Assembly: GCF_026341775.1 (NCBI RefSeq)
Contig: NZ_JAPEOB010000001.1
Location: 2,418,001-2,482,000 of the forward strand
Reading direction: 5' to 3'
From: Streptomyces sp. NBC_00654
GTDB taxonomy: Bacteria; Actinomycetota; Actinomycetes; Streptomycetales; Streptomycetaceae
DNA length: 64,000 nucleotides
Positions 1 through 64,000 of the stretch are shown piece after piece. The position numbers were made by a program, and so were the translations under genes. Numbering within the stretch: position 1 is the stretch's first letter; each line of letters begins with the position of its first letter. The notes beneath the pieces were generated by a model. The model was given only the letters and a program-made list of their open reading frames with translations, was not told the origin of the DNA and did no database searches.

Positions 1-563
1 GCCCGGACGGCCTGCGGAATCAGCACGCTGACCATGACCTGCGTCTTGCTCATGCCCAGGGCGTACGCCGCTTCGCTCTGCCCCTTGGGCACCGAGTTGA
101 TGCCGGCCCGCAGCACCTCGGCCTGCACACAGCCGTTGTAGACGGACAGGCCGAGCGCCAGGGCCCACATCGAGTAGTCGGTGAGGAACCCGACCCAGAT
201 GGCGTAGATGGTGATCAGCAGCGGGATCGAGCGGAACAGTTCGATGAACGTGGTGGCCACCCAGCGGACCGGCCTGTGGTCCGAGAGCCGGGCGACGGCG
301 AGCACCACACCCAGGATCAGCGAGCCGATCGCGGCCAGACCGAAGGCCTTCAGCGTGGCGACCAGGGAGTCGGCGATGTTCTGCCGGATGCCCGTGTAGT
401 TGAAGATGTCCCACATCTCGGGGGCCAGATGCCCCTTGTCGGACAGCCGCACGATGCTGACGCCCAGCAGCGCCAGGATGGCGAGAGTGCCGATGACCGC
501 GTAGATCCGGTTGCGTACGGCGGCCTTGGGTCCCGGTGCGTCGTAGAGAACGCTGGCGCTCAT
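1..563 (-). CDS. gluD: Glutamate-type amino acid ABC transporter permease GluD (3' end outside window)
   Basis: This is an inner-membrane permease of a polar amino acid ABC importer (HisM/GltK class). The N-terminal 187 or so codons are in the window and the C-terminus lies before base 1. An N-terminal hydrophobic segment (AVIGTLAILALLGVSIV) is followed by the core permease domain, with LGVVLAVARLSDHRPVRW and FIELFRSIPLLITIYAIW, and then the start of the EAA coupling loop (QAEVLRAGINSVPKGQSEAA). The ATG at 563 overlaps the gluC stop in an ATGA junction, so the two are translationally coupled. It should pair with GluC as the heterodimeric channel energised by GluA. The family call is firm. The substrate (glutamate/aspartate) is inferred from operon similarity to gluABCD. 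Confidence 0.9.
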   Translation of the reverse strand, partial: MSASVLYDAPGPKAAVRNRIYAVIGTLAILALLGVSIVRLSDKGHLAPEMWDIFNYTGIRQNIADSLVATLKAFGLAAIGSLILGVVLAVARLSDHRPVRWVATTFIELFRSIPLLITIYAIWVGFLTDYSMWALALGLSVYNGCVQAEVLRAGINSVPKGQSEAAYALGMSKTQVMVSVLIPQAVR

Positions 564-1207
564 CGGGCGACCTCCATGCGACGCTCCAGCAGCCGGAACA
601 GGCCGCTGATGACAAAGGTGACGACCAGGTAGCCCAGGGCCACCCAGATGAAGACGGGAGCGATCTCGTAACCCCGGTCACTCATCAGCTTCTGCCAGCC
701 GAACAGCTCGGTGACACTGAAGGCGCCCGCGATCGCGGAGTTCTTCGTGAGCGCGATGAAGATGCTGCTCAGCGGCGGGATCACGGTCCGCGTGGCCTGC
801 GGGAGCACGACGATCCGCAGCGTCTGGGCGAACGTCATCCCGATGGAGCGCGCGGCCTCGGCCTGTCCCAGCGGCACGGTGTTGATGCCCGAGCGGACCG
901 CCTCGCAGACGAACGACGAGGTGTAGAAGCCGAGCGCCAGCGAGCCGAGCAGGAACGGACTCATGCCGGGGAAGAGGATCTCCGGGACGACGAAGAAGAA
1001 GATCAGGAAGAGCAGGGTCAGCGGGGTGTTGCGCAGCAGCGTCACCCAGGCGGTGCCGAAGAACCGCAGCGGCGGCACGGGCGAGACCCGGAATCCGGCG
1101 ATGGCGACACCGAGAACCAGGGCGATAACCGAGCTGACGGCGGTGATCGACACTGTTCCTATGAAGCCGTCGCGGAACTCTGGGAAATTGTCGAGCAGTA
1201 CGTTCAT
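560..1207 (-). CDS. gluC: Glutamate-type amino acid ABC transporter permease GluC
   Basis: 215-aa integral membrane permease. The chosen ATG (1207, protein MNVLLDNFPEF) has a GGAG 8 nt upstream; a longer in-frame reading from 1267 has no convincing ribosome site. Hydrophobic segments are visible at about residues 14-36 (FIGTVSITAVSSVIALVLGV) and further on (TLLFLIFFFVVPEILF, PVFIWVALGYLVVTFVISGL). The EAA-type loop reads CEAVRSGINTVPLGQAEAARS. It lies between gluB and gluD, overlaps gluD by 3 nt, and forms the translocation channel with GluD. Length and domain layout are normal for the family. Confidence 0.92.
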   Translation of the reverse strand: MNVLLDNFPEFRDGFIGTVSITAVSSVIALVLGVAIAGFRVSPVPPLRFFGTAWVTLLRNTPLTLLFLIFFFVVPEILFPGMSPFLLGSLALGFYTSSFVCEAVRSGINTVPLGQAEAARSIGMTFAQTLRIVVLPQATRTVIPPLSSIFIALTKNSAIAGAFSVTELFGWQKLMSDRGYEIAPVFIWVALGYLVVTFVISGLFRLLERRMEVAR

Positions 1208-1417
1208 GAGGTCTCCGCGTCGGCGGTCAGCGGCATCAGGGCAGGGGAAGGGGCGCCCCGTACGCACACCGTGCCCGGCGGGAGCGGCAGCGGTGGCGTA
1301 CGGGACGCTTCGGTCACGGGCGCGGCGTCGGTCTCGGACGCACGCACGGCATCAGTGACGGGACGTCGGCGGCCGGACGGCCTCGGCGGCAGGGCCGCCT
1401 TCGGCCGCGGCTGCGCG

Positions 1418-2341
1418 TCAGTAGCGCTCGATGGCCGGCGGCTCGGTGTAGTCCGAACCGGACAGACCCAGCGTCGCCTCGTAGATCTTCTTGTACGTAC
1501 CGTCCTTGACGTGCGCCTCCAGCGACTTGTTGATCGCCTCGCGCAGAGCCTTGTCGTCCTTGTTCATGCCGACGCCGTAGGGCTCGTCGGTGAACGGCTC
1601 ACCGACGACCCTGAGCTTGCCGGAGTTGGCGGCGGCGTAGCCCTTGAGGATCGAGTCATCGGTGGTGACGGCGTCGATCTGCTTGGTCAGCAGCTGCTGC
1701 ACGCAGTCCGAGTACTTGGCGAGCTCGACGACGCTCGCACCGTACTCCGGCTTCTTGATCTCCTGGAGGGGAGTGGAGCCGACGATCGAGCAGACCTTCT
1801 TGCCCTTCACCGAATCCTTGCCGGTGATGGACTTCTCGTCCTTGCGCACCAGCAGGTCGGCGCCGGCCTTGTAGTACGGACCCGCGAAGCCGACCTGCTT
1901 CTTGCGCTCGTCGTTGATCGTGTACGTACCGACGAAGTAGTCGACCTGGCCCTTGGAGATCGCCGTCTCGCGGATGCCGGAGTCGACCGTCTTCCACTCG
2001 ATCTGCTTGGCGGAGAAGCCGAGGTCGGCGGCGATCATCTTGGCGATCTCGATGTCGAAGCCGGAGCGCTCCTTGGTCGACTGGTCCTCGAAGCCCAGGT
2101 ACGGCTGGTCGGCCTTGGCGCCGATGACCAGCTTGCCGCGCTTCTTGGCCTCCTTGAAGACCGGGGAGTCCAGGTCGACACCCGTCGCGACGGTGTACGT
2201 CGGCAGCTCGGGGGCGTTGGAGGCGCCGGGCTTGGTCCCGGACGGCTTGTCACCGGCCGAGCCCTCCTTGCCACCACACGCGGTCGCGGTCAGGGCGAGC
2301 ACGGCGATGGCCGCGACGGCGGCCGACTTGCGGAGCTTCAT
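1418..2341 (-). CDS. gluB: Glutamate-binding lipoprotein GluB (SBP family 3)
   Basis: 307-aa extracellular solute-binding protein anchored to the outer face of the membrane. The N-terminus MKLRKSAAVAAIAVLALTAT leads to a lipobox ending ALTATAC, with the modified Cys at residue 22. A Ser/Gly/Pro-rich linker follows, then a type 3 binding fold: GFDIEIAKMIAADLGF, then the substrate-contact region DYFVGTYTINDERKK, and later SLEAHVKDGTYKKIYEATLG. The ATG at 2341 is the first codon before the signal peptide; longer in-frame readings to 2974 have no homology. It lies 32 nt downstream of gluA, so it is probably cotranscribed. Glutamate/aspartate specificity is inferred from the family. Confidence 0.93.
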   Translation of the reverse strand: MKLRKSAAVAAIAVLALTATACGGKEGSAGDKPSGTKPGASNAPELPTYTVATGVDLDSPVFKEAKKRGKLVIGAKADQPYLGFEDQSTKERSGFDIEIAKMIAADLGFSAKQIEWKTVDSGIRETAISKGQVDYFVGTYTINDERKKQVGFAGPYYKAGADLLVRKDEKSITGKDSVKGKKVCSIVGSTPLQEIKKPEYGASVVELAKYSDCVQQLLTKQIDAVTTDDSILKGYAAANSGKLRVVGEPFTDEPYGVGMNKDDKALREAINKSLEAHVKDGTYKKIYEATLGLSGSDYTEPPAIERY

Positions 2342-2373
2342 CTGAACATTCCTTATGTCGTGGGTCGTTGTCG

Positions 2374-3159
2374 TCAGTGGTGAAGGATCTTCGACAGGAA
2401 GTCCTTGGCCCGGTCGCTGCGCGGATTGCTGAAGAACTGGTCGGGCGAGGCCTCTTCGACGATCTTCCCGTCCGCCATGAAGACGACACGGTTGGCGGCG
2501 GAACGGGCGAAGCCCATCTCGTGGGTGACGACGATCATCGTCATCCCGTCCCGGGCCAGTTGCTGCATGACTTCGAGGACCTCGTTGATCATCTCCGGGT
2601 CGAGCGCCGAAGTGGGCTCGTCGAAGAGCATGACCTTGGGGTCCATCGCCAACGCCCGTGCGATCGCGACGCGTTGCTGCTGACCGCCGGAGAGCTGCGC
2701 CGGGTACTTGTCGGCCTGCACTCCGACGCCCACCCGGTCGAGCAGGGTGCGGGCCTTCTCCTCCGCGGCCTTCCTGTCGGTCCTGCGGACCTTGGTCTGG
2801 CCCAGCATGACGTTCTCCAGCACGGTCTTGTGCGCGAAGAGATTGAACGACTGGAAGACCATGCCCACATCGGCGCGCAGCCGGGCCAGCTCCTTGCCCT
2901 CCTGGGGCAGCGGCTTGCCGTCGATCGAGATCGCGCCCGAGTCGATCGTCTCCAAGCGGTTGATGGTGCGGCACAGCGTGGACTTGCCGGACCCGGAGGG
3001 CCCGATGACGACCACGACCTCGCCACGGGCGATGGTCAGGTCGATGTCCTGGAGCACATGCAGCGCGCCGAAGTGCTTGTTGACGTTGCTCAGTACGACA
3101 AGGTCGTTCGCCGCAGGGGCGGCATCCTCGGCGGCCTTGGTCACTGAAACTCCGCTCAT
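2374..3159 (-). CDS. gluA: Glutamate ABC transporter ATPase GluA
   Basis: 261-aa cytoplasmic ATPase that powers the GluCD channel. All ABC motifs are intact: Walker [11 protein letters not shown]-loop [11 protein letters not shown], signature [15 protein letters not shown], Walker [15 protein letters not shown] and switch-loop VVTHEMGF. About 20 residues precede the usual start of the family domain. It is the first gene of the gluABCD operon and diverges from the response regulator at 3542 across a 382-bp shared region. Confidence 0.94.
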
Positions 3160-3541
3160 CGGCTTCTTGCTCCGTCCTCCTCGGTTGGCAAGGACACTAG
3201 TGACGCAGTGCGACCAGCGTCATTACATCTGAGCGGAAATTGAGCATAACGATCCGGCGGCAACCGGACACTCCGTGTGAACGGGACGCCCGGAGCGCGG
3301 CCGGGGCGTACCGGGTGCATAACGGAAACCCTGCTGTAACCGGTGGGCCCTTGACTGGCGTGCCCGTCATCGGAGTGGATGCCCTGAGGGGAACGGACGT
3401 GAAACGCCGCTGAACGGGAAGTCTCACGGAGACCACGCGGAGTGAAACGCCATGTATCGCCATGTAACAGCACGTAACGCCATGCGACATCCGTACGTGG
3501 CGCAGAGCCCCGCGGTACCCGGGGGGACGGAGAGGAGGGGC
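3160..3541. promoter_or_regulatory. Divergent promoter region between gluA and the response regulator gene
   Basis: This 382-bp non-coding stretch must hold the gluABCD promoter (minus) and the response-regulator promoter (plus). I see no convincing protein in it. Its most ordered element is a 10-bp-period repeat array near 3448-3487, listed separately. The plus-strand gene has a strong GGAGAGGAGGGG ribosome site at its end (about 3529-3540). Individual -10/-35 boxes were not assigned. Confidence 0.6.
3448..3487 (+). repeat. Four 10-bp direct repeats (CGCCATGTAN) upstream of the response regulator
   Basis: Successive 10-bp units start at 3448, 3458, 3468 and 3478 and read CGCCATGTAT, CGCCATGTAA, CAGCACGTAA and CGCCATGCGA. 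The array ends about 55 bp before the response-regulator ATG. OmpR/PhoB-class regulators bind head-to-tail repeats with roughly one helical turn between half-sites, so this is a good candidate autoregulatory operator. It could also affect the divergent glu operon. Function is inferred from spacing only. Confidence 0.55.
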
Positions 3542-4234
3542 ATGAGACTTCTGCTCGTCGAGGACGACGATCACGTCGCGGCGGCCCTGTCCGCCGTGCT
3601 CGCCCGGCACGGCTTCCGTGTGGTGCACGCACGCAACGGCGAGGAGGCGCTGCGCGCGCTGCTCCCGGCCGAGAAGGAGCCCTTCGGGGTCATCCTCCTG
3701 GACCTCGGGCTGCCCGATCAGGACGGCTACGAGGTCTGTGGCAAGATCCGCAAGCGGACCTCGACCCCGGTGATCATGGTGACCGCGCGCGCCGATGTGC
3801 GCTCGCGCATCCACGGGCTCAACCTCGGCGCCGACGACTATGTCGTCAAGCCCTACGACACCGGCGAACTGCTCGCCCGTATCCACGCGGTCGCCCGGCG
3901 CACCCTGCCCGGCGAGGACACCGCGCCCACCCCCGTCGCCGCGCTGCGGCTCGGGCCGGTCCATATCGAGCTGCCGACCCGCAGGGTCAGCGTCGGCGGG
4001 GACGAAGTCCAGCTCACCCGCAAGGAGTTCGACCTCCTCGCGCTCCTCGCCCAGCGGCCCGGTGTGGTGTTCCGCCGGGAACAGATCATCAGCGAGGTGT
4101 GGCGCACCAGCTGGGAGGGGACGGGGCGCACGCTGGAAGTGCATGTCGCCTCCCTGCGCTCCAAGCTGCGGCTGCCCGCACTGATCGAGACCGTGCGGGG
4201 CGTCGGCTACCGGCTCGTCTCGCCGTCCGCGTAG
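3542..4234 (+). CDS. OmpR/PhoB-family response regulator
   Basis: 230-aa DNA-binding response regulator. Receiver domain at about residues 1-115, with acidic pocket EDDD (7-10), phospho-acceptor Asp54 in ILLDLGLPDQDG, and the conserved Lys in VVKPYDTGELL. A winged-helix output domain covers about residues 130-230 (LTRKEFDLLALLAQ, GRTLEVHVASLRSKL, IETVRGVGYRL). The ATG at 3542 directly follows a purine-rich ribosome site. An upstream in-frame start at 3452 would place coding sequence inside the repeat array and is unlikely. The kinase gene starts 15 nt downstream. The controlled genes are not evident from sequence; the adjacent glu operon is one possibility. Confidence 0.93.
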   Translation: MRLLLVEDDDHVAAALSAVLARHGFRVVHARNGEEALRALLPAEKEPFGVILLDLGLPDQDGYEVCGKIRKRTSTPVIMVTARADVRSRIHGLNLGADDYVVKPYDTGELLARIHAVARRTLPGEDTAPTPVAALRLGPVHIELPTRRVSVGGDEVQLTRKEFDLLALLAQRPGVVFRREQIISEVWRTSWEGTGRTLEVHVASLRSKLRLPALIETVRGVGYRLVSPSA

Positions 4235-4249
4235 GGGCGTACGTTCCCG

Positions 4250-5644
4250 GTGCACACCCGCCTGCTTCCGCTGCTCATCATTCTCATGGCGGCCGTTCTG
4301 CTCGCACTGGGCTTCCCGCTCGCCGTCAGCGTGGCCGCCGCCGAGCAGCAGCGCGTCGTCATCGACCGGATCGACGACACGGCACGGTTCGCCGCGCTGG
4401 CGCAGTTCGTCAGTGAGCCCATGCCGGGCAACGACGAACGCAGACGCACCCTCCAGACGGAACTGGAGGCGTACGACTCCGTGTACGGGATCCGGGTGGG
4501 CGTCTTCTACCGGGACGACAGACCGCTGGCGAAGGCCCCGTCCGGCTGGAGCCTGCCCGCCGCGGGGGAGGGGCGGGAGGCGTTCAAGGAGGCTCTGCTC
4601 GGCCGCCGCTCCCACGATCCGCCCCAGGTGTGGCCCTGGCAGACCGGCCGGATCGTCGTCGCCTCGCCCGTCGTACGGGACGGCGATGTCGTCGCCGTCG
4701 TCGTCATCGACTCACCCACCGATGGGATGCGGTCCCGGACGCTGCACGGCTGGCTGCTGATCGCGCTGGGCGAGGGACTCGCGATGCTGGTCGCGGTCGG
4801 CGCGGCCTTCCGGCTCACGGGCTGGGTGCTGCTGCCCGTGCGGATCCTGGACGCGGCCACCCACGACATCGCCGTCGGCCGCATGCGTTCACGGGTCGCG
4901 GCATCCGGCGGACCGCCGGAACTCAGACGCCTGGCCCGCTCGTTCAACGAGATGGCCGACAACGTCGAGGACGTGCTGGAGCAGCAGCGCGCCTTCGTCG
5001 CCGACGCCTCGCACCAACTGCGCAACCCACTGGCCGCGCTGCTGCTGCGCATCGAGCTCCTCGCCCTCGAACTCCCCGAGGGGAACGAGGAGATCGCCTC
5101 GGTGCGTACGGAGGGCAAGCGCCTGGCACAGGTCCTCGACGACCTCCTCGGCCTCGCGCTGGCCGAGCACACGGAGGCCGACCTCAAGCTCACCGACCTC
5201 GGAGCGCTCACGGCGGAGCGGGTCGCCTCCTGGCGCCCGGTCGCGGACGAGAAGGGCGTCGTCCTGGCGCTCGACGGTGCGGCGGCGGTCACCGCGTGGG
5301 CGGACCCCATCGCCCTCTCCAGCGCCCTCGACGCCGTGATCGACAACGCCCTGAAGTTCACGCCGCCGGGCGAGGACGTACGCGTCACGGTCGCCGCCGG
5401 CGCCGCCCGCGCGACGGTCGTGGTCGCCGACCGGGGACCGGGGCTGACCGAGCAGGAACTGGAGCGCATCGGCGACCGTTTCTGGCGCAGCAACCGCCAC
5501 CAGAACGTCAAGGGGTCCGGCCTCGGGCTGTCCATCACACGAGTGCTGCTCGCGGCGGGCGACAGCTCGATCTCCTACGCCCGGAACGAGCCGCACGGGC
5601 TGTGCGTGACGGTGTCGGTGCCGCGGAACCTCCCGCACGGCTGA
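4250..5644 (+). CDS. Sensor histidine kinase
   Basis: 464-aa membrane sensor kinase and partner of the preceding regulator. The GTG start gives MHTRLLPLLIILMAAVLLAL, the first membrane segment. An extracytoplasmic sensor region of about 130 residues follows, then a second segment (GWLLIALGEGLAMLVAVGAA) and a HAMP-like region (RMRSRVAASGGPPELRRLAR). The phospho-acceptor His lies in FVADASHQLRNPLAALLL. The ATPase domain carries N-box DNALKFTP, G1 VADRGPGL and G2 GSGLGLSI, all intact. The signal sensed is unknown. Confidence 0.93.
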   Translation: MHTRLLPLLIILMAAVLLALGFPLAVSVAAAEQQRVVIDRIDDTARFAALAQFVSEPMPGNDERRRTLQTELEAYDSVYGIRVGVFYRDDRPLAKAPSGWSLPAAGEGREAFKEALLGRRSHDPPQVWPWQTGRIVVASPVVRDGDVVAVVVIDSPTDGMRSRTLHGWLLIALGEGLAMLVAVGAAFRLTGWVLLPVRILDAATHDIAVGRMRSRVAASGGPPELRRLARSFNEMADNVEDVLEQQRAFVADASHQLRNPLAALLLRIELLALELPEGNEEIASVRTEGKRLAQVLDDLLGLALAEHTEADLKLTDLGALTAERVASWRPVADEKGVVLALDGAAAVTAWADPIALSSALDAVIDNALKFTPPGEDVRVTVAAGAARATVVVADRGPGLTEQELERIGDRFWRSNRHQNVKGSGLGLSITRVLLAAGDSSISYARNEPHGLCVTVSVPRNLPHG

Positions 5645-5678
5645 GCGGCCGCGACCACAACCGCATGCGCGCGGGCGC

Positions 5679-6677
5679 TCAGGGCTTGACGGAGCGGTAG
5701 TAGCGCCCGGCCCCTTCGTGCAGGGGGAGCGGGTCGGTGTAGATCGCCGTCCGGAGGTCCACCAGCTGGGCCGCGTGCACCTCGCGCCCGATCCGGTCCC
5801 TGCTGTTGATCACGGTCCGGGTGAAGGCCTCGGTCATCGCCGGATCCGTACGGTCGGTGGTGACCAGCAGATTGGCGACGGCCACCGTGGGCACCGACTG
5901 TCCCTGCTGCGCGTTCAGATAGGCGTCGCCGGGCATCACCGCCGAGCGGTAGAAGCGGGTGGGCCCGCCCGCCGCCTGGAGCTTCGCGATCAGCGGATCC
6001 TCCAGCGGCACCAGCCGGACGGTGTACCGCTCCGACAGCTCCTGCACCGCGCTGGTCGGCAGACCCCCCGACCAGAAGAACGCGTCGAGCAGGCCCTCCG
6101 TCAGCCGGGTCGGCATCGTGTCGATCCCGGCCGGCACGGGCGTGATGCCGGACGCCGGATCGATGCCCGCGGCCTTCATCAGCCGGTCGGCGACCAGCCG
6201 GACCCCCGACCCCTGCTGCCCCACCCCGACCCGCTTGCCCCGCAGATCGGCGACCTTGCGCACCTCGGAGTCCCGGGGCACGACCAGCTGGATGTAGTCG
6301 TCGTACAGCCGGACACAGCCGCGCAGCCGCTGCGAGCCGGGCTTGCCGTCCCGCAGATAGGTGGCGACGGCATCGGCGGTGGCGATGGTGAAGTCGGCCT
6401 TCCCCGTCGCGACCCGTTCGAGGTTCTGCTGCGAGCCCTCGCTGGTCCGCAGCTGTATGGACACCTCGGGCATGTCCTTGGCCAGCGCTCCTTCGAGCCG
6501 CTCGCCGTACCGCTGGTAGACGCCGCTGGGCACGCCCGTGGAGAAGGTCAGAGAGCCGCTCGGCGCCGTTTCCCCCAGCGGGAGCACCCACCACAGCAGC
6601 AGCCCGAGAACGACCGCGAGAGCGGCGCCCGCCTGAACGGTGCGTCGTCGGCAGAATCGGGACAGGGCGTGGAGCAT
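5679..6677 (-). CDS. TAXI-family solute-binding protein
   Basis: 332-aa exported or membrane-anchored protein of the TAXI (TRAP-associated extracytoplasmic immunogenic) family. A basic N-terminus ([15 protein letters not shown]) and one hydrophobic segment ([20 protein letters not shown]) precede the binding fold. The fold has the family opening [19 protein letters not shown], then [13 protein letters not shown] and [17 protein letters not shown]. No lipobox Cys was seen. No TRAP permease (DctQM) gene is adjacent, which is common for actinobacterial TAXI proteins. It is convergent with the kinase gene, 34 bp apart. The ligand is unknown. Confidence 0.85.
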
Positions 6678-6823
6678 GGCCGCGATCCTGCCAGCTCACA
6701 CCCCTGCTGGCCAGGCCCGGGGCCCGCGGCGGGGAGTGCCGGGCCGTCCCCGCGGCGGCCGTGGCGGGGAGGTGCGGGGGGAGGGACGGAGGGAGGCGCG
6801 CCACAACCGCCTACCCTTGTCGC

Positions 6824-8344
6824 ATGAGCAGCGGCAACCGGAGCGAAGCAGTGGACGTCAAGAAAAGCTACGAGGTGCGCACCTACGGGTGCCAGATGAA
6901 CGTTCACGACTCCGAACGGCTGTCGGGCCTCCTGGAGGACGCCGGCTACGTACGCGCACCCGAGGGTTCCGACGGTGACGCCGACGTCGTCGTCTTCAAC
7001 ACCTGTGCGGTACGGGAGAACGCCGACAACAAGCTCTACGGCAACCTCGGCCGGCTCGCCCCGATGAAGACCAAGCGGCCCGGGATGCAGATCGCGGTGG
7101 GCGGCTGCCTCGCGCAGAAGGACCGCGACACGATTGTCGAGCGGGCCCCCTGGGTGGACGTCGTCTTCGGCACGCACAACATCGGCAAGCTGCCGGTGCT
7201 GCTGGAGCGCGCCCGTATCCAGGAGGAGGCGCAGATCGAGATCGCCGAATCCCTGGAGGCGTTCCCCTCCACGCTCCCCACCCGCCGCGAGTCCGCCTAC
7301 GCGGCGTGGGTCTCCATCTCCGTCGGCTGCAACAACACCTGCACCTTCTGTATCGTCCCCGCGCTGCGCGGCAAGGAGAAGGACCGCCGGACCGGCGACA
7401 TCCTGGCCGAGATCGAGGCACTCGTCGCCGAGGGCGTGTCCGAGATCACCCTGCTCGGCCAGAACGTGAACGCCTACGGCTCCGACATCGGCGACCGCGA
7501 GGCCTTCTCCAAACTGCTGCGCGCCTGCGGACGGATCGAGGGCCTGGAGCGGGTGCGCTTCACCTCGCCGCACCCGCGCGACTTCACCGACGACGTCATC
7601 GCCGCGATGGCCGAGACCCCGAACGTGATGCCGCAGCTCCACATGCCGATGCAGTCGGGCTCCGACACGGTCCTGAAGGCGATGCGGCGCTCGTACCGGC
7701 AGGAGCGCTTCCTCGGGATCATCGAGAAGGTGCGCGCGGCGATGCCGGACGCCGCCATCTCCACCGACATCATCGTGGGCTTCCCCGGCGAGACCGAGGA
7801 GGACTTCCAGCAGACGATGCACGCCGTGCGCGAGGCCCGCTTCGCGAACGCCTTCACCTTCCAGTACTCCAAGCGGCCCGGGACCCCGGCCGCCGACATG
7901 GAGGGCCAGATCCCCAAGGAGGTCGTGCAGGAGCGCTACATGCGTCTGTCCGCACTCCAGGAGGAGATCTCCTGGGAGGAGAACAAGAAGCAGGTCGGCC
8001 GCACCCTGGACGTCATGGTCGCCGAGGGCGAGGGCCGCAAGGACGGTGCCACCCACCGTCTCTCCGGCCGCGCCCCCGACAACCGCCTCGTCCACTTCAC
8101 CAAGCCCTCCGGGGCGGTCCGCCCCGGAGACGTGGTGACCGTCGAGATCACCTATGCCGCCCCGCACCACCTGCTGGCGGAAGGCACCCCGCTGGGCGTG
8201 CGCAGCACGCGCGCGGGGGACGCCTGGGAGAAGCGCGCCACGGCCGCGGTATCCCGGCCCGCCGGTGTGATGCTCGGCCTGCCGGGCATCGGTGCCCCGG
8301 CACCGCTCCCGGCCGCGGCGACTCCCGGCTGCGGCGGCGTCTGA
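6824..8344 (+). CDS. miaB: tRNA-2-methylthio-N6-isopentenyladenosine synthase MiaB
   Basis: 506-aa radical SAM methylthiotransferase that adds the 2-methylthio group to i6A37 of tRNAs reading UNN codons, so it acts after MiaA. The N-terminal MTTase domain has its three cluster Cys in [23 protein letters not shown] and AVGGCLAQ. The radical SAM motif is CNNTCTFC in [20 protein letters not shown]-like RNA-binding region lies near residues 380-450 ([30 protein letters not shown]). A variable C-terminal tail of about 50 residues is typical of Streptomyces. The ATG at 6824 has no strong Shine-Dalgarno. miaA lies about 1.4 kb downstream. Confidence 0.96.
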
Positions 8345-8438
8345 CACCTCGGCGCCCGGCGCCCCGGCGGGCTCCTCACCCGCTGCCGCGCCGGAGACCG
8401 CGGTACCCGGCGCGGCGCCCCGCAGTACGCTGACCGGC

Positions 8439-9179
8439 ATGCTTGTCGCCGCCGCCGTGTGCCCCTGCCCGCCTCTCCTGGTGCCCGAGGTCGCCGCCGG
8501 AGCCGCTCCCGAGCTCGATGCCGCGCGGACCGCGTGCCTCGACGCCCTGGGTGTGCTCGCCGCCTCCCGCCCCGATCTGCTGGTCGTGGTCGGCCCCGCG
8601 GGCGAGGAGGGGCGCGGACGGCACCTGGAGGGCGCTGTCGGCTCCTTCGGAGGCTTCGGGGTCGAACTGGGCGTACGCCTGGGCGTGGCACCCGTGACGG
8701 GGCCTGTGGGCGAGTCCTGGCCGGACGCCGCGTCCCGGCCGCTGCCGTTCTCCCTGGCCGTCGGCGCATGGCTGCTGGACCGGGCGCGGTGGGCCGGTGC
8801 GCCCGTCGAAGGACTCGGCGTGGCGGAGACCCTGAGCGGGGAACGCTGCGCGGTGGCGGGCCGGGAACTGGCGGCCGGCGCCGACCGCGTCGCGCTCCTG
8901 GTGATGGGCGACGGCAGTGCCTGCCGCACGCTGAAGGCGCCGGGATATCTGGACGAGCGGGCCGCGGGGTTCGACGCGCGGACGGCGGCGGCACTGGGCG
9001 CCGCGGATCTCGCCGTGCTCCGCGCGCTCGACGAGCCGCTCGCGTACGAACTGAAGGCGGCGGGCCGCGCCCCCTGGCAGGTCCTCGCGGGCGCCGCCGA
9101 GGGCACGGGCCTGGGCGGCCGGCTCCTGTACGAGGACGCCCCGTACGGCGTCGGCTACACCGTCGCCGCCTGGTCGTGA
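8439..9179 (+). CDS. Class III extradiol dioxygenase-like (LigB-fold) conserved protein
   Basis: 246-aa protein of a family found between miaB and miaA in streptomycetes. The sequence MLVAAAVCPCPPLLVPEVAA followed by PDLLVVVGPAGEEGRG resembles the start of LigB-type/AmmeMemoRadiSam subunit B-like folds. Later segments are LLVMGDGSACRTLKAPGYLDERAAGFDARTAAAL-type. A canonical metal-binding His pair is not obvious, so enzymatic activity is uncertain. It starts 95 bp after miaB and is probably cotranscribed with it. The fold assignment comes from memory of annotation and overall pattern, and the function is unknown. Confidence 0.75.
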   Translation: MLVAAAVCPCPPLLVPEVAAGAAPELDAARTACLDALGVLAASRPDLLVVVGPAGEEGRGRHLEGAVGSFGGFGVELGVRLGVAPVTGPVGESWPDAASRPLPFSLAVGAWLLDRARWAGAPVEGLGVAETLSGERCAVAGRELAAGADRVALLVMGDGSACRTLKAPGYLDERAAGFDARTAAALGAADLAVLRALDEPLAYELKAAGRAPWQVLAGAAEGTGLGGRLLYEDAPYGVGYTVAAWS

Positions 9180-9235
9180 GCCCGCGGTGAACCGGCACCG
9201 CCCCCGCCGCCGGCGGTGAGGCGGTGGGCGCACAC

Positions 9236-9277
9236 GCCGGACGGCCGCGGAGCACGGTCGCTCCACGGCCGTCCGGC
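9236..9277. terminator. Long hairpin, probable bidirectional terminator
   Basis: A 12-bp perfect stem (arms 9236-9247 and 9266-9277, GCCGGACGGCCG with its complement) is followed after one C/A mismatch by a 5-bp GGAGC/GCTCC stem and a 6-nt loop. It lies between the convergent genes ending at 9179 (plus) and 9356 (minus). No T-tract follows, as is usual in Streptomyces. Confidence 0.75.
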
Positions 9278-9355
9278 ACCGCGCTCGATCACCTCCGGCC
9301 CGGCCCCGTCAGGACCGGACGCCCCTCACTGCCGGGCGCCGGAGCGTGCCCCGGA

Positions 9356-9592
9356 TCAGGAAGCGGGCGGCTTGTTGCCCTCGTCCTTGTGGCCCAGGCG
9401 GTCCACCGCGTCCTTCGCCTTCTGCGTACCGGACACGATCTTGTCGCTGTACTTGCCCTTGGTCTTCTCATCCACTGTGCGCGCGGCCTTGTCCAGGCCC
9501 TGTTCGATCTTTCCCCCGTGCTGCTGCGCGAGGTCACCGACCTTGTCCTTGGCCGGAGCCAGCTTGGCCTTGAGGTTGTCCAGGAAACCCAT
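9356..9592 (-). CDS. Small MT0933/Rv0909-like antitoxin-family protein
   Basis: 78-aa basic, amphipathic protein (MGFLDNLKAKLAPAKDKVGD...). It has the Lys/Ala/Asp-rich helical repeat pattern of the Rv0909/MT0933 antitoxin family: DKVGDLAQQHGGKIEQGLDKAART, then KGKYSDKIVSGTQKAKDAVDRL. The ATG at 9592 is preceded by GGAAGGTGCC. No toxin-like gene (SRPBCC/Rv0910 type) is adjacent, so it is an orphan here. A role as an antitoxin is inferred from family naming only; a general stress or nucleic-acid-associated role is equally open. Confidence 0.75.
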   Translation of the reverse strand: MGFLDNLKAKLAPAKDKVGDLAQQHGGKIEQGLDKAARTVDEKTKGKYSDKIVSGTQKAKDAVDRLGHKDEGNKPPAS

Positions 9593-9744
9593 GGGGCACC
9601 TTCCGTGCGGAGTGGACTGTCTGTGCGAGTGCTCTCTCCCACCCCATTGTCCGTTACCGCCGATTTTATTGGGAAGCGCGGGCGACAGCGCTGTTTCGGG
9701 CGCCGTTCGGTACGTTCGGGAAGCAGCCGTACATTTGCGAGACT

Positions 9745-10689
9745 GTGGCGGTGACAAGTCCCGCTTCAGCCCCCCGCGTCATCACCGTCGTCGGCCCCAC
9801 CGCAGCCGGAAAGTCTGATCTGGGCGTGTTCCTCGCCCAGCAGCTCGACGGTGAAGTGGTCAACGCCGACTCCATGCAGCTCTACCGCGGTATGGACATC
9901 GGCACCGCCAAACTGACGCTTCCCGAACGCGGCGGTGTGGAGCACCGCCTGCTGGACATCTGGGACGTCACCGAGGCCGCCAGCGTCGCCGAGTACCAGC
10001 GGCTGGCCCGGCTGGAGATCGACCGTCTGCTCGCCGAAGGCCGTACCCCCGTCCTCGTCGGCGGATCCGGCCTCTATGTGAAGGGCGCCATCGACGCCCT
10101 GGAGTTCCCGGGCACGGATCCCGAGGTGCGGGCCCGGCTGGAGCGGGAACTCGCCGACAGCGGCTCCGGCGCGCTGCACGCCCGGCTGGCCGCCGCGGAC
10201 CCCGACGCAGCCCGCGCCATCCTGCCGAGCAACGGACGCCGCATCGTCCGCGCCCTCGAAGTCATCGAGATCACCGGCAAGCCCTTCACGGCCAACCTCC
10301 CCGGGAGCGAGGCGGTCTACGACGCCGTGCAGATCGGCGTCGACGTCGACCGCCCGGAACTGGACGAGCGCATCACCGTGCGCGTCGACCGGATGTGGGA
10401 GGCGGGCCTGGTGGACGAGGTACGCGCCCTGGAGGCCGAAGGGCTGCGCGAAGGGCTCACGGCCTCCCGTGCGCTCGGCTATCAGCAGGTGCTCGCGGCC
10501 CTCGCCGGACAGTGCACCGAGGACGAGGCGCGGGCCGAGACCGTGCGCGCCACCAAACGCTTCGCGCGCCGTCAGGACTCCTGGTTTCGACGCGACCCGC
10601 GTGTGCAATGGCTCAGTGGTGCGCAGGCACAGCGCGGGGAACTCCCGCACCGCGCGCTGACGTTGGTCGAACGAGCGGTTACAGCCTGA
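9745..10689 (+). CDS. miaA: tRNA dimethylallyltransferase MiaA
   Basis: 314-aa enzyme that transfers a dimethylallyl group to N6 of A37 in tRNA, giving the substrate of MiaB. P-loop VVGPTAAGKSDLGV is at residues about 14-27. The substrate motif DSMQLYRGMDIGTAK and the catalytic-region segments VGGSGLYVKGAIDAL, GRRIVRALEVIEITGKP and SRALGYQQVLAAL are all present. The C-terminus has ATKRFARRQDSWFRRD. GTG 9745 is used as the start; a GTG two codons later is possible. Length is normal. Confidence 0.95.
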   Translation: MAVTSPASAPRVITVVGPTAAGKSDLGVFLAQQLDGEVVNADSMQLYRGMDIGTAKLTLPERGGVEHRLLDIWDVTEAASVAEYQRLARLEIDRLLAEGRTPVLVGGSGLYVKGAIDALEFPGTDPEVRARLERELADSGSGALHARLAAADPDAARAILPSNGRRIVRALEVIEITGKPFTANLPGSEAVYDAVQIGVDVDRPELDERITVRVDRMWEAGLVDEVRALEAEGLREGLTASRALGYQQVLAALAGQCTEDEARAETVRATKRFARRQDSWFRRDPRVQWLSGAQAQRGELPHRALTLVERAVTA

Positions 10690-10785
10690 TCACGTGATGG
10701 CATCGGGAAGCTCCGGCCGTCATTTCGGCACCCGTGGGCGTGCCATCATCGAGCATCGATCGACCAGTCCGAGTTGGGAGGGCGC

Positions 10786-11229
10786 GTGGCGATGGAGGCC
10801 GGCCCTCGCGACACAGAACGAGACGCACCGGATGCGCGGCACACTGCGGGACCACTGAGCCCCGACGGGCCCGATGAGCACGACGTCACCCCCGAGGTGG
10901 AGGTCGAGCTCCGCCCGGCGCGCCGACTGCGGATCTGGCAGCTCGCACCGATCGTCATCCTGGCCACCGTCGGCTCCCTGATGTTCGCCTTCCCGCTCGC
11001 CTTCGAGTTCGGCGGCGGCGGCGCGGTGGTCGCCATGCTGGGGCTTCTGATCAGCTGCTGCGCGGCCGGCTGGGGCATGATGGCGGCCCGCCGCGTCGGC
11101 TACACCTGGCCCGGCCTGCCGGCCAGGGGCAGCGGTGAGCGCCCCGACTGGCGCGTGCTCGCCCTGTACGTCGCCGTGTGCGCCGCACTGGTCGCGCTGG
11201 CCGTCTGGCGCGTGGACCGCCTCCGCTGA
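10786..11229 (+). CDS. Conserved Streptomyces membrane protein of unknown function
   Basis: 147-aa protein. An acidic cytoplasmic N-terminus of about 50 residues (Asp/Pro-rich) is followed by three hydrophobic segments: IWQLAPIVILATVGSLMFAF, VVAMLGLLISCCAAGWGMMA and VLALYVAVCAALVALAVW. The GTG at 10786 is preceded by GGGAGG. It lies between miaA and dapF on the same strand. No catalytic motif is recognisable. Confidence 0.8.
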   Translation: MAMEAGPRDTERDAPDARHTAGPLSPDGPDEHDVTPEVEVELRPARRLRIWQLAPIVILATVGSLMFAFPLAFEFGGGGAVVAMLGLLISCCAAGWGMMAARRVGYTWPGLPARGSGERPDWRVLALYVAVCAALVALAVWRVDRLR

Positions 11230-11315
11230 CGGGGACCGGCCGTCCGGCGGGGCAGCCACCGCCCGGCCCGTCCCCGGTTTCGCGGGCTGTCGGCGCCGCC
11301 TCGTACAGTTGCCCT

Positions 11316-12188
11316 GTGAGCACCTCGCAGATCGCCTTCCTCAAGGGCCACGGCACGGACAACGACTTCGTGATCGTTCCCGACGCGGACAACACCGTCG
11401 CCCTGCCCCCGGCCGTCGTCGCCCGGCTCTGTGACCGCCGGGGCGGTATCGGCGGCGACGGACTGCTGCACGCCGTACGCTCCGCGGCGCACCCCGAGGC
11501 GCGGGCGATGGCGGACGAGGCCGAGTGGTTCATGGACTACCGCAACGCGGACGGTTCGATCGCCGAGATGTGCGGCAACGGCGTACGGGTCTTCGCCCGC
11601 TACCTCCAGCGCGCCGGGCTCGTCGAGGAGGGCGATCTCGCCGTCGCGACCCGCGGCGGAGTCAAGCGGGTCCACCTCGCCAAGGGCGCCGACATCACGG
11701 TCTCCATGGGACGCGCCCTGCTGCCGGACGAGGGCGTCACCGTCACCGTCGACGGCCGCAGCTGGGAAGCCCGCAACGTCAACATGGGCAATCCGCACGC
11801 CGTCGCGTTCGTCGACGACCTCGCGCACGCCGGGGAGCTGCGCTCCGTACCGCCGTTCAGCCCGGCGGCCGTCTACCCCGACGGGGTCAACATCGAGTTC
11901 GTCGTCGACCGGGGACCGCGTCACGTCGCGATGCGCGTCCACGAGCGCGGTTCGGGAGAGACCCGCTCCTGCGGCACCGGCGCGTGCGCCGTCGCGGTCG
12001 CCGCGGCCCGCCGGGACGGCGCGGACCCCGCGCTGACCGGCCTGGCCGTCACGTACACGGTGGATCTGCCCGGCGGCACCCTGGTCATCACCGAGTACCC
12101 GGACGGCGGGATCGAGATGACCGGCCCCGCGGTGATCGTCGCCGAAGGCGTCATCGATCCGGCCTGGCTCGCATCGGCGACCGGCTGA
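11316..12188 (+). CDS. dapF: Diaminopimelate epimerase DapF
   Basis: 290-aa cytoplasmic PLP-independent epimerase converting LL- to meso-diaminopimelate in lysine biosynthesis. The opening FLKGHGTDNDFVIVPD is typical. The two catalytic cysteines lie in GSIAEMCGNGVRVFAR and GETRSCGTGACAVAVA, and the substrate motif ARNVNMGNPHAVAFVDD is intact. The GTG at 11316 is used, since upstream codons show no family similarity. A hairpin follows directly after the stop. Streptomyces cell walls use LL-DAP, so DapF here mainly serves lysine supply. Confidence 0.95.
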   Translation: MSTSQIAFLKGHGTDNDFVIVPDADNTVALPPAVVARLCDRRGGIGGDGLLHAVRSAAHPEARAMADEAEWFMDYRNADGSIAEMCGNGVRVFARYLQRAGLVEEGDLAVATRGGVKRVHLAKGADITVSMGRALLPDEGVTVTVDGRSWEARNVNMGNPHAVAFVDDLAHAGELRSVPPFSPAAVYPDGVNIEFVVDRGPRHVAMRVHERGSGETRSCGTGACAVAVAAARRDGADPALTGLAVTYTVDLPGGTLVITEYPDGGIEMTGPAVIVAEGVIDPAWLASATG

Positions 12189-12212
12189 GGGACAGCCCTC
12201 GACGGCTGTCCC
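12189..12212 (+). terminator. Hairpin terminator after dapF
   Basis: 9-bp perfect stem GGGACAGCC / GGCTGTCCC (12189-12197 and 12204-12212) with a 6-nt loop, beginning at the base after the dapF stop. No T-tract. Confidence 0.7.
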
Positions 12213-12442
12213 GTCATCCCTGGCGGACCAGCCCTCAGGTCCGCCCCGGCGCCCCTCCCGCGTCGGCCGGACACCCGGCGGGAGTTCCGGGACACGCCGA
12301 CGGCTTCGCTCGAATGGGTGATCCGTTTCACGCTCGGCGAGAGCCGGACTGTGCCACGTGGTGGGGTCGGTAGCATCAAGCACCGGCCCGGAGACGCATC
12401 CGTGTCTTCTCACCGCCGGCCGACGTTGCCGGAGGCGCCCCC

Positions 12443-14605
12443 ATGAGTGCAGAGGCCACCAATCCAGGTGCTCCCCTTCGCAAACGGGGCCGTCCCCGCA
12501 TCGATCTGCGCCGGCTGGGCCGGGTGGCACTGCTGGGGCCCGTCTCCCGCGACCGGCTGCCCGCCGCCATCGGCCATGTCGCCGAGGCCCATCGCGCCCA
12601 CCACCCGGACGCCGACCTCACCATCCTGCACAAGGCCTATGTCCTGGCGGAGTCCTCCCACCGGGGCCAGATGCGCAAGAGCGGCGAGCCGTACATCACC
12701 CACCCGCTCGCCGTCACGCTGATCCTCGCCGAACTGGGCGCCGAGACCACGACCCTGACCGCGTCACTCCTCCACGACACCGTGGAGGACACCGAGGTGA
12801 CACTCGACCAGGTGCGCCAGCAGTTCGGCGAAGAGGTCTGCTACCTCGTCGACGGCGTCACCAAACTCGAAAAGGTCGACTACGGCGCGGCCGCCGAACC
12901 CGAGACGTTCCGCAAGATGCTCGTCGCCACCGGCAACGACGTCCGGGTCATGTCGATCAAGCTCGCCGACCGGCTGCACAACATGCGCACGCTCGGGGTG
13001 ATGCGTCCCGAGAAGCAGGCCAGGATCGCCAAGGTCACCCGCGACGTGCTCATCCCGCTCGCCGAACGCCTGGGTGTGCAGGCGCTCAAGACCGAACTCG
13101 AAGACCTCGTCTTCGCGATCCTGCACCCGGACGAATACGCGCGCACCCGGGCCCTGACCGCCGCCGGGGGAGCCGGGGACGATCTGCTCGGCACCATGGC
13201 CGACAGCGTCAGGACCACGCTGCGGGAGGCCGGCATCACCGCCGAAGTCCTGATCAGACCCCGGCATCTGGTCTCCCTGCACCGGGCCGGGATCAAACGC
13301 GGAGAACTGCGGGGCACCGACTTCGGGCGGCTGCTCGTCCTGGTCGCCGAGGACGCCGACTGCTACGCCGTACTCGGCGAACTGCACACCTGCCTCACCC
13401 CGGTGATCTCCGAGTTCAAGGACTTCATCGCAGCCCCCAAGTTCAACCTGTACCAGTCGCTGCACACCGCGGTCGTCGGTCCGGACGGCGCGGTCGCCGA
13501 AGTCCTCATCCGTACGCACCAGATGCACAAGGTCGCCGAGGCCGGCGTCGTCGCCCTCGGCAATCCGTACACCACGGACGGCGCCACCGCGGCGCAGCAG
13601 GCCGAACAGGCGGACGGCGAGCGCGCCGACCCGACGCGGCCCGGCTGGCTCTCCAGGCTCCTCGACTGGCAGGAGTCGGCCCCGGACCCCGACACCTTCT
13701 GGCGGACCCTGCGTGCCGACCTGGCCCAGGACCGCGAGATCACGGTGTTCCGCACCGACGGGGGAACGCTCGGCCTCCCCGCCGGGGCCAGTTGTGTGGA
13801 CGCCGCGTACGCGCAGTACGGCGAGGACGCGCACGGCTGCATCGGTGCCCGGGTCAACGGCCGCCTCGCCACACTCAGTACGGTTCTCAGCGACGGCGAC
13901 ACCGTGCAGCCGCTGCTCACCGAGGACGCCGCGTCGGGCCCCTCGCCGGACTGGCTCGACCACGCCCGCACCCCGGCCGCCCGGATCGCGATCACCGGCT
14001 GGCTCGACGCCCACCCGGACGCGGTCCGGATCCCCGACGCCACGCGGTCCGGCGGACCGGGGCCCCAGCCCGCCGAGCCCGCGACCGGCGCCCTGGAGAA
14101 CGCGGCGAGCGGGCGGACCAGGAACGCCGCCCGCACGGCCGGCGTCCTGCTGGACGGGCCGGACGCCCCCGTACGCCTGGCCGGCTGCTGCACTCCGGTG
14201 CCCCCGGACGGGATCACCGGATTCCTCGTACGCGGCGGCGCCGTCACCGTGCACCGCCAGGAGTGCCCGGCCGTGGCCCGGATGCGGGCGATCGGCCGCG
14301 CACCGGTCACGGCCCGCTGGGACGGGACGGGCGACTGGGGCGACGGCTCGGAATGCCGGGTCACCCTGGTCGCCGAGTCCTTCGGACGCCCCCGGCTGCT
14401 CGCCGACCTCACCGAGGCGATCGCGACGGCCGACGCGGCGATCGTCTCCGCCACCGTCGAACCGCCCAGCGAACAGCGGGTCCGGCACACCTACACCCTC
14501 CAGCTCCCGGACGCCGCAGGTCTTCCCGCCCTCATGCGCGCCATGCGCGATGTCGCCGGGGTATACGACGTGAGCCGCGCCCAGCATCCGGCCGCCACGG
14601 GCTGA
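12443..14605 (+). CDS. rshA: RelA/SpoT homologue RshA ((p)ppGpp hydrolase/synthetase family)
   Basis: 720-aa long RSH protein controlling the alarmone (p)ppGpp. The HD hydrolase domain (about 40-200) is complete, with ASLLHDTVED (His111-Asp112, Glu115) and VMSIKLADRLHNMRTL. The synthetase-like domain (about 270-370) keeps RPRHLVSLH, FKDFIAAPKFNLYQSLHT and EVLIRTHQMHKVAEAG. However, the usual acidic R/E-F-D-D/E catalytic stretch is replaced by GTDFGRLLVL, and E-x-Q-I-R-T is E-V-L-I-R-T. TGS (about 430-490, ITVFRTDGGTLGLPAG), conserved-Cys (LAGCCTPVPPDG, HRQECP) and C-terminal ACT regions follow. The neighbourhood fits the second RSH gene of streptomycetes, separate from relA. Synthetase activity looks doubtful from sequence. 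Confidence 0.9.
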   Translation: MSAEATNPGAPLRKRGRPRIDLRRLGRVALLGPVSRDRLPAAIGHVAEAHRAHHPDADLTILHKAYVLAESSHRGQMRKSGEPYITHPLAVTLILAELGAETTTLTASLLHDTVEDTEVTLDQVRQQFGEEVCYLVDGVTKLEKVDYGAAAEPETFRKMLVATGNDVRVMSIKLADRLHNMRTLGVMRPEKQARIAKVTRDVLIPLAERLGVQALKTELEDLVFAILHPDEYARTRALTAAGGAGDDLLGTMADSVRTTLREAGITAEVLIRPRHLVSLHRAGIKRGELRGTDFGRLLVLVAEDADCYAVLGELHTCLTPVISEFKDFIAAPKFNLYQSLHTAVVGPDGAVAEVLIRTHQMHKVAEAGVVALGNPYTTDGATAAQQAEQADGERADPTRPGWLSRLLDWQESAPDPDTFWRTLRADLAQDREITVFRTDGGTLGLPAGASCVDAAYAQYGEDAHGCIGARVNGRLATLSTVLSDGDTVQPLLTEDAASGPSPDWLDHARTPAARIAITGWLDAHPDAVRIPDATRSGGPGPQPAEPATGALENAASGRTRNAARTAGVLLDGPDAPVRLAGCCTPVPPDGITGFLVRGGAVTVHRQECPAVARMRAIGRAPVTARWDGTGDWGDGSECRVTLVAESFGRPRLLADLTEAIATADAAIVSATVEPPSEQRVRHTYTLQLPDAAGLPALMRAMRDVAGVYDVSRAQHPAATG

Positions 14606-14709
14606 CGGGTTCCGTCCACCGCGTTCCGGCCCCGGACGGGTTGACCTCGTTCGGGTGGTGCGGCGCGCGCCACGCACGCGCGGCGGACGGCCGCTGGTAG
14701 CCGTAGTCC

Positions 14710-16161
14710 ATGCCGCTCACCTCCCGCCGGCTGCGGGCCGTTCTTCTGGCCACCGCATCGGTCACCCTCGTTGCCGCCACCCTTCCCGCGCCGGTGCCCC
14801 TCGGCATCGGCGACCGGCTCTTCCCCGAGCTCGGCAACCCCGGCTACGACGTGCTCTCGTACGACATCGCCCTCACCTACCACGGCAGCAACACCGAACC
14901 GCTCGATGCCGTCACCGAGATCGCGGCCCGGACCACCGCGCCGCTGGAGCGGATCAACCTCGACTTCACCCACGGTGCCGTCAGCGATGTCGAGGTCAAC
15001 GGTCTGAAGTCCGACTTCGCCACGAAGGGCGAGGACCTGGTCGTCCGGGCACCGGGCCGCCTCCCGGCAGGTGTGCCGCTCAGCATCACCGTGAGACACA
15101 CCAGTGATCCCAACGGCGACCAGAACAACGGCGGCTGGGTCCGCACCGGCGACGGACTCGTGATGGCGAACCAGGCCGACGCCGCACACCGGGTCTTCCC
15201 CGGCAACGACCATCCGGCCGACAAGGCGTACTTCACCTTCCGGGTCACCGCCCCCGAGGAACTGACCGTCGTCGCGAACGGCCTGCCCGCGGGCCGTACC
15301 CGGCACGGCGGGACGACGACCTGGACCTACCGCACCGAACACCCCATGGCCACCGAACTGGCCCAGGTCTCCATCGGCGGATCCACCGTCGTGCGGCGCA
15401 CCGGACCGCGTGGCCTCCCGGTGCGCGACGTCGTGCCGACGGCCGACCGCGAGAAACTGGAACCCTGGCTGAGGAAGACCCCCGACCAGCTGGCCTGGAT
15501 GGAACAGCAGGTCGGCGACTACCCCTTCGAGACGTACGGTGTGCTGATCGCCGACGCGGCGACGGGGTTCGAGCTGGAGACACAGACGCTCTCCCTCTTC
15601 GAACGGTCGCTGTTCACCGAACCCGCCTACCCCGAGTGGTACGTCGACTCCGTCATGGTCCATGAGCTCGCCCACCAGTGGTTCGGCGACAGCGTCTCGC
15701 CGCGCTCCTGGTCCGACCTGTGGCTCAACGAAGGACATGCGAGCTGGTACGAGGCCCGCTACGCGGAGGAGCACGCCGAGCAGCCGCTGGAGCGCCGGAT
15801 GCGCGAGGCGTACACCCGGTCCGACGCGTGGCGCGCGGCCGGAGGCCCGCCGGCCCACCCGGACGCCCCGGCCCCGGGGCAGAAGATCAGCCTGTTCCGG
15901 CCGGTGGTGTACGACGGCAGCGCGCTCGTCCTCTACGCCCTGCGGCAGGAGATCGGCGAGGCGGCCTTCGGCCGGCTGGAGCGGACCTGGGTGCACCGGT
16001 ACCGGGACGAGTCGGCGACCACCGCGGACTTCACACGGCTGGCGTCCCGGATCGCGGGCCGGGACCTGAGCCTGTTCTTCGAGGCCTGGCTCTACGCGGA
16101 GAAGACGCCGCCGATGCCGGGACATCCGGACTGGCGCAGCCAGAAGCCGGCTGATCAGTGA
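14710..16161 (+). CDS. Secreted M1-family zinc metallopeptidase
   Basis: 483-aa exported aminopeptidase-like protein. A signal peptide covers about residues 1-30 (RRLRAVLLATASVTLVAATLP). An N-terminal beta domain (YDIALTYHG...) leads to the catalytic gluzincin core. The zinc site is complete: HELAHQW with His318, Glu319 and His322, and third ligand Glu341 in WLNEG (HExxH-x18-E). The GAMEN exopeptidase motif is not obvious; the corresponding region reads ATGFELETQTLSLF. At under 500 residues it lacks the long C-terminal domain of PepN, as in small secreted M1 members of actinomycetes. Substrate unknown. Confidence 0.88.
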   Translation: MPLTSRRLRAVLLATASVTLVAATLPAPVPLGIGDRLFPELGNPGYDVLSYDIALTYHGSNTEPLDAVTEIAARTTAPLERINLDFTHGAVSDVEVNGLKSDFATKGEDLVVRAPGRLPAGVPLSITVRHTSDPNGDQNNGGWVRTGDGLVMANQADAAHRVFPGNDHPADKAYFTFRVTAPEELTVVANGLPAGRTRHGGTTTWTYRTEHPMATELAQVSIGGSTVVRRTGPRGLPVRDVVPTADREKLEPWLRKTPDQLAWMEQQVGDYPFETYGVLIADAATGFELETQTLSLFERSLFTEPAYPEWYVDSVMVHELAHQWFGDSVSPRSWSDLWLNEGHASWYEARYAEEHAEQPLERRMREAYTRSDAWRAAGGPPAHPDAPAPGQKISLFRPVVYDGSALVLYALRQEIGEAAFGRLERTWVHRYRDESATTADFTRLASRIAGRDLSLFFEAWLYAEKTPPMPGHPDWRSQKPADQ

Positions 16162-16332
16162 GCCGCCGACGGCAGCAGTGGCACCCGAAAACCCGAGTGA
16201 CGCTCCGGGCAGGGGCATGCCACTATCAACGGGTCGGCACCGCGGCCGTGCCGGAATTCCCGCAGCGGGAATCATCCGGACAGGTCACGCGTTGTGACTG
16301 ACGTAACGGACTTCTATCGACGTAAGGATCCA

Positions 16333-17853
16333 ATGACCTCCTCTTCTTCCCTTCCCCAGGACGCGCAGGACGCGCAGAGCGCCACGGAGAACGCCACCGA
16401 GAGCCTCAACGAAAGCCTTCGGGCGGACGCCCTGATGGAAGAGGACGTCGCCTGGAGCCACGAGATCGACGGAGCGCGGGACGGCGACCAGCTGGACCGC
16501 TCCGAGCGTGCCGCACTGCGACGCGTGGCGGGACTGTCCACGGAGCTCGAGGACGTCACCGAGGTCGAGTACCGGCAGCTGCGCCTGGAGCGTGTGGTGC
16601 TCGTCGGTGTCTGGACCTCGGGGACGGTGCATGACGCGGAGATCTCCCTCGCGGAGCTCGCGGCTCTTGCCGAGACCGCCGGTGCCCAGGTCCTCGACGC
16701 CGTCTACCAGCGGCGCGACAAGCCCGACCCGGCCACGTACATCGGCTCGGGCAAGGCGCTGGAGCTGCGCGACATCGTTCTCGAATCGGGGGCCGACACC
16801 GTCGTCTGCGACGGTGAGCTCAGCCCCGGCCAGCTGATTCACCTGGAAGACGTCGTCAAGGTCAAGGTGGTCGACCGGACCGCCCTGATCCTCGACATCT
16901 TCGCCCAGCACGCCAAGTCCCGTGAGGGCAAGGCGCAGGTCTCGCTGGCTCAGATGCAGTACATGCTGCCGCGCCTGCGCGGCTGGGGCCAGTCGCTCTC
17001 CCGTCAGATGGGCGGCGGCGGTTCCAGCGGCGGTGGCGGCATGGCCACCCGTGGTCCCGGTGAGACCAAGATCGAGACGGACCGGCGCCGGATCCGCGAG
17101 AAGATGGCGAAGATGCGCCGGGAGATCGCGGAGATGAAGACCGGCCGCGAAATCAAGCGGCAGGAGCGCAAGCGCCACAAGGTGCCCTCGGTCGCGATCG
17201 CCGGATACACCAACGCGGGCAAGTCCTCGCTGCTCAACCGGCTGACCGGCGCGGGCGTCCTGGTGGAGAACGCACTGTTCGCCACCCTGGACCCGACCGT
17301 GCGCCGGGCGGAGACCCCGGGCGGCCGTGTCTACACCCTGGCCGACACCGTCGGGTTCGTACGGCATCTGCCGCACCACCTCGTCGAGGCGTTCCGCTCC
17401 ACCATGGAGGAGGTCGGCGAGTCCGATCTCATCCTGCATGTGGTGGACGGCTCCCATCCGGTGCCGGAGGAGCAGCTCGCCGCGGTGCGTGAGGTGATCC
17501 GGGACGTCGGCGCGGTGAATGTGCGCGAGATCGTCGTGATCAACAAGGCGGACGCCGCGGACCCGGAGGTCCTTCAGCGTCTGCTGCGTGTGGAGAAGCA
17601 CGCGATCGCGGTGTCGGCACGGACCGGCGCCGGGATCGACGAGCTGCTGGCGCTGATCGACGACGAGCTGCCGAGGCCGTCGGTCGAGCTGGAGGCGCTG
17701 GTGCCCTACATCCAGGGCGGTCTCGTCTCCCGGGTGCACGCCGAGGGCGAGGTCATCTCCGAGGAGCACACCTCCGAGGGCACGCTGCTCAAGGCGAGGG
17801 TGCACGAGGAACTGGCCGCGGAGCTCGCGGTGTTCGTTCCCGCCGCGCACTGA
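16333..17853 (+). CDS. hflX: Ribosome-associated GTPase HflX
   Basis: 506-aa translational GTPase that splits or rescues stalled ribosomes. The N-terminal HflX domain carries DAVYQRRDKPDPATYIGSGK and VSLAQMQYMLPRLRGWG, then the Gly-rich linker GGGGSSGGGGMATRGPGETK. A coiled-coil helix leads to the G domain: G1 GYTNAGKSSLLN, G3 DTVGFVRHLP, G4 INKADAAD and G5 SARTGAG. The ATG at 16333 has AAGGA 6 nt upstream; the in-frame GTG at 16294 lacks a clear site. A strong hairpin follows the gene. Confidence 0.95.
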   Translation: MTSSSSLPQDAQDAQSATENATESLNESLRADALMEEDVAWSHEIDGARDGDQLDRSERAALRRVAGLSTELEDVTEVEYRQLRLERVVLVGVWTSGTVHDAEISLAELAALAETAGAQVLDAVYQRRDKPDPATYIGSGKALELRDIVLESGADTVVCDGELSPGQLIHLEDVVKVKVVDRTALILDIFAQHAKSREGKAQVSLAQMQYMLPRLRGWGQSLSRQMGGGGSSGGGGMATRGPGETKIETDRRRIREKMAKMRREIAEMKTGREIKRQERKRHKVPSVAIAGYTNAGKSSLLNRLTGAGVLVENALFATLDPTVRRAETPGGRVYTLADTVGFVRHLPHHLVEAFRSTMEEVGESDLILHVVDGSHPVPEEQLAAVREVIRDVGAVNVREIVVINKADAADPEVLQRLLRVEKHAIAVSARTGAGIDELLALIDDELPRPSVELEALVPYIQGGLVSRVHAEGEVISEEHTSEGTLLKARVHEELAAELAVFVPAAH

Positions 17854-17880
17854 CGGCGCACGCCGCCTCGACCGTACGGA

Positions 17881-17932
17881 CCGAAGGCCCGTGCCGGGGA
17901 GACCGAGAGGTCTCACCGGCACGGGCCTTCGG
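17881..17932. terminator. Very long hairpin terminator after hflX
   Basis: 17-bp perfect outer stem (17881-17897 with 17916-17932), one G/A mismatch, a 6-bp inner stem GAGACC/GGTCTC and a GAGA tetraloop. It sits 27 bp after the hflX stop, in the region facing the convergent protease gene. Confidence 0.85.
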
Positions 17933-17981
17933 GCGTGACACGCGGGAATCCGGACCGCCGACCGCCGACACCGGCGGTCGT

Positions 17982-18018
17982 ACGACCGGGGCCGGGCCGT
18001 ATCCACGGCCCCGGTCGT
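17982..18018 (-). terminator. Hairpin terminator after the serine protease gene
   Basis: 13-bp perfect stem ACGACCGGGGCCG (17982-17994) with its complement at 18006-18018 and an 11-nt loop. It lies 9 bp past the stop of the minus-strand protease gene. Confidence 0.7.
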
Positions 18019-18027
18019 GCGTCCCGG

Positions 18028-19248
18028 CTACTGGCCCGCGTACTTCTTGCTGACCGCCTTGTAGACGCCCTCGGCCTCCTTGCCCAGGCGCGGGCCGGCC
18101 AGCCAGCCGGCCGTGACCGGGCCGATCGACGTGTTCGAGACCAGGGCGGGCTTGCCGTCCCGGCCCGCCGCGACCCAGCCGCCGCCGGAGGAGCCGCCGG
18201 TCATCGTGCAGCCGATGCGGTACATCGTCGGCTCGTCCTTGGCGACGGAGAGACGGCCCGGCCTGTCCTCGCACTGGAGCAGCTTCTGACCGTCGAACGG
18301 CGGGGCGGCCGGGTAGCCGGTCGCCGTCATGTCCGCGATCTCCGGCACGGCCGGGGCGTCGAACTCCACCGGGAGCGCCGAACCGACCGTCTCCTCAAGA
18401 GACTTGCCCGAGGCGCCCTTCTCCGGCGTCACATGCAGCACCGCGAAGTCGTACGGAGCGCCCTGCCCGCCGACCGACGCGCCCTCGGCGATCCACTGCT
18501 CGGACGTCTGGGCCCACTGACCCCACCAGACGCCGTACGGTGCGATCTTCTCCCTGGGGGCGCTCTCCAGCTCGGCGAGCGACAGCCCGCTGTTGTTGTA
18601 CGCCGGGACGAAGGCGATGTTGCGGTACCAGCCGCCCTTCTTCCCCGCGTGCACACAGTGCCCCGCGGTCCACACCATGTTGGACTTGCCGGGGTTCGCG
18701 GGGTCCTTCACCACGGTCGCGGAGCAGACCATCGATCCGTCGGGCCCGTCGAAGAGCAGCTTCCCGGACTCCGGGGCGCTGTCGTGGTACGGCTTCGGCA
18801 CGGCGGCGGCCTCGACCGGGGAGGGGGTCGGGTCCGTCACGCCCTCGTCGCCGGAGATGTCGTTGTCGACCGGCTTCTCCGGGGACTTGTCGGCGTCGCG
18901 CATCCGGTCCGGGTCCCAGAGGCCCTCGATGATCGGGTTGACGAAGTCCTTGGCCTCACGCAGCCATTTGTCCTTGTCCCAGTTCTTCCACTCGCCGTCC
19001 CTCCACTTCTCCGGATCGATCCCGTGCTCCTTGAGCCGGTTCTTCAGGTCGTCCGGAATCGTGACCTTGCTGTCGGACTGGCCCGCGGAGCTGCTCGGCG
19101 TGACGCTCGCGTTGTCCTCCTCCGGCCCGCAGGCGGTGGCGGTGAGCGCCAGGACGGTGGCGACGGCTGCGGCGGCGAGCACGGGGGAGGGCGTGCGGCG
19201 TGCGCTCCTCCCGCGGCGTGCGGCATCGGTCGGGCGAATGGGTCGCAT
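18028..19248 (-). CDS. Lipid-anchored trypsin-like serine protease
   Basis: 406-aa exported protein. The basic N-terminus (MRPIRPTDAARRGRSARR) and hydrophobic core end in TVLALTATAC, with the lipobox-like Cys followed by GPEED. An acidic, low-complexity stalk covers about residues 45-150. A chymotrypsin-fold protease domain follows with a complete triad: His in VWTAGHCVH, Asp in YDFAVLHV and Ser in TMTGGSSGGGWV. The ATG at 19248 follows GGGGAT; a GTG at 19275 is an alternative. The protein resembles the extracellular V8/trypsin-like proteases common in Streptomyces. It is convergent with hflX and diverges from the siderophore aminotransferase. Target unknown. Confidence 0.86.
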   Translation of the reverse strand: MRPIRPTDAARRGRSARRTPSPVLAAAAVATVLALTATACGPEEDNASVTPSSSAGQSDSKVTIPDDLKNRLKEHGIDPEKWRDGEWKNWDKDKWLREAKDFVNPIIEGLWDPDRMRDADKSPEKPVDNDISGDEGVTDPTPSPVEAAAVPKPYHDSAPESGKLLFDGPDGSMVCSATVVKDPANPGKSNMVWTAGHCVHAGKKGGWYRNIAFVPAYNNSGLSLAELESAPREKIAPYGVWWGQWAQTSEQWIAEGASVGGQGAPYDFAVLHVTPEKGASGKSLEETVGSALPVEFDAPAVPEIADMTATGYPAAPPFDGQKLLQCEDRPGRLSVAKDEPTMYRIGCTMTGGSSGGGWVAAGRDGKPALVSNTSIGPVTAGWLAGPRLGKEAEGVYKAVSKKYAGQ

Positions 19249-19574
19249 CTGGTGATCCCCCTGGGACTTCGACACTCGTGACTCGGTACTTCACTTCGGC
19301 TACATCGGGCACTTCAGGTACATCGGGCACTCGGGCGTCGGAACGCCCGCTCCCGTCCTGCGTGCGGCCCCCACTATGCCGGTGCCGATGGGGACGGTGC
19401 GCGGCAGGGCCGCGGTTCCGCGTCCGCAAGGATCTTCCGATTTACCCGTGCTCCCCGGCGACCGGCGTCGTTGGTACGTACGGGGGACACCCGGGCAGCG
19501 TTCATCCGTGGCGTCCGCGCCGCGGCGACGCGACGAGGTGCAACGCAACTGTGACAGCAGGAGGATCAACAGTC
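19249..19574. promoter_or_regulatory. Divergent intergenic region, protease versus NIS siderophore operon
   Basis: This 326-bp stretch should hold promoters for both divergent genes. A 13-bp direct repeat, TACATCGGGCACT, occurs at 19301-19313 and 19319-19331 (18-bp period). AGGAGG lies before the GTG at 19575. I looked for a 19-bp iron box of the kind found in the cch cluster and saw none. Confidence 0.5.
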
Positions 19575-20969
19575 GTGGCCGTGACCGAACCAGCTCCGGT
19601 GGCACTGACCTCCGCGCACGAGGGCATTCTGCGGCGCCAGTCGCTGCGCGAGTCGGCTGCCCGGACGTATGCGCGCTCCCTGCCGATCGTCCCCGTACGG
19701 GCACGCGGTCTGACCATCGAGGGCGCGGACGGACGGCGCTATCTCGACTGTCTCTCCGGGGCGGGCACGCTGGCGCTCGGGCACAACCATCCGGTGGTGC
19801 TGGAGGCGATCAGGAAGGTCATCGACTCCGGCGCCCCGCTGCATGTGCTCGACCTCGCCACCCCGGTCAAGGACGCCTTCACGACCGAGCTGTTCGCCAC
19901 CCTGCCACCGGGGTTCGCCGACAACGCGCGCATCCAGTTCTGCGGCCCCGCGGGCACGGATGCCGTCGAGGCGGCGTTCAAGCTCGTCCGCGCCGCGACC
20001 GGACGCAGCGGTCTGCTGGCCTTCACCGGCGCCTATCACGGCATGACCGCCGGGGCCCTCGAAGCCTCGGGCGGTGCCCAGGACATCCGGGTGACCCGGC
20101 TGCCCTTCCCCCAGGACTACCGCTGCCCCTTCGGGATCGGCGGCGAGCGCGGCGCGGCCATCGCCGCGCACTGGACCGAACACCTCCTGGACGACCAGAA
20201 GGGCGGCGTACCCGCCCCGGCCGGAATGATCCTGGAACCCGTCCAGGGCGAGGGCGGGGTGAACCCCGCCCCCGACAGCTGGCTGCGCCGGATGCGGCGG
20301 ATCACCGCGGACCGGTCCATCCCGCTGATCGCCGACGAGGTACAGACCGGGGTCGGCCGGACCGGGGCCTTCTGGGCCGTCGAGCACAGCGGCATCGTGC
20401 CCGATGTCATGGTGCTCTCCAAGGCGATCGGGGGCTCCCTCCCGCTCGCCGTGATCGTCTACCGCTCCGAGCTGGACCTGTGGCAGCCGGGTGCCCACGC
20501 GGGTACGTTCCGGGGCAACCAACTCGCCATGGCGGCGGGAGCGGCCACCCTCGCCTACGTACGGGAGAACGGGCTCGCCCAGCGCGCCGCGACCCTGGGC
20601 GAGCGCATGCTCACGCGTCTGCGGTCACTGGGCGCGGACCACCCGGGCATCGGCAACGTCCGGGGACGCGGCCTCATGATCGGCATGGAGCTCGTCGACC
20701 CCGAGGCCGCACCTCTCCCCACGGCGGCCGACGACAGCGCGTCCCCGCCGCCACCGGACCCCGCCCTCGCCCGCGCCGTCCAGCAGGAGTGCCTGCGCCG
20801 CGGCCTCATCGTCGAACTCGGCGGACGCCACGGCGCCGTGGTCCGACTGCTCCCACCCCTCACCCTCACCGACGAACAGGCAACCGCGGTCGTCGACCGT
20901 CTCGCCGAGGCGCTGACAGCCGCCGAGCGCTCGCCGAACCGTCGGGCCGCTGCCGGGTCGATCGACTGA
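19575..20969 (+). CDS. Diaminobutyrate--2-oxoglutarate-type aminotransferase (class III), siderophore operon
   Basis: 464-aa PLP-dependent class III aminotransferase, closest in pattern to DABA/EctB/RhbA enzymes that make L-2,4-diaminobutyrate from aspartate semialdehyde. Visible motifs are YLDCLSGAGTLALGHNHPVV, FCGPAGTDAVEAAFKLVRAAT, FTGAYHGMTAGAL, PVQGEGGVNPAP, ADEVQTGVGRTG and the PLP-lysine region VMVLSKAIGGSLPLAVI. The GTG at 19575 has an AGGAGG about 9 nt upstream. First gene of a four-gene operon (30 nt to the next). No decarboxylase or N-hydroxylase gene accompanies it, unlike the rhizobactin rhbABCDEF set, so the diamine used by the pathway is unclear. Confidence 0.85.
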   Translation: MAVTEPAPVALTSAHEGILRRQSLRESAARTYARSLPIVPVRARGLTIEGADGRRYLDCLSGAGTLALGHNHPVVLEAIRKVIDSGAPLHVLDLATPVKDAFTTELFATLPPGFADNARIQFCGPAGTDAVEAAFKLVRAATGRSGLLAFTGAYHGMTAGALEASGGAQDIRVTRLPFPQDYRCPFGIGGERGAAIAAHWTEHLLDDQKGGVPAPAGMILEPVQGEGGVNPAPDSWLRRMRRITADRSIPLIADEVQTGVGRTGAFWAVEHSGIVPDVMVLSKAIGGSLPLAVIVYRSELDLWQPGAHAGTFRGNQLAMAAGAATLAYVRENGLAQRAATLGERMLTRLRSLGADHPGIGNVRGRGLMIGMELVDPEAAPLPTAADDSASPPPPDPALARAVQQECLRRGLIVELGGRHGAVVRLLPPLTLTDEQATAVVDRLAEALTAAERSPNRRAAAGSID

Positions 20970-20998
20970 CCCCGGACACCCCCACAAGGAAGACCGCC

Positions 20999-22888
20999 GT
21001 GAACCCCACACCCGTACCCGAGGCCGACGGCCCTCTCTCCCCCCAGCACCGAGGGCAGGACGGACCGGCAGGCCCCTGCACGGTCGAGGCGGCGACGGTG
21101 CCGCGCCAGAAGGCCGTCCCCCGCAGAGACCGGCGCATCTCCACCGGCACCCCTGGCAGTCCGGCACCGGCGGACCCGCTGGACCACCCGGACCCGTTCC
21201 GGGCCGCGGACGCGGCGGGCACCGAGAACCTCCTGCGCTGCTGGACCCGGGAGAACGACCTGCCCCGCCCCGGCCTCGGCACCCTCCGCATCCCCCTCCC
21301 CGCCACCGGCACGGCTCTGCTCGCCCCGGTCCTCTACTGGTCCGCCACCGGAGCGCACCGCTTCGGCCCCCCGGTCCTGGAGAGCGCGCCCGAGGGCGCA
21401 CCGCCCGCCGACGCCGTCACCGTCGCGGCACTCCTCGGCCGGGAGGCCGACCGCCACGGCGGCACCGATCTGGTGGCCAGGGTCGCCGACTCGGTACGCC
21501 ACACCGCCGGCTTCATCGCCCAGCGGCGGCGTACGCCCGAAGCCCCCGCCGGGTACGGACCCTTCCTCACCGCCGAACAGTCCCTGCTGCTGGGACACCC
21601 GATGCACCCCACGCCCAAGAGCCGTGAAGGCCTCTCCGAGTCGGAATCCCGCCGCTACTCACCCGAGTCGCACGGCTCGTTCCCGCTCCACTGGATCGCC
21701 GTGGACCGTTCGGTGCTGGCCACCGGATCCTCCTGGACCGACCACGACGGCGCGGTCTCCGCCGAGGCACTCCTGGCCCCCCACACCGACGGACTCCGTG
21801 TCCCCGAGAACACCGCGGCGCTTCCGCTGCACCCCTGGCAGGCCGCCGAACTGCGCCGCCGCCCCGACGTCTCCGCGCTCCACGACGCGGGCCTGCTCCA
21901 CGACCTCGGCCCGCACGGCGAGCCCTGGAACCCCACCTCCTCCGTCCGTACCGTGTACCGGCCCGGCGCGAACGTGATGCTCAAGCTCACCCTCGGCGTA
22001 CGCATCACCAACTCCCGCCGCGAGAACCTCCGCAAGGAACTCCACCGGGGCGCGGAGGTCCACCGGCTGCTCGGCACGGGGCTCGCCGCACAGTGGCAGC
22101 AGGCCCACCCCGGCTTCGACATCATCAGGGACCCCGCCTGGCTCGCCGTCGACAGCCCGGACGGCCGCCCCGTACCGGGCCTCGACGTCATGCTCCGCCA
22201 CAACCCGTTCGGACCGGGCGACGACGCCGTGTGCATCGCCGCACTCACCGCGCAGCGCCCCTGGCCGGGCCGCACCCAGATGAGTTCCCGGCTCGCGGAG
22301 ATCGTCTCCGCACTGGCCGCGCGCACCGGCCGGACGACCGGAGCCGTCTGCGCCGAGTGGTTCCTGCGCTATCTCGACCGTGTCGTACGCCCCGTCCTCT
22401 GGCTGGACGCGACCGCGGGGGTGGCCCTGGAGGCCCATCAGCAGAACACGCTGGTGCTGCTCGACCACGACGGCTGGCCCATCGGCGGCCGCTACCGGGA
22501 CAACCAGGGCTACTACTTCCGCGAGTCCCACCGTGCCGAGCTGGAACACCGGCTTCCCGGCATCGGTGCCGTCAGCGACACCTTCGTCTCCGACCCTGTC
22601 ACCGACGAGCGCTTCGCCTACTACCTCGGCATCAACAACGTCTTCGGCCTCATCGGAGCCTTCGGCGCCCAGCGTCTCGCCGACGAGCAGGTGCTCCTCG
22701 CCGCCTTCCGCCGGTTCCTCACCGGGGCCGCGGGGATGGGATCGCCCCTGCCCACGTACCTCCTGGAGACCCGGCAACTGCGCTGCAAGGCCAATCTGCT
22801 GACCCGGATGCACGGCCTCGACGAGCTGGAGGGGCCGGTGGACACCCAGTCCGTGTACGTCACCATCGACAACCCGCTGAGCCCCTGA
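20999..22888 (+). CDS. IucA/IucC-family NIS siderophore synthetase (first)
   Basis: 629-aa ATP-dependent carboxylate-amine/alcohol ligase of NRPS-independent siderophore biosynthesis. A disordered N-terminus of about 60 residues precedes the catalytic fold. Family motifs are the citrate/ATP element GHPMHPTPKSREGL, LPLHPWQ, SSVRTVYRPGANVMLKLTLG with VRITNSRREN, and the metal/ATP site ALEAHQQNTLV, plus the C-terminal FerR-like (FhuF-like) segment NLLTRMHGLDELEG. The GTG at 20999 follows AAGGAAG. HPxHPxxK resembles IucA/RhbC-type enzymes. The acceptor amine is not identifiable from sequence. Confidence 0.88.
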   Translation: MNPTPVPEADGPLSPQHRGQDGPAGPCTVEAATVPRQKAVPRRDRRISTGTPGSPAPADPLDHPDPFRAADAAGTENLLRCWTRENDLPRPGLGTLRIPLPATGTALLAPVLYWSATGAHRFGPPVLESAPEGAPPADAVTVAALLGREADRHGGTDLVARVADSVRHTAGFIAQRRRTPEAPAGYGPFLTAEQSLLLGHPMHPTPKSREGLSESESRRYSPESHGSFPLHWIAVDRSVLATGSSWTDHDGAVSAEALLAPHTDGLRVPENTAALPLHPWQAAELRRRPDVSALHDAGLLHDLGPHGEPWNPTSSVRTVYRPGANVMLKLTLGVRITNSRRENLRKELHRGAEVHRLLGTGLAAQWQQAHPGFDIIRDPAWLAVDSPDGRPVPGLDVMLRHNPFGPGDDAVCIAALTAQRPWPGRTQMSSRLAEIVSALAARTGRTTGAVCAEWFLRYLDRVVRPVLWLDATAGVALEAHQQNTLVLLDHDGWPIGGRYRDNQGYYFRESHRAELEHRLPGIGAVSDTFVSDPVTDERFAYYLGINNVFGLIGAFGAQRLADEQVLLAAFRRFLTGAAGMGSPLPTYLLETRQLRCKANLLTRMHGLDELEGPVDTQSVYVTIDNPLSP

Positions 22889-22977
22889 CCCGCCGATCCC
22901 CGAGTCCCCGGTGCGCACCCGCTGCCTTGGGTGTCCGGGGATCCGAGCGCCCGCAGCCACGAGAGGAGAGCGTCACC

Positions 22978-23667
22978 GTGCCCCCCGCAGACGCGCACAC
23001 CGGCGCCGAGGACACCCTCGACCTGAGGCTCTCCGAGGAACTCCTGGCCCTGTTCCGCGACGAATCGAGGGCGGCCGGCCTCCGGGCAGCCGCCTTCGAC
23101 CTGCTCGGCGATCCGGCCGCCTGGCGCCCCGTCACCACAACCGCCGGAGAGTTCCGGCTGGTACCGGTGCGCCTGGACCGCGACCTCGCCGTGCTCAGCC
23201 GCTGGATGAACGACCCGGCGGTCGCCGCGTTCTGGGAACTCGCCGGACCCGACACCATCACCGCCGACCACCTCCGGCCACAGCTCGAAGGCGACGGGCG
23301 CAGCATCCCCTGTCTCGGCGTGCTCGGGGGTACGCCCATGAGCTACTGGGAGATCTACCGGGCGGACCTGGACCCACTGGCGCGCCACTACCCGGCCCGT
23401 CCCCACGACACCGGCATCCATCTCCTCATCGGAGGCGTGAACAACCGGGGCCGGGGGGTCGGCAGCACACTGCTCCGCGCCGTCGCCGACCTCGTGCTCG
23501 ACAACCTCCCCCTGTGCGCACGCGTCGTGGCCGAGCCGGACCTGCGCAACATCCCCTCCGTATCCGCGTTTCTCAGCGCCGGCTTCCGCTTCTGTGCCGA
23601 AGTGGAACTCCCCGCCAAGCGCGCCGCACTGATGGTCCGCGACCGAGCGCACCGTGCCCAGCTGTGA
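22978..23667 (+). CDS. Siderophore-type GNAT N-acyltransferase (RhbD/IucB-like)
   Basis: 229-aa acyltransferase of the Acetyltransf_8 (AlcB/IucB) type. Segments include FRLVPVRLDRDLAVLSRWMNDPAVAAFWEL, SYWEIYRADLDPLARHYPARPHDTGIHLLIG and the CoA-binding GRGVGSTLLRA. The C-terminal LRNIPSVSAFLSAGFRFCAEVELPAKRAALM is typical. In aerobactin and rhizobactin pathways these enzymes acylate an N-hydroxy or primary amine before or after condensation with citrate. GTG at 22978 with GGAG upstream. It sits between the two synthetases in one transcription unit. No N-hydroxylase is adjacent, so the acceptor may be an unmodified amine. Confidence 0.85.
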   Translation: MPPADAHTGAEDTLDLRLSEELLALFRDESRAAGLRAAAFDLLGDPAAWRPVTTTAGEFRLVPVRLDRDLAVLSRWMNDPAVAAFWELAGPDTITADHLRPQLEGDGRSIPCLGVLGGTPMSYWEIYRADLDPLARHYPARPHDTGIHLLIGGVNNRGRGVGSTLLRAVADLVLDNLPLCARVVAEPDLRNIPSVSAFLSAGFRFCAEVELPAKRAALMVRDRAHRAQL

Positions 23668-23727
23668 ACAACTCGCCGTATTGCCCACACCGCTCGAACC
23701 CCATCGGTTCCACCCGGAGGAGTCCCC

Positions 23728-25599
23728 GTGCCGAAATACCCTGCGAGCCATGAATCAGCCGAGCCCCAGAGCCTGCTCAGGACCCCCGAGCTGAACCGGG
23801 TGGTCTGGGACCGGGCCGCGGCCCGGCTGCTGGCCAAGATGCTCGGCGAGTTCGCCTACGAAGAGATCATCGAACCGGTTCAACGGCCCGGCGGCCACGA
23901 CACCTACACCCTCCCGCTCGACGACGGCGGATTCCTGAGCTTCCGGGCCAGGCGCGGTGTCTACGGCAGCTGGCGCATCACACCCGAGTCGATCCGGCTG
24001 GGCGAGGAACCGTCCGGGACCGGGGCGTGCGGCGCCCCGGACACCCGGACGCGGCCGTTCCGCGACCCCCTGCACTTCCTCGCCCGCGCCCGCGGCCTCC
24101 TCCGGCTCGACGGCGCCACCCTGGGCCATCTCATCCGCGAGCTCACCACCACGCTGTCGGCCGACGCCCGCCTCGATCACACCGCGCTCACCGCGGCACA
24201 CCTGGCCGACCTCGACTACGCCGCACTCGAAGGGCACCAGACCGGGCACCCGTGGCTGGTGGCCAACAAGGGGCGGCTCGGATTCTCCACCGTGGACGCC
24301 GCCGGGTTCACCCCGGAAGCCCGCAGAGCCGTCCGACTGCCATGGATCGCCGTCAGCACACGGATCGCCGGATATCGCGGAGTGACCCGGCTGGCCACGC
24401 CCGAGCGCCTGTACTCCGAGGAACTCGACGCCCCGGTCCGCGCGTCCTTCGCCGCCGAACTCACCTCACGCGGACTCGACCCCGAGGGGTACCTCTACCT
24501 TCCCGTGCACCCCTGGCAGTGGAACGAGTGGATCGCCCCGCTCTTCGCGCCGGCCATCGCCTGCGGGGACATCGTCGCGCTGCACGCGGACGGCGACGCG
24601 CGTCTGCCGCAGCAGTCCATCCGCACGTTCTCCAATATCGGCCGGCCCGACCGGCACACGGTCAAACTGCCGCTGTCGATCCTCAACACCCTTGTATGGC
24701 GCGGTCTGCCCACCGAGCGCACCCTCGCCGCTCCGGCCGTCACCGCATGGGTCCAGGGCCTGTGCGAGACCGACCCGTTCCTGCGTGACACCTGCCGGGT
24801 CATCCTCCTCGGCGAGGTCGCCTCGGTGGCCGTCGAACATCCGCTGTACGACCATCTTCCCGAGGTGCCCTACCAGTTCAAGGAGATCCTCGGCGCGATC
24901 TGGCGGGAGCCCCTGCCTCCCCGTCTGGCACCGGGCGAACGGGCCCGCACCCTGGCGTCACTGCTGCACACGGACCCGCACGGCCGCTCGTTCACGGCCG
25001 AACTGGTCGACCGGTCCGGGCTGACACCCACCGTGTGGCTCACCCGCCTCTTCTCCGCCCTGGTGCCGCCGCTGCTGCACTTCCTCTACCGCTACGGAAC
25101 GGTGTTCTCCCCGCACGGCGAGAACGCCATCGTGGTCTTCGACGACCACGACGTCCCCGTACGTCTGGCGATCAAGGACTTCGTCGATGACGTCAATGTG
25201 AGCGCCCAGCCGCTGCCGGAGCACGATTCGATGCCCGAGGACGTACGGCGGGTCCTGCTGACCGAGGAACCCTCCTTCCTGACCCAGTTCATCCACTCCG
25301 GCCTCTTCGTCGGGGTCTTCCGCTATCTGTCGCCGCTGTGCGAGGAGCAGCTCGGTGTGCCGGAGGACGAATTCTGGTCACTCGTCCGGGCGGAGATCCT
25401 GCGCCATCACGCACGGTTCCCCGAGCTCAAGGACCGGTTCGAGACGTTCGACATGCTCACCCCGCAGATCGAACGCCTCTGTCTCAACCGTAACCGTCTG
25501 CATGTGGACGGTTACCGGGACCGGCCCCAGCGTCCGCACGCCGCCATCCACGGCACCGTTCCCAACCCGCTCCACCCCACGGCGTGCGGCCGGGAGTGA
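23728..25599 (+). CDS. IucA/IucC-family NIS siderophore synthetase (second, DesD/IucC-like)
   Basis: 623-aa NIS synthetase. Motifs are EGHQTGHPWLVANKGRLGF (GHP...NKGR form typical of DesD/IucC), LPVHPWQWNEW, RTFSNIGRPDRHTVKLPLSILNT, VPYQFKEILGAIWREP, FSPHGENAIVVFDD and LAIKDFVDDVN. The GTG at 23728 is preceded by GGAGGAG. It probably catalyses the second or final amide-forming step on the citryl intermediate made by the first enzyme. The product of the operon is unknown. Confidence 0.88.
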   Translation: MPKYPASHESAEPQSLLRTPELNRVVWDRAAARLLAKMLGEFAYEEIIEPVQRPGGHDTYTLPLDDGGFLSFRARRGVYGSWRITPESIRLGEEPSGTGACGAPDTRTRPFRDPLHFLARARGLLRLDGATLGHLIRELTTTLSADARLDHTALTAAHLADLDYAALEGHQTGHPWLVANKGRLGFSTVDAAGFTPEARRAVRLPWIAVSTRIAGYRGVTRLATPERLYSEELDAPVRASFAAELTSRGLDPEGYLYLPVHPWQWNEWIAPLFAPAIACGDIVALHADGDARLPQQSIRTFSNIGRPDRHTVKLPLSILNTLVWRGLPTERTLAAPAVTAWVQGLCETDPFLRDTCRVILLGEVASVAVEHPLYDHLPEVPYQFKEILGAIWREPLPPRLAPGERARTLASLLHTDPHGRSFTAELVDRSGLTPTVWLTRLFSALVPPLLHFLYRYGTVFSPHGENAIVVFDDHDVPVRLAIKDFVDDVNVSAQPLPEHDSMPEDVRRVLLTEEPSFLTQFIHSGLFVGVFRYLSPLCEEQLGVPEDEFWSLVRAEILRHHARFPELKDRFETFDMLTPQIERLCLNRNRLHVDGYRDRPQRPHAAIHGTVPNPLHPTACGRE

Positions 25600-25637
25600 T
25601 CGCCGTTGTCAGTGGTGCGCCGTAGGGTGGTCGGGCT

Positions 25638-27608
25638 ATGACGAAGCCATCTCTCCCCGAGCTCCTCCATGCCGCCGTCACCGCTGTCGGCGGTTCGGAA
25701 AGGCCCGGCCAGGCCACGATGGCCGCCGCCGTCGCCGAGGCCGTGGACGACCAATCCCATCTGCTCGTCCAGGCCGGCACCGGTACGGGCAAGTCCCTCG
25801 GCTATCTGGTGCCCGCCCTGGCCCACGGAGGGCGTGTCGTGGTGGCCACCGCGACGCTCGCGCTCCAGCGCCAGCTCGTGGAGCGGGACCTGCCGCGCAC
25901 GGTCGACGCGCTGCACCCGCTGCTGCGCCGACGGCCCCAGTTCGCGATGCTCAAGGGGCGGTCGAACTACCTCTGTCTGCACCGGCTCCACGAAGGGGTC
26001 CCGCAGGACGAGGAGGAGGGGCTCTTCGACCAGTTCGAGGCGGCGGCGCCCTCCAGCAAGCTCGGCCAGGACCTGCTGCGGATGCGTGACTGGTCCGACG
26101 AGACGGAGACCGGCGACCGGGACGATCTCACCCCCGGGGTCTCCGACCGCGCCTGGGCGCAGATCTCCGTCTCCTCGCGCGAGTGCCTGGGAGCGACGAA
26201 GTGCGCGTACGGCGCGGAGTGCTTCGCGGAGATGGCCCGGGAGCGCGCCAAGCTCGCCGATGTGGTCGTCACCAACCACGCCCTGCTGGCCATCGACGCC
26301 ATCGAAGGTGCCCCGGTGCTCCCGCAGCACGAGGTGCTGATCGTCGACGAGGCCCATGAGCTGGTCTCCCGGGTCACCGGTGTGGCCACCGGTGAGCTCA
26401 CCCCGGGCCAGGTGAACCGCGCGGTCCGCCGAGCCGCGAAGCTCGTCAACGAGAAGGCCGCCGACGCGTTGCAGACCGCGTCGGAGGGTTTCGAGCGGGT
26501 GATGGAGCTGGCGCTGCCCGGCCGTCTGGAGGAGGTGCCCGAGGACCTCGGCTACGCCCTGATGACGCTGCGCGACGCCGCGCGCACGGTGATCTCCGCC
26601 CTGGGCGCGACCCGGGACAAGTCGGTCCAGGACGAGGACGCCGTCCGTAAGCAGGCCATGGCCTCGGTCGAATCGATCCACAGTGTCGCCGAGCGCATCA
26701 CCCAGGGCTCGGAGTACGACGTCGTCTGGTACGAGCGGCACGACCGCTTCGGGGCATCCGTGCGCGTGGCCCCGCTCTCCGTCTCCGGTCTGCTGCGCGA
26801 GAAGCTGTTCACCGAGCGCTCCGTGGTCCTGACCTCGGCCACGCTGAAGCTGGGTGGGGACTTCAACGGGGTGGGCGCCTCGCTGGGACTCGCCCCGGAA
26901 GGCACGGCGGGCGACGACTTCCCGCAGTGGAAGGGGCTGGACGTCGGGTCACCGTTCGACTACCCGAAGCAGGGCATTCTGTACGTCGCCCGGCATCTGG
27001 CCACACCGGGACGGGAGGGGTCGCGTACGGACATGCTGGAGGAGCTCGCCGAGCTGGTGGAGGCGGCGGGCGGACGCACCCTGGGGCTGTTCTCCTCGAT
27101 GCGTGCGGCCCAGGCGGCGGCCGAGGAGCTGCGTGGCCGGCTGGACAAGCCGATCCTGTTGCAGGGCGAGGAGACGCTCGGTGAGCTGATCAAGAACTTC
27201 GCCGCCGATCCGGAGACCTGTCTCTTCGGCACGCTCTCGCTCTGGCAGGGCGTCGATGTGCCGGGGCCGAGCTGTCAGCTCGTGATCATGGACCGGATCC
27301 CGTTCCCGCGGCCCGACGATCCGCTGATGAGTGCGCGCCAGAAAGCGGTGGAGGAGGCGGGTGGCAATGGGTTCATGGCCGTGGCGGCGACGCATGCCGC
27401 TCTGCTGATGGCCCAGGGCGCCGGCCGGCTCGTACGGGCCACGGGCGACAAGGGTGTCGTTGCCGTGCTCGATCCCAGGCTGGCCAATGCCCGGTACGGA
27501 AGCTATCTGCGCGCTTCGCTGCCCGACTTCTGGTACACCACGGACCGTAACCAGGCGCGACGCTCACTGGCCGCGATCGATGCGGCCGCCAAGACGGACG
27601 GCAGGTGA
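25638..27608 (+). CDS. DinG/Rad3-family ATP-dependent helicase
   Basis: 656-aa superfamily 2 XPD-like helicase. Walker A VQAGTGTGKSLGYL is at about residues 42-55 and motif II VDEAHELV near 237. The Fe-S insert carries Cys in MLKGRSNYLCLHRL, SSRECLGATKCAYGAECF (C-x5-C-x5-C) and precedes VVVTNHALLAID. C-terminal motifs V/VI are FGTLSLWQGVDVPG, IMDRIPFPRPDDPL and QGAGRLVRATGDKGVV. Likely 5'-3' DNA helicase in repair. It begins 38 bp after the NIS operon and is convergent with lexA; no LexA box was seen in front of it. Confidence 0.9.
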   Translation: MTKPSLPELLHAAVTAVGGSERPGQATMAAAVAEAVDDQSHLLVQAGTGTGKSLGYLVPALAHGGRVVVATATLALQRQLVERDLPRTVDALHPLLRRRPQFAMLKGRSNYLCLHRLHEGVPQDEEEGLFDQFEAAAPSSKLGQDLLRMRDWSDETETGDRDDLTPGVSDRAWAQISVSSRECLGATKCAYGAECFAEMARERAKLADVVVTNHALLAIDAIEGAPVLPQHEVLIVDEAHELVSRVTGVATGELTPGQVNRAVRRAAKLVNEKAADALQTASEGFERVMELALPGRLEEVPEDLGYALMTLRDAARTVISALGATRDKSVQDEDAVRKQAMASVESIHSVAERITQGSEYDVVWYERHDRFGASVRVAPLSVSGLLREKLFTERSVVLTSATLKLGGDFNGVGASLGLAPEGTAGDDFPQWKGLDVGSPFDYPKQGILYVARHLATPGREGSRTDMLEELAELVEAAGGRTLGLFSSMRAAQAAAEELRGRLDKPILLQGEETLGELIKNFAADPETCLFGTLSLWQGVDVPGPSCQLVIMDRIPFPRPDDPLMSARQKAVEEAGGNGFMAVAATHAALLMAQGAGRLVRATGDKGVVAVLDPRLANARYGSYLRASLPDFWYTTDRNQARRSLAAIDAAAKTDGR

Positions 27609-27635
27609 GCGGGCCCGACGGCGGGCAGAGCAGGA

Positions 27636-27664
27636 CCCCGGGATCGGCGCAGTGAATCCCGGGG
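27636..27664. terminator. Hairpin between convergent helicase gene and lexA
   Basis: 9-bp stem CCCCGGGAT / ATCCCGGGG (27636-27644 and 27656-27664) with an 11-nt loop in the 77-bp gap between convergent stops. Probably bidirectional. Confidence 0.6.
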
Positions 27665-27685
27665 CCCGGTCGAGGTCGGCGGGTT

Positions 27686-28483
27686 TCACACCCGCCGCAG
27701 CACCGCGACGACCTTGCCGAGAATGGTCGCCTCGTCGCCGGGGATCGGCTGGTACGCGGAGTTGTGCGGGAGCAGCCAGACGTGGCCGTCCTCGCGCCGG
27801 AAGCGCTTGACGGTCGCTTCGCCGTCCAGCATCGCGGCCACGATGTCCCCGTTCTCGGCGACGGGCTGACGGCGCACGGTCACCCAGTCGCCGTCACAGA
27901 TAGCCGCTTCGATCATCGAGTCACCGACGACCTTCAGGACGAACAGCTCGCCGTCACCCACCAGCTGGCGGGGGAGGGGGAAGACGTCCTCGACGGACTC
28001 CTCGGCGAGGATCGGTCCACCGGCGGCGATCCGTCCCACCAGGGGTACGTACGAAGCGGCGGGCTTGCCCGTCGTGTCCGTGGGCTGGGTGCTGGGCTGG
28101 TCGGAGCCGCGGACCTCGTAGGCGCGCGGGCGGTGCGGGTCCCGCCGGAGGAAGCCCTTGCGCTCCAGGGCCATCAGCTGATGGGCGACGGACGAGGTGC
28201 TGGACAGACCCACTGCCTGACCGATTTCCCGCATGGAGGGCGGATATCCCCGGCGCTGGACGGAATCGCGAATGACCTCGATCACCCGCCGCTGCCGGTC
28301 GGTCAGTCCCGAACTGTCCGCTCGGATTCCTGGGGGCCGGCCGGGCAATGAGCGCGCGGGGCGCGCGGGCTCCGGCCCCTCCGTGTTCATGACTGAGTCA
28401 TTCATTGCATGCACCGGCTCAAGTCGGCTCTGGGAGCGGTGGTCCTGGGCAGTGATGGTGGCACTGTCTGCGGTGGTGGTCAC
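27686..28483 (-). CDS. lexA: SOS repressor LexA
   Basis: 265-aa repressor/autoprotease of the DNA-damage response. The N-terminal winged HTH ([20 protein letters not shown], then [19 protein letters not shown]) binds SOS boxes. The C-terminal S24 domain has the Ala-Gly cleavage site in [11 protein letters not shown], the catalytic Ser in [11 protein letters not shown] and the catalytic Lys in [11 protein letters not shown] non-conserved N-terminal extension of about 60 residues is usual for Streptomyces LexA. GTG start with GAGAGGGG upstream. An SOS box lies about 60 bp upstream, indicating autoregulation. Confidence 0.96.
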
Positions 28484-28544
28484 GTCGGCCCCTCTCGAAT
28501 GTTCTCCCTAGTTGGACAACGGTAGTAGCTTTCGAAAGGTTGCG

Positions 28545-28560
28545 CCAAACACACGTTCGA
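28545..28560. promoter_or_regulatory. LexA (SOS) box of lexA
   Basis: CCAAACACACGTTCGA fits the actinobacterial/Gram-positive SOS box TCGAAC-N4-GTTCGA with 10 of 12 defined bases; the right half-site is perfect. It lies 61 bp upstream of the lexA start. Confidence 0.75.
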
Positions 28561-28826
28561 GTGAAAAACGAATAAAGGGCTGTCGTGGCCTTACCGTCAG
28601 GTGTATGCGCGGGACGCGGAGTGACCGGCAATTCGGTCCATTACGGTAGCGTTCCCGAGCGCGTCCCGGGGTGCGCGGGGCGGTCCGTGAGGGTGCCGTT
28701 CCAGTGTGTCATCCGGTGCCCCCGGGATCTCGGCGGCCGTGCGTTTCCCGTACCCTCATGGCTGGCCCGCCCGCCCCCGTTCCGCTCCCGCCGTGCGACA
28801 CGCGATGGGGGCGAAAACGCGGCCAA

Positions 28827-28842
28827 ACCCTAGATCTAGTGG
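28827..28842. promoter_or_regulatory. NrdR box 1 upstream of nrdR
   Basis: ACCCTAGATCTAGTGG contains the perfect palindrome CTAGATCTAG and matches the general NrdR box acaCwAtATaTwGtgt at about 12 of 16 positions. It is 143 bp before the nrdR ATG. Confidence 0.7.
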
Positions 28843-28857
28843 TTGGATTGCTCCGGG

Positions 28858-28873
28858 CGCCCAGAAGTTGTGG
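28858..28873. promoter_or_regulatory. NrdR box 2 upstream of nrdR
   Basis: CGCCCAGAAGTTGTGG is 10/16 identical to box 1 and begins exactly 31 bp after it, the helix-phased spacing characteristic of paired NrdR boxes. It is weaker alone; the spacing is the main support. Confidence 0.55.
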
Positions 28874-28984
28874 TCCCCGGGTCATCGGGATGATGGCCAT
28901 CGCCTATGCTTGAACCTGCTTCAACGGGTCCGTACCGGACCTGACGAGGCTATTCAGTCGTGCTGTGAAGGAGGGTTGGGAGCC

Positions 28985-29497
28985 ATGCACTGCCCCTTCT
29001 GCAGGCACCCCGACAGCCGGGTCGTCGACAGTCGCACCACCGACGACGGCACGTCGATCCGCCGTCGCCGTCAGTGCCCGGACTGCTCCCGCCGTTTCAC
29101 CACGGTGGAGACGTGCTCGCTGATGGTGGTCAAGCGCAGTGGCGTGACCGAGCCCTTCAGTCGCACCAAGGTCATCTCGGGCGTCCGCAAGGCATGCCAG
29201 GGGCGGCCCGTCACGGAGGACGCCCTCGCCAAGCTCGGTCAGCGGGTCGAGGAGGCGGTGCGTGCCACCGGCAGCGCCGAGCTGACCACCCATGACGTGG
29301 GTCTGGCCATACTCGGCCCCCTGCGGGAACTCGACCTCGTCGCCTACCTGCGCTTCGCGTCCGTGTACCGGGCGTTCGACTCACTCGAAGACTTCGAGGC
29401 CGCCATCGTGGAACTGCGCGAGCGGCGGCCCCTCGTGGAGGACTGCGGGAGCCGGGAGACCGTCGAGGTCCCGGCACCCGCCATCGCCGCCGACTGA
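28985..29497 (+). CDS. nrdR: Ribonucleotide reductase regulator NrdR
   Basis: 170-aa nucleotide-sensing repressor of ribonucleotide reductase genes. A zinc ribbon ([13 protein letters not shown] ... [11 protein letters not shown], four Cys) is followed by an ATP-cone domain (about 46-136: [20 protein letters not shown], then [22 protein letters not shown]). ATG at 28985 after GGAGGGTTGGGAGCC. It precedes nrdJ by 165 bp, and the paired boxes upstream suggest it represses its own operon. Confidence 0.96.
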
Positions 29498-29662
29498 GCG
29501 GCACGTGCCCGTCCCGCCCGGCAGAGGCCTGCCGGCGGAGACCGGGCAGTACAAGACCTGTTCCCGGAGCGCCGTACGCGGTGGCCGGAACATCAGACAC
29601 ACACTGTGTCCCGGGAAGAACTGGGCACTTCAGGGCGTTTTTGCCCACATATGGGAGGCGGC

Positions 29663-32560
29663 ATGACAGAGACGGCGAGCGGCCCGGCACGAGGTTCCCG
29701 CACCAAGGGCACCAAGTCGAGCAAGGGTCTGCGTATCGAGCGCATCCACACCACCCCCGGCGTGCATCCGTACGACGAGGTGGCGTGGGAGCATCGTGAC
29801 GTCGTCATGACCAACTGGCGCGACGGCTCGATCAACTTCGAGCAGCGTGGCGTCGAGTTCCCCGACTTCTGGTCGGTGAACGCGGTCAACATCGTCACCA
29901 GCAAGTACTTCCGTGGGGCTGTCGGCACTCCGCAGCGCGAGACCGGTCTGCGACAGCTGATCGACCGGATCGTGAAGACGTACCGGAAGGCCGGCGAGGA
30001 CTACAGCTACTTCGCCTCTCCGGCGGACGCCGAGATCTTCGAGCACGAGCTGGCGTACGCCCTCCTGCACCAGATCTTCAGCTTCAACTCGCCGGTCTGG
30101 TTCAACGTCGGCACACCCCAGCCGCAGCAGGTCTCCGCCTGCTTCATCCTGGCCGTCGACGACTCCATGGAGTCGATCCTCGACTGGTACAAGGAAGAGG
30201 GCATGATCTTCAAGGGCGGCTCCGGCGCCGGCCTGAACCTCTCCCGGATCCGTTCCTCCAAGGAACTGCTCTCCTCCGGCGGCAACGCCTCCGGTCCGGT
30301 CTCCTTCATGCGGGGCGCCGACGCGTCCGCCGGAACCATCAAGTCCGGTGGCGCCACGCGCCGCGCGGCCAAGATGGTCATCCTCGACGTCGACCACCCC
30401 GACATCGAGAACTTCATCGAGACCAAGGTGAAGGAGGAGGAGAAGATCCGCGCCCTGCGCGACGCGGGCTTCGACATGGACCTGGGCGGCGACGACATCA
30501 CGTCCGTCCAGTACCAGAACGCCAACAACTCGGTCCGGGTGAACGACGAGTTCATGAAGGCCGTCGAGTCCGGCGGCAAGTTCGGGCTGCGTGCCCGGAT
30601 GACCGGCGACGTCATCGAAGAGGTCGAGGCGAAGTCCCTCTTCCGCAAGATGGCCGAGGCCGCCTGGGCCTGCGCCGACCCCGGCATTCAGTACGACGAC
30701 ACGATCAACCAGTGGCACACCTGCCCGGAGTCCGGCCGGATCAACGGCTCGAACCCGTGCAGCGAGTACATGCACCTGGACAACACCTCGTGCAACCTGG
30801 CTTCGCTGAACCTGATGAAGTTCCTCAAGGACGACGGCGAGGGCCACCAGTCCTTCGAGTCCGAGCGCTTCGCCAAGGTCGTCGAGCTGGTCATCACCGC
30901 GATGGACATCTCGATCTGCTTCGCGGACTTCCCGACCCAGAAGATCGGCGAGAACACCCGCGCCTACCGGCAGCTCGGCATCGGCTACGCCAACCTCGGC
31001 GCCCTGCTGATGGCGACCGGCCACGCGTACGACAGCGACGGCGGCCGTGCGCTCGCCGGCGCCATCACCTCGCTGATGACCGGCACCTCCTACCGGCGCT
31101 CCGCCGAGCTCGCCGCGGTCGTCGGCGCGTACGACGGCTACGCCCGCAACGCCGAGCCGCACCAGCGCGTCATGAAGCAGCACTCCGACGCCAATGCCAG
31201 GGCCGTCCACGTGGACGACCTCGACTCGCCGATCTGGGCCGCCGCCACGGAGGCCTGGCAGGACGTGATCCGCCTCGGCGCGAAGAATGGTTTCCGTAAC
31301 GCGCAGGCCTCGGTCATCGCGCCCACCGGCACCATCGGTCTCGCGATGTCCTGCGACACCACGGGCCTGGAGCCCGACCTCGCCCTGGTCAAGTTCAAGA
31401 AGCTGGTCGGCGGCGGTTCGATGCAGATCGTCAACGGCACCGTGCCGCAGGCACTGCGCCGTCTCGGCTACCAGCCGGAGCAGATCGAGGCGATCGTCGC
31501 CCACATCGCCGACAACGGCAACGTGATCGACGCCCCCGGACTGAAGACCGACCACTACGAGGTCTTCGACTGCGCGATGGGCGAGCGTTCCATCTCCGCC
31601 ATGGGACACGTCCGGATGATGGCGGCCATCCAGCCGTGGATCTCCGGCGCGCTCTCCAAGACCGTGAACCTGCCGGAGACGGCCACCGTCGAGGACGTCG
31701 AAGAGGTCTACTTCGAGGCGTGGAAGATGGGCGTCAAGGCGCTCGCGATCTACCGCGACAACTGCAAGGTCGGCCAGCCCCTCTCCGCGAAGACCAAGGA
31801 GAAGGAGAAGGCGGCGGTCACCGCCAAGGCCGAGGACACCATCCGCACCGCGGTGGAGAAGGTCGTCGAGTACCGTCCGGTCCGCAAGCGTCTGCCCAAG
31901 GGGCGCCCGGGGATCACCACCTCCTTCACGGTGGGCGGCGCCGAGGGTTACATGACCGCGAATTCGTACCCGGACGACGGTCTCGGTGAGGTGTTCCTCA
32001 AGATGTCCAAGCAGGGCTCGACCCTCGCGGGCATGATGGACGCCTTCTCCATCGCCGTCTCGGTGGGTCTGCAGTACGGCGTTCCGCTGGAGACCTACGT
32101 TTCGAAGTTCACGAACATGCGCTTCGAGCCGGCCGGTATGACGGACGACCCGGACGTGCGGATGGCCCAGTCGATCGTCGACTACATCTTCCGCCGTCTG
32201 GCGCTCGACTTCCTGCCCTTCGAGACGCGTTCGGCGCTCGGCATCCACTCGGCCGAGGAGCGTCAGCGCCACCTCGACACCGGATCGTACGAGCCGTCCC
32301 TGGAGGACGGGGATCTGGACGTCGAGGGTCTGGCCCAGTCCGCTCCGCTGCACGTGGAGCCCCTGAAGGCGGTGGCGGCTCCGGCGGAGACCCCTGAGAA
32401 GCCCGCCCCGAAGACGGCCCACACCTCGGCGGAACTGGTCGAGATGCAGCTCGGCATCAGCGCCGACGCACCGCTCTGCTTCTCCTGCGGTACGAAGATG
32501 CAGCGTGCCGGCTCCTGCTACATCTGCGAGGGCTGCGGCTCGACCAGTGGTTGCAGCTGA
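29663..32560 (+). CDS. nrdJ: Class II (adenosylcobalamin-dependent) ribonucleoside-diphosphate reductase NrdJ
   Basis: 965-aa single-subunit, B12-dependent reductase making deoxyribonucleotides without oxygen. Active-site regions are FNSPVWFNVGTPQPQQVSACF, GGSGAGLNLSRIR, NGSNPCSEYMHLDNTSCNLASLN (NPCSE with catalytic Cys and Glu), ASVIAPTGTIGLAMSCDTTG and PKGRPGITTSF. The C-terminus ends in a Cys-rich redox tail (CFSCGTKMQRAGSCYICEGC). ATG at 29663 follows GGGAGGCGGC. Cotranscription with nrdR is likely. No cobalamin riboswitch was recognised before it, as expected for a B12-using enzyme. Confidence 0.96.
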   Translation: MTETASGPARGSRTKGTKSSKGLRIERIHTTPGVHPYDEVAWEHRDVVMTNWRDGSINFEQRGVEFPDFWSVNAVNIVTSKYFRGAVGTPQRETGLRQLIDRIVKTYRKAGEDYSYFASPADAEIFEHELAYALLHQIFSFNSPVWFNVGTPQPQQVSACFILAVDDSMESILDWYKEEGMIFKGGSGAGLNLSRIRSSKELLSSGGNASGPVSFMRGADASAGTIKSGGATRRAAKMVILDVDHPDIENFIETKVKEEEKIRALRDAGFDMDLGGDDITSVQYQNANNSVRVNDEFMKAVESGGKFGLRARMTGDVIEEVEAKSLFRKMAEAAWACADPGIQYDDTINQWHTCPESGRINGSNPCSEYMHLDNTSCNLASLNLMKFLKDDGEGHQSFESERFAKVVELVITAMDISICFADFPTQKIGENTRAYRQLGIGYANLGALLMATGHAYDSDGGRALAGAITSLMTGTSYRRSAELAAVVGAYDGYARNAEPHQRVMKQHSDANARAVHVDDLDSPIWAAATEAWQDVIRLGAKNGFRNAQASVIAPTGTIGLAMSCDTTGLEPDLALVKFKKLVGGGSMQIVNGTVPQALRRLGYQPEQIEAIVAHIADNGNVIDAPGLKTDHYEVFDCAMGERSISAMGHVRMMAAIQPWISGALSKTVNLPETATVEDVEEVYFEAWKMGVKALAIYRDNCKVGQPLSAKTKEKEKAAVTAKAEDTIRTAVEKVVEYRPVRKRLPKGRPGITTSFTVGGAEGYMTANSYPDDGLGEVFLKMSKQGSTLAGMMDAFSIAVSVGLQYGVPLETYVSKFTNMRFEPAGMTDDPDVRMAQSIVDYIFRRLALDFLPFETRSALGIHSAEERQRHLDTGSYEPSLEDGDLDVEGLAQSAPLHVEPLKAVAAPAETPEKPAPKTAHTSAELVEMQLGISADAPLCFSCGTKMQRAGSCYICEGCGSTSGCS

Positions 32561-32577
32561 CAGCCGGTAGACGGCTC

Positions 32578-32613
32578 ACGGAGGGGACCGGCCCGCAGGG
32601 CGGTCCCCTCCGT
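32578..32613 (+). terminator. Terminator of the nrdRJ operon
   Basis: 13-bp perfect stem ACGGAGGGGACCG (32578-32590) with its complement at 32601-32613 and a 10-nt loop, 17 bp after the nrdJ stop. Confidence 0.85.
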
Positions 32614-32792
32614 GGTGTTCGGATCAGGCGCTCATGGCGAAGGAGCACGACTCCATCGCCGAACGTCCTGGTCCCGACGAGCCGCTCGACGGAAGCGGCG
32701 CGTTCGGCACCGCCGAGCGCGAGGTCCCCGTCCGCTCCTTGAGCTCCTCGACGACGACCTCCCGTGATCGGATCAGGGTTCCCGCCGCCGGA

Positions 32793-33329
32793 TCAGGTTC
32801 CCGGGGTCCGGCTCCCCATCGTCATGGCGAACGAGTCGGGATCCCCCTCGAAGCCACGCACGGCCGAGCGGAACCCCCATACTCCCGAACTGTCCCGGGT
32901 GAACTCGGCGACGACCGCGGCGGTGGCCGTGGAGACCCCGGAGAAGTCGTCCTCCGCGAGCGTGGTGTAGCCCTCGCGGATCTGCACCCCGGTGCGCTGT
33001 ATCCCGCCGAACGTCTTGTGGCCGTTGCGCTGCTGGATGGCGACCCCGACCACCACCCGCCCGTACGTCGGCGCCAGCCGGTCCAGCTCGATGGTCATGA
33101 CCTCGTCGAAGCCGAGGCCCTGGCCGGTCCTGCTGTCCCGGTTCAGCGCGATGGTGCCGTCCGGCGAGCGGCTGTCGAAGTGCACCAGGTACGAGGGGCT
33201 GCCGTAGGGCTCGTCCACCGTGTACGTGGCGGCGATGATGTCGAGGTCATTGGCCGGATCGCCGCTCTCGCTGGGGTCCCATTTCAGCCGTACTTCGACC
33301 TTCTCGATGTCCTTGTTGGGAGTACTCAC
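32793..33329 (-). CDS. TerD-family (tellurium-resistance/stress) protein
   Basis: 178-aa protein with a single TerD-like domain. VEVRLKWDPSESGDPANDLDIIAATYTVDE and FDSRSPDGTIALNRDSRTGQGLGFDEVMTIEL carry the Asp-rich calcium-binding features of the family, followed by VVGVAIQQRNGHKTFGGIQ. GTG at 33329 with AGGAGGGA upstream. It stands alone here, not in a terZABCDE cluster. Stand-alone copies are common in Streptomyces and their role is unknown; tellurite resistance should not be assumed. Confidence 0.85.
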   Translation of the reverse strand: MSTPNKDIEKVEVRLKWDPSESGDPANDLDIIAATYTVDEPYGSPSYLVHFDSRSPDGTIALNRDSRTGQGLGFDEVMTIELDRLAPTYGRVVVGVAIQQRNGHKTFGGIQRTGVQIREGYTTLAEDDFSGVSTATAAVVAEFTRDSSGVWGFRSAVRGFEGDPDSFAMTMGSRTPGT

Positions 33330-33563
33330 AGGGCTTCCCTCCTGGCCGCCGCACCGACGGTCCGCTCTCATCAACCGATCATGTACGTAACTCTCCATGG
33401 AACCAACTGTCCTGACACCGGGCGACGGATTCGGGCTACCTGTACCTCGGCGGCGACACACCTGTGAACCGGTGGATACGCGAGGGATCCGGGATGCGCT
33501 GATTCCGGGCAGGCATCGTCGAGCTGGTGACCTGTGCCACGTTCGGCGCCGTACGATGGCGCG

Positions 33564-34169
33564 GTGCTGGTCAAGTGGATTCGCTGCACCGTGGTCGACC
33601 GTCATGGCTTCGAGCGGGGACAGCGAAAGTGGGCGGGGCTGCTCGGTGAGCCGGGGTTCAGGGGACAGAGCGGCGGGTGGAGCCGAGTGCACCCCGAAGT
33701 CGCCCATGTGTTCGCGTTCTGGGAGAACCGTGTCTTCTACGACTCCTTCATGGCCCGCGGCCACGACCGGATCGCTGCCGCACAGTCGGGAACGCACCGG
33801 GACATGCAGGTCAAGCTCTTTGAGTACCGGTTCGATGTGAAGACCGGTTTCGAACCCCACTTCGCGGACGCGGACGTCGTCAGGGTGGCGCACAGCCGGG
33901 TGCACGAGGACCGGGTCGAGCACTTCGCGCTCATGCAGGAGCAGGTGTGGAATCCGGCGATGGCGGGGTCGCCGGGGATGCTGCGCGGGGTGTTCGGGGA
34001 AGCGCCGGGACACGAGTTCCTGGTGCTGTCGATGTGGAATTCCGGCGCCGAGCGCGGCAAGTACCGGGCGGAGGGCGCCGAACGGCTGTCGGCGCGTGCG
34101 CAGACCGAGCAGGATGTCGCGGAGCTGGCCGGCGACGTGGTGATGCTCGAACCGTCCTGGACGGTGTGA
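33564..34169 (+). CDS. YdbC-like (DUF4937) protein
   Basis: 201-aa protein resembling YdbC/DUF4937 dimeric alpha-beta barrel-like proteins. Motifs are MLVKWIRCTVVDRHGFERGQRKWAGLLGEPGF, FWENRVFYDSFMARGHDRIA, RVAHSRVHEDRVEHFALMQEQVWNPAMAGS and LVLSMWNS. The GTG at 33564 is chosen because homology begins there. It diverges from the TerD gene across 234 bp. No catalytic residues are recognisable and the function is unknown. Confidence 0.75.
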   Translation: MLVKWIRCTVVDRHGFERGQRKWAGLLGEPGFRGQSGGWSRVHPEVAHVFAFWENRVFYDSFMARGHDRIAAAQSGTHRDMQVKLFEYRFDVKTGFEPHFADADVVRVAHSRVHEDRVEHFALMQEQVWNPAMAGSPGMLRGVFGEAPGHEFLVLSMWNSGAERGKYRAEGAERLSARAQTEQDVAELAGDVVMLEPSWTV

Positions 34170-34226
34170 CCGGCCCGCGCCCCGGCGGGCGCTCCAACGG
34201 CCTTGTCACTCGGGACGGTTGACCGG

Positions 34227-34919
34227 TCAGGAGCGGTCCGGGATGTGCCCCGGGGCGCGGTCCGGGGTGTGCTCCGGTCGCGTCGCCGCCGTGAAGACCC
34301 CGGCCCGCGCCGCGGCGAGCGCGGCGTCCGCCGCCTGGTCCGCGATGTCCGCGTCGACGGGTTCGCGCGTGATGAACAGGCGCAGGAACAGTGGCGCGGA
34401 CGCCGCCCGCACCAGCGCGCCGGCGTCGGTGCCGCGGGGGATCTCGCCGCGTTCGGCTGCCCGCGACACCAGGGCCTCGCAGCGCGAGAACCGCTCGCCG
34501 TAGAAGGTGTGCAGCGCCTGTGCGGCCCGCGGTGACTGGAACGCGGCGGCGATGAACGCGGTCGGCGCGGCAGCCTCGGCGCGGTCGCCGAAAGAGTCGG
34601 CCGTCTCGCGCAGAAGCGCGCACAGATCCCCCCGCAGGCTGCCCGTGTCGGGCGGCGTCCAGCCGTCCTCGCCCGCGAGTTCGAGAGCGTCGACGATCAG
34701 CCCTTCGACGCTGCCCCAGCGTCGGTACAGGGTCGTCTTGTGCACGCCCGAGTGCTCGGCGACGTACTCGATGGAGAGTCCCGGGAAGCCTTGTTCGGCC
34801 AGCCCTGTGAGGACGGCGTCGCGGACGGAGGCCCGGGTGCGTGCGGTGCGTCCGCCGGGGCGCCGGGTGCCGGGTGCCGGGTGCGCGCCGGCCGCCGGGG
34901 CGACCTCTTCCTCACTCAA
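34227..34919 (-). CDS. TetR-family transcriptional regulator
   Basis: 230-aa one-component repressor. The N-terminal TetR HTH reads ASVRDAVLTGLAEQGFPGLSIEYVAEHSGVHKTTLYRRWGS (about residues 32-73). The variable ligand domain (about 80-210) fits the TetR_C-type fold. The C-terminal tail has short repeats (PEHTPDRAPGHIPDRS). TTG start with GGGAG upstream. It diverges from the ABC-F gene with nested palindromes between them, so it probably represses that gene and itself. Inducer unknown, possibly a ribosome-targeting drug. Confidence 0.88.
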   Translation of the reverse strand: MSEEEVAPAAGAHPAPGTRRPGGRTARTRASVRDAVLTGLAEQGFPGLSIEYVAEHSGVHKTTLYRRWGSVEGLIVDALELAGEDGWTPPDTGSLRGDLCALLRETADSFGDRAEAAAPTAFIAAAFQSPRAAQALHTFYGERFSRCEALVSRAAERGEIPRGTDAGALVRAASAPLFLRLFITREPVDADIADQAADAALAAARAGVFTAATRPEHTPDRAPGHIPDRS

Positions 34920-34933
34920 TTGCTACTCCCGTT

Positions 34934-34972
34934 GCGTTAGTGGGCTTCAGTGTGCCACACTCTCACTAACGC
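34934..34972. promoter_or_regulatory. Nested palindromes, candidate TetR operator
   Basis: Outer inverted repeat GCGTTAGTG (34934-34942) / CACTAACGC (34964-34972) with a 21-bp spacer. Nearly concentric with it is an inner palindrome AGTGTG-C-CACACT (34949-34961). They fill the 88-bp gap between the divergent regulator and ABC-F starts. Placement and symmetry strongly suggest an operator; binding is inferred. Confidence 0.65.
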
Positions 34973-35007
34973 GACATCGATTGCATTTACCCGGCCTGGA
35001 GGCGCCC

Positions 35008-36684
35008 GTGTCCACTCAGATCTCGCTGCGCGACGTCACCGTGTCGCGCGGTGACCGGGTGCTGCTGGAAGGTGTCTCGCTCTCCGTCCGCCCCGGTGAA
35101 CGCGTCGGCGTCGTGGGGGAGAACGGCGCGGGGAAGAGCACGCTGCTGCGTCTGCTCGCGGGTCTTGAACAGCCCGATGCGGGGGAGGTGGTCACGATGT
35201 CCGGGCGCGGCGCCGGAATTCTGGACCAGGTCCCGCGGCTGCCGCCCACGCGCACGGTCGGGGACGCGGTCGACGTGGCCCTGGCGGAACTGCGCACGAT
35301 GGAGCGGCGGCTGCGCGAGGCCGAGGCCGGTCTCGCGACGGCGAGCGGCGAAGCCCTCTCGGCGTACGGGGACCTTCTCACCGCCTATGAACTGCGCGGC
35401 GGTTACGAGGCGGATGCCCGCGTCGACAAAGCGATACAGGGAGTCGGGCTGGGCCACGTCGGCCGTGAACGGACCCTGGGCAGTCTCTCCGGCGGCGAGC
35501 AGGCGCGGCTCGGCATCGCCTGTCTGATCGCCGCGGCCCCGGAAGTGCTGCTGCTGGACGAGCCCACCAACCACCTGGACGAGGCGGCCCTGGAGTGGCT
35601 GGAGTCGGAGCTGCTCGCCCACCCCGGCACCGTCGTCGCGGTCTCGCACGACCGGATCTTCCTGGAGCGGGTCGCCACCGCGATCCTGGAGGTCGACGCC
35701 GACCGCAGATCGGTCGTGCGGTACGGCGGCGGTTACGCCGGCTTCCGTGAGGAGCGGGAAGCCGCCCGTCGGCGCTGGGAACAGGCATACGCGCGCTGGT
35801 GCGACGAGAGTGCCCGGCTCGATGAGTACACGCGCACCACCGCACATGGTGTCGCGGCCGGCCGGGCGATCAAGGACAGCAACAAGATGGCGTACGACCG
35901 TGCGGCCGGGCGGGTTCAGGCATCGGTGTCCGGGCGGATCCGCCAGGCTCAGGAGAGGCTGCGACGGCTCCAGGACGAGCCCGTGGCCAGACCGCCGGAG
36001 CCGTTGCGCTTCGCCGCCCGCCCCGCGGCCGGTGAGGCGGCGGGGGAACTGCTGTCCCTGCGGGGCGTCCGTGTCGGCGATCGGCTCGCCGTCGACGAGT
36101 TCACCCTGTCGGCCGGGGAGAAGCTGCTGATCCACGGCGCGAACGGCTCGGGCAAGTCGACTCTGCTGCGGGTCATGGCCGGTGTCCTGGTTCCGGACAG
36201 GGGCTCCGTCGTCCGCCGGGGCGGCATCGGGTATCTCGCGCAGGAGATTCCGGTGCGACGCCCCGCGGAGCAGGTGCTCGAGGCGTTCGGCAGAGGGCTG
36301 CCGGCAGCCCCGGACGAACAGGCCGAACTGCTCCTGTCGTACGGCCTGTTCCGACGCCGCGACCTCCATGTGCGGGTCGGCTCGCTCTCGGCCGGCCAGC
36401 GCCGGCGACTGGCTCTCGCCAGGCTGCTCGCCCGCCCCGCTGACCTGCTGCTCCTCGACGAACCTGCCAACCACCTCGCCCTCGGGCTGGTGCAGGACCT
36501 GGAGACCGCACTGGAGCACTGGGCCGGGGCGCTGGTGGTGGTCTCCCACGACCGACTGCTGCGCCGCCGTTTCGTTGGTCACATACGCCGGATGGAGTCC
36601 GGACAACTGCTCGATCGCGCCGGACTCGATCTAGGGTCGGTCCATGGCACGACCGCAGCGCATTGTCCTCGTCCGGCACGGTGA
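35008..36684 (+). CDS. ABC-F ATPase, antibiotic-resistance type
   Basis: 558-aa soluble protein with two ABC domains and no membrane segment, the ABC-F layout. NBD1 has Walker A VVGENGAGKSTLLRL, signature LSGGEQARLGIACL and Walker B LLLLDEPTNHLDEAALEWLE. A charged helical linker follows (about 235-310, REEREAARRRWEQAYARWCDES). NBD2 has Walker A HGANGSGKSTLLRV, signature LSAGQRRRLALARL and DEPANHLALGL, where the usual NHLD is NHLAL. Such proteins displace drugs from the ribosome or act as translation factors. Regulation by the divergent TetR gene favours drug resistance. GTG at 35008 with GGAGG. Confidence 0.9.
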   Translation: MSTQISLRDVTVSRGDRVLLEGVSLSVRPGERVGVVGENGAGKSTLLRLLAGLEQPDAGEVVTMSGRGAGILDQVPRLPPTRTVGDAVDVALAELRTMERRLREAEAGLATASGEALSAYGDLLTAYELRGGYEADARVDKAIQGVGLGHVGRERTLGSLSGGEQARLGIACLIAAAPEVLLLDEPTNHLDEAALEWLESELLAHPGTVVAVSHDRIFLERVATAILEVDADRRSVVRYGGGYAGFREEREAARRRWEQAYARWCDESARLDEYTRTTAHGVAAGRAIKDSNKMAYDRAAGRVQASVSGRIRQAQERLRRLQDEPVARPPEPLRFAARPAAGEAAGELLSLRGVRVGDRLAVDEFTLSAGEKLLIHGANGSGKSTLLRVMAGVLVPDRGSVVRRGGIGYLAQEIPVRRPAEQVLEAFGRGLPAAPDEQAELLLSYGLFRRRDLHVRVGSLSAGQRRRLALARLLARPADLLLLDEPANHLALGLVQDLETALEHWAGALVVVSHDRLLRRRFVGHIRRMESGQLLDRAGLDLGSVHGTTAAHCPRPAR

Positions 36685-37303
36685 GTCCGAGGGCAATGCC
36701 GATGACACGGTGTACGAGCGGGAGCCCGACCACGCGCTGAGGCTCACCGCCACGGGGCTGCGGCAGGCCAGGGAGACGGGGGTCCGGCTGCGTGACCTGT
36801 TCGAGGGCGAGCGGGTGAGCGTCTATGTGTCTCCCTACCGGCGTACGCACGAGACCTTCCGGTCGCTCGGCCTGGACCTCGGCCGGGTGCGGGTCCGGGA
36901 GGAGCCGCGGCTGCGCGAACAGGACTGGGGCAACTGGCAGGACCGGGACGACGTGCGGCTGCAGAAGGCCTACCGGGACGCCTACGGGCACTTCTTCTAC
37001 CGGTTCGCGCAGGGCGAGTCCGGAGCCGATGTGTACGACCGGGTCGGGGCCTTCCTGGAGAGCCTGTACCGGAGCTTCGAGGACCCGGACCACCCGGAGA
37101 ACGTCCTGCTGGTCACCCACGGGCTGACCATGAGGCTGTTCTGCATGCGCTGGTTCCACTGGTCGGTGGCGGAGTTCGAGTCACTGTCCAACCCGGGGAA
37201 CGGCGAGACACGCACCCTCCAGCTCGGCGCGGACGGCCGCTACACCCTCGACCGGCCATTCATACGCTGGCGCACCCCTGAGCCGTACGGCATCACCGGA
37301 TAG
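36644..37303 (+). CDS. Histidine phosphatase (phosphoglycerate mutase-like)
   Basis: 219-aa branch-1 histidine phosphatase. The catalytic RHG motif is in IVLVRHGESEGNADD, the second Arg in SVYVSPYRRTHETF, Glu in REQDWGNWQDRDD and the second His in VLLVTHGLTMRLF. The ATG at 36644 lies 41 nt inside the end of the ABC-F gene in another frame, implying translational coupling. Substrate unknown; not a glycolytic mutase by context. Confidence 0.88.
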   Translation: MARPQRIVLVRHGESEGNADDTVYEREPDHALRLTATGLRQARETGVRLRDLFEGERVSVYVSPYRRTHETFRSLGLDLGRVRVREEPRLREQDWGNWQDRDDVRLQKAYRDAYGHFFYRFAQGESGADVYDRVGAFLESLYRSFEDPDHPENVLLVTHGLTMRLFCMRWFHWSVAEFESLSNPGNGETRTLQLGADGRYTLDRPFIRWRTPEPYGITG

Positions 37304-37315
37304 AGTGGCAGGGCG

Positions 37316-38239
37316 ATGACCGCTGACTCTGCTTCCGACCGGCGCTTCGAACGCGCCCTGGCCAGCCTGCGTGGGCTGTCCGTGGGAGACGCCCTGGGCT
37401 CCCAGTTCTTCGTACCCGCCAACTATCCGCTGCTGAAACAACGAGCCCTGCCGCCGGGCCCGTGGCAGTGGACCGACGACACCGAAATGGCCTGCTCGGT
37501 GCTGGCCGTCCTGGTGGAGCACGGCCGTATCGACCAGGACGCCCTCGCGCGCTCCTTCGCCGTGCAGCACGATTTCGACCGGGGCTACGGCCCCGCCGTG
37601 AACCGGATGCTCAGGCTGGTCCGGGAAGGCGGCGACTGGCGTGAGCTGGCGTCCGCGCTGTTCCAGGGCCAGGGGTCCTGGGGCAACGGATCGGCGATGC
37701 GGATCGCGCCCCTCGGGGCCTGGTACGCGGGCGATCCGGAACAGGCCACTCACCAGGCCGAGATCTCCTCGTACACCACGCACCAGCACCGCGAGGCCGT
37801 GGTGGGAGCGATGGCCGTGGCCGCGGCCGCCTCACTGGCCGCCGCCCCCGGCGGCCCGCCCACGCCGGAGGGCCTGCTGGACGGGGTGATCGCCCTCGTC
37901 CCCCGCAGCGCTGTCGGCGCGGGCCTGCGCCGGGCGCGCGACATGCTCGACTACCGCGATTCCGGGACGGTCGCCGCCGTCCTGGGCAACGGACGCCGCA
38001 CCAGCGCGCACGACACCGTGCCGTTCGCGCTCTGGTCGGCGGCGCGGAGTCTCGGCGACTTCGAGCAGGCGTTCTGGGAGACGGCCCAGGCCGGCGGTGA
38101 CGTCGATACGACGTGCGCCATCGTGGGCGGAGTCGTCGCCGCGGGCAGCGTGGGAACACCCCCGGCCGCCTGGCTCGCGCAGACGGAGGAGTTCCCGCGC
38201 TGGCTCGGCCCGGCACACGACTCCCGGTCCGGCGGCTAA
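37316..38239 (+). CDS. ADP-ribosylglycohydrolase family protein
   Basis: 307-aa all-alpha ADP-ribosylhydrolase (ARH/DraG fold), which removes ADP-ribose from proteins or small molecules using two magnesium ions. Metal-site motifs are complete: QWTDDTEMACSV, GSWGNGSAMRIAPLG and AGGDVDTTCAIVGGVV. The start is 12 bp after the phosphatase stop, so the two are probably cotranscribed, possibly with the ABC-F gene. Whether it reverses a self-modification or a toxin's action cannot be told. Confidence 0.9.
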   Translation: MTADSASDRRFERALASLRGLSVGDALGSQFFVPANYPLLKQRALPPGPWQWTDDTEMACSVLAVLVEHGRIDQDALARSFAVQHDFDRGYGPAVNRMLRLVREGGDWRELASALFQGQGSWGNGSAMRIAPLGAWYAGDPEQATHQAEISSYTTHQHREAVVGAMAVAAAASLAAAPGGPPTPEGLLDGVIALVPRSAVGAGLRRARDMLDYRDSGTVAAVLGNGRRTSAHDTVPFALWSAARSLGDFEQAFWETAQAGGDVDTTCAIVGGVVAAGSVGTPPAAWLAQTEEFPRWLGPAHDSRSGG

Positions 38240-38306
38240 AGGCCGTTCCGCAGTCCCCGGCGGGCGCGCGACGACAGCCACGGCAGCTCGCGGCGTTGTC
38301 GGAACA

Positions 38307-38330
38307 TCCGCGTACATCTCCGTACGCGGA
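38307..38330 (+). terminator. Hairpin after the ADP-ribosylglycohydrolase gene
   Basis: 9-bp stem TCCGCGTAC / GTACGCGGA (38307-38315 and 38322-38330) with a 6-nt loop, 68 bp after the stop. No T-tract. Confidence 0.55.
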
Positions 38331-38404
38331 CGTCCCCTCCGCCGCGCGGCGCACCGCATCCGGGGCCGCGCGCTGATCCGCCGGGGATCGCGGGCCAGCC
38401 CTGA

Positions 38405-38566
38405 GAGCCTGTCGGGTGACCTCTGATCGGGCGGCCACGCCCTGGCACGCACGCTTCCGGCGTGCCGAAATGCCCTGGTAGCTCCGCTACGAGGCCATCC
38501 CGGCGCCTTGGAATCGCACGCACCATGCCGCGTCCACTCGCCGATCGAAGGCCACCCGACAGGCTC
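38405..38566. mobile_element. 162-bp MITE-like element with 14-bp perfect terminal inverted repeats
   Basis: The element begins GAGCCTGTCGGGTG (38405-38418) and ends with its exact complement CACCCGACAGGCTC (38553-38566). Similarity between ends extends to about 26 of 30 bp when flanks are included. It is bracketed by TGA on both sides (38402-38404 and 38567-38569), a 3-bp target duplication like the TNA sites of IS1031-group IS5 elements. It has no coding capacity, so it would need a transposase in trans. It fills part of the 545-bp gap at 38240-38784; the rest of that gap shows only the hairpin at 38307. Confidence 0.75.
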
Positions 38567-38784
38567 TGAGCCGAACACCCCCTCGCCCCGCGACCCGCCT
38601 CACCGCGCCGACTGTCACGGTCCTGCCACAGCATCACGCGGGATGCCGCAGGACACCGGTCCGCAGCTACTCTTTCGGCCACGCCGCCCCTTGTCGATCT
38701 TGACGGGCGTGCGCCGAATGAGACGCCGGGGCAGCCGCGCAGCCCAGTCGCCGCGCGAGTGAACCCCGGTGGGGGAGGGGTCCC

Positions 38785-40476
38785 ATGTCAGATCAACCGT
38801 CCGAGGCGCCCAGCCAGTCGTCCGAGGCGCCCAGCCATCCGTACGGGGCGCCCGCCCCGCCCGGGGAGCCCGCCGCCCGTGCGCGGGCGCAGCACGAACG
38901 GCCCGGACGGGGAACCGGCCGGCACGAGGGCAACCCGTGGTCGCACGGCACGCCGACGCCCTCGTCGCTGTCCCGGCTCCGTCCGGCCCCGCCGGCCGCC
39001 GTCCGGACCGCCACACTCTGGGCGGTTCTGGCCACGGCGCTGCTCAGCGCGGCGCTGCTGGGCGACGGTCTCGGGGTGAACCTCCTGATCGTCGCGGTGC
39101 CCGCGGCGCTGGCCGCGTTCTTCGCCGCGCGGGCGGCAGGGCGCCGACCCCGTCCATGGACGCTGACCTGGGCGGCCGGCGGACTCGCCCTCCTCACCGT
39201 TCCGGCTCTCCGGGACGCGGGCTGGCCGGCCTTCTTCGCGATCGTGTCGGCCTTCGCGCTGGGCTCGCTCGCCCTCCACGGCAGCCGGAGCTGGCCGGGT
39301 GTGCTGGCCGGTTCGCTGGGTATGGCCGACTCGATCGTTCCCGGGGCCCTGTGGGGTTGGCGCGGACTGCGCGACCGTACCGCGGGGTCGAGCGGCCACT
39401 GGGGCACAGCGGTACGCACCACGGCGGTGGCCGCCGTGCTGCTGATCGTGTTCGGGGCTCTCTTCGCCGGCGCCGACGCCGCGTTCGCCGACCTCCTGAG
39501 CAACCTCGCCCCCGATGTGTCCGCCGAGGACGGACCGTGGCGGTTCTTCCTGTTCCTGATCGGTCTCGCGGGCGCCCTGGCCGCCGCGTACACCGCGGCC
39601 GCCCCGATGCGCTGGGACGGGATCACCGTGCGCCCCGGCAAGCCCCGCGGCAGCGCGGAGTGGGCGCTTCCGCTCATCGTGCTCAATCTGCTGTTCGCGG
39701 CCTTCATCGCCCTCCAGCTGGCCGTTCTGTTCGGTGGCTACGGCAAGGTGCTGGAGGAGACCGGGCTGACCCGCGCCGAGTACGCCCGGCAGGGCTTCTG
39801 GCAGCTCCTCTGGGCCACACTGCTCACCCTCCTGGTGATCGCCCTGGCGCTGCGCTGGGCCCCGCGCGGCGGCAACCGGGACCGCACCCTCGTACGGGCC
39901 GTGCTCGGCACCCTGTGTGTGCTCACGCTCGTCGTCGTGGCCTCTGCGCTGCGCCGCATGGACCTGTACGTCGACGAGTTCGGCCTCACCCGGCTCCGGA
40001 TATCCGTCGCCGCCGTGGAACTCTGGCTCGGCGTGGTGCTCGTGCTGATTCTGGCGGCGGGTGTGTTCGGCGCCAGATTCCTGCCGAGGGCCGTCGCGGT
40101 CAGCGCCGCGGCCGGGGTGCTCGCCTTCGGGCTGCTCTCACCGGACGGGGTGATCGCGGAGCAGAACGTCCAGCGCTTCCGCCAGGACAAGCCGATCGAC
40201 ATCGCCTATCTCAAGGGCCTCTCGGCCGACGCCGTACCGGCCCTCAACACGCTGCCGGAACCGCTGCGTTCCTGCGCGCTCCAGGACATCCAGCGGACCT
40301 TGGACTCCACGGACTCACCCTGGTACGCCACCAGCTGGGGCGAGGCGCGGGCCAAGGACATCCTGAAGAACCGGAGAGCAACCGTCGAGGGCCGGGGCTG
40401 TTACGCACCGGGCAGCGGCAGCGAGCGTGACGGCTACACCGAGGACGACCTCTACGACCCCTACGACCCGTACTGA
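38785..40476 (+). CDS. DUF4173-family polytopic membrane protein
   Basis: 563-aa membrane protein. A Pro/Ser/Ala-rich cytoplasmic N-terminus of about 75 residues is followed by about ten or more hydrophobic segments (TLWAVLATALLSAALLG, LLIVAVPAALAAFFAA, FFLFLIGLAGALAAAYTAAA, ALPLIVLNLLFAAFIALQLAVLF, LLWATLLTLLVIALAL and others). The family hallmark YGKVLEETGLTRAEYARQGFWQL is present, and the C-terminus is polar and acidic. ATG preceded by GGTGGGGGAGGGG. Function unknown; in Streptomyces this family often lies near signalling genes, but none is adjacent here. Confidence 0.82.
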   Translation: MSDQPSEAPSQSSEAPSHPYGAPAPPGEPAARARAQHERPGRGTGRHEGNPWSHGTPTPSSLSRLRPAPPAAVRTATLWAVLATALLSAALLGDGLGVNLLIVAVPAALAAFFAARAAGRRPRPWTLTWAAGGLALLTVPALRDAGWPAFFAIVSAFALGSLALHGSRSWPGVLAGSLGMADSIVPGALWGWRGLRDRTAGSSGHWGTAVRTTAVAAVLLIVFGALFAGADAAFADLLSNLAPDVSAEDGPWRFFLFLIGLAGALAAAYTAAAPMRWDGITVRPGKPRGSAEWALPLIVLNLLFAAFIALQLAVLFGGYGKVLEETGLTRAEYARQGFWQLLWATLLTLLVIALALRWAPRGGNRDRTLVRAVLGTLCVLTLVVVASALRRMDLYVDEFGLTRLRISVAAVELWLGVVLVLILAAGVFGARFLPRAVAVSAAAGVLAFGLLSPDGVIAEQNVQRFRQDKPIDIAYLKGLSADAVPALNTLPEPLRSCALQDIQRTLDSTDSPWYATSWGEARAKDILKNRRATVEGRGCYAPGSGSERDGYTEDDLYDPYDPY

Positions 40477-40558
40477 TCCACTGGACCGGTCGGGCGGGGC
40501 CAGGTGCGACCGGGCGGGCGGGGCCGGGCGAACCGGGCGCCCCGGGGCCGGACCCTGA

Positions 40559-40582
40559 CCGGCCCGGTCACGACCGGGCCGG
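40559..40582 (+). terminator. GC-rich hairpin after the DUF4173 gene
   Basis: 11-bp inverted repeat CCGGCCCGGTC / GACCGGGCCGG (40559-40569 and 40572-40582) with almost no spacer; in practice a 10-bp stem with a 4-nt loop. The surrounding 40477-40747 is a G/C-skewed non-coding stretch with repeated CGGGCGGGGCC motifs. Confidence 0.5.
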
Positions 40583-40747
40583 ATCCGAGCGGTCCCGGGC
40601 CGCTTCGGGGGCCCGCCCGCACGCCTTCCGGGGCCCTCGGCCGTGGCCGGTTCGCGCTGCTCGGGGGGAGGCCGCGGGCGGATCCGCGGTATGCCGGGCG
40701 CCCCGGGGTGTTGTTGCCGTTGCTGTCGGCGTACGCTGGCTGGCGCC

Positions 40748-41458
40748 ATGCCGTACGAACCACCCACGCACACCGTCGAGCGCTCGCTCCGCGCTACCAC
40801 CGGTGCCAGAACCGTCGCCGGTGTCGACGAGGTCGGACGCGGAGCGTGGGCCGGCCCCGTCACCGTTTGCGCGGCGGTCACCGGCCTGCGGAAGCCGCCC
40901 GAAGGGCTCACCGACTCCAAGCTGATCACCCCCAGACGCCGCGCCGAACTGGCCCCGCTGCTCAAGAAGTGGGTCACGGCCTACGGACTCGGTCACGCGT
41001 CGCCGCAGGAGATCGACGAACTCGGCATGACCGCCGCCCTCAGGCTCGCCGCGGTGCGGGCTCTCGAAGGCCTGCCGGTGCGTCCCGACGCCGTCATCCT
41101 CGACGGCAAGCACGACTACCTGGGGCAGCCCTGGAAGGTCCGTACCGTGATCAAGGGCGACCAGTCCTGTATCGCGGTCGCGGCGGCCTCGGTCATCGCC
41201 AAGGTCCACCGCGACCGGATGATGGCCGAACTGGGCGCGGAATCCGAGGAGTACACAGACTTCGCCTTCGGCGCCAACGCGGGGTATCCCTCTCCCGTAC
41301 ACAGGGCCGCACTGGAGGAGCGGGGGCCGACGCCCCAGCATCGCCTCTCCTGGGCGTACCTGGACGCGTTGCCCAGGTGGCAGCACCTGAAGAAGGTCCG
41401 TTTTTCCGCCGAGGCGGCCGAACTGGAAAGCGGGGGCCAGCTCGGCTTCGACTTCTGA
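40748..41458 (+). CDS. rnhB: Ribonuclease HII
   Basis: 236-aa endonuclease that cuts RNA in RNA-DNA hybrids and at embedded ribonucleotides. Catalytic acidic residues are in [16 protein letters not shown] (Asp-Glu) and [12 protein letters not shown], with the C-terminal [12 protein letters not shown] (Asp). The ATG at 40748 is chosen; longer reading frames upstream lack similarity. The C-terminus ends SGGQLGFDF, which resembles a PCNA/beta-clamp-like binding tail (QLGFDF). Confidence 0.94.
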
Positions 41459-41516
41459 ACGCGCACACGCGCCCACCTCCGATGCCGACCGTGTCGGCGT
41501 TTCACCGACCACATTC

Positions 41517-42146
41517 ATGCCTCTCATCCCCGAGGAGCCTCAGATTCACGAGAGCGCCCAGGGTCCCCGCGTCACTCCGGCCGCCGGCCGCACCGCGCCG
41601 ACCCCCCGTCCCGTACCAGGTCCGCGTTCCGCGGCCACGCCGCGTCCCGGACGTCCGGTCCCGGGCCCCGCGCGGCCCGCGCCTCCGGCGCAGCGCACGC
41701 AACCCGCACCCACTCCCGCCGCCCGGCCCGTGCCGGCCGAGCCGGAGAATCGTTCCGCAACGCAGCTCCAGGTGATCCCGGCTCCGGCCGGCGGCGCCCT
41801 CGACGCGGCCGAGGAGGCCGTCGACCTGCTGCTCGAATCCGGACGGGCACCGGGCGACATCCTGGTGCTCACCACCGGTGAGCAGCACCCGTGGGCCGCA
41901 CACGAGCTCTCCTTCGGAGAGGCCGCCTACTGGGCCCAGCACGACGCCGGTGATGACGTCTTCTTCGGGGACGCGTCGGCGGTAGCCCGTGCCAAGGCCC
42001 GCCCCGTGGTCGTGGTCGCGGTGAACGGGGACGCCGATGGCGCCGCCGCCCGCACGCTTCCCGCGGCGCGGGAGCGTGCGGAGGCGCTGCTGATCGTCTG
42101 CGGCGACCCGCAGACGATCAACTCCGCGCTCGGCGCGGGCGTCTGA
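41517..42146 (+). CDS. Uncharacterised actinobacterial protein with Pro/Ala-rich N-terminus
   Basis: 209-aa protein of unknown function, 58 bp downstream of rnhB. Residues about 18-85 are Pro/Ala/Arg-rich and probably disordered. The C-terminal 120 residues are compact: GALDAAEEAVDLLLESGRAPGDILVLTTGEQHPWAAHELSF then ARAKARPVVVVAVNGDADGAAARTLP and AEALLIVCGDPQTINSALG. This half is reminiscent of the C-terminal part of UvrD/Rep-type helicases (motif V-VI neighbourhood), without an ATPase core. No strong ribosome site precedes the ATG. Confidence 0.65.
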   Translation: MPLIPEEPQIHESAQGPRVTPAAGRTAPTPRPVPGPRSAATPRPGRPVPGPARPAPPAQRTQPAPTPAARPVPAEPENRSATQLQVIPAPAGGALDAAEEAVDLLLESGRAPGDILVLTTGEQHPWAAHELSFGEAAYWAQHDAGDDVFFGDASAVARAKARPVVVVAVNGDADGAAARTLPAARERAEALLIVCGDPQTINSALGAGV

Positions 42147-42165
42147 GACGTCCGTCCCCGGTCGT

Positions 42166-42204
42166 CCGGTGTCCCGGCCGCCCACGCGGCAGCCGGGACA
42201 CCGG
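42166..42204. terminator. Bidirectional hairpin terminator
   Basis: 13-bp perfect stem CCGGTGTCCCGGC (42166-42178) with GCCGGGACACCGG (42192-42204), 13-nt loop, placed between convergent stops at 42146 and 42214. Confidence 0.8.
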
Positions 42205-42213
42205 GTCATCGTT

Positions 42214-42855
42214 TCAGCGGGCGGCGGTGCGCCGCAGGGCCTCCGCCGCTCCGCCGCCGGTGCGTGACGGTGCCGTGTGCCGGCCGTCGGCGCTGTCGGT
42301 CAGCGCCGACGGCCGTGACAGCGAACTGGGCCGACGGCCGCCGCGGCCTTCTCCCAGCACCTGCCAGCCTCCGCGGGTCAGGGTGATGTAGGCGCCGCAC
42401 CGGAGGCCGTGCAGTGTGCAGGCGTCGCGAAGACCCCACATCCACGCACCGTCCTCCTCGGTCCACCGCTCGTCGCCCTCGCGGCAGTAGAGGAGCACCG
42501 CGGTGCGTACCGGCGTGCGGCGGCGCAGATCGTGCGGAATGACACGGCGCAGATGGGCCAGTAGCGCGTTGCGGAAGTCCCAGCCGTCCGCGGGCACCGT
42601 GGTCCGGCGGACGAACGAGGCGCTGGCCGTGAGCCGCTCCTCGTGATCGAGAACGGCGACGACGGCGGTGGACGGTGTCGGACGGTGCCGGGCGTGCAGG
42701 CCGCTGACGACCTCACGCGGGCTGCGCAGGAGGGGGATGCCCGCGGAGGCCCACTCGGCCGGTTCGAGCATCCTGGCAAGGTGGTTGGCGGAGTATGCGG
42801 AAACCGAGGACGCCGCTGTCGCGGAGTCTGCGGACGGAGCGAATCCGAAGGTCAC
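42214..42855 (-). CDS. Uncharacterised Streptomyces protein
   Basis: 213-aa protein with no recognised domain. The GTG at 42855 (protein MTFGFAPSADSATAASSVSA) follows AAGGGAGG. Ordered segments are GIPLLRSPREVVSGLHARHR, STAVVAVLDHEERLTASASFVRRTTVPADGWDFRNALLAHLRRVIPHD, TAVLLYCREGDERWTEEDGAWMWGLRDACTLHGLRCGAYITLTRGGWQVLG. The alternating pattern, with a possible RuvC/RadC-like or DUF-type alpha-beta core, cannot be assigned. The C-terminal 45 residues are low-complexity. It diverges from recQ. Confidence 0.7.
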   Translation of the reverse strand: MTFGFAPSADSATAASSVSAYSANHLARMLEPAEWASAGIPLLRSPREVVSGLHARHRPTPSTAVVAVLDHEERLTASASFVRRTTVPADGWDFRNALLAHLRRVIPHDLRRRTPVRTAVLLYCREGDERWTEEDGAWMWGLRDACTLHGLRCGAYITLTRGGWQVLGEGRGGRRPSSLSRPSALTDSADGRHTAPSRTGGGAAEALRRTAAR

Positions 42856-43181
42856 GGTCCTCCCTTCGCTACGCGCCCACGGTGCGGGCAGGGTGGGTGG
42901 GGGCGCGCCGCGGCACAGCCCTTCCGGGCCGCGAAGAGACCGTGCGGGGAGCGACTCCAATTCTTCCTGGCGTATCCGCAGGCGGCAACGAGCAATTTGC
43001 TGTGGCTGACGGGAATCAGCCGGAATGACACTGATATCCCTGCCCGGATACCACCCGGATGAGACCACCTTTCCCGCCCGAACAGCGAGGACCAGCGGAA
43101 ACACCCGTTCCGGCCCGCTGCCCGAGCGCCGTCCGGAGGCGGCGATTGTCCATTGTCCTTGCCATCGGGTTGCATGGGGGG
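42856..43181. promoter_or_regulatory. Divergent intergenic region before recQ
   Basis: 326 bp between two divergent genes. It includes a locally AT-richer patch near 42990-43060 and a short hairpin GGCTGA-6-TCAGCC (43004-43021). Promoters are expected here, but I could not assign boxes. No SOS box was seen. Confidence 0.4.
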
Positions 43182-45341
43182 ATGGACAACCTGGAGCTCC
43201 GCGCCGAAGCCGATGCCATCCTCGCCGAGCTCGTCGGCGACCCCGGGGGGTCGGCGCGGCTGCGGGAGGACCAGTGGCAGGCCGTGGCGGCTCTGGTGGA
43301 GGAGCGCAGGCGGGCGCTGGTGGTGCAGCGCACCGGCTGGGGCAAGTCGGCGGTCTACTTCGTCGCCACCGCTCTGCTGCGCCGTCGCGGCTCCGGCCCC
43401 ACGGTGATCATCTCGCCGCTGCTGGCGCTGATGCGCAACCAGGTCGAGTCGGCGGCGCGGGCCGGTATCCAGGCGCGGACCATCAACTCCGCCAACCCGG
43501 AGGAGTGGGAAACGATCTACGGGGAGGTCGAGCGCGGCGAGACCGATGTCCTCCTCGTCAGCCCGGAGCGCCTCAACTCCGTGGACTTCCGTGATCAGGT
43601 GCTGCCCAAGCTCGCGGCCACGACCGGTCTGCTCGTGGTGGACGAGGCGCACTGCATCTCCGACTGGGGCCACGACTTCCGCCCCGACTACCGCAGGCTG
43701 CGGGCGATGCTCGCCGAGCTGGCCCCCGGTGTGCCGGTCCTGGCGACCACCGCGACCGCCAACGCACGCGTCACCGCGGATGTCGCCGAGCAGTTGGGCA
43801 CCGGTGCCGGAGAGGCCCTGGTGCTGCGCGGCCCGCTGGAGCGGGAGAGCCTGCGGCTCGGTGTGGTCCGGCTGCCGGACGCGGCGCACCGCCTCGGCTG
43901 GCTCGCCGAGCACCTGGACGAGCTGCCGGGCTCCGGGATCATCTACACCCTCACCGTCGCCGCCGCCGAGGAGGCCACCGCCTTCCTGCGCCAGCGGGGC
44001 TTCCGCGTGGCCTCGTACACCGGGAAGACGGAGAACGCCGACCGGCTGCAGGCCGAGCTCGACCTCCAGGAGAACCGGGTCAAGGCGCTGGTCGCGACGT
44101 CGGCGCTGGGCATGGGCTACGACAAGCCGGACCTGGGCTTCGTGGTCCATCTCGGCTCGCCGTCCTCGCCGATCGCCTACTACCAGCAGGTGGGGCGCGC
44201 GGGCCGCGGTGTCGCCCACGCCGATGTGCTGCTGCTGCCGGGCAAGGAGGACGAGGCCATCTGGCGCTACTTCGCCGACACCGCCTTCCCGCCCGAGACA
44301 CAGGTTCGCCAGACCCTCGCGGCCCTCACCGACGCGGGGCGGCCGCTGTCCGTTCCGGCCCTGGAAGCAGCGGTGGATCTTCGGCGCAGCCGGCTGGAGA
44401 CCATGCTGAAGGTGCTGGATGTCGACGGCGCGGTCAAGCGGGTGAAGGGCGGCTGGACGGCCACGGGGGCCGAGTGGGTGTACGAGGCCGAGCGCTACGC
44501 GTGGGTGGCGCGGCAGCGGGCGGCCGAGCAGCAGGCGATGCGCGACTACGTGAGCACGTCCCTGTGCCGGATGGAGTTCCTGCGCCGGCAGCTGGACGAC
44601 GAGGGGGCGAGCCCGTGCGGCCGGTGCGACAACTGCGCGGGCGCCTGGGCCGATTCCTCCGTCTCGACGGAGACGCTGACGGGGGCGACGAGGGAACTGG
44701 ACCGTCCGGGCGTGGAGGTGGAGCCCCGCCGGATGTGGCCGACGGGGATGCCGGCCCTCGGTATCGAGCTCAAGGGGCGTATCCCGGCCAAGGAGCAGTG
44801 TTCCACCGGGCGTGCCCTGGGCCGGCTCTCGGACATCGGCTGGGGCAACCGGCTGCGCCCGCTGCTGGCCGAGAACGCGCCCGACGGACCGGTCCCCGAC
44901 GACGTCCTGCAGGCCGCGGTGGCGGTGCTCGCCGACTGGGCGCGTTCCCCGGGCGGCTGGGCGCCCGGTGTTCAGGACGCCACCGCCCGGCCGGTGGGAG
45001 TCGTCGCCGTACCGTCCCTGACCCGCCCGCAGCTGGTGGGTTCCCTCGCCCAGGGAATCGCGGACATCGGCCGTCTCCCGTTCCTGGGGACCCTGACGTA
45101 CACCGGGGCGGGCGGCGCGCACGCGGCCCGGCGCAGCAACTCCGCCCAGCGGCTGAGGGCGTTGTCCGGCGCCTTCGCCGTTCCCGAGGAGCTGGCCGGT
45201 GCGCTCGCCGGGTCTCCCGGTCCGGTCCTGCTCGTGGACGACCGTACGGACTCCGGCTGGACCCTCGCCGTCGCAGCCCGGCTGCTGCGCCGGGCGGGCG
45301 GTGAGCAGGTGCTTCCGCTGGTCCTCGCCGCGACCGGGTGA
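43182..45341 (+). CDS. recQ: RecQ-family DNA helicase with C-terminal phosphoribosyltransferase-like domain
   Basis: 719-aa protein. The helicase core (about 1-350) has motif I VVQRTGWGKSAVYFV (GWGKS in place of the usual TGxGKS), motif Ia ISPLLALMRNQV, motif II VVDEAHCISDWGHDFRPDYRRL, motif V ATSALGMGYDKPDLGFVVH and motif VI YYQQVGRAGRG. A zinc-binding Cys set is at CRMEFLRRQLDDEGASPCGRCDNCAG. The C-terminal about 200 residues end in a PRTase-type loop GPVLLVDDRTDSGWTLAVAARLLRRAGG, so RecQ is fused to a phosphoribosyltransferase-like module, a layout I associate with actinobacteria. ATG at 43182 sits just after GGGGGG; an in-frame TTG at 43170 is possible. Confidence 0.88.
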   Translation: MDNLELRAEADAILAELVGDPGGSARLREDQWQAVAALVEERRRALVVQRTGWGKSAVYFVATALLRRRGSGPTVIISPLLALMRNQVESAARAGIQARTINSANPEEWETIYGEVERGETDVLLVSPERLNSVDFRDQVLPKLAATTGLLVVDEAHCISDWGHDFRPDYRRLRAMLAELAPGVPVLATTATANARVTADVAEQLGTGAGEALVLRGPLERESLRLGVVRLPDAAHRLGWLAEHLDELPGSGIIYTLTVAAAEEATAFLRQRGFRVASYTGKTENADRLQAELDLQENRVKALVATSALGMGYDKPDLGFVVHLGSPSSPIAYYQQVGRAGRGVAHADVLLLPGKEDEAIWRYFADTAFPPETQVRQTLAALTDAGRPLSVPALEAAVDLRRSRLETMLKVLDVDGAVKRVKGGWTATGAEWVYEAERYAWVARQRAAEQQAMRDYVSTSLCRMEFLRRQLDDEGASPCGRCDNCAGAWADSSVSTETLTGATRELDRPGVEVEPRRMWPTGMPALGIELKGRIPAKEQCSTGRALGRLSDIGWGNRLRPLLAENAPDGPVPDDVLQAAVAVLADWARSPGGWAPGVQDATARPVGVVAVPSLTRPQLVGSLAQGIADIGRLPFLGTLTYTGAGGAHAARRSNSAQRLRALSGAFAVPEELAGALAGSPGPVLLVDDRTDSGWTLAVAARLLRRAGGEQVLPLVLAATG

Positions 45342-45448
45342 ACTGAACGCCGCCTGCGGGGACTCCGTCCCGGTGAACGCCTCCCGCGCGGACCCCGCCC
45401 CGGTGGAATCCGCCCGCCGGGGCGGCTCAGGCAGGTGTCAGGGGCGGC

Positions 45449-46399
45449 TCAGGCGTCGGGGCGGCCGGTCAGATAGCCGCCCATGGAGGTGAAGTACTCC
45501 GCCGCGGGCAACTCCCGCCCGTCCTCGGTCCGTACGCGTGTGATGGCCAGGCCGTGGTTGCGGCCGGTGCGGGCGTCGGGTCCGGCCACGATCACCACAC
45601 CGTCGCCCTCACGGTAGAAGATGCGGCCGGGCGTACCGCCGTAGCGTCCCTGGGACACCACCGCGGCGAGGAGTTCGAGCCGCTTGCCCTTGTGGAAGGT
45701 GAAGGCGCTGGGGTACGGCTCGGACTGCGCGCGGACCAGACGCTCCAGGACGTCCGCCGGCCAGGTCCAGTCGACACGGATGTCCTCGGCGGAGCGCTTG
45801 TGGAAGAAGCTCGCTGCGGAGCGGTCCTGCTTGGTGAACTCCGCCTGCCCGGTGGCGATCAGGTCGAGGGCGCCGATGGTGACCGGGGCGATGAGGCCGA
45901 CGGTCTTGTGGAACAGGTCGGTCGCGGTGTCCGTGGGACCGACCGGGACCGCCTCCTGCCGGACGATGTCACCGGCGTCGAGTTCGTCGTTCATCATGTG
46001 CGCGGTGACGCCCACTTCGGGCTCACCGTTGATCAGGGCCCAGATCAACGGTGAGAAGCCGGCGTACTTCGGCAGCAGCGAGTCGTGGACGTTCAGCGTG
46101 CCGTGGCGCGGGAGTCCGAAGATGCGCGGGGGTATCCACGTCCGCCAGTTGTTGGCCACGATGATGTCCGGTTCGGCCTCCTTGAGACGCTCGAACACCT
46201 CGTCGTCGGGGCGGTTGCAGATCACCACCGGAACGCCGTGCTCCTCGGCGAGATCGGCGACGGAGTCGCTCCAGATCTTCTCGTACGCGTGCTCGCTCCG
46301 GGGGTGTGTCACGACCAGAACCACGTCGTGATCGGAGTCCAGAAGGGCTTGCAGGGTCCGGTGCCCCCAGGTCTGGTATCCGAACATGGCGACCCGCAT
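45449..46399 (-). CDS. cchA: Coelichelin-type N-hydroxyornithine formyltransferase CchA
   Basis: 316-aa formyltetrahydrofolate-dependent formyltransferase, related to methionyl-tRNA formyltransferase. It is predicted to formylate N5-hydroxyornithine to give the hfOrn building block. The N-terminal fold reads MRVAMFGYQTWGHRTLQAL. Catalytic Asn/His/Asp are in IIVANNWRTW, GTLNVHDSLLPKYAGFSPL and DELDAGDIVRQEAVPV. The C-terminal OB-like domain includes RAQSEPYPSAFTFHKGKRLEL. It diverges from cchB, with iron boxes in between. The cluster context and the NRPS pocket code support the assignment. Confidence 0.92.
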   Translation of the reverse strand: MRVAMFGYQTWGHRTLQALLDSDHDVVLVVTHPRSEHAYEKIWSDSVADLAEEHGVPVVICNRPDDEVFERLKEAEPDIIVANNWRTWIPPRIFGLPRHGTLNVHDSLLPKYAGFSPLIWALINGEPEVGVTAHMMNDELDAGDIVRQEAVPVGPTDTATDLFHKTVGLIAPVTIGALDLIATGQAEFTKQDRSAASFFHKRSAEDIRVDWTWPADVLERLVRAQSEPYPSAFTFHKGKRLELLAAVVSQGRYGGTPGRIFYREGDGVVIVAGPDARTGRNHGLAITRVRTEDGRELPAAEYFTSMGGYLTGRPDA

Positions 46400-46437
46400 G
46401 GGGTTCCTCCTCAGAGCAGGGGTTGACCGACGGAAAG

Positions 46438-46456
46438 TAAAGCAAGGCTTACCTCA
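46438..46456 (-). promoter_or_regulatory. Iron box (DmdR/IdeR-type) for cchA
   Basis: TAAAGCAAGGCTTACCTCA matches the actinobacterial iron box TTAGGTTAGGCTCACCTAA at about 13 of 19 positions. It lies 39 bp upstream of the cchA ATG. Confidence 0.65.
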
Positions 46457-46540
46457 GTTTGCAACGCGCTCACCAGGGGCCCCAGTTGGCGGGTCTCGCT
46501 GTCCATTCTTCCGTCTTGCCCTATCGACAGCCGCATAAGA

Positions 46541-46559
46541 TTAGCTTAGGCTCACCTAA
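46541..46559 (+). promoter_or_regulatory. Iron box (DmdR/IdeR-type) for cchB
   Basis: TTAGCTTAGGCTCACCTAA matches the iron box TTAGGTTAGGCTCACCTAA at 18 of 19 positions, the best in the window. It lies about 100 bp before the cchB ATG and should confer iron repression on the cchBCD unit. Confidence 0.9.
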
Positions 46560-46659
46560 GTTTTGATGGGTCGTTCTGTCGGCGTGCCCATCTTTCGTAT
46601 GTCGTACCTTCCCCACGCCTGCGCCTGACAGGCGGCTTCTCCTTACGATTGGGAGTGAC

Positions 46660-48006
46660 ATGTCACCGGTTCTTCCTGGCGACGCGGCACCGGTCCACGA
46701 CCTCATAGGCATCGGCTTCGGGCCGTCCAATGTGGCCATGGCCATCGCGCTGAGCGAGCACAACGCACGCGTCGGCAGGCAGGAGACGGTCACCGCCCAC
46801 TTCTTCGAGCAGCAGCCGCGCTTCGGCTGGCACCGCGGCATGCTGATCGACGACGCGACCATGCAGGTGTCCTTTCTCAAGGACCTCGTGACGCTCCGGA
46901 ACCCGGCCAGTGAATTCAGCTTCCTCTGCTACCTGCAGAGCAAGGGCCGTCTGATCGACTTCATCAATCACAAGAACCTCTTCCCCCTGCGGGTGGAGTT
47001 CCACGACTACTTCGAGTGGGCCGCGGCCAAGGTCGACGACATGGTCTCCTACGGCCACGAGGTCGTCGGCGTCACGCCCGTCGTCCGCGACGGAGTCGTG
47101 GAGCACCTGGATGTGACGGTCCGCTCGGCGGAGGGGCTCGTGGTCCACCGTGCCCGCAACCTCGTGATCGGCACCGGGCTGCGTCCCCGCATGCCGGAAG
47201 GCGTGGAGCGCGGCGACCGCGTCTGGCACAACTCCGAACTGCTGTCGAAGGCCGGCGGGCTGGAGGGCACCTCGCCCTCCCGGTTCGTCGTCGTGGGCGC
47301 CGGCCAGAGCGCCGCCGAGAACGTCGCCTATCTGCACCGCTGCTTCCCGCAGGCCGAGATCTGCGCGGTCTTCTCCCGCTACGGCTACAGCCCCGCGGAC
47401 GACAGTGCCTTCGCCAACCGGATCTTCGACCCCGGGGCGGTCGACGAGTACTTCGCCGCGCCCGACGACGTCAAGGGCCGGCTGATGGACTATCACGGAA
47501 ACACCAACTACTCCGTGGTGGACATCGACTTGATCGACGACCTGTACCGGAAGATGTACCAGGAGAAGGTCCTCGGTGCCGAGCGGCTGCGCTTCCTCAA
47601 TGTTTCCCGGCTCGTGGACGTCAAGGAGACACCGGACAGGGTCCACGCCACGGTGAGGTCCCTCGTCACGGGTGAGGAGATGGACGTGGACGCCGACGTG
47701 GTGGTGTGCGCCACCGGCTACAGCCCCGTCGACCCCCTCCGCCTCCTCGGCGAGGTCGCGGACCGCTGCCTCCGCGACGACGAGGGCCGCGTCCGCGTCG
47801 AGCGCGACTACCGCATCACGACGGACCACGACCTGCGCTGCGGGATCTATCTGCAGGGCGGTACGGAGCACACGCACGGCATCACGTCGTCGCTGCTGTC
47901 CAACACCGCGATCCGGGTCGGCGAGATCCTGGACTCACTGGTCGGCCGGGGTGCCAAGTCCGCCTCCGACGAGGCCCGCCCCGTCGTGGACGGAACCGTC
48001 CGTTGA
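46660..48006 (+). CDS. cchB: L-ornithine N5-monooxygenase CchB
   Basis: 448-aa flavin-dependent N-hydroxylating monooxygenase making N5-hydroxyornithine, the hydroxamate precursor. The FAD site is HDLIGIGFGPSNVAMAIA (about residues 13-30). The NADPH site is RFVVVGAGQSAAENVAYLH, and the C-terminal ATGYSP motif is present (VVVCATGYSPVDPL). Substrate-region residues NYSVVDIDLIDDLYRKMYQEKV fit the SidA/PvdA/CchB group. First gene of the iron-box-controlled cch transcript. Confidence 0.95.
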   Translation: MSPVLPGDAAPVHDLIGIGFGPSNVAMAIALSEHNARVGRQETVTAHFFEQQPRFGWHRGMLIDDATMQVSFLKDLVTLRNPASEFSFLCYLQSKGRLIDFINHKNLFPLRVEFHDYFEWAAAKVDDMVSYGHEVVGVTPVVRDGVVEHLDVTVRSAEGLVVHRARNLVIGTGLRPRMPEGVERGDRVWHNSELLSKAGGLEGTSPSRFVVVGAGQSAAENVAYLHRCFPQAEICAVFSRYGYSPADDSAFANRIFDPGAVDEYFAAPDDVKGRLMDYHGNTNYSVVDIDLIDDLYRKMYQEKVLGAERLRFLNVSRLVDVKETPDRVHATVRSLVTGEEMDVDADVVVCATGYSPVDPLRLLGEVADRCLRDDEGRVRVERDYRITTDHDLRCGIYLQGGTEHTHGITSSLLSNTAIRVGEILDSLVGRGAKSASDEARPVVDGTVR

Positions 48007-48105
48007 CGGATGTCCCGTGGGAGATCCGGCGGCACCGCGCTCCGGGCGGGGGGCGCCCGGACGGCTGTGCGGCCCCGGTGGAGCAGAGGGATAGCGTACG
48101 TCGAC

Positions 48106-49164
48106 ATGTGCACGACTGCAGTTGAGCGCCCCGCGCCCCGGGGCATGGCAGAGGCCCGCCGGCGGCGGGCCATGGGTGTGGGCGCGCTCGTGGTGATCCT
48201 CGTGATCGCCGGGGTGGTGTCGCTGGCCGTGGGCGCACGCGCGCTGAGCCCCGCCGAGGTGTGGCACGGGCTGTTCGGAGCGCCGGACCCGGACCAGAAG
48301 CTGACCGAGATCAGGCTCATCGTGCAGACCGTGCGGGTGCCCCGGACGGTGCTCGCGGTCGTGGCGGGCATCGCGCTGGGGGTCGGCGGGGCGCTGATCC
48401 AGGGGTACACGCGCAACCCGATCGCCGACACGGGCCTGCTGGGGGTGAACTCCGGCGCCTCGTTCGCCGTGGTGAGCGCCATCGCCCTGTTCGGGCTGAG
48501 CAACCCGTTCCAGTACGTCTGGTTCGCCTTCCTGGGAGCCGCGGTCGCCGGGGTCGTCGTGTTCGGCCTCGCGAGCATCGGCCGCGGGGCCGGCAATCCG
48601 CTGACGCTCGCACTGGCGGGTCAGGGGGTCACGGTGTTCCTCGCGGCGATGACCACGGCCATCGCCCTGTCGGACCAGAAGTCGCTGAACGCGCTGAGGT
48701 TCTGGAACTCGGGGTCCGTGGCCGGTGTCGGATTCGATGTCATCTGGCCGGTGACCGGGTTCATCGTGGTCGGGCTGGTGCTCGCCCTGTCCGCGCTGCC
48801 CACCCTCAACCTGCTCAATCTGGGCGACGACGTGGCACGCGGCCTGGGCGTGAACATCGCGCTGAGCCGGACCATCGGGATCTGCGCCATCACGCTGCTG
48901 GCGGGGGCGGCGACGGCGGCGTGCGGACCCATCGCGTTCCTCGGGCTCATGGTGGCCCATGTCGCCCGGTACCTGACCGGGCCGGACTACCGCTGGCTGG
49001 TGCCCTACGCGGGGCTGCTCGGGGCCGTCGTGCTGCTGGTCTGCGACATCGTGGGGCGCTTGGTGGTGCGGCCGGGCGAGCTGGACGCGGGTGTCGTCGT
49101 CGCACTCCTCGGCGCACCGTTCTTCGCGCTCCTGGTGTGGCGCGGAAAGTTCAAGAGCGCATGA
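48106..49164 (+). CDS. cchC: Ferric-siderophore ABC permease CchC (FecCD family)
   Basis: 352-aa polytopic permease of the BtuC/FecCD family importing ferric coelichelin-type siderophore. Segments are GALVVILVIAGVVSLAVGA, VPRTVLAVVAGIALGVGGALIQGYTRNPIADTGLLGVNSGASFAVV (the family core), then LGDDVARGLGVNIALSRTIGICAITLLAG and AACGPIAFLGLMVAHVARYLTGPDYRWLVP. The start is uncertain: ATG 48106 is used, but ATG 48010 (4 bp after cchB) and ATG 48145 are in frame. It overlaps cchD by 4 nt (ATGA). Confidence 0.9.
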   Translation: MCTTAVERPAPRGMAEARRRRAMGVGALVVILVIAGVVSLAVGARALSPAEVWHGLFGAPDPDQKLTEIRLIVQTVRVPRTVLAVVAGIALGVGGALIQGYTRNPIADTGLLGVNSGASFAVVSAIALFGLSNPFQYVWFAFLGAAVAGVVVFGLASIGRGAGNPLTLALAGQGVTVFLAAMTTAIALSDQKSLNALRFWNSGSVAGVGFDVIWPVTGFIVVGLVLALSALPTLNLLNLGDDVARGLGVNIALSRTIGICAITLLAGAATAACGPIAFLGLMVAHVARYLTGPDYRWLVPYAGLLGAVVLLVCDIVGRLVVRPGELDAGVVVALLGAPFFALLVWRGKFKSA

Positions 49165-50402
49165 GCGGGCCGGGGCGTGTGAACGGGCCGGGACGCGTGA
49201 AGGCGAAGGGGCGCATGAGGGCGACGGAGCGCAAGGACGGCACGGGGTCTTCGGACGGGGCGGAGTCTTCGGGCGGGACGGAGCGTTCGTACGGGGCGGG
49301 GCGCGGCAGCGGAACGGAGCGCGGGAACGGGACCGAGCGCGGGAACGGGAGCGATGTGAAGCGAGCGGTGACGCCCGGTGTGCGGCTCGGCCGGGTGTCG
49401 TTCGTATGGCGCCCCTGGATCGTCCTGGTCACGCTGGTGCTGGCGGCGGCGACCTTCCTCGTGTTCTGTCTGTCCATCAGCATCGGGGACTTCCCCATCG
49501 GCCTGTCCCGGGTGATCGCCACGATTCTGGGCGGGGGTGAACAGGTCGACGAGTTCGTGGTGATGGAACTGCGGATGCCGCGCGCCCTGGCCGGTCTCGT
49601 CGTCGGGATCGCGCTGGGAGTGTCCGGCGCGGTCACCCAGTCCGTCGTACGCAATCCGCTGGCCAGCCCGGACATTCTGGGTATAACCGGCGGGGCCAGC
49701 GCGGTCGCGGTCTTCCTGGTGACGGTGTCGGGCGGGACCGCCGCGGCGGTCGTCAGCTCCGTGGGCCTGTCGGCGGCGGCGCTCGCGGGCGGGCTCGGCA
49801 CGGGTCTGTTGGTGTACTTCCTGGCGTGGCGGCGCGGGATCGACGGCTTCCGGCTGATTCTCATCGGCATCTCGGTGAGCGCCGTGATGGAGGCCATCAC
49901 CGCCTGGCTGCTGGTCTCGGCCGACATCAAGGATGTGGCCAAGGCACAGGCGTGGCTGGTCGGTTCGCTGGACAACCGGTCGTGGGACGAGGTCCGGGTC
50001 GCGTTCTGGTGCTCGCTCGTCCTCATGGTCGTCGTGGCCGCCGCCGCGTTCCAGTTCAAGCCGATGCACCTCGGCGACGACGTCGCGGCGGGCCTGGGCG
50101 TGCGGTACTCACGGGTGCGGGCGGTCCTGCTGCTGTCTGCGGTGCTCCTCGCCGCGGTGGCGGTGAGCGGGGCGGGCCCGGTGCCGTTCGTCGCGCTGGT
50201 GGCGCCACAGGTGGCGATGCGTCTGGCGAGGTGCCCCACACCGCCGATGGTGGCCTCCGGCCTGGTGGGAGCGCTGCTGCTGATCGGTTCGGACCTGGTC
50301 GCGCGCACCGCGCTGCCGATCTCCCTCCCGGTCGGTGTGGTCACCGCCGCGATCGGAGGGCCCTTCCTTGTCTATCTCTTGGTGCGGGCGAACGTCAGAT
50401 AG
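49161..50402 (+). CDS. cchD: Ferric-siderophore ABC permease CchD (FecCD family)
   Basis: 413-aa second permease of the importer. The core (about residues 85-410) shows RMPRALAGLVVGIALGVSGAVTQSVVRNPLASPDILGITGGASAVAV, FRLILIGISVSAVMEAITAWLL, LGDDVAAGLGVRYSRVRAVLLL and SGAGPVPFVALVAPQVAMRLAR. The first 75 residues are an unusual Gly/Arg/Glu/Ser-rich cytoplasmic extension with tandem GTERGN units encoded by an 18-bp DNA repeat (49317-49350). The ATG at 49161 is coupled to the cchC stop; a later GTG start (for instance near the VKRAVTPGV segment) would remove the extension. Confidence 0.88.
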   Translation: MSGPGRVNGPGRVKAKGRMRATERKDGTGSSDGAESSGGTERSYGAGRGSGTERGNGTERGNGSDVKRAVTPGVRLGRVSFVWRPWIVLVTLVLAAATFLVFCLSISIGDFPIGLSRVIATILGGGEQVDEFVVMELRMPRALAGLVVGIALGVSGAVTQSVVRNPLASPDILGITGGASAVAVFLVTVSGGTAAAVVSSVGLSAAALAGGLGTGLLVYFLAWRRGIDGFRLILIGISVSAVMEAITAWLLVSADIKDVAKAQAWLVGSLDNRSWDEVRVAFWCSLVLMVVVAAAAFQFKPMHLGDDVAAGLGVRYSRVRAVLLLSAVLLAAVAVSGAGPVPFVALVAPQVAMRLARCPTPPMVASGLVGALLLIGSDLVARTALPISLPVGVVTAAIGGPFLVYLLVRANVR

Positions 50403-50409
50403 ATGATAG

Positions 50410-50428
50410 AAAGGTTAGGCAATCCTAA
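50410..50428 (+). promoter_or_regulatory. Iron box upstream of cchE
   Basis: AAAGGTTAGGCAATCCTAA matches the iron-box consensus at 15 of 19 positions. It lies just after the cchD stop and 14 bp before the cchE GTG, so it probably overlaps a promoter or leaderless start region for cchE. Confidence 0.75.
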
Positions 50429-50441
50429 TAAAGGGGGGCTT

Positions 50442-51305
50442 GTGGCCGCTCAGCGCAGCACCGAGAACGGGTCCGGGGTCAATGACGTCGCACGGCTGGC
50501 AGCCAGGGGCGTCACGGTCGGGTACGGCGGCCGGACGGTCATCGACGATCTCGACGTGGCGATCCCGCCGGGCGTGATCACCACGATCATCGGCCCCAAC
50601 GGGTGTGGGAAATCGACCCTGTTGCGCACCCTGACGCGGCTGCTCAAGCCGGCCAGGGGAGCGGTCGTGCTGGACGGCGAGGACATCGCCGGGCTCAGGA
50701 CCAGGGATGTGGCGAAGAAGCTCGGTCTGCTGCCGCAGGCGCCGGTCGCCCCCGAGGGGCTGACGGTGGCCGACCTGGTGGCCAGGGGGCGCCATCCGCA
50801 CCAGAGCTGGCTGCGGCAGTGGTCCTCGGACGACGCCGATGTCGTGGAGCGCGCGCTGGCGATGACCGGGGTGTCCGAACTGGCCGACCGCCCGGTGGAC
50901 TCGCTCTCCGGCGGGCAGCGTCAGCGCGTCTGGATCTCGATGACCCTGGCCCAGGGCACCGATCTGCTGCTGCTGGACGAGCCGACCACGTATCTGGACC
51001 TGGCGCACGCGGTCGATGTGCTCGACCTGGTGGACGACCTGCACGAGTCGGGACGCACCGTGGTCATGGTGCTGCACGACCTCAACCTGGCCGCGCGCTA
51101 CAGCGACAACCTCATCGTGATGCGCGACGGGCGGATTCTGGAACAGGGGCATCCGCGCGACGTGATCACCGCCGAGCTGCTCCAGGAGGCGTTCGGACTG
51201 CGGGCCGAGGTGATCGACACCCCGGTGGGCGGCGGGCCGCTCATCGTGCCGATCGGCCGTACCCACGTCCAGCCGAGGCGTGCGGTGTCCGCGGGGATGG
51301 CCTGA
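50442..51305 (+). CDS. cchE: Ferric-siderophore ABC transporter ATPase CchE
   Basis: 287-aa ATPase (FepC/FecE type) driving CchCD. Walker A is IIGPNGCGKSTLLRTL, signature LSGGQRQRVWISM, Walker B LLLLDEPTTYLDLAHAVDVLDLV and switch MVLHDLNLAARY. The GTG at 50442 is preceded by AAGGGGGG. An in-frame ATG at 50403 would put the iron box inside the coding sequence, so it is rejected. Confidence 0.93.
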   Translation: MAAQRSTENGSGVNDVARLAARGVTVGYGGRTVIDDLDVAIPPGVITTIIGPNGCGKSTLLRTLTRLLKPARGAVVLDGEDIAGLRTRDVAKKLGLLPQAPVAPEGLTVADLVARGRHPHQSWLRQWSSDDADVVERALAMTGVSELADRPVDSLSGGQRQRVWISMTLAQGTDLLLLDEPTTYLDLAHAVDVLDLVDDLHESGRTVVMVLHDLNLAARYSDNLIVMRDGRILEQGHPRDVITAELLQEAFGLRAEVIDTPVGGGPLIVPIGRTHVQPRRAVSAGMA

Positions 51306-51438
51306 GGCTCGCCCTGCGGTCTCCGGTGGGCGTGCCGCCGGCCCGTACGGGGAAGCCGTGGCCCGTGAAGGGGATGGCGTGGCCGGGGAGTTGGCGGTGC
51401 CCGCCGTCGGGCTGCCCTCGGCGGAAGAATTCTTCAAG

Positions 51439-51457
51439 TAAGGCTAGGCTAACCTCA
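51439..51457 (+). promoter_or_regulatory. Iron box upstream of cchF
   Basis: TAAGGCTAGGCTAACCTCA matches TTAGGTTAGGCTAACCTAA at 16 of 19 positions and lies 72 bp before the cchF ATG, in the 223-bp cchE-cchF gap. Confidence 0.85.
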
Positions 51458-51528
51458 CTTGTGCAGGATAAGGTTTGGCTGCCCTTGGACAGGGCGCAGC
51501 GGACAGCGCGAAAGCAAAGGGAACCCGG

Positions 51529-52578
51529 ATGCTCCTCCATAGAACGACACTTGTGAAGCCCTGGCGGCGGTTCGCCGCGGTGCTGTCCGCCACGGCCCTC
51601 GGCGTCGGCCTCCTCGCAGCATGCGGTTCCGACACGGAGGACAAGGCGAACGACGACGCCCCGGCCGCGGCCGGCGGCGCGTTCCCGGTCACCGTGGAGC
51701 ACGCGTTCGGGTCCACCAAGGTCACCAAGGCGCCCCAGCGGGTCGTCTCCGTGGGCTACACGGACGACCAGGCGATCCTGGCGTTCGGTATCAAGCCGGT
51801 CGGCATGGTCGACCAGTACCCCAACCCGGCGGGGACGTCCCCCGACATCAACACCCAGTGGCCCTGGGTGAAGGACAAGTGGGGCGACACCCGTCCCGAG
51901 GTCGTCATGAACAACGGCGACGCGGGTCCCAACTACGAGAAGATCGCGGCCCTCCGGCCGGACCTGATCATCGCGGTCTACTCCGAGATCGACAAGGACG
52001 CGTACGGGAAGCTCTCCAGGATCGCCCCGACGGTGGGCCGTACCAAGGCCGAGAAGGAGCCGTTCAGCGCCCCGTGGCAGGACAACGCCGTCCACATCGC
52101 CAAGGCGCTCGGCAAGGAGAACGAGGGCACCAAGCTGGTCCAGGGCATCCAGGGCAAGCTCGACGCGGCTCGTCAGGCACACCCGGAGTTCGCGGACCAG
52201 ACCGCCGTCGCGCTGTCCTGGTACAAGGACTCGGTCGCTCCCTTCACCACCACCGATGTGCGCGGGCAGTTGCTGACCGGCATCGGCTACAAGGGCGCGA
52301 CGGAGGTCGACAAGGCCGCGGGCGGCGAGTTCTCCACCGTGCTGTCGCCCGAGCGCATCGACCTGGTCGACGTGGACCGTATCGTCGTCATCAACGACAA
52401 GGCGGACCAGGAAGCGCTGAAGAAGTTCGAGCTGTTCACCAACCTCTCCGCGGTCAAGGACGGCAAGGTCTCGTACCTGCTGGACAGCGAGGGCCCGGCG
52501 GTCGGTGCGGCCATGTCCCAGGGCACCCTGCTGTCCCTGCCGTACGCGATCGACGAGCTCGTCAAGTCGGTCGAATAG
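51529..52578 (+). CDS. cchF: Ferric-siderophore-binding lipoprotein CchF
   Basis: 349-aa substrate-binding lipoprotein (FhuD/FepB class III fold). The signal peptide ends in lipobox LLAAC with Cys32 (followed by GSDTED). The periplasmic-binding domain has APQRVVSVGYTDDQAILAFGIKPVGMVDQYP, KIAALRPDLIIAVYSEIDKDAYGKLSRIAP, ATEVDKAAGGEFSTVLSPERIDLVDVDRIVVINDKA and DSEGPAVGAAMSQGTLLSLPYAIDEL. ATG at 51529 has AAGGGA upstream. It captures the ferric siderophore and delivers it to CchCDE. Confidence 0.93.
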   Translation: MLLHRTTLVKPWRRFAAVLSATALGVGLLAACGSDTEDKANDDAPAAAGGAFPVTVEHAFGSTKVTKAPQRVVSVGYTDDQAILAFGIKPVGMVDQYPNPAGTSPDINTQWPWVKDKWGDTRPEVVMNNGDAGPNYEKIAALRPDLIIAVYSEIDKDAYGKLSRIAPTVGRTKAEKEPFSAPWQDNAVHIAKALGKENEGTKLVQGIQGKLDAARQAHPEFADQTAVALSWYKDSVAPFTTTDVRGQLLTGIGYKGATEVDKAAGGEFSTVLSPERIDLVDVDRIVVINDKADQEALKKFELFTNLSAVKDGKVSYLLDSEGPAVGAAMSQGTLLSLPYAIDELVKSVE

Positions 52579-52636
52579 AGATCCCGGTCGAACACGGACC
52601 CCGGTCGCAAACGGATCGCGGTCGAATGGAGATGGT
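52569..52636 (+). repeat. Four 17-bp degenerate tandem repeats at the cchF-cchG junction
   Basis: Units start with GGTCG at 52569, 52586, 52603 and 52620: GGTCGAATAGAGATCCC, GGTCGAACACGGACCCC, GGTCGCAAACGGATCGC, GGTCGAATGGAGATGGT. The first unit contains the cchF stop; the last ends 40 bp before the cchG GTG. Function unknown: a decayed duplication, an operator or an RNA-level element are all possible. Confidence 0.7.
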
Positions 52637-52675
52637 GGTCACCCTGTCCGGTCACCGGCACGAACCGGCCTCCGC

Positions 52676-54463
52676 GTGAGCGCCACCGAGACCCGCGCGG
52701 CGCGGGCGACCCTGCGCACGGCGACCGGACGCGAGGCCACCCGGTGGGTCTCGGCCCACTGCCGCGAGACGCCGCGGCTGACGGCTGCCACCGTGCTCAC
52801 CACGGTGGTCGGCGCGGCCCTCCAGGTGGTCCCGGTGCTGCTGCTGGGCCGGGTGGTCGACGGAGTGGTCGGGGGCGAGCCGCGCTCGGTCCTGGTCACG
52901 ATCGGGTCCCTGATGGTGGCGGCCGCGCTGCTCGGCGCGGCGGCCACCGCGGTGTCGACGTACCTGATCGGTCGGCTGGGCGCCGAACTGCTCGCCCGGC
53001 TGCGGGAAGGTGCCGTCCGGGCGGTGCTGGGGATGCCCAGCGCCCGGGTCGAACAGGTCGGCAGGGGCGATGTGCTGTCCCGGGTCGGGGACGACGTGGC
53101 CGTGCTGTCCAACGGCATCCGCACCGCCATCCCCACGGTGTTCTCCGCGGGGGTGCTGGTCGTCATCGCGACGGTCGGCATGTTCGGACTGGACTGGCGG
53201 CTCGGCCTGGCGGGCGCCGGCGCACTGCCCGCGTACGCGCTGGCCCTGCGCTGGTACCTGCCCCGCTCCGCCCCGCTCTACCGGAAGCAGCGGGCGGCCC
53301 AGGCCGACCGTGCGCAGGCGTTGATCAGCGGTCTGAACGGGATCGACACGGTCCGGGCGTACCGCCTTGAGGGCGCCGTCCGCGAGACGGTCACCCGTGA
53401 GTCGTGGCGGGTGCGCGAGCTGGGCATCGAGGTGTTCCGCTTCTTCGGCCGGTTCGTCGGCCGGGAGAACCGCGCCGAGTTCATCGGGCTGGTCCTGATC
53501 CTCGTGGTGGGGTACGCCCTGCTGGAGGCCGATGCCGCCAGTCTGGGCGAGGTGTCGGCGGCCCCGCTGATGTTCCACCGGCTGTTCACCCCGCTGGGCG
53601 CCATCATGTTCACCTTCGACGAGGCGCAGAAGTCCGGCGCGAGCCTGATCCGCCTCGTCGGTGTGATGGCGGAGCCCGCGGAGGACCGGCTGGTCGGTGA
53701 CCGGTCGGTCGCGGCGGCGGAGACCGCGCCGTACGCGGTGACGGTGGAGGGGCTGACGTTCAGTTATCCCGATGCCGAGGAGCCGGTCCTGCGGGACGTC
53801 GGCCTCACGATCCCGGCCGGCGGTTCGCTCGCCCTGGTCGGGGCGACGGGTGCGGGCAAGTCGACCCTGGCCGCGCTGATCGCCGGAATCGGCACTCCGC
53901 AGGCCGGTTCGGTGCGCATCGGCCCGCACGACCTCGCCGCCCTGGACGAGGCCGGGGCGCGGGCGCTGGTGAGCATTCTGACGCAGGAGACACACGTGTT
54001 CTCCGGTCCGATCGCCGACGACCTGCGGCTCGCCGCGCCGGAGGCGACCGATGACCGGCTGATGGACGCGTTGCGCACGGTCGGCGCCGACGGGTGGGCC
54101 GAGGCGCTGCCCGACGGGCTGGACACCTCGGTCGGCGAGGGCGGCGAGCGTCTGGACGTCACCAAGGTCGCTCAGATCGCGCTCGCCCGGCTGGTGCTGG
54201 GCCGGTCGCCGGTGGTGGTGCTCGACGAGTCGACCGCCGAGGCGGGCAGTGAGGGCGCCGCCGAGCTGGAGCGGGCCGTGCTGGCCGCCTGTGCGGGCAG
54301 GACCACGCTGTTCGTGGCTCACCGGCTGACCCAGGCGATGGCGGCGGACCGGATCGCCGTGCTGGACGCGGGACGTGTGGTGGAGCAGGGAACGCACGAG
54401 GAACTGGTGGCCCTGGGCGGCCGGTACGCGCGACTGTGGCGGGCCTGGCGCGAGGGAAGTTAG
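52676..54463 (+). CDS. cchG: ABC exporter CchG (membrane + ATPase fusion)
   Basis: 595-aa half-size exporter, presumably secreting the finished siderophore. The transmembrane domain (about 1-330) includes AATVLTTVVGAALQVVPVLLLG, VLVTIGSLMVAAALLGAAATAV and AIPTVFSAGVLVVIATVGMFGL. The ATPase (about 345-590) has Walker A VGATGAGKSTLAAL, a Q-loop LTQETHVFSG and Walker B VVVLDEST. The ABC signature LSGGQ is replaced by LDVTK (GEGGERLDVTKVAQIALARL) and the D-loop SALD by AEAGS. I recall similar divergence in other actinobacterial siderophore exporters. GTG at 52676. Confidence 0.87.
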   Translation: MSATETRAARATLRTATGREATRWVSAHCRETPRLTAATVLTTVVGAALQVVPVLLLGRVVDGVVGGEPRSVLVTIGSLMVAAALLGAAATAVSTYLIGRLGAELLARLREGAVRAVLGMPSARVEQVGRGDVLSRVGDDVAVLSNGIRTAIPTVFSAGVLVVIATVGMFGLDWRLGLAGAGALPAYALALRWYLPRSAPLYRKQRAAQADRAQALISGLNGIDTVRAYRLEGAVRETVTRESWRVRELGIEVFRFFGRFVGRENRAEFIGLVLILVVGYALLEADAASLGEVSAAPLMFHRLFTPLGAIMFTFDEAQKSGASLIRLVGVMAEPAEDRLVGDRSVAAAETAPYAVTVEGLTFSYPDAEEPVLRDVGLTIPAGGSLALVGATGAGKSTLAALIAGIGTPQAGSVRIGPHDLAALDEAGARALVSILTQETHVFSGPIADDLRLAAPEATDDRLMDALRTVGADGWAEALPDGLDTSVGEGGERLDVTKVAQIALARLVLGRSPVVVLDESTAEAGSEGAAELERAVLAACAGRTTLFVAHRLTQAMAADRIAVLDAGRVVEQGTHEELVALGGRYARLWRAWREGS

Positions 54464-54474
54464 GCGTCCCTGAG

Positions 54475-54493
54475 TCAGGTTTGGCCAACTCTG
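54475..54493 (+). promoter_or_regulatory. Weak iron-box-like sequence before cchH
   Basis: TCAGGTTTGGCCAACTCTG matches the iron box at 12 of 19 positions; the TTAGG at 54460-54464 just before it is part of the cchG stop region. It is 28 bp before the cchH ATG. It could be a degenerate box or chance. Confidence 0.4.
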
Positions 54494-54520
54494 GTACTTG
54501 GAAGGGATGCTGAGTCATCG

Positions 54521-57500
54521 ATGAGGGAACCGAACGCTCGTCCCGTTCTGCTGTCTTCCGCGCGTCTGGACGGCGTACGCCGACGCACCGGTGACTACGG
54601 CGACCGCACCATCGCGCAAGCGTGTGCCATCGCTCTGGCGTACTGGGCGACGGGCCGGAGCCCCGAGGGCGCGGATCTCGCCCCCGGCACGCTGTTCGCC
54701 GATGTCCTCGGATGGGTCGACAACGGCGGCTCCGGGGCCGATGGCTGGGAGGCCGGCGCGGACGGCCGGAGCATCACCGTCCCCGCGGGCGTCGTGCCGG
54801 CCGACGCGCAGCTCGCCCTCGACGATCTGGCCGACTTCCCGGACCGGCCCATCGGCACCGTCGGCCCGGACAGCGCCGCGCTGAGGATCGCCGCCCTGGC
54901 CGAGTGGAACGACACCGGCGCCGACCGGGTCCGCCCGACCGTCGTGGAGATGTTCCGCGAGCAGGCGCGGAACCGGCCGGACGCCATCGCCATCGTCGAC
55001 GAGCACCGTTCGCTGACCTACCGTGAGGCCGCCGAACTCTCCGGCCAGTTGGCCCGTCACCTGGCCGGGCGGGGGCTCACCTCCGAGCAGGTCGTCGGCA
55101 TCTCGCTGGGCCGCTCCGCCGACATGGTGATCGGGCTGCTCGCGGTGCTCCGGGCCGGGTGCGCGTTCGTGCCGCTCGACCCGCAGTGGCCCGCCGCGCG
55201 CCGGGCCGTCGTCGCCGAGGACGCCGGGGTCGTGCTCCAGCTCAACGATTCGGGGGAACACGCGGCGGGCGAACCCGAAGCCGTGGCCGTCGACCTCGGC
55301 GACTGGCGGTTCGCCGCCGAACCCGACCGGGGGACCGGCGAGGCTGTCCGCGGCCCGGACCTGGCGTATGTCATCTTCACGTCCGGTTCGACCGGGCGGC
55401 CCAAGGGCGCGATGATCCGCCACGAGGCGATCAGCGAGCGGCTGCTGTGGCAGGCCGGGGAGATCCTGGGATTCGGCCACGACGACGCGTCCTTGTTCAA
55501 GGCGCCGTTGTCCTTCGACATCTCCATCAACGAGATCTTCCTGCCACTGGTGTCCGGCGGCAGACTGGTGGTCCTGCGGCCCGGCGGCGAACGCGACCCG
55601 CATCACCTGCTGAGCGTCATCGCCGAGCAGCGCGTCACCTTCACCTACCTGGTGTCGTCCATGCTGGACGTACTGCTGGAGATCGCGGGCGACTCCGGGC
55701 GTCTGGACAGCCTGCGGCACGTGTGGTGCGGCGGCGAGGTGCTGACCCCCGAGCTGTACGAGCGGTTCCGCACTCGGCTCGACATCCCCATGTACCACGG
55801 CTACGGCCCGGCCGAGACGACGATCGGTGTCTCCCACGTCATCTACCGGGGCGCGGCCGAGCGTCTGTCGACGTCCATCGGCAGGGCCAACCCCAACACC
55901 CAGCTGTACGTGCTGGACGGCGAACTGCGCCCTGTCCCGGTCGGCGTCGGCGGTGAGCTGTACGTGGGCGGGCTCCTCCTGGCACGCGGCTACGTCAACG
56001 CGCCCGGCCTGACGGCGTCCCGGTTCGTGGCGAATCCGTTCGCCGCGGACGGATCACGGCTCTACCGCACCGGTGACCTCGCGCGGTACCTCCCCGACGG
56101 CTCGCTGGACTTCCTCGGCAGGGCCGACAACCAGATCAAGATCCGCGGCATGCGGCTGGAGATCGAGGACGTCGAGGCCGGTCTCGCGGAGCACCCCGGC
56201 GTACGGCACGTCTGCGTCGTCGCCAGGAAGAACACGGCGGGCGGCACCTATCTGGTGGGGTACGTGATCCCGGCCGCCGGGAGCGAGGAACTGCGGGCGG
56301 ACGAGGTCAGGGCATGGGCCGCCCTGCACATGGTGGAGTACATGGTGCCCGCCCACATCGTCGTGATGGGGGAGTTCCCGCTCACCGCGAACGGCAAGAC
56401 CGACCGGCGGGCGCTGCCGGAGCCCGTGGTCGGGACGGGCGCGGTCCTCACGCCCGTCACCGAGAACGAGCGCGTGGTGTGCGCGGCGGTCGCGACGGTG
56501 CTGCGGCTGGAACGGGTCGGTGCGGACCAGGACTTCTTCCAGCTCGGCGGGGACAGCATTCTGGCGATCTCGCTGCTGAGCGCGCTGCGCGAGGCGGGAC
56601 TGTATGTCACGGCGCGGCAGATCTTCACCAACAGCGTCGTCGGAGCACTGGCGGCGGTGGCGAGCCGTGAGGACATCTCCACCGTGGACCACGGAGATAC
56701 CGCGACCGGTCCCGTCGTGGGATCGCCCATCGTGCAGTGGCTCGGCGAGACCACGGGCGAGATCGACGGCTTCGTCCAGTCGGTGGTGCTCAACACCCCG
56801 GCGGACCTGACCGCCGACGCGCTCGGCACGATTCTCGACGCCGTGACCGCGCGGCACGACATGCTGCGCGCCCGCCTGGTGCGCGGCGACCGCTGGAGCT
56901 TCGACATACCCGGGGCGGAGCACACCGCCGCCGGATGGCAGGAGAGCGACCGTCCGCTGGAGGAGTGCGTCGCGCTCGCCACCGAAGGGCTCGATCCGGC
57001 GGGCGGCGTGATGCTGCGGGCCGTGTGGCGCCGCGAGGCACGGCAGCTGGTCGTGGTCGTCCACCACGTCGTCGTCGACGGTGTGTCCTGGCGGGTCCTG
57101 ATGGAGGACCTGGCCACCGCCTGGCGCCGGCTCTCCTCGGGCGCGCCGGTCGAACTGCCCCCGGCGGGTACGTCGTTCCGGCGCTGGACACAGCTTCTGG
57201 GACGTACGGAGTTCGACGCCGACCGCGAGTACTTCCTCCGCCCCTTGCCGGGAGCGGACGGACCGGTGGGCAGGCGTGCGCTCTCCGGCGCCGACACCGT
57301 CGCCCGGGAGCGGCAGCGGAGCTTCGCGGCCGGCCCCGAGGTCACGGCGGCGCTGCTCGGCGGGATACCCGCGAAGTTCCACGCGGGCGTCAACGACGTG
57401 CTGCTGACCGCGCTGGCCGTCACCCTCGCCCGGTGGCGCCGCGACCTGGGCCAGGACCAGACGTTCGCCCACATCGAACTGGAGGGCCACGGCCGCGAGG

Positions 57501-60500
57501 GCCGCTCCGTGGCGGGCGCCGCCGGATTCGAACCGGACCTCTCACGGACGGTGGGCTGGTTCACCACCCTGTTCCCGGTGACCGTCGACCCCGGTGCGGC
57601 GGCCGATCCCACCGCCCCCGAGTACCTCGCCGCCGCCCTCAAGGCGGTCAAGGAGGACCTCGCACGGGTGCCGGGCAACGGCATCTCCTACGGTGCCCTG
57701 CGGTATCTGGCCGGCACGGTGTTCGACGCGCCCGCGCCACAGGTGCTGTTCAACTACCTGGGCCGCTTCGACGCGGGCGCCCCCGGGGACTGGCAGCTCG
57801 CGGGGACCACCGGGCAGTTGGGCGAGAAACGCGACCCGAGGATGCGCCTGCCGCGCGCCCTGGAGTTCAACGCGATCGCCGAACCCGCCCCGACCGGCGC
57901 GTACGAACTGGTCACCACCATCTCCTGGCCCGAAGGCATGTTCACCGACGAGGACATCGCGACCCTCGGCGGCTACTTCCTGACGGCCCTGGCCGGCCTG
58001 GCCGCGCTCGACGAGGGCGGCCACTCTCCCAGCGACTTCGCCCTGGTGCCGCTCACCCAGTCCGATGTCGACGGCCTGGACGGCCCGGCGCTGCGGAACA
58101 TCCTGCCGTTGACGCCTCTGCAGGAGGGCCTGTACTTCCACTCGGTCTTCGACGACGACTCGGCGGGCAGCTATGTCGAACAGCAACTGCTCACGCTGGA
58201 GGGCGAGGTGGACGCCGACCGCCTCGCGACGGCCGCCACCCGGCTGCTCACGCTGTACCCGAACCTGGCCGCGCGGTTCGTCGCCCTCGCCGACGGCCGG
58301 GTGGTCTCCGTCCTCGAGAGCGGTGCGGAGGTCCCCTTCACCACGCTGGACCTCCCCGGTATCACCGACGAGGAGATCCGCGACCACGCCGAGCGGGACC
58401 GCCGCGCCGGGTTCGACCTGGCCACCGGCCCGCTGATGCGCTGCACGCTGATCCGCGTCGGCTCCGGCCGGAACGTCCTGGTGCAGACCGTGCACCACAT
58501 CATCGCCGACGGCTGGTCGGTGCCGCCGATGCTCCGCTCGCTGCTGGCCGAGTACCACGCGCCGGGGACCGTGTACCCGCTCGGCGGCTTCTCCGACTAC
58601 GTGGAGTGGCTGGCCGGACGCGACGCCGACGAGAGCGACGGGGTGTGGCGCGGCGAACTCGCCGGTCTGCCCGGCCCCTCGCTGGTCACCGAGGGGCACA
58701 CCCCCTCCGACCGGTTCGCCGACACCTCCGTCGTACCCGGGGACGAGGGTGCCGACATCGACGCGGCCGTCCGGTCCGCGGGCGTGCCGCTGAGCGTGGC
58801 CGTGCACAGCGCCTGGGCGGTGACCCTGGGCGGCATCCTGCGCGGCAGGGACGTCGTCTTCGGCTCCACCGTGTCCGGGCGCGACGCGGACGTGCCCGGC
58901 ATCGGCGACATGGTGGGCCTGTTCATCAACACGATCCCCGTGCGCGCACGGTGGACCGGAACCAGCACGGCGCGCGACCTGCTCGCCGCGGTGCGGGAAC
59001 ACCAGAGCGCGGTGCTGCCGCACCAGCATGTCTCGCTGGCGCGGATCGGCCGGCAGGCCGGGGCCGGCGGCGCGCTGTTCGACACCCTGGTCGTCTTCGA
59101 CGTCGCGACGGACGTGGACGCTCTGCGACGGCCCGGCGACACCCTGACCGTCACGTCCCTCGTGAACGAGGGTGCCCCGCACTACCCGTTGACCCTGGTG
59201 GTGGAGCGCGGACGTGACGGCCGCCCGCGCTTCACCCTGATCTACGACGGCGAACTGCTGCGCGAGGCGGGCGCCCAGGAGATCCTGCGGACCTTCACCC
59301 GGACCCTCACCGGCCTGCTCACCCGGCCGGACGCCCCGGTCGACGGCCTGGCAACCGAGGACGGCCGGCGGCCGGCCCGGATCACCCCGACGACCCTGGA
59401 CCAGCTGTTCGACGCCGCCGCGACCCGTGACCCGGCCGCCACCGCCGTCACCCAGTGCGCACTCGACGGCGGCAGCCGCTCACTGACGTACGGCGAACTG
59501 GCGGACGCCAGGGACGAGCTGGCCGCGGCCCTGCGCGTGGCGGGTGCCGGACCCGGCAGGCGGGTCGCCGTCGCGGTGCCGCGCTCCCTCGAACAGGTCG
59601 TCGCCCTGGTCGCGGTCGTCACCGCGGGCGCCGCCTACGTACCACTGGACCCGGCCTACCCGGACGAACGGCTGGAGTACATCCTCGCCGACTCCGCTCC
59701 GCAGGTCGTCCTCGTGGACCGGGAGCAGCAGGACCGCTTCACGGTGCTGCTGGCCCGTGCGGGCGTACCGGCCCGGGTGCTCGTCCAGGGGGAAGAGCCG
59801 CCGGCGGACGAGCGGCGGACGGACGAGCCGCGGACGTCCGGCACGGGCCCCGGCGAGCCGCCGGTCACCACCCGGCCCACCCCCGGGCCCGGCCCGCACG
59901 ACGCCGCGTACGTGATCTACACATCCGGATCGACCGGCAGGCCCAAGGGCGTCGTCGTCCCCCACTCCAGTGTGGTGACGCTGCTCGCGAACACCGGACC
60001 GGACATGGACTTCGGCCCGCACGACGTATGGGTCCAGTTCCACTCCTTCTCCTTCGACTTCGCGGTCTGGGAGCTGTGGGGCGCGCTGGCCCACGGCGGC
60101 GAGCTGCTGGTGCCGGAGTACGGTCTGACGCGCTCCCCGGTCGACTTCCACCGGCTGGTCCGCGAGCGCTCGGTGACCGTGCTCAACCAGACCCCGTCGG
60201 CCTTCTACCAGTTCATCGAGGCCGACCGGCACGCCGACGAGCCGGTCACGGCACTGCGCCGGATCATCTTCGGAGGCGAGCCGCTGGACCTCGGGCGGCT
60301 GCGCGGCTGGACCGAGCGGCACGGTACGGCTTCGCCCGAGCTCGTCAACATGTACGGCATCACGGAGACCACCGTCCATGTCACCCACCGGGTGCTGACG
60401 GACGAGGACTTCGGACCGGGCGACGACGTCAGCCCGATCGGCGGCCCGATCCCCGGACTGGTCACCCATCTGCTCGACGACCGGCTCCGGCCGGTGCCGC

Positions 60501-63500
60501 CCGGCCGGGTGGGCGCCATCTACGTCGCCGGGGACCAGGTGTCCCTCGGCTACCTGGGCAGGCCGGGGCTCACCGCGGCCCGGTTCGTGGCGAATCCGTT
60601 CGCCGGCGACGGCTCCCGGATGTACCACACGGGCGACCTCGCCCGCCGCACGCTCGACGGCGAGCTGGAGTTCACCGGCCGCGCCGACGACCAGGTGCAG
60701 CTCAAGGGGTTCCGTATCGAGCTCGGTGAGGTGGAGTCCGCGGTCAGGGAGCTCGCCGGCGTGGTCGACGCGGCCGTCACCGTGGCGGACGGCGGCGACC
60801 ACCTCGTCGCGCACGTGGTGGGCGGCGTGCCCGGTGACGTCACCGGGCTGCTGGCCGCGAGGCTGCCCGCGCACATGGTGCCGGGCCGGGTGCTGCCCGT
60901 CGACGCCCTGCCGCTGACGGTCAACGGCAAGCTCGACCGGAAGGCGCTGGCCGCGCGTGCCGCCACCGCGCAGGACGGCCCCCCGGCCGCCACGAGCGAT
61001 TCCGCGCTCGCCGCCCTGGTCGGCGTCTTCGCCGAGACGCTGCCCGGATCCGCCCCGGACGCCGACACCGACTTCTTCCGGGCCGGGGGCGACAGCATCG
61101 TCGCCATCACCGTGGTCAACCGGGCCAGGGCGCTCGGCCTGCCGATCGCACCCCGGGACGTGTTCCTCTTCAGGACACCGCGCGCCCTCGCCGAGCACCT
61201 GGGGACACGTACCCCGCAGCCCGCCGCGCCGGCGCCGTCCCGCCGTGCGGACGGCCCGCTGACACCGACACCGATCATCCTGCGCCAGCGCGAACTGGGC
61301 GGCTCGCTCGCCCGGTTCGCCCAGGCCAGAACACTGGTCGCGGCCGAGGGCACCGGGCTCGCCGACGCCGTGCGCGCCGCGAACGCCGTCGTGGCGGCGC
61401 ACCCGGCCCTCCGGCTGCGGCTGCGCGCCGAGCACGGGGTGTGGGCCCTGCGCACCGGACCGGCCGGTGAGATCACCGTCGTCACCGCCGACGCGGCCGA
61501 CGCGACAGCGGCGGCGGACGAGGCCGCCGGACGGCTCGATCCCGAGTCCGGGGACGTCATCGCGTTCTCCTGGCTGGAGGCGAGCCGCACCCTGGTGGTC
61601 ACCGCGCACCACATCGCCGTCGACGCGGTGTCCTGGCTCGTCCTCCTCGACGACCTGGCCACCGCCATGGGCGGGGCGGACCTGGCGCCGCCGACCACGT
61701 CCTACGCCGAGTACGCCGAGGCGCTCGCGGCACGGTCCGCCCACGAGACGGAAAGCCTGGGCAACTGGATCACCACACTCCAGGCCCCCGCGCCGCTGCC
61801 TCCGGCCGTACGGCTCCGCGAGACCACCGTCGTCCTCGCGCCCGGGGCGAGCGACCGGGTGACGCGCACCGCCCCCGCCGCACTCGGCGTGGGGCTCACC
61901 GAACTGCTGTGCGGCGCGCTGCGCGCCGCGCTGACACGGATCCAGCCGGAGCCCACCGATCTCGCGATCGAGCTGGAGCGGCACGGCCGGGTTCCCGCCC
62001 TCGAACACCACGACTACACCCGCACGGTCGGCTGGTTCACCTCCATCGCGCCCGTACGGCTCACCCCGCGCACCGACCCCGTCGCGGCGGCGCGCGAGGT
62101 CGCCGAACGCCAGCCGGACGAGCGCGGGCACGTCGCCTACGGCGCGCTCAGATACCTCAACCCGCAGACGGCCCCACTGCTGAACGCCCGCCCGCAGGTG
62201 CTGTTCAACTACCTCGGCCGGGGCGGCGAGTCCGAGGTGCCGCGCCTCACCGGCGGGGACCGGGGCAGCCCGTACGCCGTCGAGGTCAACGCGTGGACCG
62301 ACGAGGCCACCGGAAGCCTGCACGCGGCCTTCACCCTCGCGGAGGGCGTGTCCGACGAGATCACCGGGCACTGGCTCGGCGCACTGGAGCACATCGCGGA
62401 CGTGTCCGCGACGGCCGAGCGCACCGCACCGGTCACCCCGCTCCAGCGGGGTCTGTTCTTCCAGGCCCAGATGGCGGGGACGGCCGGACACTATGTCGCG
62501 CAGTCCTACTTCGCCTTCGACCGGCGCCTGGACACCGACGCGCTCGCCGGGGCGATGGCGTACGTGATCGCGAGGCACCCGGTCATGGGCGCCGGCTTCA
62601 CCACCGACGACGGCGGAAACCCGGTCCAGGTCCTCAGGGCCGGCCGGCGGGTCGATGTCCGTACCGTCGCCCTGTCGACGGACGCGGAGGTCGACGCCCT
62701 GCGCGCCCGGGACCGCGACACGGGATTCGACCCGGGGGAGCCGCCCCTGATCCGGCTCACCGTGGTGCGGCTGCCCGGTCACGGGGACGGGCTGCTGCTG
62801 AGCTACCACCTGCTGCTGCTGGACGGCTGGTCCCGCGAGATCCTGCTGCGGGACCTGTTCGACGCCTATGAGACCGTCGTCGCGGGAGGGATACCGTCCG
62901 CGTCGCCGGCCCTGCCGAGCTTCGAGGACCACGCCCGGACGCTCGCCGCCAAGGACCCCGCCGTGTCGGAGCGTTTCTGGGCGGAGCACCTGGCCGGCCT
63001 CAGCGGTCCGACCCTGCTCGCCGGACCGCGGCCGTCCCTCCCCGACGAACTGCCCCACGCGCTCGTGCGCACACTCTCCGCCGACCTGTCCGAACTGCTG
63101 CGGGAAGCGGCCAGGCTGCACGGCGTCACACTGAACTCGGTGCTGACCGGCGCGTTCGGCCTTCTCCTCGGCGCACACACGGGCCGCGCCGACGCCGTGT
63201 TCGGCGTGACCGTCTCGGGCCGGGACGGCGAGGGCCTGTCCGACATCGTCGGCGTGCTGCTCAACACCGTGCCCATGTGGACCCGGGCGCGCCCCCACGA
63301 CACGGTCCGCGACTACCTGTCGGCCGTCCAGGCGGCCCGGGTCGAGGCGATGGAGCACGAGCACCTGGGGCTCGGCGAGATCCAGCGGGCCAGCGGGCAC
63401 GACACCCTGTTCGACAACCTGTTCGTCCTCCAGAACTTCCTGGACATGGACGCGTTCGCCGAGATGAACGCCCGGCACGGCATCACCTCGGTGAAGGCCG

Positions 63501-64000
63501 ACGACTCCACGCACTACCCGTTCACCTGGGTCGTCACCCCCGGCGACCGGCTGACGGTCAAGCTGGAGCACCGCGACCACGACACCGGCAACGCCCGCCG
63601 TCTCCTGGACGGTTATGTGCGCGTGCTGGAGGACCTGGCCGGGGCGACGGGCCCGGTGGGGGCTCTGCCGGGCCTCGGAGCGGATCCCGCGCCCGCGGAA
63701 CGTACGGACGTGGGCACGGACACCGTCGTCGACCGGTTCGACCGGGCCGCGGACCGTGATCCGGGGCGGGTCGCGCTCGTCGCCCACGGTTCGGCCATGA
63801 CGTTCGGTGAACTCCGCGACCGCAGCCGCACGGTGGCAGGTGTGCTCGCCGGGCGGGGCATCGGCCCCGAGCAGGCCGTGGGCCTGGCGGTCCCGCGTTC
63901 CCTGGACTCGATCGTGGCGCTGTTCGCCGTGCTGCGCGTCGGCGCCGCGTACGTGCCGCTGGAGCTGGACCACCCGGACGAGCGGATCGCCACGATCGTC
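54521..64000 (+). CDS. cchH: Coelichelin-type nonribosomal peptide synthetase CchH (3' end outside window)
   Basis: Frame open from ATG 54521 to the window end (about 3,160 residues seen). Domain order: short N-terminal region; A1 (about 115-640); PCP1 (LGGDSI, Ser679); E1 (HHVVVDGVSWR, His848-His849); C1 (HHIIADGWS, His1325-His1326); A2 (about 1620-2150); PCP2 (AGGDSI, Ser2192); E2 (HHIAVDAVSW, His2363-His2364); C2 (HLLLLDGWS, His2763 then Leu2764 where the catalytic His should be); A3 begins near 3065. Pocket residues are A1 DINYWGGIGK and A2 DFWNIGMVHK, fitting formyl-hydroxyornithine and threonine in coelichelin; E domains imply D-configured residues 1 and 2. A3 and any release domain lie outside. 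Confidence 0.93.
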   Translation, partial: MREPNARPVLLSSARLDGVRRRTGDYGDRTIAQACAIALAYWATGRSPEGADLAPGTLFADVLGWVDNGGSGADGWEAGADGRSITVPAGVVPADAQLALDDLADFPDRPIGTVGPDSAALRIAALAEWNDTGADRVRPTVVEMFREQARNRPDAIAIVDEHRSLTYREAAELSGQLARHLAGRGLTSEQVVGISLGRSADMVIGLLAVLRAGCAFVPLDPQWPAARRAVVAEDAGVVLQLNDSGEHAAGEPEAVAVDLGDWRFAAEPDRGTGEAVRGPDLAYVIFTSGSTGRPKGAMIRHEAISERLLWQAGEILGFGHDDASLFKAPLSFDISINEIFLPLVSGGRLVVLRPGGERDPHHLLSVIAEQRVTFTYLVSSMLDVLLEIAGDSGRLDSLRHVWCGGEVLTPELYERFRTRLDIPMYHGYGPAETTIGVSHVIYRGAAERLSTSIGRANPNTQLYVLDGELRPVPVGVGGELYVGGLLLARGYVNAPGLTASRFVANPFAADGSRLYRTGDLARYLPDGSLDFLGRADNQIKIRGMRLEIEDVEAGLAEHPGVRHVCVVARKNTAGGTYLVGYVIPAAGSEELRADEVRAWAALHMVEYMVPAHIVVMGEFPLTANGKTDRRALPEPVVGTGAVLTPVTENERVVCAAVATVLRLERVGADQDFFQLGGDSILAISLLSALREAGLYVTARQIFTNSVVGALAAVASREDISTVDHGDTATGPVVGSPIVQWLGETTGEIDGFVQSVVLNTPADLTADALGTILDAVTARHDMLRARLVRGDRWSFDIPGAEHTAAGWQESDRPLEECVALATEGLDPAGGVMLRAVWRREARQLVVVVHHVVVDGVSWRVLMEDLATAWRRLSSGAPVELPPAGTSFRRWTQLLGRTEFDADREYFLRPLPGADGPVGRRALSGADTVARERQRSFAAGPEVTAALLGGIPAKFHAGVNDVLLTALAVTLARWRRDLGQDQTFAHIELEGHGREGRSVAGAAGFEPDLSRTVGWFTTLFPVTVDPGAAADPTAPEYLAAALKAVKEDLARVPGNGISYGALRYLAGTVFDAPAPQVLFNYLGRFDAGAPGDWQLAGTTGQLGEKRDPRMRLPRALEFNAIAEPAPTGAYELVTTISWPEGMFTDEDIATLGGYFLTALAGLAALDEGGHSPSDFALVPLTQSDVDGLDGPALRNILPLTPLQEGLYFHSVFDDDSAGSYVEQQLLTLEGEVDADRLATAATRLLTLYPNLAARFVALADGRVVSVLESGAEVPFTTLDLPGITDEEIRDHAERDRRAGFDLATGPLMRCTLIRVGSGRNVLVQTVHHIIADGWSVPPMLRSLLAEYHAPGTVYPLGGFSDYVEWLAGRDADESDGVWRGELAGLPGPSLVTEGHTPSDRFADTSVVPGDEGADIDAAVRSAGVPLSVAVHSAWAVTLGGILRGRDVVFGSTVSGRDADVPGIGDMVGLFINTIPVRARWTGTSTARDLLAAVREHQSAVLPHQHVSLARIGRQAGAGGALFDTLVVFDVATDVDALRRPGDTLTVTSLVNEGAPHYPLTLVVERGRDGRPRFTLIYDGELLREAGAQEILRTFTRTLTGLLTRPDAPVDGLATEDGRRPARITPTTLDQLFDAAATRDPAATAVTQCALDGGSRSLTYGELADARDELAAALRVAGAGPGRRVAVAVPRSLEQVVALVAVVTAGAAYVPLDPAYPDERLEYILADSAPQVVLVDREQQDRFTVLLARAGVPARVLVQGEEPPADERRTDEPRTSGTGPGEPPVTTRPTPGPGPHDAAYVIYTSGSTGRPKGVVVPHSSVVTLLANTGPDMDFGPHDVWVQFHSFSFDFAVWELWGALAHGGELLVPEYGLTRSPVDFHRLVRERSVTVLNQTPSAFYQFIEADRHADEPVTALRRIIFGGEPLDLGRLRGWTERHGTASPELVNMYGITETTVHVTHRVLTDEDFGPGDDVSPIGGPIPGLVTHLLDDRLRPVPPGRVGAIYVAGDQVSLGYLGRPGLTAARFVANPFAGDGSRMYHTGDLARRTLDGELEFTGRADDQVQLKGFRIELGEVESAVRELAGVVDAAVTVADGGDHLVAHVVGGVPGDVTGLLAARLPAHMVPGRVLPVDALPLTVNGKLDRKALAARAATAQDGPPAATSDSALAALVGVFAETLPGSAPDADTDFFRAGGDSIVAITVVNRARALGLPIAPRDVFLFRTPRALAEHLGTRTPQPAAPAPSRRADGPLTPTPIILRQRELGGSLARFAQARTLVAAEGTGLADAVRAANAVVAAHPALRLRLRAEHGVWALRTGPAGEITVVTADAADATAAADEAAGRLDPESGDVIAFSWLEASRTLVVTAHHIAVDAVSWLVLLDDLATAMGGADLAPPTTSYAEYAEALAARSAHETESLGNWITTLQAPAPLPPAVRLRETTVVLAPGASDRVTRTAPAALGVGLTELLCGALRAALTRIQPEPTDLAIELERHGRVPALEHHDYTRTVGWFTSIAPVRLTPRTDPVAAAREVAERQPDERGHVAYGALRYLNPQTAPLLNARPQVLFNYLGRGGESEVPRLTGGDRGSPYAVEVNAWTDEATGSLHAAFTLAEGVSDEITGHWLGALEHIADVSATAERTAPVTPLQRGLFFQAQMAGTAGHYVAQSYFAFDRRLDTDALAGAMAYVIARHPVMGAGFTTDDGGNPVQVLRAGRRVDVRTVALSTDAEVDALRARDRDTGFDPGEPPLIRLTVVRLPGHGDGLLLSYHLLLLDGWSREILLRDLFDAYETVVAGGIPSASPALPSFEDHARTLAAKDPAVSERFWAEHLAGLSGPTLLAGPRPSLPDELPHALVRTLSADLSELLREAARLHGVTLNSVLTGAFGLLLGAHTGRADAVFGVTVSGRDGEGLSDIVGVLLNTVPMWTRARPHDTVRDYLSAVQAARVEAMEHEHLGLGEIQRASGHDTLFDNLFVLQNFLDMDAFAEMNARHGITSVKADDSTHYPFTWVVTPGDRLTVKLEHRDHDTGNARRLLDGYVRVLEDLAGATGPVGALPGLGADPAPAERTDVGTDTVVDRFDRAADRDPGRVALVAHGSAMTFGELRDRSRTVAGVLAGRGIGPEQAVGLAVPRSLDSIVALFAVLRVGAAYVPLELDHPDERIATIV

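Follow-up and report, generated by a model that had tools for sequence, protein, structure and literature searches.

How does a condensation (C) domain work without the second histidine (His2) of its HHxxxDG motif? The question is raised by a cchH-type nonribosomal peptide synthetase (NRPS) gene at 54521..64000 (+) of the window, the whole 64,000-nucleotide stretch of Streptomyces sp. NBC_00654 analyzed here. In the second C domain of its product (C2; 62393..63700, +; located by profile match and predicted fold), the codons at 62801..62833 (+), agc tac cac ctg ctg ctg ctg gac ggc tgg tcc, encode SYHLLLLDGWS (residues 2761–2771, from S2761). Counted back from DG, the first histidine (His1) is kept as H2763 and His2 is Leu2764 (ctg; 62810..62812, +); re-reading bears out the positions and residues given for this motif by the first-pass annotation. 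C2 scores above the cut-off of the condensation-domain profile PF00668 and, as in the DCL subtype, has an E domain (E2) ahead of it in the same protein. It is predicted to adopt the C-domain fold, with a first PDB match at TM 0.79 and Foldseek matches that are ordinary C domains. C2 resembles canonical C domains (FscG C3, PvdL C3, and SrfA-C) in PF00668 membership, predicted fold, retention of DG, and its place before an A domain, but differs from canonical HHxxxDG/HHxxxDE domains in lacking His2 and in changes at positions 2940, 2947, 2762, and 2767.

The window carries most of a coelichelin-type siderophore cluster. The synthetase, 3653 aa in all, has the layout A-T-E-C-A-T-E-C-A-T and ends about 1.5 kb beyond the window (L011:4521-15482). 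Its domains, all on the + strand, include A1 (54938..56425), whose signature FDISINEI we take to be of the formyl-hydroxyornithine type; A2 (59387..60970), whose signature FDFAVWEL is presumably of the threonine type; and the start of A3 (63743..64000, continuing beyond the window), whose code DMENLGLIN we assign to delta-N-hydroxyornithine (hOrn). Both histidines are present, as had been claimed, in E1 (56723..58075; VHHVVVDG), C1 (58100..59320; the canonical TVHHIIADGWS), and E2 (61253..62320; AHHIAVDA). The E2 motif carries Ala for the Gly of HHxxxDG, giving DA rather than DG. Three modules with FDISINE in A1, FDFAVWE in A2, and DMENLGLIN in A3 make the NRPS a coelichelin synthetase by layout and A codes, like CchH of Streptomyces, and exporter, N-monooxygenase-like, formyltransferase-like, and esterase-like neighbors are shared with the coelichelin cluster. 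The surrounding family matches (formyltransferase, N-monooxygenase, ferric-siderophore ABC, exporter, and enterochelin esterase) all fall under their curated cut-offs. A flavin N-monooxygenase-like gene (46660..48006, +; presumably cchB-like) reaches 174 bits against a cut-off of 700 in its best family, TIGR04439, and its product is a probable ornithine N-hydroxylase; a formyltransferase-like gene (45449..46399, −; which we take to be cchA-like) reaches 222.6 bits in its best family against a cut-off of 316. A 70-aa ORF (L011:18715-18927) looks MbtH-like by eye and has no NCBIfam match. A search at E 1e-115 in the genome to which the window belongs, in which 4 of the 105 candidates were scored, gave no second hOrn-like A domain.

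Leu2764 is a fixed feature of coelichelin-type synthetases. A scan of 246 genomes of the genus gave C2 matches of at least 783 bits in 55, a count that includes the genome of the window; from a scan of named genomes, the best 80 of 191 stretches encoding C2 relatives were taken as the coelichelin-type set. The alignment with coelichelin-type relatives that the first-pass annotation had proposed gives Leu at the His2 place in 80/80 loci (77 LLSYHLLLWDGWS, 2 LFSYHLLLWDGWS, and 1 LLSHHLLLWDGWS), which include Streptomyces, Nonomuraea, Streptosporangium, and Sphaerimonospora. Because all 80 relatives have Leu there, we rejected a sequencing error or a mutation local to this strain and give that reading next to no weight, although the neighboring Leu2767 (ctg; 62819..62821, +) might have suggested it, being found in none of the 80. 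Leu2767, directly before DG and unmentioned in the first-pass annotation, is peculiar to this strain: Trp stands there in all 80 relatives, a difference from CchH as represented by this set, outside which the S. coelicolor protein itself falls.

Purifying selection acts on C2 much as it does on C1. Relative to the window, median identity is 83.9% for C2 (80 loci) and 84.0% for C1 (79 loci), and median dN/dS over 10 chosen relatives is 0.318 for C2, 0.304 for C1, 0.306 for E1, 0.425 for E2, and 0.182 for A3. These values bear on the reading in which C2 is dead or merely gatekeeping and another enzyme makes the bond. A domain missing its supposed catalytic residue invites such a reading, as does the description of coelichelin assembly as not collinear in excerpts of PMC9854754; against it, C2 matches C1 in both identity and dN/dS, and D-G-W-S is retained in 40/40 representatives of the His2-less domains described below. 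We dropped the idea of a pseudo-domain on the identity and dN/dS values and consider a dead C2 very improbable.

Beyond this set, the closest C domains share about 40% identity and are of two kinds, according to the downstream A domain. Those ahead of an A domain like A3 of CchH read GRHLLLWDG, SHHLVAWDG, THHLILWDG, NRQFLVWDG, or SRRFLLWDG; those ahead of other A domains have a canonical HH, also where W precedes DG (TNHHILWDG, SSHHLLWDG). Because the near C domains split by A domain in this way, we searched with A3 and read the C domains upstream of its matches. These searches took in 396 genomes at the level of the phylum, 345 at that of the class, and 201 from a single family, and the upstream C domain was read in at most 30 loci per search, a subset of the matches listed. 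For the count of C-A pairs, 448 A domains were considered, 115 were dropped for having no readable C domain ahead (2 of them with the hOrn code), and the remaining 333 pairs were de-duplicated to 315: 163 with the hOrn code (161 full and 2 with a cut DMENLGLIN) and 152 with other codes, including 5 whose code was cut or could not be read.

His2 was absent from 160 of the 163 C domains directly before a DMENLGLIN A domain and from 0 of the 152 before other codes; no other C domain ahead of an A domain in the sample had lost it. The window's own locus and the 80 coelichelin-type loci (L011–L091) supply 80 of the 163 hOrn pairs and 75 of the 152 others, and with these left out the counts become 80/83 and 0/77. 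The other-code set is lopsided, one threonine code accounting for 78 of its 152 pairs (74 of those 78 from coelichelin loci). Clustering at 80% identity left 138 representatives: among hOrn-code domains, 40 without His2 and 2 with it; among the others, 0 without and 96 with. Judged by A-domain codes, His2 loss goes with the predicted hOrn acceptor and is shared by nearly all of the actinobacterial hOrn-joining C domains found.

In a free MAFFT alignment of the 138 representatives, the Leu2764 column separates the two groups better than any other. It holds His in 96/96 canonical domains, and Leu (18), Phe (18), Val (3), or Gln (1) in the 40 without His2; His1 is also gone in 19 of these 40 (Gln in 10, Glu in 6, Arg in 3). 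Two further columns differ between the groups: at 2940 (Arg in the window; 63338..63340, +), Arg in 35 and Tyr in 5 of the 40 His2-less representatives versus Gln or Asp in 70/96 canonical domains, and at 2947 (Glu in the window; 63359..63361, +), Glu or Asp in 39/40 versus Gln or His in 74/96.

Does Leu2764 occupy the His2 place? It aligns with H2697 of FscG. Excerpts of PMC8097023 report about 1% of activity left in the FscG H2697Q mutant, so that His2 is not dispensable in C domains generally. In AlphaFold models, the first His marks the predicted end of the strand in C2 and likewise in C1; the models are modest, with a mean pLDDT of 73 for C2 (90 for residues 131–140 and 63 for residues 141–150) and 64 for C1, and of 63 (C2) and 66 (C1) over a ten-residue stretch covering most of the motif loop. 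The alignment and the predicted ends of the strands agree in placing Leu, not His, at this position, and the shifted alignment that the first-pass annotation had named as a possible refutation did not materialize. A register shift would have the strand itself moved by one residue, with the pair at −6/−5 before DG (Y2762-H2763) acting as HH and an extra residue before DG. Such a move would account for the loci in which two histidines come one step early, as S/T-HH-LxxW-DG (L124, L127–L132, L140, L142, L146, L147, L151, L154, L191, and L242), and for the −6 residue, which is R, H, Y, S, or N in 40/40 His2-less representatives and L, A, V, F, I, or M in 63/96 canonical ones. It is nevertheless doubtful: besides the strand ends, the free alignment opens no gap at the motif, and in many members neither −6 nor −5 is a His (NRQF, NREF, SRRF, NRQV, TSEL, TSQV, TYWF).

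A C-domain tree built with the motif columns removed places 39 of the 40 His2-less domains in one group (support 99), with the fuscachelin type as its sister (support 99) and the 40th domain, L240, outside. C2 belongs to this group and stands before a DMENLGLIN A domain. The free trees point to L240 as a second, independent loss, although a single clade of all His2-less rows was not rejected (53-row subset, p-AU 0.659). Parsimony counts 2 changes, and with no more than 1 or 2 independent pairs to compare, a paired test lacks power. On these trees, His2 appears to have been lost once, perhaps twice, and not 160 times; counts such as 160/163 are therefore not independent events. They show that His2 was not regained in these members, many of which are only about 40% identical.

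Five hOrn modules are exceptions that keep His2. One set consists of L236, L237, and L238, single C-A-T-TE modules of the fuscachelin type with the code DMENLGLIN. The Thermobifida protein of L236, presumably FscI, shares its A code with the His2-less clade and is its sister in the tree, but differs in keeping HH (TFHHIVMDG) and in being a single C-A-T-TE module. Over 424 residues, C3 of L236 shows no difference from the 8FX6 sequence printed in the alignment, 7KVW scores alike, and 12 checked residue numbers from PMC8097023 fit; by these sequence matches, L236 is the published fuscachelin system or a near twin. His2 is also kept in the second hOrn module, and absent from the first, of a Pseudonocardia plasmid line (L254/L279, ending in E) and an Embleya line (L257/L280, ending in TE); an alpha-amine bond to the last hOrn would fit the His2 of these second modules. 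A rule that the terminal hOrn module keeps His2 was tried and discarded: of seven T-TE hOrn modules, four keep it (L236–L238 and L280) and three lack it, and the rule is not clean because these three (L126, L268, and L269) end in T-TE all the same.

Whole assembly lines place the loss in a wider setting. We read 20 stretches of up to 20 kb together with L011, L122, L124, and L125; 17 more stretches and plasmid records, added later, brought the hOrn modules to 50 in all. Among the 49 with a C domain in frame, 44 lack His2 and 5 keep it, a set that overlaps the C-A pairs and counts one module twice (L122 and L246). In L272, the hOrn module has no C domain in frame, and THHLLLWDGWS is present in another frame. 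By architecture, we label six lines erythrochelin-like (L124, L125, L229, L230, L242, and L243); in each, the hOrn-module C domain lacks His2 and the C domain of the next module is HHxxxDE, before code DVEIVTAVN or DVEVVTAVN. Three NRPSs labeled exochelin-like on the same basis (L234, L235, and L248) have two hOrn modules each, with both C domains lacking His2. The first-pass annotation had linked the missing histidine to the extra coupling step of coelichelin; that link finds no support, the same loss occurring in many other hOrn-module NRPSs, including the erythrochelin-like and exochelin-like ones.

Donor type does not explain the loss either, because hOrn C domains with no E domain ahead also lack His2 (L122/L246, L240, L242, and the first hOrn modules of L234, L235, and L248); a tie to D-configured donors or to a preceding E domain was rejected on this ground. 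N-methyltransferase inserts, present in L232, L233, L240, L241, L244, L246, L280, and L274 and absent in L235, were set aside as proof of delta-N bonding. The last C domain of the erythrochelin-like lines, with no A domain after it, reads HYxxxDE in L229, L230, L242, L125, and L243 and has AY in L124; it is perhaps a cyclizing domain. The last C domains of L273, L275, L276, and L277 likewise have HY.

We favor as probable the reading that C2 is an active C-domain subtype that takes thioester-bound hOrn, likely through N-delta(OH), and needs no His2. The His2 loss itself, its conservation, its association with hOrn, the near-monophyly of the domains that share it, the intact fold prediction, and purifying selection are the observations behind this reading; the catalytic activity of C2, the identity of the attacking nitrogen, and the reason for which the histidine can be spared are what we infer from them. 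The alternative raised in the first-pass annotation, that the domain works without the histidine, gains support at the level of sequence from conservation, from purifying selection, and from the existence of an entire clade that shares the loss. Activity of the His2-less hOrn C domains is predicted because of this conservation and of the products that are known.

In the proposed mechanism, the side-chain hydroxylamine N-delta(OH) of hOrn would attack the D-allo-Thr thioester and leave an in-chain hydroxamate. Hydroxylamines are weak bases, for the most part unprotonated at neutral pH, and unusually strong nucleophiles; the His2 needed for ammonium-type alpha-amine acceptors, as base or positioner, may therefore be dispensable for this one. 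His2 would have been lost in the ancestor of the clade, with Leu, Phe, Val, or Gln in its place, while the Asp and Gly of the motif stayed. Parallel changes would have brought in R2940, E/D2947, W2767, and a polar residue directly ahead of the former His1; of these, the polar −6 residue (R, H, Y, S, or N), R/Y2940, and E/D2947 may hold the new acceptor. The product points the same way: for an unformylated in-chain hOrn to yield a hydroxamate, acylation has to take place on its delta-N, and coelichelin is a tris-hydroxamate; therefore its unformylated hOrn should be acylated on N-delta(OH). We take coelichelin to contain two formyl-hydroxyornithines. In contrast, excerpts of PMC9854754 give it two threonines, with module 2 re-used. 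The open-licence PMC text consulted does not name the bonding nitrogen of coelichelin.

Substrate assistance would also link the loss to hOrn. In such a scheme, attack would come from the alpha-amine of hOrn, and the hydroxylamine of that substrate would stand in for His2 as the base or as a hydrogen-bonding partner. The loss tracks the hOrn A code here as well, and alpha-amine and delta-N attack look alike in sequence. However, the fuscachelin-type modules and two second hOrn modules share the A code and keep His2, and an unformylated in-chain hOrn could make its hydroxamate only by delta-N acylation; we regard substrate assistance as unlikely, if slightly less so than the moved strand.

Attack by the side-chain hydroxylamine, our preferred reading, would have a general consequence, to which we lean with somewhat less assurance than to the reading of C2 itself. 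A separate class of C domains for hydroxamate bonds would work without His2 in six family-level groups of the phylum. As natural knock-outs, these domains would indicate that His2 serves alpha-amine nucleophiles, as base or positioner, and not C-domain catalysis as such, and their motif would predict side-chain bonds in siderophores. Excerpts of a 2024 review (PMC11546977) call the role of the second His (base, positioner, or transition-state stabilizer) unresolved, and those of PMC10587159 assign it a positioning role. Two kinds of C-family domain are described in excerpts of PMC11546977 as working without the second His: the streptothricin ORF18 C domain (HQxxxDM) and heterocyclization domains (DxxxxD). 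They resemble C2 in family and in this absence but differ in motif and chemistry, by which description they are set apart. Excerpts of PMC8097023 find altered motifs more frequent where the acceptor is small, and do not name hOrn. Among the matches listed from open-licence PMC text, a corpus outside which most older siderophore papers fall, no paper on His2 loss in hOrn C domains appeared, and the excerpts of PMC10212144 and PMC12971057 make no mention of it.

A clade in which the loss tracks a change of acceptor, together with a sister lineage that has the same code and keeps the His, supplies matched enzymes for a direct test, and the old dispute over the second His becomes testable with the His2-less hOrn clade. 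If the nitrogen rule is true, genome miners could predict side-chain hydroxamate linkages in siderophores from the motif, and engineers would gain a domain that joins through hydroxylamines.

Several single lines depart from the common patterns. The hOrn-module C domains of L266 and L267 read TYWFGCFDGGS, with W and F for the two histidines and GGS for the usual GWS. In L271, the C domain before code DAEDLGLIN reads TFEHLLFDGWS: Glu replaces the first His and the second remains, opposite to the usual loss. A canonical HH stands in the Rhizobium plasmid lines that share the A code DAEDLGLIN (L249, L250, and L258). The contig of L124, which bears a siderophore-type NRPS of 5102 aa of this kind, is assigned to a 2.4-Mb genome (94% complete, 2% contaminated) from a different family of the phylum.
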